Below are positions 1 to 23,662 of a stretch of DNA of 23,662 nt, piece by piece. The notes below the pieces were generated by a model that saw only the letters and a program-made list of their open reading frames with translations, was not told the DNA's origin and ran no database searches. The position numbers and the translations under genes are program-made. Location: positions 1 through 23,662 of the IMG/VR virus record IMGVR_UViG_3300049856_000086; one strand, written 5' to 3'. The number at the start of each line of letters is the position of its first letter. The stretch's first letter is position 1. The stretch comes from a virus.

Positions 1-659
1 ATCATTTTCTTAGATCAAAAAAACAAGGAGAGTGCTGTCAACATATAGATGGTGATACTGACAACAATTGTATTGAAAATCTTTTTTGGGGAATGCGCTC
101 TAATGCAACCCTATGCGTAGCTAGATACAATGTTAAGCCAGACCTAAAAAAGTGGCATCCTATACCTGGATTTGAAGGGTACTTTATTTCACGACAAGCG
201 GAGGTCGCATCTATTCTAAGAAACAAAATCATTATCCTAAAACCAGGAAAAGGTGGGCACGGATATTTTCATTTTTCTTTATATGCAGGCAACATAAGTT
301 TTACTAAAAAGCTTCACTATTTAATGATGATAACATTTATTGGTCCGCGGCCAAATGGAATGTTTATATGCCATAACAATGGCATAAAGACGGACAACAG
401 GTTGTCTAATTTAAGATATGATACTCAGAAATCTAATGAGCTGGACGCCATTAAGCACGGACATAAAGCAAAAGGATCTCGTCACGGTAAAAGTATATTA
501 AACGAAGAACAGGTTATTAAAATAATTAACGACAACAATAAAACACAAATGGAAATGGCTATTGAATATGGAGTATCAAGGAGCACTATAGCTATGATTA
601 AATGCGGATCTAACTGGCGGCACTTGAGAGAAGAACTTAACAAGATATTAGATAAATAA
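1..659 (+). CDS. HNH homing-type endonuclease, tandem HNH-NUMOD4-HNH, 5' partial
   Basis: The reading frame is open from base 3, so the gene starts outside the window; the ATG at 93 is internal. The first visible part (nt 33-92) reads as the end of an HNH_3 domain, with HIDGDTDNN followed by ENLFWG. It is followed by a NUMOD4-like DNA-binding motif (nt 153-206, WHPIPGFEGYF), then a second HNH_3 domain (nt 309-420) containing LHYL, CHNNG and DNRLSNL. The C-terminal 55 residues look like a nuclease-associated helix-turn-helix (MAIEYGVSRSTIAMIK). So two HNH units are joined in one chain. The second has HNNG where the family usually has HxDG, so its activity may be altered. Such genes are usually free-standing selfish homing endonucleases in phages. 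The stop lies only 4 nt before the tRNA gene. The family call is strong; which HNH unit is active is unknown. Confidence 0.88.
   Translation, partial: HFLRSKKQGECCQHIDGDTDNNCIENLFWGMRSNATLCVARYNVKPDLKKWHPIPGFEGYFISRQAEVASILRNKIIILKPGKGGHGYFHFSLYAGNISFTKKLHYLMMITFIGPRPNGMFICHNNGIKTDNRLSNLRYDTQKSNELDAIKHGHKAKGSRHGKSILNEEQVIKIINDNNKTQMEMAIEYGVSRSTIAMIKCGSNWRHLREELNKILDK
631..652 (+). repeat. Direct repeat copy 1 (left of tRNA-Leu)
   Basis: A 22-nt segment at the 3' end of the HNH gene matches 803-824 at 21 of 22 positions. It encodes ELNKIL in the HNH frame. The two copies bracket the tRNA-Leu gene and are 172 nt apart. Confidence 0.85.
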
Positions 660-663
660 TATC

Positions 664-750
664 GGCAGCGTGGAGGAATGGTATACTCATCGGCCTCAAA
701 AGCCGCCGTAACTAATGTTATTGTGGGTTCGAGTCCCACCGCTGCTACCA
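664..750 (+). tRNA. tRNA-Leu (anticodon CAA)
   Basis: A class II tRNA can be folded by eye. The 7-bp acceptor stem pairs 664-670 with 740-746, including a terminal G-U pair. The D-arm is short. The anticodon stem is CGGC/GCCG with loop CTCAAAA, giving anticodon CAA (697-699), which reads Leu UUG. There is a long variable arm with a 5-bp stem (GTAAC/GTTAT), and a T-arm GTGGG-TTCGAGT-CCCAC. A discriminator A and the CCA end are encoded (747-750). The long variable arm and anticodon agree on leucine. The gene sits inside a protein-coding operon, 4 nt after the HNH stop codon, so it must be cut from a longer transcript or have its own promoter, which I cannot see. Confidence 0.95.
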
Positions 751-768
751 AAATTAATAAGGAGAGAT

Positions 769-831
769 ATGAATTTGAAAGAGGCATGTGACATAGTTTT
801 TAAAGAACTTAGCAAGATATTAGAGGATTAA
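769..831 (+). CDS. Small ORF, 20 aa, unknown
   Basis: This ATG-initiated ORF is preceded by a good Shine-Dalgarno (AAGGAGAG, 760-766). It encodes 20 residues beginning MNLKEACDIV and ending ELSKILED. The last third matches, in the same frame, the C-terminal end of the HNH protein upstream of the tRNA because of the 22-bp direct repeat. It may be a genuine micro-protein, a leader peptide coupled to the next ORF (AGAGGA just before its stop serves the ATG at 833), or a relic of a duplicated or displaced gene end. No family recognised. Confidence 0.4.
   Translation: MNLKEACDIVFKELSKILED
803..824 (+). repeat. Direct repeat copy 2 (right of tRNA-Leu)
   Basis: Second copy of the 22-nt sequence at 631-652, with a single A/G difference. 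It lies in the end of the 20-aa ORF and encodes ELSKIL in the matching frame. Confidence 0.85.
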
Positions 832-832
832 C

Positions 833-943
833 ATGCGAGATGGGGTTCCTTTGCTAGGATTAAATATTAGGCTGGACAGCTCCAGACGGCCCCTGATCGC
901 TTCAATACTTACTGACCTAGCAGTAACTAGTAACGATTATTAG
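833..943 (+). CDS. Small ORF, 36 aa, unknown
   Basis: The ATG lies one base after the stop of the preceding 20-aa ORF. It has AGAGGA at 5-nt spacing, as expected of a translationally coupled phage micro-gene. The product starts MRDGVPLLGL and ends LAVTSNDY, without cysteines or an evident membrane segment. No family is recognised. Support is positional only (RBS, coupling), and it could be a chance ORF. Confidence 0.3.
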   Translation: MRDGVPLLGLNIRLDSSRRPLIASILTDLAVTSNDY

Positions 944-999
944 CATTTACTAGGCATTATTAAGAGATATTTAAACTATTTACCGTTGGAGCAGTAAGA
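944..999 (+). other. Short non-coding gap in the + strand operon
   Basis: A 56-nt AT-rich gap between micro-ORFs. I see no convincing -35/-10 pair, hairpin terminator or RNA gene. It ends with the Shine-Dalgarno GGAG (988-991) that serves the ATG at 1000. Confidence 0.4.
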
Positions 1000-1137
1000 A
1001 TGAATTACTTTGAGCATGTGAAATTCACAACTTTAACGAGTAAACGTGAATCTATTTTAACTGAATTCACTCGTGCTTATGAAACAACCAACTATCTGGA
1101 AATTCCAGAGTGTTCAGAGAAGAGAGGTGAGGTATGA
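1000..1137 (+). CDS. Small protein, 45 aa, unknown
   Basis: Starts at ATG 1000 after TTGGAGCAGTAAG (GGAG, spacing 8 nt). It ends with TGA overlapping the next ATG in an ATGA junction (1134-1137). The protein begins MNYFEHVKFTTL and ends LEIPECSEKRGEV; it is polar, with no membrane segment. The RBS plus ATGA coupling to a clearly spaced downstream gene argues that it is real. Function unknown; small phage operon proteins of this kind are often host-takeover or regulatory factors, but nothing here shows that. Confidence 0.5.
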   Translation: MNYFEHVKFTTLTSKRESILTEFTRAYETTNYLEIPECSEKRGEV

Positions 1138-1358
1138 GCGAAGCTAATTGCGCACAGGAAACAAATAAAAGATATAAACTTAGAATGTCATTTAGAAATG
1201 TTAAATCAATTATTAAGTTTAATATATGGCGTGCTTTTTGGAGAACGCTTTGGTTTTTACATTTAGGGTGGCAATATTCTAAGTTAACTTGCCACTTAGG
1301 TATTTATAGAAAATTTCCAGATGGTCGATGTCAATATTGCGGAGTAAAACACAAATGA
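1134..1358 (+). CDS. Small basic protein with Cys/His C-terminus, unknown
   Basis: A 74-aa protein coupled at both ends: its ATG is inside the stop of the preceding gene, and its TGA overlaps the ATG of the HNH gene at 1355. GAGGTGAGG precedes the start. The centre is rich in aromatic and basic residues (WRAFWRTLWFLHLGW). The C-terminus contains C-H-L-G and then CQYCGVKH, giving two cysteines in a C-x-x-C pair with flanking Cys and His, like a minimal zinc-binding knuckle. Family not recognised. The aromatic stretch could also be membrane-active. Existence is well supported by the couplings; function is unknown. Confidence 0.55.
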   Translation: MSEANCAQETNKRYKLRMSFRNVKSIIKFNIWRAFWRTLWFLHLGWQYSKLTCHLGIYRKFPDGRCQYCGVKHK

Positions 1359-1954
1359 CCACCCCTAAAACCATGAGCGAGAAAGAAATTTGGAAAGAAA
1401 TACCAGGGTATTTTGGAAAATATGAAGCCTCAAGTAAGGGACGAATTAGGTCGTTATTTATTATAAATCGCAGTGCAAATAAAAAAAGATTAAATCCTTT
1501 AATTCTTTCTCAGTCATCTGGATATAATAACTATAAAATCGTCCAGCTATCCATAGGAAACAAAAGATCAACGCAGCTTGTTCACAGGCTAGTACTTTTG
1601 TCTTTTATTGTAAAAAACCATTCTTCGCAACAATGTTCGCATATAGACGGAAATTCAGAAAATAATAATATAAACAATTTAGAGTGGGCAAGTGCATCTA
1701 AAAATATACTTATGAAAAACATTCATGGGACGGTTCTTAATGGAGAAAAAAACTTACAGTCTAAATTAAAAGAAATCGAAGTTATTAAAATATGCAAAAG
1801 AATTATAAATGGGCATTCGTTTTCATCTATATCAAAAGATTATTGTGTTCATCAAAACACAATAAGAAGCATTTCTAACAAAAGACTATGGAAATATTTA
1901 ACAGATAAGCATTTTGGATTAAAAAATATTCGTGAGTTGAGAGGTATTGAGTGA
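1355..1954 (+). CDS. NUMOD4/HNH homing-type endonuclease
   Basis: About 199 residues from the ATG at 1355, chosen because it forms an ATGA overlap with the upstream stop; an earlier in-frame ATG at 1328 would overlap the neighbour more and lacks support. Order of parts: NUMOD4-like motif (residues 13-34, WKEIPGYFGKYEAS), HNH_3 nuclease (about residues 74-115) with LVHRLV (H77), CSHIDGN (H96) and NNLEW, then a C-terminal helix-turn-helix (about 140-180, FSSISKDYCVHQNTIRSI). This is the usual layout of free-standing phage homing endonucleases that cut phage-free relatives of the site and spread by repair. It is unusually well fitted into the operon, since its TGA overlaps the GTG of the next gene. 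Confidence 0.9.
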   Translation: MTTPKTMSEKEIWKEIPGYFGKYEASSKGRIRSLFIINRSANKKRLNPLILSQSSGYNNYKIVQLSIGNKRSTQLVHRLVLLSFIVKNHSSQQCSHIDGNSENNNINNLEWASASKNILMKNIHGTVLNGEKNLQSKLKEIEVIKICKRIINGHSFSSISKDYCVHQNTIRSISNKRLWKYLTDKHFGLKNIRELRGIE

Positions 1955-2157
1955 AACGCATCCTAGAATTCACATTCCCTGAGGATAAAGAAGAGTATGA
2001 AATGGCCGTTAAAGGGCCGATATATAATCTCATGTGGACAGAGCTTGATGAGTTTATTAGATCTAAGCGCAAGTATGAGAATAAGAAGTCGATAAGTATT
2101 GATGAGCTGACCAAATTTATAGTACAACTTGAGAATGACTATCTCAACGGAGAGTAA
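1951..2157 (+). CDS. Small acidic phage protein, 68 aa
   Basis: Starts at GTG 1951 (GTGA overlap with the HNH stop; GAGAGG 6 nt upstream). The sequence pattern FTFPEDKEEYEMAVKGP, then WTELDEFIRSKRKYE, resembles small proteins that recur in many phages of Gram-negative bacteria. Their role is not established; I recall the pattern but not a function. The protein is helical and charged with no membrane segment. The end of the gene carries the GGAG that serves the endolysin start at 2160, so the two are likely translated together. Confidence 0.65.
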   Translation: MKRILEFTFPEDKEEYEMAVKGPIYNLMWTELDEFIRSKRKYENKKSISIDELTKFIVQLENDYLNGE

Positions 2158-2159
2158 AA

Positions 2160-2684
2160 ATGCTTAGACAATTCATCGAATGGTTAATTAAATTACTTCA
2201 AGTTAAACTAGACACCCTTCCAAAAGAAGAACCAAAGACAGAGATTAAACCATCGGTACCGCCGATCAGCCATATCCCATGGTACGACATAGCCTTAAAA
2301 GAAGTGGGCACGAAAGAGACTGCTGGTGACGTTGATTCTAAGCGTGTTCTTGAATACCAGAAGGCCACGACATTAATGGCTACAGATGATGAGACTCCGT
2401 GGTGTTCTTCATTCGTATGCTGGTGCCTAGAAAAAGCAGGGTATAAATCGACTAACAGCTCATGGGCTAAGTCTTACTTAAAATACGGCACTGAGATGAC
2501 AACTCCGAAACAAGGATGTATCGCAGTCCTTACGCGTGGTCCAAAGAACGGACATGTGGCTTTTTATGTAGGACACAATGAAAATGGAACTGTATCTTTA
2601 CTTGGCGGTAATCAATCAAACTCTGTGTGCATTAAGAGTTATCCAGCCAGCATGATCTTAGGATATCGCTGGCCAGTTAAATAA
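2160..2684 (+). CDS. Endolysin, CHAP-like peptidase (TIGR02594 type)
   Basis: A 174-aa cell-wall hydrolase, probably cutting peptidoglycan peptide bonds or the amide link for host lysis. The domain covers residues 39-174: IPWYDIALKEVGTKE, catalytic Cys in TPWCSSFVCWCL (C82), His in NGHVAFYVG (H132), and an LGGNQSN motif (N151), ending in YPASMILGYRWP. This order and these motifs fit the TIGR02594 NlpC/P60/CHAP-related family common in phages. The first 20 residues (MLRQFIEWLIKLLQVKL) are amphipathic-hydrophobic and are followed by a Pro/Lys/Glu linker. They could be a signal-anchor or a wall-binding helix; this is uncertain. It is the last gene of the + strand operon, and its stop abuts the stop of a convergent virion gene. 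Confidence 0.88.
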   Translation: MLRQFIEWLIKLLQVKLDTLPKEEPKTEIKPSVPPISHIPWYDIALKEVGTKETAGDVDSKRVLEYQKATTLMATDDETPWCSSFVCWCLEKAGYKSTNSSWAKSYLKYGTEMTTPKQGCIAVLTRGPKNGHVAFYVGHNENGTVSLLGGNQSNSVCIKSYPASMILGYRWPVK

Positions 2685-3011
2685 TTAGTAACCGTTAGTG
2701 AATTGAACGCCTTGAACTTCGATCTTTACTCGAGATCCGGTGACTGTATTTGCGTTAAGTCCAAAGTTAGGACCAATGTAGATCTGTTCAAAAAACTGTG
2801 ATCCTGATCCTGTAGAAGTATATAGAACCTGCCCACCGATTGTCACCGTACCACCAGCGCCAGTACCACCGATGTCTGTGCATCTGATCCAGACGACAGC
2901 ATAAGAGTCTACAGGAGTTGTGTGAGCCGTTGCGAATCCTGAACCGCCAGGAGAGGTTACTGTGTTGTTAATCCCTGAACTAACTGCTGGGACATTGCTA
3001 TAAGTTGCGAT
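2685..3011 (-). CDS. Small tail-associated protein, apparent ATC start
   Basis: An open frame of 108 codons reads (I/M)ATYSNVPAVSSGIN at the start and KIEVQGVQFTNGY at the end. It is rich in Gly/Thr/Ser with beta-type patterning, like the neighbouring tail proteins. A perfect GGAGG (3017-3021) lies 5 nt before ATC (3009-3011). In the same frame a TAG sits directly upstream (3021-3023), so translation cannot enter from the preceding gene. No ATG, GTG or TTG occurs before a GTG at about codon 56. The ATC is therefore the most likely start, unless a sequencing error changed an ATG. Likely a virion or receptor-binding accessory protein at the 3' end of the tail operon. Family not recognised. Confidence 0.65.
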   Translation of the reverse strand: MATYSNVPAVSSGINNTVTSPGGSGFATAHTTPVDSYAVVWIRCTDIGGTGAGGTVTIGGQVLYTSTGSGSQFFEQIYIGPNFGLNANTVTGSRVKIEVQGVQFTNGY

Positions 3012-3016
3012 AGTAG

Positions 3017-3021
3017 CCTCC
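3017..3021 (-). promoter_or_regulatory. Strong Shine-Dalgarno before a non-canonical start
   Basis: On the minus strand GGAGG is followed by CTACT and then ATC. The spacing of 5 nt is optimal, and this is what places the start of the 108-aa gene at ATC 3011 in the absence of any standard start codon. Confidence 0.7.
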
Positions 3022-3024
3022 TAA

Positions 3025-3561
3025 TTATCTAGGTCTAAAGCCGATTGAAAGTCCACAGTTCTGAGCTAATACCTGAACCGCGTCGATGTTTAAAACCAAC
3101 ATGTCACCTGCATTTAAATTCACTGTAGACAATACGGGTAGCGTAGTGCCAGAAGGGTTTTCTAAAGCAGTTGATGTTACAAAGTTATAAGAAACATAAG
3201 CGTAATTTCCTGCAGTAAAACTTATTGAGGGCTTAACTGAGAAAATACTTGTACCGCCAGCAGGTGTATTACTGGACGTGTATCTACGAATATCTATTGT
3301 CGTAGTTCCTGAAGTGCCAGCGATTAAATTATACATAGACACAGCACTGATCTCGACATCGGCCTCAAAGATAATAGCACCGTCAAGGCCCGGACCCGTT
3401 TTGTATGGACCGTTAGCTTTAAAGTCCCATCGAACATATTGAGAATCGTTAATGAAATTAGTAGATGCGCCGACTCTTTTGAGTAAGGCCTCTGACACAG
3501 AAGCTTTGTAATTTGTCTCAGCCTCTTGGATGTTAATTCTTTGTGGAGCAATATCTACCAT
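3025..3561 (-). CDS. Tail structural protein, unknown (178 aa)
   Basis: Starts at ATG 3561 with AAAGGA 5 nt upstream. The N-terminus (MVDIAPQRINIQEAETNYKA) is helical. The rest is a beta-rich, Gly/Thr/Ser-heavy domain ending DAVQVLAQNCGLSIGFRPR, a pattern often seen at the end of phage tail-tip or receptor-binding proteins. It lies between the large hub protein and the small terminal tail gene, in the same direction. It is probably a virion protein attached to the tail tip. Not assigned to a named family. Confidence 0.6.
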   Translation of the reverse strand: MVDIAPQRINIQEAETNYKASVSEALLKRVGASTNFINDSQYVRWDFKANGPYKTGPGLDGAIIFEADVEISAVSMYNLIAGTSGTTTIDIRRYTSSNTPAGGTSIFSVKPSISFTAGNYAYVSYNFVTSTALENPSGTTLPVLSTVNLNAGDMLVLNIDAVQVLAQNCGLSIGFRPR

Positions 3562-3573
3562 GACAATCCTTTG

Positions 3574-6018
3574 TTATAACACGCGATAAGGCAAAGCTTT
3601 ATCAGGAAAACCGATAAGCTCTATGAACTCTCCTGCTGATGGGACAAATCCTAATGATCCATCTACAGTTATCGTGTTTCCAGTAATATCGTTGACCAAA
3701 ACTTCTGGGCTGTCATTAGTAAAATCGTCGTTATGAATGCGGACAATCGAGCCCACAAAGATCTTACCTACATCACCAGCGCCTACGTCAAAGACAGTAG
3801 TCGAGGCCCCTGATACAATTTCGATCTGAGGATTAAAGTGAGCATACAAGAGCTTGTGAATAGCCTCTTCTCTTGCGTCTGTGCTAGATGGATATTGAGA
3901 TATGTCCACGATATAATCAGCAGGAGGAGCTATTGAAAGGCTAGGGCTTACTAACATTCTATAATCATTTGAAGGTTCAAACCCTGTTAGGGTGACCTCT
4001 TCATAAAATGACCAGTCTTGTGAGTGGACTGCGATCCTTAATCCAATGCTCGAAGACCATTTATCTTTTTCTTTATTAGGGAATGTCGTTGAGAAAGAAT
4101 CCTTTATTACAATTGAATCAACTGTAGAACCAGTATCAACATAAGAACTAGGAGCAATGACACCATATCTACCATCGATTTCAAATCCCGTAGACAATAA
4201 ATCTAGCGAGACGTCCCCTGTTTTAATGTTTAAAGACTTGTTCACGACCTCATACAACTGAGGCTGAGTATCTCGATTACCTTCTAAAATATCTGATACC
4301 TTAAGGGCAGCTGATCCAAAGACAACGGTGTCGCCGACATCGATAGGATAGCCAGTCTTGAATAATGTTTTAAGCCCACTGATTTTCTGAGCTGCAAACT
4401 GATACCTATCTAATAATCTCTGTGAGTTAGTTCTTAAGATAGCGTCGTTCTGATTAGAAGGTCTCAATCCTTTAGACTCAATGATCAAAGGCTTGTTGCG
4501 AATGGCTTTGAATCTAGACTGAGAGTCAGCAGAGAACGTTACGCTGCCAGTTAGAAACTTATCCTCTAGCAACGCCTTATCATATTTGTAGATTACTGAA
4601 TTATAAAACCCTTGATTCACTGAACGTGTAGGGCTTATCTCTCCTGGATCAACGACCGTATTCTCATCGAGGATTCTAATCTCTTGATCTGCAATGGGCG
4701 GTAGTGTTAGACCAACCGAAGCCGATGCTTGTCTAGGTAATGAATAAAAGTTAGCTGGAAAATATATCTCTTTTGATAAGAATTCTTTCCCGTCGATCTC
4801 GTCCTCTAAATAGAAAGTGTAATCGGGAATGTTAGCAGAGAATCTTTCTACCATCTGCTCATGCCTTGCCACGTCAACATCATCTATAGACATCCCAAGA
4901 CCTTCGGCCATGGTCGCGTATTTAGAAACAAAGGCCACGGTTGCGGGTGAGCCAAACTCTAAACTTAAGTCCTGATTAACAGAGACCCAAGAGCCTAGAT
5001 CGTTCTGTCCAAAGCCAGTGATAAAAAGACCAGAGATGTTATTCCCGCCGATCAGAGATCCAGAGATGTTGACCTTATCGCCAACAACTAATCCATATTT
5101 TCTTTGAGTGTTGGGATAGCTAAAGAATATCACCCTTGGATCTAAGTCCGTAGGCCCCTTGGCACCGATGTTATTAATCGATGTTGTGGCGTATTCAAAC
5201 GGTTGAGAGAGCATAAGCTTAAGCGCCAGCTCAATAGCCGTTCCTTGTAGTGAGTAGAATGTAGATACCTCGTCACCGATTGCATGAGAGGCCGCTACAG
5301 TTCCTAACTGCCCACGGGTTAATCCTGTGAACTGAGTGCTAGACTTAGTAGGTGCTTGAATAATTTCATCATTGATCTTGATATAAGACTTAAGGTTGGC
5401 ATCGTTCGATGAGATAAAACCGTTTGTAGTCAGGACAGATACAGTTGTATCCCCTGGGCTTACAATCGCTGACAACTTAGAGGTTTGTTTAATGAATAGT
5501 TTTTGTCTCTTCTGCTGCTCAGGATGGGCAATAGTAAAGGCAATAGTTGCTGCTTTACTAGACACCTCTGAGATTATTCCCTTTAAGATGATAACAGAAT
5601 CCTCAGGATGAAGGCCGTCACCATAGTTAAAGTAAACTATAGCCTTCTTACTCAAGATTTCATCTAACACAAATCCAGGACTAATGATCTTAGTGATCTC
5701 GCCGTTCTTATCTAGAAGCTCTATCTTAAGCGAGGACACGCTTTGACTTGACCCCTTGTCTTGTTCTAATTGCTGATTAATCGTCGATCCTGAGCCAGAT
5801 AAAGAGATGTAGGGCTTGATTGTTTCATCTGCTACAGAACCACCAAACACAAGTCCAGGCTGTCCGAAGTAAATATGATTCTCTCCAAACCTGGCATATT
5901 CCAAAGTGTCGAGCGCAGAATAGAGATTAGGCAAGCCTTCGATCTCAAGAATAATATTAGGAGAGATATTTCGTTGTGCGTTAAGGAGTCTAGCTCTAGC
6001 CGATAATTCTAAAGCCAT
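3574..6018 (-). CDS. Large tail hub / tail-tip protein
   Basis: 814 residues, with its ATG overlapping the previous stop (TAATG). The N-terminal part reads ALELSARARLLNAQRNISP and then a segment with NQQLEQDKGSSQSVSSLKI and ELLDKNGEITKIISPG, followed by alternating beta domains. I recall such beginnings in large tail-hub or baseplate-hub-like proteins of uncultured siphoviruses. The mid-region holds TIKPY-, FSYP- and DVDVARHEQMVERF-type segments and the C-terminus is beta-rich (SIVRIHNDDFTNDSPEVLV). Role by size and position: central tail-tip protein that closes the tube and carries fibres, analogous to lambda J or the Tal proteins. No lysozyme or peptidase motif seen. Class call is moderate. 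Confidence 0.65.
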   Translation of the reverse strand: MALELSARARLLNAQRNISPNIILEIEGLPNLYSALDTLEYARFGENHIYFGQPGLVFGGSVADETIKPYISLSGSGSTINQQLEQDKGSSQSVSSLKIELLDKNGEITKIISPGFVLDEILSKKAIVYFNYGDGLHPEDSVIILKGIISEVSSKAATIAFTIAHPEQQKRQKLFIKQTSKLSAIVSPGDTTVSVLTTNGFISSNDANLKSYIKINDEIIQAPTKSSTQFTGLTRGQLGTVAASHAIGDEVSTFYSLQGTAIELALKLMLSQPFEYATTSINNIGAKGPTDLDPRVIFFSYPNTQRKYGLVVGDKVNISGSLIGGNNISGLFITGFGQNDLGSWVSVNQDLSLEFGSPATVAFVSKYATMAEGLGMSIDDVDVARHEQMVERFSANIPDYTFYLEDEIDGKEFLSKEIYFPANFYSLPRQASASVGLTLPPIADQEIRILDENTVVDPGEISPTRSVNQGFYNSVIYKYDKALLEDKFLTGSVTFSADSQSRFKAIRNKPLIIESKGLRPSNQNDAILRTNSQRLLDRYQFAAQKISGLKTLFKTGYPIDVGDTVVFGSAALKVSDILEGNRDTQPQLYEVVNKSLNIKTGDVSLDLLSTGFEIDGRYGVIAPSSYVDTGSTVDSIVIKDSFSTTFPNKEKDKWSSSIGLRIAVHSQDWSFYEEVTLTGFEPSNDYRMLVSPSLSIAPPADYIVDISQYPSSTDAREEAIHKLLYAHFNPQIEIVSGASTTVFDVGAGDVGKIFVGSIVRIHNDDFTNDSPEVLVNDITGNTITVDGSLGFVPSAGEFIELIGFPDKALPYRVL

Positions 6019-6338
6019 TAGTTACCCTTACAATGCTTGTCCGCATATTTAATAACGTCACGTCCCCAGTCATTCATGATTGGAACGTCTTCAGCTTTGT
6101 AACCGATAATCCCGTCACACTCAGACAAAGGTAATTGCACACACTTACCGTCTGGACCCTTTTCGCATGAGAATGAAATAGTATCAGACTTAACGACGTT
6201 AAACTTAAGGCATACGTTACGAGATATTAAAGGGCGATAGACAGGACGGGCTGGGTACTTAGGGAACCCAGCGCAGCCGATAATACTAAGGGCGCTTATT
6301 ACCATTAAGAAGGTCTTCTGTAGACTGTGCAATCTCAT
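6018..6338 (-). CDS. Lipoprotein, outer-spanin-like candidate
   Basis: A 106-aa product if begun at ATG 6338, preferred over the ATG at 6350 because GGGAG lies 5 nt before it. A lipoprotein signal is clear: MRLHSLQKT, hydrophobic FLMVISALSII, then the lipobox ending in Cys22 (IIGC), followed by AG, which favours the outer membrane over inner-membrane retention. The mature N-terminus is proline-rich (FPKYPARPVYRP), as in Rz1-type outer spanins, but the remaining 60+ residues with four cysteines are longer than typical Rz1. Its start lies inside the upstream gene in another frame (53-nt overlap), the classic nested Rz/Rz1 arrangement. Alternative: a superinfection-exclusion lipoprotein. Confidence 0.6.
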   Translation of the reverse strand: MRLHSLQKTFLMVISALSIIGCAGFPKYPARPVYRPLISRNVCLKFNVVKSDTISFSCEKGPDGKCVQLPLSECDGIIGYKAEDVPIMNDWGRDVIKYADKHCKGN

Positions 6339-6540
6339 CGATACTCCCATTCTTCATGACCTCAGCGTCGTGCTTTACGTTATCAGCGTTAACCTTTTCT
6401 TGTTCTTTTTTCATTTTCATAGTCTTGAAATATTCAACAAAACTATTCCAGATCTTATCGATCAGGTACGGAAGAACAAGTTTAAGTATTGAGGCAAGAC
6501 CAGAACTAAGTCTGGCCCCGATCATTAATAAGAAATTCAT
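6286..6540 (-). CDS. Small membrane protein, holin or inner-spanin candidate
   Basis: 84 residues; the ATG overlaps the previous stop (TAATG). Residues 2-32 are hydrophobic (NFLLMIGARLSSGLASILKL, then VLPYLIDKIW) and the remainder is a charged helix (KMKKEQEKVNADNVKHDAEV). One N-terminal membrane segment plus a helical soluble domain fits an inner-spanin (Rz-like) or a small holin. The out-of-frame overlap of its 3' end with the lipoprotein gene supports the spanin reading. The two membrane-protein genes in this cassette compete for the roles of holin and inner spanin, and the sequence alone does not decide. Confidence 0.5.
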   Translation of the reverse strand: MNFLLMIGARLSSGLASILKLVLPYLIDKIWNSFVEYFKTMKMKKEQEKVNADNVKHDAEVMKNGSIDEIAQSTEDLLNGNKRP

Positions 6541-6749
6541 TAGATCTTTAACTGCTCTAGAGCTTCAAGGATTGCTTTCTCAGCAAACGCATAAGCTACA
6601 TCGTCAAACTTATTTTCAGACGCTTCAACTTGAGCTTTCAAGTATGGTAGTCCAACTTCTTTAACGATCTTTTTAGCAGCTTCCAATACAGCAGGAGCAA
6701 CTTCAGCTTTACAAATTTCTAGTGCTTTTTCTAATTCTTGAGACATCAC
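6540..6749 (-). CDS. Small helical soluble protein in membrane cassette
   Basis: 68-69 residues starting at GTG 6749 (GTGA overlap) or ATG 6746 (TGATG overlap); AAGGA suits the GTG with 6-nt spacing and the ATG with 9. All-helical and charged (LEKALEICKAEVAPAVLEAA and EKAILEALEQLKI), with no membrane segment. It sits between two single-membrane-segment proteins and upstream of the lipoprotein with tight couplings, so a role in the same process (lysis timing or membrane complex) is inferred from position only. Not recognised. Confidence 0.55.
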   Translation of the reverse strand: MMSQELEKALEICKAEVAPAVLEAAKKIVKEVGLPYLKAQVEASENKFDDVAYAFAEKAILEALEQLKI

Positions 6750-6982
6750 TTACCATCCTTGTTTTTTAATTCGAGTCGAACCTTCAACTCTCTTGTGTTT
6801 AAAAGTATTTCTGTTATGTCTTTTTTTATCAAGGAATTTTCTTCCTTAAGTTCTTTGATCTGAGTCGAATGCTCTTTAACGTCCGCATTAACTGTGCTTA
6901 ACCAAATGATTCCACTAACAATCGAGACTAATATCCCAAGACTTATGCCTGTTTCACGATTGATTATCAGCGGCTTAGTCAT
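6746..6982 (-). CDS. Single-TM coiled-coil protein, inner-spanin/holin candidate
   Basis: 78 residues. An N-terminal cytoplasmic stub (MTKPLIINRET) precedes one membrane segment (GISLGILVSIVSGIIWLSTV, about residues 12-31). A long heptad-like coiled coil follows (VKEHSTQIKELKEENSLIKK to LKVRLELKNKDG). One TM followed by a coiled coil is the shape of inner spanins (Rz/Rz-like) and of XhlA-type accessory proteins. It is first in the four-gene cassette 6982-6018, which follows the fibre gene with a 3-nt gap and ends with a lipoprotein. Likely partner of that lipoprotein or of the endolysin encoded on the opposite strand. Confidence 0.55.
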   Translation of the reverse strand: MTKPLIINRETGISLGILVSIVSGIIWLSTVNADVKEHSTQIKELKEENSLIKKDITEILLNTRELKVRLELKNKDGK

Positions 6983-6985
6983 TAG

Positions 6986-8578
6986 TTAAACCCTTCTAGC
7001 AAATAGCTTTGAGTACCATTGGTTGCCAGTACCTGCAGTTGCGTAAGTAATTACGGGCACTGCATAAACATTCTGTACGCCAGAGGTAATTATAAGCCTT
7101 GTTCTAAAAAGCGTACTTACTTCAGAGGCGTCAGTAGTGTTAACAAGAGAATAACCAGTATTAAGGCTTGTAACGCCACAGACAATTGAACTAGACAGTG
7201 CTGTTGGAGCCGTTACCGTATTTGCTCCATCTGCTGCAAATATTCCTGACATGTCATTAACTGATACGCTTACCCCACCGACCCCGCTATAGACTCCGAA
7301 ATATGTTTCAATGTCCCATGTCCCAACACCAAGAGCTAGAGTAGCTGAGCTTGCTTGATATGATCCAGATGCACCGTTAATAGTGCTGAAGGTTGTAGAC
7401 GATGCAAATGCGTTTTCAACTCTTGATAGTATTTCCCAGTTAGAACCGTCTGAAACTACAGTTATATAATCATTAAAGTATGCGAGAACTATGTCAGCAG
7501 AAGCCCTACCGCCTATTGTCTGAGCAGATGTAGTCGCAACGACCACGTTAGCTGGTGACGATGATTTATTAATAATAGTGAATACTTTGCCAGTTAATCC
7601 TACAGCAGTTGGAAGGGTTTGAGTTGAAGCCGTATCTACTATTACAACGTCGTTACCAGAAACTAGAGTATAATTTGCAGACTTAAAAACTACATTCAAA
7701 AGAGAAGACGATCCAGATCCGATTTTACTTTCATTTCCTACGTCGTCTAATTGATAAAACCCATCAGACTTAGGATATATTTTCCAGTAACCAGACGCAG
7801 GGGTTGATGGGACCGATCCCTCTTCGAAGACTTGAGGCTGAACCAAGCTCTTTAGCGTAAGCTCTTGCGCGTCGCCCGCTGTGATAACTTCTTTCTCAGA
7901 GCCGACATTTCCTATTTTCCATTTAGATGCTAGAGCTGAGTCGTATTTTAATGCGCCATTGGTTGTAGCTCTTTCAACTGTGAGGCCAGCGCCCTGTGCA
8001 GTCGTATCATTACCGCCATTGTTAACTAGAACATTTGCGTCAGTAACCTCAAGAGTCGCTGAGTTTACAGTCGTCGTAGTTCCATTGACAGTTAAGTTAC
8101 CGCCGATTACTACGTTGCCAGTTGGATTCATGTCCGTTGCATTAACTACAGCAAGATTTGAATCACCGCCTACAGTTAATTCGCCATTAACCCCAAGATC
8201 ACCAGTCACCGTCCCATCGTTGTTAACTAATAGATCATCAGCATTCACGTTAACTGCATCTAGCAATTGAACCGTGGTATCACCTAAAACAACTAAGTCA
8301 TCAGATACGTTAGCGTCTGTCGCATTTAGTGTTGTTACGTCTACAGTCGTGGCATTTACATCCACGATGTTTCCTGTAGGTGCGCCGATAGCGCCGCCCA
8401 CATTTAAGTTCTTAGTTATCGCTACACCGCCGAGAGTTCTAACTCCACCAGTGACTAAGTCAGTTGACTCAGTGACGTTGTTTAAATCGACAACACCCGC
8501 TAATGATGTGTCTACAGTTCTCGATGCAAAGGCTGCATTGACTATATTTGCCGAAACTGGCTGACCATTGTTTACCAC
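6986..8578 (-). CDS. Tail fibre protein (530 aa)
   Basis: Starts at GTG 8578 with AGGAGAG 5 nt upstream, overlapping the previous stop region. The N-terminal 200 residues are repetitive Asn/Asp/Val/Thr-rich beta-structure (short repeats such as NVNADDLLVNNDG and GNLTVNG). About residues 195-260 carry the common fibre motif VERATTNGALKYD-WKIGNVGSEKEV. Residues 300-385 form a classic fibre domain (TLPTAVGLTGKVFTI, NNGS-like strands, SDGSNWEIL). The C-terminus (YSKLFARRV) is a likely trimer head. A receptor-binding fibre by composition and domain pattern. It follows the distal-tail-like gene and precedes the membrane cassette. Confidence 0.8.
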   Translation of the reverse strand: MVNNGQPVSANIVNAAFASRTVDTSLAGVVDLNNVTESTDLVTGGVRTLGGVAITKNLNVGGAIGAPTGNIVDVNATTVDVTTLNATDANVSDDLVVLGDTTVQLLDAVNVNADDLLVNNDGTVTGDLGVNGELTVGGDSNLAVVNATDMNPTGNVVIGGNLTVNGTTTTVNSATLEVTDANVLVNNGGNDTTAQGAGLTVERATTNGALKYDSALASKWKIGNVGSEKEVITAGDAQELTLKSLVQPQVFEEGSVPSTPASGYWKIYPKSDGFYQLDDVGNESKIGSGSSSLLNVVFKSANYTLVSGNDVVIVDTASTQTLPTAVGLTGKVFTIINKSSSPANVVVATTSAQTIGGRASADIVLAYFNDYITVVSDGSNWEILSRVENAFASSTTFSTINGASGSYQASSATLALGVGTWDIETYFGVYSGVGGVSVSVNDMSGIFAADGANTVTAPTALSSSIVCGVTSLNTGYSLVNTTDASEVSTLFRTRLIITSGVQNVYAVPVITYATAGTGNQWYSKLFARRV

Positions 8579-9343
8579 TTAAACTCTCCTAAACTTTAAT
8601 AAACCAGTCTCATAGAATCCAGGCAGACCTTTCCCGTAAAGTTCTTTTAACTTAAAGGCTAGGCCGTTCTGGTTTTCAGGAGTTGATTCTAAAATACATA
8701 GTTGAAAATTATCTGGCTGATCTCGGTCTTGCATGAATTCCAAGTCAGCACTAGTCGTTGCATAATTAAGAAATGCTAATGCGTTTTCTACACCAGCTTT
8801 GTCGTTGTCAAAAGGACCGTCTACATATCTGTTTGTGATAAAAGTAAAGTTCATTTCCATGATATACTTTAATCCAAAAGATACAGTCTCAACCGCTCCA
8901 TTAGTAGATTCTTTTCTGGTCCCATCTACAGAAGACACATTGTGATCAAACTCAACCCAGTCTTGAGGCAAGAACTGAGGACGCCACTCATCACCCACAG
9001 CATTTATATTTGTGTGGAATAATGCGTATCCAGTGTCCCCACCGAAAGATATTTCATTCCAAGCACCGTCACCAGAGTGAGGGCCTGTTCCTTGAAGGAA
9101 TCTAAAGTTAGTGGTCGTTGTGATTGTAATTAATCTCGTCGCCCGATCAAGAGTTGCAACATACTCTAGAGTGCTACCGCTTGTCATTGCTCTTGCTAGT
9201 TCTGTGGCAAAAGTACTAGGCGTGTAGTTACCAAGATTAAGTTGCACTGATTTAACAGGGCCTGCAAACTCTTGGAAATCAATCCATGAATTAGGTTCTG
9301 TAATCTGAATACCGAAATAGAATAAAGGCTTAGTTTCAATCAT
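8579..9343 (-). CDS. Distal tail / tail-tip protein candidate
   Basis: 254 residues; ATG 9343 overlaps the tape-measure stop (ATGA). Beta-rich with motifs such as FYFGIQITEPNSWIDF near the start and LCILESTPENQN and GLLKFRRV near the end. It lies directly after the tape measure, the usual place for Dit-like distal tail proteins that cap the tube and hold the hub. The sequence itself does not show a named family to me, so the call rests on order. Alternative: another tail-tip adaptor. Confidence 0.6.
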   Translation of the reverse strand: MIETKPLFYFGIQITEPNSWIDFQEFAGPVKSVQLNLGNYTPSTFATELARAMTSGSTLEYVATLDRATRLITITTTTNFRFLQGTGPHSGDGAWNEISFGGDTGYALFHTNINAVGDEWRPQFLPQDWVEFDHNVSSVDGTRKESTNGAVETVSFGLKYIMEMNFTFITNRYVDGPFDNDKAGVENALAFLNYATTSADLEFMQDRDQPDNFQLCILESTPENQNGLAFKLKELYGKGLPGFYETGLLKFRRV

Positions 9344-11262
9344 GCTGTTCTCACCGCTACGCCTTGCTGATCAAATGCGTCGTTAAGTATTTGTGTAATT
9401 CTTAGTCCAGTTTCAGCAGTATCAAAAACATTTCCTTGAATTGTAACAGCTACTTTAGTCACTGGTTCAACTGGCTTGTTGTCTACAACGTCAGTCGCAG
9501 CCCCAGGAGCAGTAGCAACACCACCACCACTTGGACTTGCAGCAACGCCGCCTCCGCCTGCGCCAGATGCACTTGCTGAACCTCCTCCGCTTGCCGCAAG
9601 AACTCCTCCGGCAACTGCCAAAGCTCCACCAGCCGCGATAAGAGATGGGCCATTAGGTAGGCCCGCAAATAAATAAGCTAAACCTTGAAGGATAAATGTA
9701 GTTCCTAATTGAACTGCGATCTGTCCAATTGTCTGTAAGAGAGCATCTCCGAAAGCCTTAAGTCCGTCTTCGCCTTTTTGTAGTGCCTTACCAACATTAG
9801 AAAATGCTTGTCCAACGCCTTGGCCGAAAGTTTGAAAAGCTGCTTTTCCTGCTTCAGCGAAATTCTTATTAGCAGTAGCTGCAAAATCAGTTGCTGCTGT
9901 TTCAAAACCAGAAACAAATTGTTGAAATCCTTGGGATATGCCAACATAAGTATTATTAAACTCTCGCGCATTGTTTTTTAAATTAGTGCCAAGCCCATCT
10001 TGAGCTATCTTGGCTTGTTCTATCTGAGACTTATAATTCTCTAACCAAATTGCAACGCTGCCAGAAAACTCACCATTGAATGCGGTGTCTGCCCGTGCAG
10101 ATATCTCTCCGAAAGACTTAGAAGCTCTTTCTTTGGTTGCTTCAAACTCATTATTCAAAGGAGCTGTTAGCCCGTTTGCTATGTTAGCTATTCCAGATTT
10201 TAATTTATTACCAAGATCAGAATTAACGAGACCGACTATCTCTGCATATCCAGTGGCGATAGTAGAAAATACTTCTACAAAACTATTAACTAAAAGACTT
10301 GCAAGACCAGATACTCCAACCGCTAGAACATTTAACGAAAGACCTATAGTCTGAAATCCTATAACAAAGTTTTTAACGAATGTTTCTACAACGGGAAGTA
10401 TATATTTTGCAATAATCAAACCTATGTCTGCTAATTTTAAAACAAAACTATCAACAAATCCCTGATTAGATAAAGACTCTAATGTTTTTGAAAAGTTACC
10501 AAGAAGAATTGCAGCAATGTTAAGTGTTTCTTTTATGGCTGGTGATTTTGTTACCAGCTCACCAAGAGCTTGAAGAACATTTTTAAATTGTAGATCTACT
10601 TTAGCCAAAGATCCTGCAAACGTATCTGCTGCTTGAGCCCCTTGACCGCCAAACTTTTGTTCGATGATAGCAAGTGCGCCAGCAAATCTTTGAGACTTTG
10701 GAAGCGTCTCATCTATTTTTATACCGTATCTAGAAAGAGCCGCAGTATTTCCTGCTGCAGCCTTAGCTAATAACTCAAACGCGCTAGAGGTATCTATTCC
10801 AAGACCAGCTGCAAGATCTAGAGAAGCATTCGTAGCTCTTTCTAGTCCTTGTCCAGACAGCCGCCCTAAAGAAACCAGTAACGCCGACTGCTCTAAAATA
10901 ACGTCTGCGCTTATGGCTCTTGTTTTTTCTAATGAGTCCGCATAATCAAGAAAAGATTTACTTGTTTGTTCTGAATATAAACCATTGTTAGCGAGCGCTA
11001 GATTGAATCTTTTAACTGCACCTTCTGCCTGTATAGCCTCATCAATTCCATGGCCTAAAGTATCGAATAGTTTTCTCGCTGCTAAAGATGCAAGATCAAA
11101 TCCAGCTTTTAAATCAGCAAGTCCTTTGATCTGAAATGGTGACGAGAATGCACTCTCAACATTCTTACCAGTTTGCTCAACAACCTTATTAACTTGCCCT
11201 AGGCCCTTAATTACACTGCCATTGTCTAAGGTTATGGTTATCTGTAATTCTTCATTAGCCAT
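9340..11262 (-). CDS. Tail tape-measure protein
   Basis: 640 residues, with its start overlapping the GT chaperone stop (TAATG). The composition is typical: long helical, Ala/Leu/Ser/Asn-rich, with the common tape-measure motif GNTAALSRYGIKIDE near residues 171-185, hydrophobic stretches at about 280-345 (LLVNSFVEVFSTIATGYAEIV) and about 520-555. The extreme C-terminal region is a Gly/Ser/Ala low-complexity run (about 558-590). Sets tail length and is threaded through the tube to the host membrane. At about 1.5 angstrom per residue, the family rule suggests a tail near 95 nm (inference). Its position after the G/GT genes agrees. Confidence 0.93.
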   Translation of the reverse strand: MANEELQITITLDNGSVIKGLGQVNKVVEQTGKNVESAFSSPFQIKGLADLKAGFDLASLAARKLFDTLGHGIDEAIQAEGAVKRFNLALANNGLYSEQTSKSFLDYADSLEKTRAISADVILEQSALLVSLGRLSGQGLERATNASLDLAAGLGIDTSSAFELLAKAAAGNTAALSRYGIKIDETLPKSQRFAGALAIIEQKFGGQGAQAADTFAGSLAKVDLQFKNVLQALGELVTKSPAIKETLNIAAILLGNFSKTLESLSNQGFVDSFVLKLADIGLIIAKYILPVVETFVKNFVIGFQTIGLSLNVLAVGVSGLASLLVNSFVEVFSTIATGYAEIVGLVNSDLGNKLKSGIANIANGLTAPLNNEFEATKERASKSFGEISARADTAFNGEFSGSVAIWLENYKSQIEQAKIAQDGLGTNLKNNAREFNNTYVGISQGFQQFVSGFETAATDFAATANKNFAEAGKAAFQTFGQGVGQAFSNVGKALQKGEDGLKAFGDALLQTIGQIAVQLGTTFILQGLAYLFAGLPNGPSLIAAGGALAVAGGVLAASGGGSASASGAGGGGVAASPSGGGVATAPGAATDVVDNKPVEPVTKVAVTIQGNVFDTAETGLRITQILNDAFDQQGVAVRTA

Positions 11263-11806
11263 TAAGCAGAACCCTTCATTAAGGCGTTAGCAAGCGTTTC
11301 GGCACTTACTTTTTTTCCTTCTTTAAAGATATCAGGATAGGCTTTTTTGTAAAGCTGCTTATGTAGGCGCTCTTTGCCTCTAGGCTTTTGGTTGTTCCAG
11401 TCTTGAACAGTAATTTGTTTAAGCATTTCCTGAGCCTCGATTACAGTAATCATTTCCCAGTATTCCACAAACTCATCAAGCGGTAGATTTTTTACTTCAG
11501 AGAAGCTAAGCCCGTAAAAGTATGCGAACTTAGCTATCTCATAGGAGTGACTATCTATTTTTTTTTAGGATTAATTAAAAATTCAATAAGGCCTGAGTAG
11601 TCTTCAGCTTCCATAGATCCAAGGACATCATAAGACATCCCTAGACCTACAAGAAACTCTTTTGAACTCTCGATATCATCGAAATTTTCTGACTTCATTT
11701 TCTCTCTATATTCTTTTACTTGGTCCACTGTAGGCTTGCTGACAGAAAACTCTTGACCATAGATTGAAACTTTAAGCGCAGGTTTCTTTTCAACCGAAAA
11801 ATCCAT
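11262..11806 (-). CDS. Tail assembly chaperone GT, made by -1 frameshift
   Basis: The frame after the G protein continues, shifted -1, without a stop from 11558 to TAA 11262-11264 (98 codons). The join is at A AAA AAA (11564-11558). Fusion length is about 181 residues: 83 from G plus IDSHSYEIAKFAYF and a T domain with FVEYWEMITVIEAQEML and ending LANALMKGSA. The frame relation was checked: G codons have lower coordinate 2 mod 3, T codons 0 mod 3, exactly a -1 slip on this strand. A separate GTG start at 11468 is thus unnecessary. GT acts with G to chaperone the tape measure during tail assembly, as in lambda. The next gene is the tape measure. Confidence 0.85.
11504..11535 (-). promoter_or_regulatory. 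Inverted repeat downstream of the frameshift site
   Basis: Minus-strand AGCTAAG (11535-11529) pairs perfectly with CTTAGCT (11510-11504) around an 18-nt loop. It starts 22 nt after the slippery run, farther than the usual 5-9 nt, so a stimulatory role is only possible. Confidence 0.35.
11555..11806 (-). CDS. Tail assembly chaperone G
   Basis: 83 residues, ATG 11806 with GGAG 5 nt before it, ending in CCT-AAA-AAA-AAA-TAG. Starts MDFSVEKKPALKVSIYGQEF and is acidic/helical toward the end (SGLIEFLINPKKK). The small size, position between the tail tube and tape-measure genes, and the slippery run of nine A at its end identify it as the G-type chaperone. A fraction of ribosomes slip back to make GT; the unshifted product ends at TAG 11555. 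Confidence 0.85.
   Translation of the reverse strand: MDFSVEKKPALKVSIYGQEFSVSKPTVDQVKEYREKMKSENFDDIESSKEFLVGLGMSYDVLGSMEAEDYSGLIEFLINPKKK
11558..11566 (-). promoter_or_regulatory. Programmed -1 ribosomal frameshift slippery site
   Basis: Nine A residues on the minus strand (nine T on the + strand) precede the TAG of the G gene directly. They provide A-AAA-AAA in the 0 frame, a known slippery heptamer. The downstream -1 frame is fully open and carries the T domain. The length of the run could also support transcriptional slippage. Confidence 0.8.
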
Positions 11807-11814
11807 TTAAACTC

Positions 11815-12738
11815 CTAGGCGTTGATGTTTTGAGACCAGTCGCCGTACATCCATACGTTAACAGATTCTTGCTTGTCGCAATCTTTCTGAGCTTTAAGAA
11901 CAACTGGTAATACTTGTAAATTCTCTGGATCAAAGTCCAAAGAGTCAAGGTCAATAGTTGTTTTCCAAAAGCAATAATCTTGTGACTTATCAGCAAGACC
12001 CAAACGAGTTGGATGCATTACGCATCTAGCTTGTTTCAAAGATTGGAATAAGCCTTTAGTGCCTCCGCCTAGAACTGCAGTTGAACCAGCAGATACAGGC
12101 AAGAAAGAACCAGAAGAGTAGCGAAGGATCTTATCGTATCTTTGTTGAGTTACTTCTAAAAGACTCATTGAAATCTCAGGGCTAGAAGCCTTAGTCAAAA
12201 CTTGACCAAGAACCGTACCACCTGATTGATGAGCAATGATGTCTAGTGCTTCACGACCCAAGTTAGCTAAACCAACTGAACCACTTAAAAGACCAACCTT
12301 CTCGAATAAGTCTCCAAGAGTTAAGATCTCGAAAGCGAAACCAGTTTTAGCAGCTTGAGAATCATGAGCAGGAACCGCAGCGCCTACGGCAACATCTGTG
12401 ATTGTCACATACTTACCGCTTACGGTAGCAGTGAACAAGGGTGATGCATCGACTGCTACTTGAACAGCAGTTGCAACGTCTTCAGCAGTCACAGGATTCG
12501 CAGCAATGTCAGCTGTCAACACTGTATAACCAGCTAAGACAACCGGAGTGCCTGTGTTATTTACGTCAATCTGGACTAGAACTCTAGCACCAGTAGACGC
12601 ATACAACGCGAAATACTTATTGTTTAAAGATGCAGATGCACTTGAGGCAACGCATGTTACTTTTTGGACTTGAGCTTGGTCTTCGCCAAGATACACGTCC
12701 ATCGTTTCGACTTTTACATTTTCTCCACCACAGCTCAT
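11815..12738 (-). CDS. Major tail (tube) protein
   Basis: 307 residues starting MSCGGENVKVETMDVYLG; the start at 12738 has AGGAGGA upstream in a short 24-nt gap. Beta-rich with small-residue stretches (VASSASASLNNK, AVQVAVDASPLFT) and a conserved-looking C-terminus (FDPENLQVLPVV, VWMYGDWSQNINA). Position directly before the chaperone pair and after the terminator is the normal slot for the tube protein. No Ig-like add-on motif is obvious, though residues 30-140 may be an inserted domain because they are more repetitive than the rest. Confidence 0.75.
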   Translation of the reverse strand: MSCGGENVKVETMDVYLGEDQAQVQKVTCVASSASASLNNKYFALYASTGARVLVQIDVNNTGTPVVLAGYTVLTADIAANPVTAEDVATAVQVAVDASPLFTATVSGKYVTITDVAVGAAVPAHDSQAAKTGFAFEILTLGDLFEKVGLLSGSVGLANLGREALDIIAHQSGGTVLGQVLTKASSPEISMSLLEVTQQRYDKILRYSSGSFLPVSAGSTAVLGGGTKGLFQSLKQARCVMHPTRLGLADKSQDYCFWKTTIDLDSLDFDPENLQVLPVVLKAQKDCDKQESVNVWMYGDWSQNINA

Positions 12739-12762
12739 TTAGTCCTCCTATGACGTAAACTG

Positions 12763-13185
12763 TTAATTTAAAACTATAACTCCTAATACTGTAAAACTAA
12801 TCGTCGCTTGCGCAACATTGTCGTTATCATTTGCTAGACCTTCAACCAAGATTGAACCTGGAAGAACGTTCTTAATACAAGCTTGACCCAACCTTAGATC
12901 AGCCTTGCACGCAGCTTTTATAAATATCTCAACCAACTCCTCAGCCTTAGTCGCTGCTACAGTTGGCGTTTGATATCCCTTAATCCAAAATCTAAATCGA
13001 CAAGGAAATGAAAGACTCAAGAAGTTGTTGTCAACCTTGGTCGTGTTGCCTTGTTCGAGTAATACATGAAATGATTTGTCGATCACAGATGAGGCAATGT
13101 TCTCATCAAAGAAAGCATCTGTATGTTCTTTCAACCCGATGGACTTAGCGACAGTCGTGAAGTACGGACGGATTTCACTAATCAT
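12763..13185 (-). CDS. Tail terminator / completion protein candidate
   Basis: 140 residues; ATG 13185 overlaps the previous stop (ATGA). Begins MISEIRPYFTTVAKSIGLKEH and has a central RFRFWIKGYQTPTVAATKA. Size and location between head-tail connector genes and the tube gene are those of tail terminator proteins (gpU/gp17-type) that cap the tube. No diagnostic motif is visible, so the function is from synteny. Confidence 0.6.
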   Translation of the reverse strand: MISEIRPYFTTVAKSIGLKEHTDAFFDENIASSVIDKSFHVLLEQGNTTKVDNNFLSLSFPCRFRFWIKGYQTPTVAATKAEELVEIFIKAACKADLRLGQACIKNVLPGSILVEGLANDNDNVAQATISFTVLGVIVLN

Positions 13186-13892
13186 CGTCTTAATACCGCC
13201 GTCGTTCTGTAATCTCTTTTCTCATCTAACTCGTCTATTTCGCCATCTTTGTTAAAGTCTAACTTTAAAGAGTTCAAAGCGTAGTTCATCCATTCTTGTT
13301 CTTTAGATCCGTAGTACATAGCCTTTTGTCTAAAGACATCGTCTGGTTTGTTCGAAGTAAAGTTCATGATCATCTCTAAAGTTTTAAAGATAGACCATTC
13401 TTTAATCTCGTTAACGTCCAACACTTCTGCAGTTGTTAACATCAGCCCGTCGTCTGCATAGATACGAGACTTGTAAAGTTCTTTAAGGATTAAGTCCTGG
13501 GACTTTCTGTGCATGTAATTCCATGAAGAGCGCCCATCTGGTAGCCACTTAAGGATATCATCCTCATGGGGTATCAGATCAGCATCCGTGCTGAAAAGAG
13601 CGTCCGTTGCTGCTGATACGATCTCAATATCTTTTGTCGTAACTACAAGACCTGACCCATCATCAAGAGCAAGGGTGATTGTCTTAGTTCCTGCAGTTGA
13701 ATAGATCCAATCCATGTAGAATGTTTCTCGATCAACAAGAGATGTCGGGACGTAATCAATATCTGAACCGGATGGTTTAATAGTCACAACTGTAAAATCA
13801 ACATTAGGGATATTGTAAGACTTCGTGTAATTGATTCTTACCTTTTCACCGATCTGATATTTAGCGTCGCATTCGATTAATCCAAAGATCAT
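13182..13892 (-). CDS. Head-tail region protein with Ig-like and EF-hand-like parts
   Basis: 236 residues, coupled to the preceding gene by an ATGA overlap. N-terminal residues 1-100 look like a PKD/Ig-like beta domain (VVTIKPSGSDID, STAGTKTITLALDDGSG). The C-terminal half is helical. Near the end, DFNKDGEIDELD (residues 212-223) fits an EF-hand-like calcium loop with D212, N214, D216, E218, D220 and D223, though position 12 is Asp rather than Glu, as in dockerin-type loops. It sits just before the tail terminator, so a head-tail adaptor that needs calcium is plausible, but no adaptor family is recognised. Confidence 0.6.
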   Translation of the reverse strand: MIFGLIECDAKYQIGEKVRINYTKSYNIPNVDFTVVTIKPSGSDIDYVPTSLVDRETFYMDWIYSTAGTKTITLALDDGSGLVVTTKDIEIVSAATDALFSTDADLIPHEDDILKWLPDGRSSWNYMHRKSQDLILKELYKSRIYADDGLMLTTAEVLDVNEIKEWSIFKTLEMIMNFTSNKPDDVFRQKAMYYGSKEQEWMNYALNSLKLDFNKDGEIDELDEKRDYRTTAVLRR

Positions 13893-14434
13893 TTTACACC
13901 CTTTAAAAAGTACTGGAGCCGATTCGCTCTATAACCCAAATCGTTCCAATGTTTCATGGTATTGTCTAGTAAATATCTGGTCTCTTTGAGTGAGATGTGA
14001 TCACAGTCTTCTGGAATGGCTATTAAGAATATCTTATTTAAAATAACTGCAATGGTCTCGGTGCATATGTATTGAGACTCTCCGTTGAACTCAAGGTATC
14101 GAATGAAGTTCTTAGCAGCACTTGAACACAGCTCGGCTAAGATAACAAAGAGCTGAAAGAAGCTGTAAGGCTTTCCAACAAATCCTTGAAGCACTTCTAA
14201 TGCCTGTGCCTTCTGCTCATCTGTAATTTGAAACTGATAAGTGTAAACTAATTCGTAATGCTTAGACCATTCCTTAACAGAAATCTTTCTGCCCTTGGGG
14301 ATATTTGCCTCATACACCATGTCGTCTAGTATCCAAGCACAGTGTGAGTAAGTCGTGCCTTCAACCCATCTAAAGATCGATGAGAGAATCATGAAAGGAT
14401 TTCTTCTCTTACACAATGCTGCGGTTAAATACAT
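13889..14434 (-). CDS. Permuted papain-like (YiiX/YebB-type) peptidase-amidase candidate
   Basis: 181 residues from ATG 14434, chosen because it overlaps the preceding stop as TAATG; a GTG three codons upstream is less likely. Motifs appear in the order His-Glu-Cys: YSHCAWI (H31), YEANIPKG (E42), QYICTETIAV (C124). This order is the circularly permuted NlpC/P60 arrangement of the C92/YaeF-YiiX group. Such enzymes cleave amide or peptide bonds; here it could trim peptidoglycan on entry or process a virion protein. It is embedded in the head-tail gene block, not with the lysis genes. The neighbours are an unknown 154-aa protein and the EF-hand protein. Confidence 0.7.
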   Translation of the reverse strand: MYLTAALCKRRNPFMILSSIFRWVEGTTYSHCAWILDDMVYEANIPKGRKISVKEWSKHYELVYTYQFQITDEQKAQALEVLQGFVGKPYSFFQLFVILAELCSSAAKNFIRYLEFNGESQYICTETIAVILNKIFLIAIPEDCDHISLKETRYLLDNTMKHWNDLGYRANRLQYFLKGVK

Positions 14435-14898
14435 TATGCCCACCCCAAATAAGCTTTCATATCAGCAACCAACCAAGCAACTCGAGCAGAATTTAGCCAA
14501 TGATAAGACATGGTCATGTCGTCTGGCGTACAATACAAAAGAGACAAACAAGCCACTTCGATATCGCCGCTTACAACCATATTTAAAAGATCAAGAGTCA
14601 TCGGCACGCCACAGAATGTAACTCCTAAAGCTCTCATCTTATGGTGCATATACATGGCTTGAAGGCCGTTAATGCCCTCAGAAATGTTCTTAAGTTTAAA
14701 TCTTTCGATCAGGTCCTCAGCATATTCACGACGTTGTCTGATCGTAGCAGTGATAGCTTCCGTTTGTTTTTCTAAAGTACTCTTAGGAGATTTGCAGAAA
14801 GGAGCAAGCTTTTCAGCCCACTCTGATTCTGTAGTCTCGTCTGGCAATTCCATTTGTCCAATGACTTCGTCTAAGTAGTTTTTAATATCTCGAATCAT
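14434..14898 (-). CDS. Unknown phage protein (154 aa)
   Basis: Starts at ATG 14898 with AAGGAG 5 nt upstream. Mostly helical: charged N-terminal half (TEAITATIRQRREYAEDLIE) and hydrophobic helix near the end (DIEVACLSLLYC). No signal peptide or known catalytic motif. Its stop overlaps the start of the papain-like gene (TAATG), so the two are coupled. It lies between the large adhesin and the connector genes; possibly a head-tail or adhesin-assembly helper. Not recognised. Confidence 0.65.
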   Translation of the reverse strand: MIRDIKNYLDEVIGQMELPDETTESEWAEKLAPFCKSPKSTLEKQTEAITATIRQRREYAEDLIERFKLKNISEGINGLQAMYMHHKMRALGVTFCGVPMTLDLLNMVVSGDIEVACLSLLYCTPDDMTMSYHWLNSARVAWLVADMKAYLGWA

Positions 14899-14907
14899 AA
14901 ATGCTCC

Positions 14908-17658
14908 TTATAGAGTAACTTGTGAAACAGCTCCATTACCGCCAGTAGCTCCGGTAGATCCAGAAGCCGTGCCTCCGGTAGATCCTGCAGAAGTTGAAAC
15001 GTGAGTGCCTGTTAGAGTATTGATATTGATTACTGAAATATATCCAGAGTCACCGCCGTCGCCCGCATTGCCAGCCCCGCCAGTACCATTTCCATTCCCA
15101 GAATTACCACCCGCGCCGCCGTTACATCGTATTAATCCAGTAACTGCAGATCCTGTTTTACTTGCATAAACCAAGAAAACATAACCGCCACCGCCTCCGC
15201 CGCCTCCGCCGCCTGATGATGTATTTGCGTTTGTTGCAGTCGCAGAGTTTCCACCATTTCCACCGTTGCAAGAAATTGCACCGAGTGCAGTTGATCCATC
15301 AGTGATTAAAGTTTCACAGTAAATTGCAGAAAACCCACCACCTGAACCTCCGGCTCCACCGCCGAATCCTGTCAATGCGCCCGATCCGCCACCACCACCA
15401 CCACCAGCTCCGCCGCCACCACCGAGAATTGAACTGGCATTCCTTAAGAATGCGATAGTAGGCGCTGCAAACCTAAATGAATTAGATGTAGCAGCTCCGG
15501 TTCTTAATGCTCCACCCGCTCCAGTCGCAGTTCCACCAGCTCGACCCGTTCCGCCAGATCCACCGTTAGATGGATTTTGTGCAGCAGGTGCAGCCGCTTG
15601 GACACCAGCATTTGTAGCACCAGCACCACCAGCAGATCCATTCCCTGCTCCGCCGAAATATGCAGCAGCTATTGCCCCACCAGCAGCTCCACCTGCACCA
15701 GCAGTAGAAGACGCACCATTTGGTCCGTTACTATGAAGAGCATTTGCAGAAGCTCCGCTAAGATCTAATGTTCTACAGAAAACAGGATAGCCAGCCATGT
15801 TGTATGATCCGGCCCCATTGATTGCTAAAGTATTATAGTAGCCAGGACCAGTCGCTGTGAATGATCCGGTTAAGGTCGTGCTACTAGTATTAGAATCACC
15901 GAAAAGATGTTGTGCATTATTCTGCCATGAAGGCAACCCAGACAATACTTTAAGAGTCTGACCAGTTGATCCAATCCCAAGTCTTGCAGCAACGCTAGCA
16001 ATACGAGTGATCAAGTCACCGTTGGTAGTCATTGGATCGGCCATTAAAGTTACAGAAGCATCAGGCAAAACATAAGTACGATCTGCAGTATTAGCAGTAC
16101 CGTCAAAGATACGCATAAATCCATTCGTGCCCTTCCATGCAAGCTTACCTAGTGAGTTTGCAAACATTCTGAAACCACTTGTAGGGGTTGCAGGAGTTGA
16201 AGTCTGCGCCTCGTAATTAACATAACCAGTGTTGACGTTGTCACCCTTGATATTAACTGCACCTGTGAAAGTGTCCCCGGCCTTAAGGGCACGAAGAGCG
16301 TCACCTGCGTCGACATATGCAGTCGAAGGCTTAGCAGTAATCTGAGCTTGAATAGATGAAGTCACTCCATCAAGGTAGCCAAATTCTGTGTTGTCTACAG
16401 ATCCAGATCCGATTTTGTTAGCGTTAATTCCGGTAGATAGTTTTGAATCATCTACAGCAGCAGCCACAATCTTAACACCTGTTACAGAGTTATCTTTAAG
16501 ATCAGCAGTGATAGCATTGCCGCCGTCATTGTAAGTAAAGTCGATGGTAGCAGTATCAGTTAAAATATTACCGACTGCATCCTGAGCAGCTTCATTGAAA
16601 TCTGTTACGTCAGTTGAAACGTGAGTATGAACAGTATTTGCCTTGCCAGAGAATTGAGTTTGAATCGCAGAGCTTACACCATCTAGATAACCAAATTCAG
16701 TATTACTTACTAGACCGCCGCCGATCTTGGCCGCGTCTACTCCTGCTACAATTTTGACATCTGTAATTGAAGCATCTTTAACATCAGCACTGATTTGATT
16801 TCCAGCGTCGTTGTATGTGAAGTCAATCGTAGAAGTATCTACTAGAATATTTCCTACCGCATCTTGCGCAGCCTCTGTAAAATCAGTAACGTCCGTCGAA
16901 ACATGCGTGTGAACAGTTGCGGCCTTACCATTAATCTGAGTCTGAAGAGCGCCAGTGACGCCGTCTAGATAACCAAACTCTGTATTGCTTACGGTGCCTG
17001 TTCCAATCTTAACAGCGTCAACACCAGCGGCTATCTTAGCGTCTGTTACCGATGCAGAAGACAATTTAGAACCATCTAGATCATTAATCTTTGCGTTAGT
17101 TACGCTTAAGTTTTGAAGCTTACCGCCGTCAATACCAGAAGCTAGTTTTGCATCCGTTACAGATCCAGCACTAAGCTTAGCGCCGTCGAGATCAACTATC
17201 TTGCTATCCGTAATAGTTGCATTAGTGATCTTAGCACCGTCGATACCACTTGCTATTTTTGCATCGGTAACTGATAGAGCTAACAGTTTTGCACCATCGA
17301 GATCATTAATTTTAGAATTAGTTACCGAAAGATTCTGAAGCTTTGCTCCATCTATTCCAGTTGCAATCTTAACATCAGTGATCGAACCGTCTTTTACATC
17401 TGCTGTAATCTGAGGAGTTCCATCGTTGTAAGTAAAATCAATTGTAGCTGTATCAGCTAGGATATTTCCTACTGCATCTTGAGCCTGCTCATCAGTGTAT
17501 GAAGAACTTGCGTCGTAATCGACAACCGCACCAGACGAGTCTTGCTTTTTAAAGTGCCCATCACCTGAGTCAACACCGATGTAGAACTTACCAGATGGAG
17601 GGTTTGGAGAGATTGGAAATGATAAACCTTTAACTCTGATTGCGCCGTCCGTACTCAT
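14908..17658 (-). CDS. Large repetitive tail fibre / glycine-rich adhesin
   Basis: 916 residues, ATG 17658 with AGGAG upstream. N-terminus MSTDGAIRVKGLSFPISPNPP may anchor to the tail. Residues about 58-215 hold short repeats (SVTDAKIASGIDGAKL type). A larger module recurs at about residues 59, 263 and 358 (AQDAVGNIL, DFTYNDG, TADVKDGSITDVKI, then NTEFGYLDGV and HTHVSTDVTDF), characteristic of fibre shafts. A C-terminal half with LPDASVTLMADPMTTNGDLI is followed by a glycine-rich region from about 640 on with runs of 8-10 Gly, reminiscent of polyglycine II adhesin heads such as T-even gp38-type proteins. Probable receptor-binding fibre. It is located among head genes, upstream of the connector block, rather than beside the tail tip. 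Confidence 0.85.
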   Translation of the reverse strand: MSTDGAIRVKGLSFPISPNPPSGKFYIGVDSGDGHFKKQDSSGAVVDYDASSSYTDEQAQDAVGNILADTATIDFTYNDGTPQITADVKDGSITDVKIATGIDGAKLQNLSVTNSKINDLDGAKLLALSVTDAKIASGIDGAKITNATITDSKIVDLDGAKLSAGSVTDAKLASGIDGGKLQNLSVTNAKINDLDGSKLSSASVTDAKIAAGVDAVKIGTGTVSNTEFGYLDGVTGALQTQINGKAATVHTHVSTDVTDFTEAAQDAVGNILVDTSTIDFTYNDAGNQISADVKDASITDVKIVAGVDAAKIGGGLVSNTEFGYLDGVSSAIQTQFSGKANTVHTHVSTDVTDFNEAAQDAVGNILTDTATIDFTYNDGGNAITADLKDNSVTGVKIVAAAVDDSKLSTGINANKIGSGSVDNTEFGYLDGVTSSIQAQITAKPSTAYVDAGDALRALKAGDTFTGAVNIKGDNVNTGYVNYEAQTSTPATPTSGFRMFANSLGKLAWKGTNGFMRIFDGTANTADRTYVLPDASVTLMADPMTTNGDLITRIASVAARLGIGSTGQTLKVLSGLPSWQNNAQHLFGDSNTSSTTLTGSFTATGPGYYNTLAINGAGSYNMAGYPVFCRTLDLSGASANALHSNGPNGASSTAGAGGAAGGAIAAAYFGGAGNGSAGGAGATNAGVQAAAPAAQNPSNGGSGGTGRAGGTATGAGGALRTGAATSNSFRFAAPTIAFLRNASSILGGGGGAGGGGGGGSGALTGFGGGAGGSGGGFSAIYCETLITDGSTALGAISCNGGNGGNSATATNANTSSGGGGGGGGGGYVFLVYASKTGSAVTGLIRCNGGAGGNSGNGNGTGGAGNAGDGGDSGYISVININTLTGTHVSTSAGSTGGTASGSTGATGGNGAVSQVTL
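14940..15740 (-). repeat. Glycine-coding low-complexity region
   Basis: The + strand shows dense CCGCC/CCACC runs (for example 15181-15220 and 15381-15425) encoding Gly-Gly stretches interleaved with Ala/Ser/Asn. Base composition is locally richer in G+C than the surroundings. The reading frame remains open, so this is a protein-domain property. Confidence 0.8.
16480..17500 (-). repeat. Tandem protein-coding repeats in fibre shaft
   Basis: Three copies of a module around AQDAVGNIL and FTYND are centred near 17480, 16870 and 16585, and a ladder of 16-18-residue DAKIASGIDGAKL repeats lies between 17020 and 17390. The copies differ at many third positions, so the duplication is not recent. Confidence 0.75.
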
Positions 17659-18012
17659 TTAAGCTCCTATCAATAAAAGTCCATCAATCTGTAGTTCGCC
17701 GTCGATCTCTAAACTTACCGCGCTAAAGAATTGTTTTCTCGCGGCAACTTTATAAACCTCGCCCACTGCAATATTGTATGGAGGGAAAAAATTATTTTCA
17801 TCAACAAAATCATCTATGACTAGCATCCCATCGACAATCAATTCACCTTCAACGTCTAGGTCACCAGTTAAAATCATCTGCTGATTAGTTGGGATCGTGA
17901 TTAATGTAGATGCAGGGATCGTGTGGTAACTGAAATTATCAGCACTCGAACCACCGCTTGATGTTCCAACAAAGTCAAAGTTACCTGTGAACGGATTAAA
18001 AGTTATACTCAT
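17659..18012 (-). CDS. Small fibre-associated protein (117 aa)
   Basis: Starts at ATG 18012, overlapping the previous stop (ATGA). The N-terminus MSITFNPFTGNFDFVG is the kind of short tag I recall at the start of phage fibre or tail-tip proteins (ITFDPITGNFD-like). Two similar hairpins follow (LDVEGELIVDGMLVIDD and LEIDGELQIDGLLLI). It ends directly before the 916-aa adhesin, with no gap, so it is likely a connector or cap for that fibre. Unknown in detail. Confidence 0.6.
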   Translation of the reverse strand: MSITFNPFTGNFDFVGTSSGGSSADNFSYHTIPASTLITIPTNQQMILTGDLDVEGELIVDGMLVIDDFVDENNFFPPYNIAVGEVYKVAARKQFFSAVSLEIDGELQIDGLLLIGA

Positions 18013-18299
18013 ACGAGTGACACCTCTAACAAATCAGGTGACTGCACCGTGGCATATTCTAGAGCTACGGTCTTTAAAACTGTTCCCGAGATGCCGCCAA
18101 CTTTAAATGCGTACTCAACTATGAAACCACCGCCAGTTACGGAAATGCTTACGTGATCTGAATTGGCAGGAGGGCTGAATGGTCCAGGAGTAGAAACTAA
18201 GTTACCGACAATCTCAATCGCTGGTTCGCCAGGACGAGAAGGGCTCTCAACAAACTTATTATACTCTCTGTCTGGTAATGATTTACGGTCGAGACTCAT
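18009..18299 (-). CDS. Small virion protein (96 aa), unknown
   Basis: ATG 18299 overlaps the previous stop (ATGA), and its own stop overlaps the next start. Begins MSLDRKSLPDREYNKFVESP, then a beta-rich part (DHVSISVTGGGFIVEYAFK) ending LLEVSLV. Similar short proteins occur near capsid or fibre genes in phages, but I cannot name a function. Position suggests part of the adhesin cassette. Confidence 0.6.
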   Translation of the reverse strand: MSLDRKSLPDREYNKFVESPSRPGEPAIEIVGNLVSTPGPFSPPANSDHVSISVTGGGFIVEYAFKVGGISGTVLKTVALEYATVQSPDLLEVSLV

Positions 18300-18502
18300 T
18301 TAATCTCTCCTACTAAATCTTTTGATCTTAAATCCGGCTCGTTAAAGTACCACGCGTACCATCTGCCGTTAACGAATTGAATATCAAAGTATTTAAAGAA
18401 CATGCCGTACTTGATGTTGTTCATAAACATTAACCGCCGCAACCCCAGAGGAGTTGCAGCGATTAAGAAATTTGGAATACTTTTATTAGAAGTAGGTCCC
18501 AA
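18296..18502 (-). CDS. Small aromatic-rich protein (68 aa), TTG start
   Basis: The best start is TTG 18502; AGGA at 9 nt upstream lies beside the stop of the major capsid gene. The product is rich in Phe/Tyr/Trp/Met (MFMNNIKYGMFFKYFDIQF and GRWYAWYFNEPDL) and ends LRSKDLVGEIK. Its end overlaps the next ATG (ATGA). No family known to me. A later internal start, for example at the MFMNN methionines, is possible and would shorten it. Confidence 0.5.
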   Translation of the reverse strand: MGPTSNKSIPNFLIAATPLGLRRLMFMNNIKYGMFFKYFDIQFVNGRWYAWYFNEPDLRSKDLVGEIK

Positions 18503-18513
18503 CTAGGTTAGTC

Positions 18514-19365
18514 CTAGTCGTTATCTACAACAACAATAAGAGGTGACTTGCCAGCAGCTGCGCCTAGTAGGCCAGTTTGCATTGCTTTCAAACCAAACAA
18601 TTGGTCGATTGCAACACGCTTAGACAATGCACCGTATTGATTAGCTCCTTGTTCAGAATAGTTAGGGCCTGATTGGAATCCAGCAGCCATAGCTGATTTT
18701 TCGAACATGATTGAGCTAGTTGAAGTCATGCCAGTGTGAACTAGAACAGGCACGCCGTATACTTTTCCGATAACACCATTTGGGATGTTAGAAGAACCGT
18801 AAGCGTCTGCGCGAGTAAACTCTGCAATTTTCAACATTTCAGATTCTTGAGCAGGGCTAACCAACAATGCAAGATCGTTCATGTTAGCTTCGTTCTCTTT
18901 AAGTTTCTGTCTCATTGCAATGACTAGATCTTTAGTCAAAGGTGCAGTTCCCAAATCGAATCCTGCTGCTGTTTCAAGAGCTGCAATGATTTGAGTATCT
19001 ACGTAACGAGCGTGAGCTGCACCAGCGCGTGCTGCGAACAAGCTGTCAACGTCTACAGTTGATTGAACTGCATCCATTTGATCAACGATGTAAGCAATAT
19101 ACGCATTGATGTTTAGATCAAGCTTGTCTTGTGTTGCAGTGATAACAGATGCGTCACCTGCTGCAGCACTTGCACGAGTAGCAACTACAAAACTATCGAA
19201 CTTTGGAAAGCTGATAGACTTTGCACCTTTAATCGCAAACGCAGAAACGTCTGTGATCCATGGCAAAAGCATAGCGTTGAACTTCAATTCTCTTTGAACT
19301 AGAGCTGTTAAGATATCAGCTTTAGTTACACCTAACTGGGTATTACCCGTAATTACATCAGCCAT
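18514..19365 (-). CDS. Major capsid protein (HK97-fold)
   Basis: 283 residues, ATG 19365 with AAAGGAG upstream. Sequence begins MADVITGNTQLGVTKADILT, has helices and strands of the HK97 coat type (IDFSF-like: KSISFPKFDSFVVA, YIVDQMDAVQS, DTQIIAALETAAG, LVSPAQESEMLKIAEF, GKVYGVPVLVHTGM) and ends VIVVVDND-like. Location after a coiled-coil scaffold and below portal fits the coat gene. The protein is short and lacks an N-terminal delta domain, consistent with a separate scaffold. No protease gene is seen in the window. Confidence 0.9.
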   Translation of the reverse strand: MADVITGNTQLGVTKADILTALVQRELKFNAMLLPWITDVSAFAIKGAKSISFPKFDSFVVATRASAAAGDASVITATQDKLDLNINAYIAYIVDQMDAVQSTVDVDSLFAARAGAAHARYVDTQIIAALETAAGFDLGTAPLTKDLVIAMRQKLKENEANMNDLALLVSPAQESEMLKIAEFTRADAYGSSNIPNGVIGKVYGVPVLVHTGMTSTSSIMFEKSAMAAGFQSGPNYSEQGANQYGALSKRVAIDQLFGLKAMQTGLLGAAAGKSPLIVVVDND

Positions 19366-19397
19366 TTTTAACTCCTTTTAAAAGTTAGCTTTGTTGT

Positions 19398-19991
19398 TTA
19401 TTTTACTTTAAGTGCTAATTTCATCAGCTCATCGGTAGACATAGACGACAAGTCTTTTGCCGTTAGTGTTCCAGGAGCCTTACCTGCGTTTGGCGTTGCA
19501 TCTGCAGTTTGAACAGTAGTCGCCTTGAACAGATATGATTTCTTAGCTTTTAAGTCTTCAACGTAACGCTTGATTGTAGAAGGATCTACTTTGCCTGTCT
19601 CGGGATCAGCTTGAATGCTGTCTAGATTTCCGACTTTCAACATGTCTTCGAAATCTATAACACCATGCTTTGAAGACTCTTCGCGAATCATTGCAGTCAA
19701 CTTGTCTGCGATTCTCGCTTTTCTCTCGGTCTCGTAAGCTGATTCCTTTTCTTCGGCCCGCTTTCTTAGGTCGGTAATTACCTCTTGGAACTTACCAGCC
19801 TCTTCTAGCTTCTTATGTTCGTATTCTTGGATCTTTAGCTCAGCAGCTTTTGCGCGCTCTTGGTCTTTCTTGCGCTCGTTCAAAACCTTCTGGTAAGTAT
19901 CGTAAGAAACGACATCCTTCTTAACATCAGTTGTTGTTGGTTCTTCCGCGCCACTGGCTTGGGTAGATTGTCCACCGGACTCTTGACTCAT
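19398..19991 (-). CDS. Capsid scaffolding protein
   Basis: 197 residues, ATG 19991 with AAAGGAG upstream. The N-terminus is Ser/Gly/Thr-rich (MSQESGGQSTQASGAEEP), the middle is a long charged coiled coil (about residues 35-110: YQKVLNERKKDQERAKAAEL, KRAEEKESAYETERK), the C-terminus ends ELMKLALKVK. The composition and slot just before the coat gene are typical of Caudoviricetes scaffolds, which shape the procapsid and are then expelled or degraded. Confidence 0.82.
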   Translation of the reverse strand: MSQESGGQSTQASGAEEPTTTDVKKDVVSYDTYQKVLNERKKDQERAKAAELKIQEYEHKKLEEAGKFQEVITDLRKRAEEKESAYETERKARIADKLTAMIREESSKHGVIDFEDMLKVGNLDSIQADPETGKVDPSTIKRYVEDLKAKKSYLFKATTVQTADATPNAGKAPGTLTAKDLSSMSTDELMKLALKVK

Positions 19992-20026
19992 TAAAATACT
20001 CCTTTATTTTGCTGCACCATGCAACA

Positions 20027-20560
20027 TTATTTATTATTCCTTAATAATCGTCTTAAATTCCTAATCATTAGTCTGTTAACAATAGCCCTCATTCTCTCTG
20101 TAACACCGAGCATTGGACGACCCTGTTCCTTCTGCCCCTTAGCTATGGTTGCGTTAGTCGCAGATGATTTGATTGTTCCATTCTTTCCTTTGTATGGCTC
20201 ATGCCTTGAGTCCTCGACAAAGATTTCATAGGTGTTGGGCTGAATGAATTTAAAAGTAATGGCCTCGATCAATTGGCCAGTGAAAGTTATATTAGATTTT
20301 CCTGAAGAGTACTTCTCGTGAGTCGCGTTGTACTTAGAAAGGTATTCTCTTTTCTTCTTAGTCTCTTTAGTTATGGGCTTAAGTCTTGAGCTGTTAGCAG
20401 GGCTTACTCCTGTTCGAAGTAATCGTTTGTGTTCTTCTGCTATAGAAGAGCCAATTTCTTTTACGTTCTGTGAGTCTTTAAGAACCTCGGCGAATACTTT
20501 CGTAACACGATCCTTGATGTTCTTAAGTCCCTGAATGTTAGTTCGGACCCGATATGTCAT
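20027..20560 (-). CDS. Minor head / neck protein, virion-morphogenesis-like (2nd copy type)
   Basis: 177 residues; starts 23 nt inside the 3' end of the small preceding gene. Pattern: long N-terminal helix (IQGLKNIKDRVTKVFAEVLK), RLKPITKETKKKREYLSKYN, then LTFTGQLIEAI-type segment (ITFTGQLIEAITFKF) and a beta-rich end, closing with RLMIRNLRRLLRNNK. This resembles phage virion-morphogenesis (gpG/gp10-type) neck proteins that act at the head-tail joint. The similar layout of the protein at 20750-21331 suggests the two may be distant paralogues. Assignment is tentative. Confidence 0.5.
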   Translation of the reverse strand: MTYRVRTNIQGLKNIKDRVTKVFAEVLKDSQNVKEIGSSIAEEHKRLLRTGVSPANSSRLKPITKETKKKREYLSKYNATHEKYSSGKSNITFTGQLIEAITFKFIQPNTYEIFVEDSRHEPYKGKNGTIKSSATNATIAKGQKEQGRPMLGVTERMRAIVNRLMIRNLRRLLRNNK

Positions 20561-20753
20561 AGTGCCATTTCCCTAGCATCTTTTTATCAACAATAATTTG
20601 CGACGTTCTTACATAGTCACCATTTAATTTTAGATACCATCCTACTGTCAATTTCCAATTAGTCTTAGTCTCATCAGCCTTAAACACCATTACGCAATGG
20701 TTTGGAGTATCGTCGCAGTTGTAAATGCAACGGACCATAAACCCGCAGATCAT
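20538..20753 (-). CDS. Small unknown protein between two neck genes (71 aa)
   Basis: ATG 20753 overlaps the previous stop (ATGA). Begins MICGFMVRCIYNCDDTPNHC (four Cys in the first 20 residues) and has aromatic-rich beta parts (NWKLTVGWYLKLNGDYV). Its 3' end overlaps the next gene by 23 nt. The early cysteine cluster could bind metal. No function recognised; coupling supports reality. Confidence 0.6.
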   Translation of the reverse strand: MICGFMVRCIYNCDDTPNHCVMVFKADETKTNWKLTVGWYLKLNGDYVRTSQIIVDKKMLGKWHYDISGPN

Positions 20754-21331
20754 ATGAGTGAGGCTCGACCGCTGTTAATTAAATCAATCGCAGCTCGTAT
20801 GTCCTCATCTGTAATGTTGTCGTTAGTGTTTCTTGAGTTAAGAATATCCCTAGCAGTCACTTTCTTCTGTGAGACCACATCTGATTTGTACTTGCTAACG
20901 ATTGAATCCATTTCTCTTTTAGTTAAGTCTAAGAACCTTCGTTGAGGCAAAGGTCCCTTGCCCTCTTGACCAGTCATATGACCGTGCGCTCGAGGAACGG
21001 TAGGACCTAAAATCCCGACCTCTAGATAGTCGTTGCCGTCGTCTAAGATTGTAATGTCTGAAAGCATCTCGCCTATTAGCTCAAGATCGACATTAGACTG
21101 ACCCTTTAGCTCTTTATATTTCTTTGAGTACTTATCGAACTTGTATTGATTACCACCCTCGGTGACTCCAAATCCTTTTGAAGTCCTTTCGAGAATGGTC
21201 TTGATAATATCTTGGCCTATTTTTTCCCTAAGAGATTGACTGGCTACCGTCTGCTTGAACATTTCCTTGAGGTTGAGTGTCATTGATACCTGGGAGTGTT
21301 TGTCCAGTTTGAACGTCTTGACCTTGGCCAT
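20750..21331 (-). CDS. Minor head / neck protein, virion-morphogenesis-like
   Basis: 193 residues. The start ATG 21331 has AGGAGGG 5 nt before it, so the 104-nt overlap with the portal gene is real. Motifs fit the Mu gpG / HK97 gp10-like morphogenesis group: FKYDKYSKKYKELKG-like (YKFDKYSKKYKELKG), LELIGEMLSDI, HGHMTGQEGKGPLPQRRFLD, then a helical C-terminus (DIRAAIDLINSGRASLI). Likely joins or plugs the portal or helps neck closure. Order (portal, then this) is consistent. The family call is moderate. Confidence 0.6.
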   Translation of the reverse strand: MAKVKTFKLDKHSQVSMTLNLKEMFKQTVASQSLREKIGQDIIKTILERTSKGFGVTEGGNQYKFDKYSKKYKELKGQSNVDLELIGEMLSDITILDDGNDYLEVGILGPTVPRAHGHMTGQEGKGPLPQRRFLDLTKREMDSIVSKYKSDVVSQKKVTARDILNSRNTNDNITDEDIRAAIDLINSGRASLI

Positions 21332-22736
21332 TTAAACCCTCCTGTATATCTATGTAAACTTGTTCTGCAGCCTCTCTTGTGATGTCCCTGTCAGCAGCTA
21401 TCGCATCGATCTGATCAATCAGACCTAGCTCGAGTCTTAGCTGAATAGTTTCAAGCTTCTCTTTAGTGGTTTGAATATTTTGTGGTTGATGATATTGAAC
21501 CTCTAACTCTGAGTCTTCAGGGATTAAGAAATCAAATATCTTATTAGGAGTTTGGATCAATAAGTTATTCCACTTCTTTAACAGTTCAAAGAATTGTCGT
21601 TCTGCTTTTTGATAGATGTCCATGTCCTGCTTAGATGCTTCAAAGGCGTCGATCATTGATAACAATTTCTCAACACCAGAAGAGAACTTTTGTGCGTCCC
21701 CTTTAGATGAAATGATATTAGAATCAAGGCCTCGAGACGTAAGGAAATTAGAGATGAGCATTTCAAGATAGCTCATAGCCCCTTGAATGTCCGCGTCTGG
21801 TGATGAGTAACCGAACTCAGTTGTAGCATCTGGGTTGTTAGGATCAGTAGTAAGCTTAAGAATCTTATTAGGTCCCACAATAATCTCTTCGGGCATTAAT
21901 GAAGCTGGACCCTTAAGCCAACCAACCGACCATCCTTGCATCTTAACTACTTGAGCAAGATCAGACAATGCGCCGCAGTATTGAATAGCGAAGTCTGTTA
22001 AGGCTTGGCCTCCTCGAACAAAGAACTCGTAGTCTTTGCCTTCTGCGATATCGATGAATGGTAGCTCTCCGATTGGGTTCGGGAATATCTCAGTTAAGAA
22101 CTCGCCCCTACCGTTCATTAGAAAGTTAATTTCCTTAGTCCAAACTAAGTACTTTTCGACGTTGGCTTTGTAGTCGTCTTGATCTGCAGTGACTTCGTTG
22201 CGTCCGTCAGATCCATGGTTAAACCATTGCTTGTCGTGAACGCTGATAATGTAAGCGTCTGCGATCTCTGGATCTACATCACTTGGTATAGCGTCAATCA
22301 TGTGAGGCATTACCACTCGACATTTAAGGTTCTTCTCTCTGTCAGGAACGAGCATTAAGAAGCTCTGATCCTGTAGTTTAAAGAACTGATTAGACTTAAA
22401 TAGCTTTGAATTAACACCGTACTCTAAGTACCAGTTGTTAATAGTTGTTTGCTGATCCTGATCTAGATTAGTGAATGTTCTCTTTGGAGGAGTCTTGTAA
22501 AGACTTGCCTGCTTGTTAACAACACGTGAAGAGATGTTGATCGAATCGATGATAGGCATCGTGTAAACTGTCTGTTTTGTAAACTGACTAAGTAAATAAT
22601 CTGTCACGAACTGTCTTAGCCGTCCCATAAAGCATTCGAACTGCTTGTAAGATTCGTACTTACGTTTCTTATTCTCGTTTGTTTTAATGTCTTCAATGAC
22701 TCGTCGTCGTGTAGCTAGGTCGTTAAAGTCGATCAT
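21228..22736 (-). CDS. Portal protein
   Basis: 502 residues, start ATG 22736 with AAGGA in the terminase 3' end. Helix-rich N-terminus (LATRRRVIEDIKTNENKKRK), a wing/crown region with SINISSRVVNKQASLYKTPP, VVMPHMIDAIPSDVDP, GELPFIDIAEG and GWLKGPASLMPEEIIVGPNK, then the tail of long helices (AFEASKQDMDIYQKAERQFF). Forms the dodecameric DNA gate at one capsid vertex. The C-terminal ~35 residues (GLNGQGQDVQTGQTLPGIND onward) are Gln/Gly-rich and disordered. They overlap the next gene by 104 nt. Position directly after the terminase gene is standard. Confidence 0.9.
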   Translation of the reverse strand: MIDFNDLATRRRVIEDIKTNENKKRKYESYKQFECFMGRLRQFVTDYLLSQFTKQTVYTMPIIDSINISSRVVNKQASLYKTPPKRTFTNLDQDQQTTINNWYLEYGVNSKLFKSNQFFKLQDQSFLMLVPDREKNLKCRVVMPHMIDAIPSDVDPEIADAYIISVHDKQWFNHGSDGRNEVTADQDDYKANVEKYLVWTKEINFLMNGRGEFLTEIFPNPIGELPFIDIAEGKDYEFFVRGGQALTDFAIQYCGALSDLAQVVKMQGWSVGWLKGPASLMPEEIIVGPNKILKLTTDPNNPDATTEFGYSSPDADIQGAMSYLEMLISNFLTSRGLDSNIISSKGDAQKFSSGVEKLLSMIDAFEASKQDMDIYQKAERQFFELLKKWNNLLIQTPNKIFDFLIPEDSELEVQYHQPQNIQTTKEKLETIQLRLELGLIDQIDAIAADRDITREAAEQVYIDIQEGLNGQGQDVQTGQTLPGINDTQPQGNVQADGSQSIS

Positions 22737-22739
22737 TCA

Positions 22740-23662
22740 TCATCCTTGGATAGAGATTTTTACTAGGCCCCTAGTGTTAGAAGCGTGAACAACATAATAG
22801 CCAAGAGCAGTAGTGACATGCTGGTATTCCTTTGAATCGTCCTCAATGTAATTACCACCTTGCTTTAAAGCTGTGAGCCTCATGCCCTTTTCAGCAACTT
22901 TACATTTACGATAAAGAAAAAGTCTCGAGTTGCCTAGCTCATTTTTACAATATGCGTTGACTCTATTGTGTCTAGTCCTGATCGGCGGGTTGGATCTTGG
23001 AACATTCATTATGTAAAGAACGCGCGATCCGTCTTGTCTTCTGTAGTTATCTAAGAATTGTTTAATGATATCGTAATCGGAGTGCTTAGACTTTGTAGTT
23101 CGACTTGCACCTGTAGCATCACCGTAAATTCTAAACATGTTCTTGTGTTCGAACAGTCCTCGAGAAGCCCACTCATGCATCATCATCTCTGTATCAGTCC
23201 CCGGGATCACGGCCTCGTCAAAGATATGAAGCGTGTCCTTAGCCGCTTCATCTTGTCCGACGCATGTAGACATTGGTTTACCTTCGCCGATATTAAAATC
23301 GAAACATAGGTCAATTGGTAGGTTGGGATTAATCTCGTAGTCTTGATCCTTGAAGTTTAGTTCTTTTGAGTAAGCATGGTAGACAACATCTCGAGCTATC
23401 TCTAACCACTCGCCGTATAGCATTCGTCTTGCCATTTTAGGATCAAGGTCACGTTTAAGTCCTTGGATATATAATGGATCAAGAAATGGGTTGTCTTCAG
23501 TGACAGAGTAATAAACCCTGCGATCTCTTTTTTTGTCTTCGATAAAGTATTTGTAAGCCCAGTGACTAGGGCTGTCTGGGTTGGTTGCACTTATCATGAA
23601 GTGGCGTTTTCCTTTTCTTCGGCCAATACGTCTCATGATCTCGTCGTAAGCTTGTTTCTCTT
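22740..23662 (-). CDS. terL: Terminase large subunit, C-terminal part (partial at right edge)
   Basis: The frame runs off the right edge: the codons before the first ATG at 23636 (KQAYDEIM) continue the protein, so this is not the true start. Residues below count from that ATG. The end of the ATPase domain is visible (SATNPDSPSHWAYKYFI, about residues 16-33). It is followed by an RNase H-like nuclease with acidic residues in CFDFNIGEG (D113), YGDATG (D173) and YIEDDSKEYQH (about D266-D267). These match the three-acidic-residue metal site of terminase nucleases. It packages DNA into the head through the portal. Ends with TGA 3 nt before the portal start. Confidence 0.94.
   Translation of the reverse strand, partial: EKQAYDEIMRRIGRRKGKRHFMISATNPDSPSHWAYKYFIEDKKRDRRVYYSVTEDNPFLDPLYIQGLKRDLDPKMARRMLYGEWLEIARDVVYHAYSKELNFKDQDYEINPNLPIDLCFDFNIGEGKPMSTCVGQDEAAKDTLHIFDEAVIPGTDTEMMMHEWASRGLFEHKNMFRIYGDATGASRTTKSKHSDYDIIKQFLDNYRRQDGSRVLYIMNVPRSNPPIRTRHNRVNAYCKNELGNSRLFLYRKCKVAEKGMRLTALKQGGNYIEDDSKEYQHVTTALGYYVVHASNTRGLVKISIQG

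Follow-up and report, generated by a model that had tools for sequence, protein, structure and literature searches.

An ATC codon at the start position of a small tail-module gene of an uncultured phage, aligned with ATG in its homologues

Results

Gene order at the distal end of the tail operon

The window analysed here is an entire IMG/VR record of 23,662 bases, a metagenome-derived contig carrying a tailed-phage fragment of an uncultured virus. Genes for terminase, portal, scaffold and major capsid proteins lie at its right end and the tail module extends leftward from them, all on the minus strand. These structural and tail genes face a plus-strand block with a CHAP lysin. Attempts at host assignment yielded no host. 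An earlier note on this DNA had described the product of the frame studied here as a tail protein encoded next to a convergent operon, and this location is borne out: at the distal end of the tail operon, an 814-aa tail protein is followed by a 178-aa protein and then by a 108-codon frame that abuts the lysin gene. The features of the locus are as follows.

2685..3011, minus strand: 108-codon gene for a small beta-rich tail-module protein, with an ATC start and a TAA stop at 2685-2687; identified by coding usage and ATG-started homologues
3009..3011, minus strand: ATC in place of the ATG with which homologues start; from the sequence and the homologue alignment
3017..3022, minus strand: Shine-Dalgarno sequence AGGAGG, 5 nt before ATC; from the sequence
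3021..3023, minus strand: in-frame TAG directly upstream, barring in-frame entry from farther upstream; from the sequence
3025..3561, minus strand: preceding 178-aa gene, whose homologues in relatives directly precede ATG-started counterparts
3574..6018, minus strand: gene for the 814-aa tail protein (PHROG tail families), a syntenic anchor in at least 11 relatives
2160..2684, plus strand: convergent CHAP-domain lysin gene, whose last base (2684) adjoins the last base of the 108-codon gene

Two genes resembling NUMOD4/HNH-type homing endonucleases (93-659 and 1328-1954, plus strand) lie within the plus-strand block. At 11262-11806 on the minus strand there is a classical tail-assembly-chaperone -1 frameshift, with an A9 run (11558-11566) just before the stop of an 83-aa gene and a -1 frame that is open up to the tape-measure gene. 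The A-run (8-9 A) and the overlapping -1 frame are kept at the same place in five relatives, and the GTG at 11468 in this region is probably not a start.

The 108-codon frame is a gene

Read directly on the minus strand, the start region is AGA TAA TTAGGAGG CTACT ATC GCA ACT TAT AGC, that is, the TAA stop of the 178-aa gene, TT, AGGAGG, CTACT and then the ATC codon. The frame is open from 3020 to its TAA, and the first in-frame ATG, GTG or TTG is a GTG at 2846, codon 56 of 108. This reading confirms what had been described earlier, a frame lacking standard starts up to codon 56 with a Shine-Dalgarno sequence 5 nt before ATC. By itself, the AGGAGG-N5-ATC motif is weak evidence, occurring once in the window against 0.18 expected and at least once in 16 of 100 shuffles. 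The length of the open frame is likewise weak evidence for a gene by itself: random Markov windows each hold 2.5 frames of at least 111 codons, and 0.13 with a headless stretch of at least 55. Codon usage is more telling. It exceeds background by 0.30 per codon, uniformly from end to end (the first 20 codons give +0.29), compared with -0.19 to -0.72 in the other five frames at the locus; most other long genes of the window fall between +0.1 and +0.4. As coding usage is strong and the N-termini of homologues coincide with the ATC codon (see below), the 108-codon frame is a real gene, as the earlier note had held.

Could ribosomes enter this gene elsewhere? Translation of the adjacent 178-aa gene does run into this region, and a -1 frameshift does occur at another place in the window. 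However, the TAA at 3025-3027 that ends the 178-aa gene and the in-frame TAGs at 3021-3023 and 3036-3038, upstream of ATC, bar such entry; the sequence thereby excludes frameshift, read-through and hopping alike, which upholds the earlier exclusion of upstream entry. A start at the GTG of codon 56 would give 53 aa, but both the coding signal and the homology run from codon 1, so it cannot be the main start. In relatives, moreover, the counterparts are separate ATG-started genes. We regard entry at any of these other points as barely credible.

Homologues start with ATG at the aligned codon

Searches with the single protein were empty in phages, plasmids, viral_contigs, genome_contigs, PDB sequences, PHROGs and Pfam. 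A degenerate DNA pattern of the ATG version had no match, and sequence and DNA-pattern searches found no second record of the same virus. Only synteny led to homologues, with the 814-aa, 254-aa, portal and capsid proteins as anchors and subsequent searches of whole records. Two weak matches within long frames, L069 and L126 (E about 5e-4, 14.7 bits), were not counted as homologues; for L069 no alignment gave support.

Six records (G055, G088, G085, G068, G082 and G091) have, immediately after their counterpart of the 178-aa gene, a gene whose product is 100-145 aa long. These six positional counterparts encode small beta-rich proteins with ATG starts (N-termini MSQA, MATS, MSTY, MASA, MSTF and MSTY), most of which carry a YTVPAxxYA-like motif. 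Closer homologues are found in G089 (L159) and G094 (L160), upstream of the 814-aa counterpart: MATYSNNTTIKF and MATYSSNTTIKI. The L160 protein begins MATYSSNTTIK and that of L159 MATYSNNTTIK, while the window reads (I)ATYSNVPAVSS. The A-T-Y-S after the start is thus identical, and the ATG of both genes aligns with the window ATC, at exactly the codon from which the earlier note had the gene begin. The distance from AGGAG to the start in L159 is 6 nt, equal to that in the window.

The L160 protein matches the window protein at 37% over 83 aa (E 4e-10 in a two-sequence comparison). Its local score of 97 compares with a shuffled maximum of 71, and without the N-terminus the values are 92 and 68, with 0 of 2,000 shuffles reaching the score in either case; as the score survives removal of the N-terminus, this homology is independent of the start region. 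For L159 the similarity is mainly N-terminal, its score being reached by 3 of 2,000 shuffles with the N-terminus and by 232 of 2,000 without it. A profile of the six positional counterparts, built without the window protein, did not recover that protein in a whole-record scan. The case for direct homology is therefore carried by L160, to a lesser degree by L159, and by synteny.

Two more distant records (G073 and G051) have a small gene in the same gene order, with N-termini MANT and MSNT. Together with the two homologues and the six positional counterparts, this gives an ATG start in 10 of 10 counterparts and ATC in none. The earlier note had proposed a search for homologues and their start codons as a check; those found through synteny start at the same codon, all with ATG. 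If the gene is translated, the start site would be the codon at 3009-3011. From the presence of ATG in all ten counterparts it follows that ATG was the ancestral start, and the ATC is a one-base departure (G to C) rather than a conserved AUC start.

In G089 (L159:1388-3501) and G094 (L160:1400-3701), the interval between a tail-fibre-like gene and the 814-aa counterpart holds the homologue together with a lysin gene and small membrane-like genes. The 108-aa gene has thus changed place within the tail/lysis module. Between the 178-aa gene and its counterparts in G002 (L050:2570-3364) and G036 (L051:8263-9135), similarity is confined to the first ~40 residues, the remainder of the counterparts being a glycine-rich domain; a tail-tip module swap behind a conserved N-terminal adaptor is likely here.

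The predicted product is a small beta protein

The counterparts belong to an unnamed set of small tail-module beta proteins from related IMG/VR phages, characterized by the YTVPAxxYA motif. The window protein resembles them in length and in position, as its gene, like those of most members, lies directly after the 178-aa gene or its counterpart. Several members have the N-terminus M[AS]T[YSF], and the motif is matched by HTTPVDSYA in the window protein. In contrast to the window gene, all members are ATG-started, and they are only 12-37% identical to the window protein.

An AlphaFold2 model of the 108-aa protein is all-beta, with low confidence (mean pLDDT 61). Fold searches with this model gave no significant match: the best structure match has a Z of 7.3, within the range of common arrangements, and the best Foldseek hit has an E of 0.004 but superposes poorly. 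A 107-aa virion protein of Microcystis phage MaMV-DC was matched at E 0.017 and TM 0.48. Given the operon position, the shared motif, the absence from the locus in some relatives and the all-beta model, the product is probably a small accessory beta-sandwich tail-tip protein of an unnamed family. Its genomic position and the low-confidence beta-sandwich model suggest a location in the virion, and we infer a receptor or tail-tip function.

Origin of the ATC codon

Upstream of 31 window genes, AGGAGG is present in 3, the 108-codon gene and two others. As those two pair AGGAGG with ATG, the idea that a stronger Shine-Dalgarno sequence compensates for a weak ATC codon is only suggestive. In a relative, L140 has a longer Shine-Dalgarno match (TAAGGAG) with an ATG start. 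The mRNA is not predicted to fold with unusual strength around the start (z 1.43), and therefore no structural switch is suggested.

The tail gene is ordinary except for a single base that departs from ATG, be it real or an artefact. An artefact could have arisen as an error of consensus or assembly, or through a minor variant chosen for the consensus; the virus itself would then have ATG at 3009-3011 and the gene would be ordinary. The earlier note rightly named a single ATG-to-ATC sequencing error as an alternative, and the ATG in all ten homologues favours it. One substitution suffices, the record is a metagenome-derived IMG/VR contig, and sampling many windows for odd starts enriches errors. 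Against this, about 25 other genes of the structural operon look intact, weak evidence since substitution errors are otherwise invisible. No other broken gene is seen there, and the sole other oddity, the only headless downstream gene, is the conserved programmed frameshift described above. Among 167 gene starts of relatives from comparable assemblies, none lacks a standard start near the aligned start, a figure that sets a limit on errors and real odd starts taken together but does not separate the two. We consider an error quite possible.

Alternatively, the base change could be real and silencing. An accessory tail gene would then have lost its start and be a nascent pseudogene that yields next to no product. 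Some relatives dispense with the gene at this locus: it is absent after the 178-aa counterpart in L050 (G002), L051 (G036), L144 (G094) and L145 (G089), with the qualifier that G094 and G089 carry a homologue elsewhere. Yet the frame and its codon usage are intact to the end of the gene, the strong Shine-Dalgarno sequence is kept and there is no second lesion, which makes silencing unlikely.

The explanation that we favour, tentatively, is a real AUC start with some translation from 3009-3011; the weights that we attach to these explanations are judgement, not measurement. Weighing against this start, ATC is common to no homologue, and one wrong base in a metagenome contig would look identical.

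Discussion

In the favoured explanation, AGGAGG would place the ribosome at the AUC, where fMet-tRNA would initiate through a third-position mismatch that IF3 discriminates against. Protein yield would then be low, and any expression would depend on the strong Shine-Dalgarno sequence. AUC is among the natural bacterial starts discriminated against by IF3 (PMC4611024), which disfavours weak third-position pairs in vitro (PMC10158994). In Staphylococcus aureus, infC, cvfC1 and ccpN have AUU and AUA starts with extended Shine-Dalgarno sequences, and expression from the non-canonical sites tested was about 10% of that from AUG, with up to 30% at one of them (PMC13009471).

The ATC would represent a lineage-specific downgrade of the start codon rather than a conserved regulatory device. 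The earlier note had suggested that ATC could throttle expression of the tail protein. This finds no support, as the codon is not conserved (ATG in 10 of 10 counterparts), whereas regulatory non-canonical starts elsewhere tend toward conservation (PMC13009471), a trait that need not hold for AUC starts in general. The fuller proposal, in which a phage structural gene is naturally AUC-started and its strong Shine-Dalgarno sequence makes up for the weak codon, keeping an accessory tail-tip protein at low copy by design, is in our judgement unlikely. Also weighing against a real AUC start, departures of this kind are scarce: among 61,358 reconstructed ancestral AUG starts, two changed to CUG, one to AUU and none to AUC, although annotation bias may hide some, and switches other than to GUG or UUG are very rare (PMC5622118).

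Start codons other than ATG, GTG and TTG are mostly ignored by gene callers, which would miss a real ATC gene or cut it to its last 53 codons. If the start is confirmed, a phage structural gene would join the short list of AUC starts, and the locus would serve as a natural experiment on the rescue, by a strong Shine-Dalgarno sequence, of a codon rejected by IF3. The ATG-started homologues, for their part, outline an unannotated pair of small tail genes in related uncultured phages.

AUC starts as such are already known. The gene for IF3, infC, has AUU, AUC or AUA as its start codon in bacteria, with ATC in Streptomyces (PMC5472188) and AUA in S. aureus (PMC13009471), and shares with the window gene a non-canonical AUH start. 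In infC, however, the odd start gives autoregulation, while the homologues of the window gene all have ATG and the gene has no known regulatory link. A second comparison is the AUA start of S. aureus citZ in NCTC 8325-derived strains (PMC13009471). The citZ start was confirmed by ribosome profiling and reporters, whereas the window gene is known from one assembled sequence; with the window read at face value, both are single-lineage departures in an otherwise ordinary gene.
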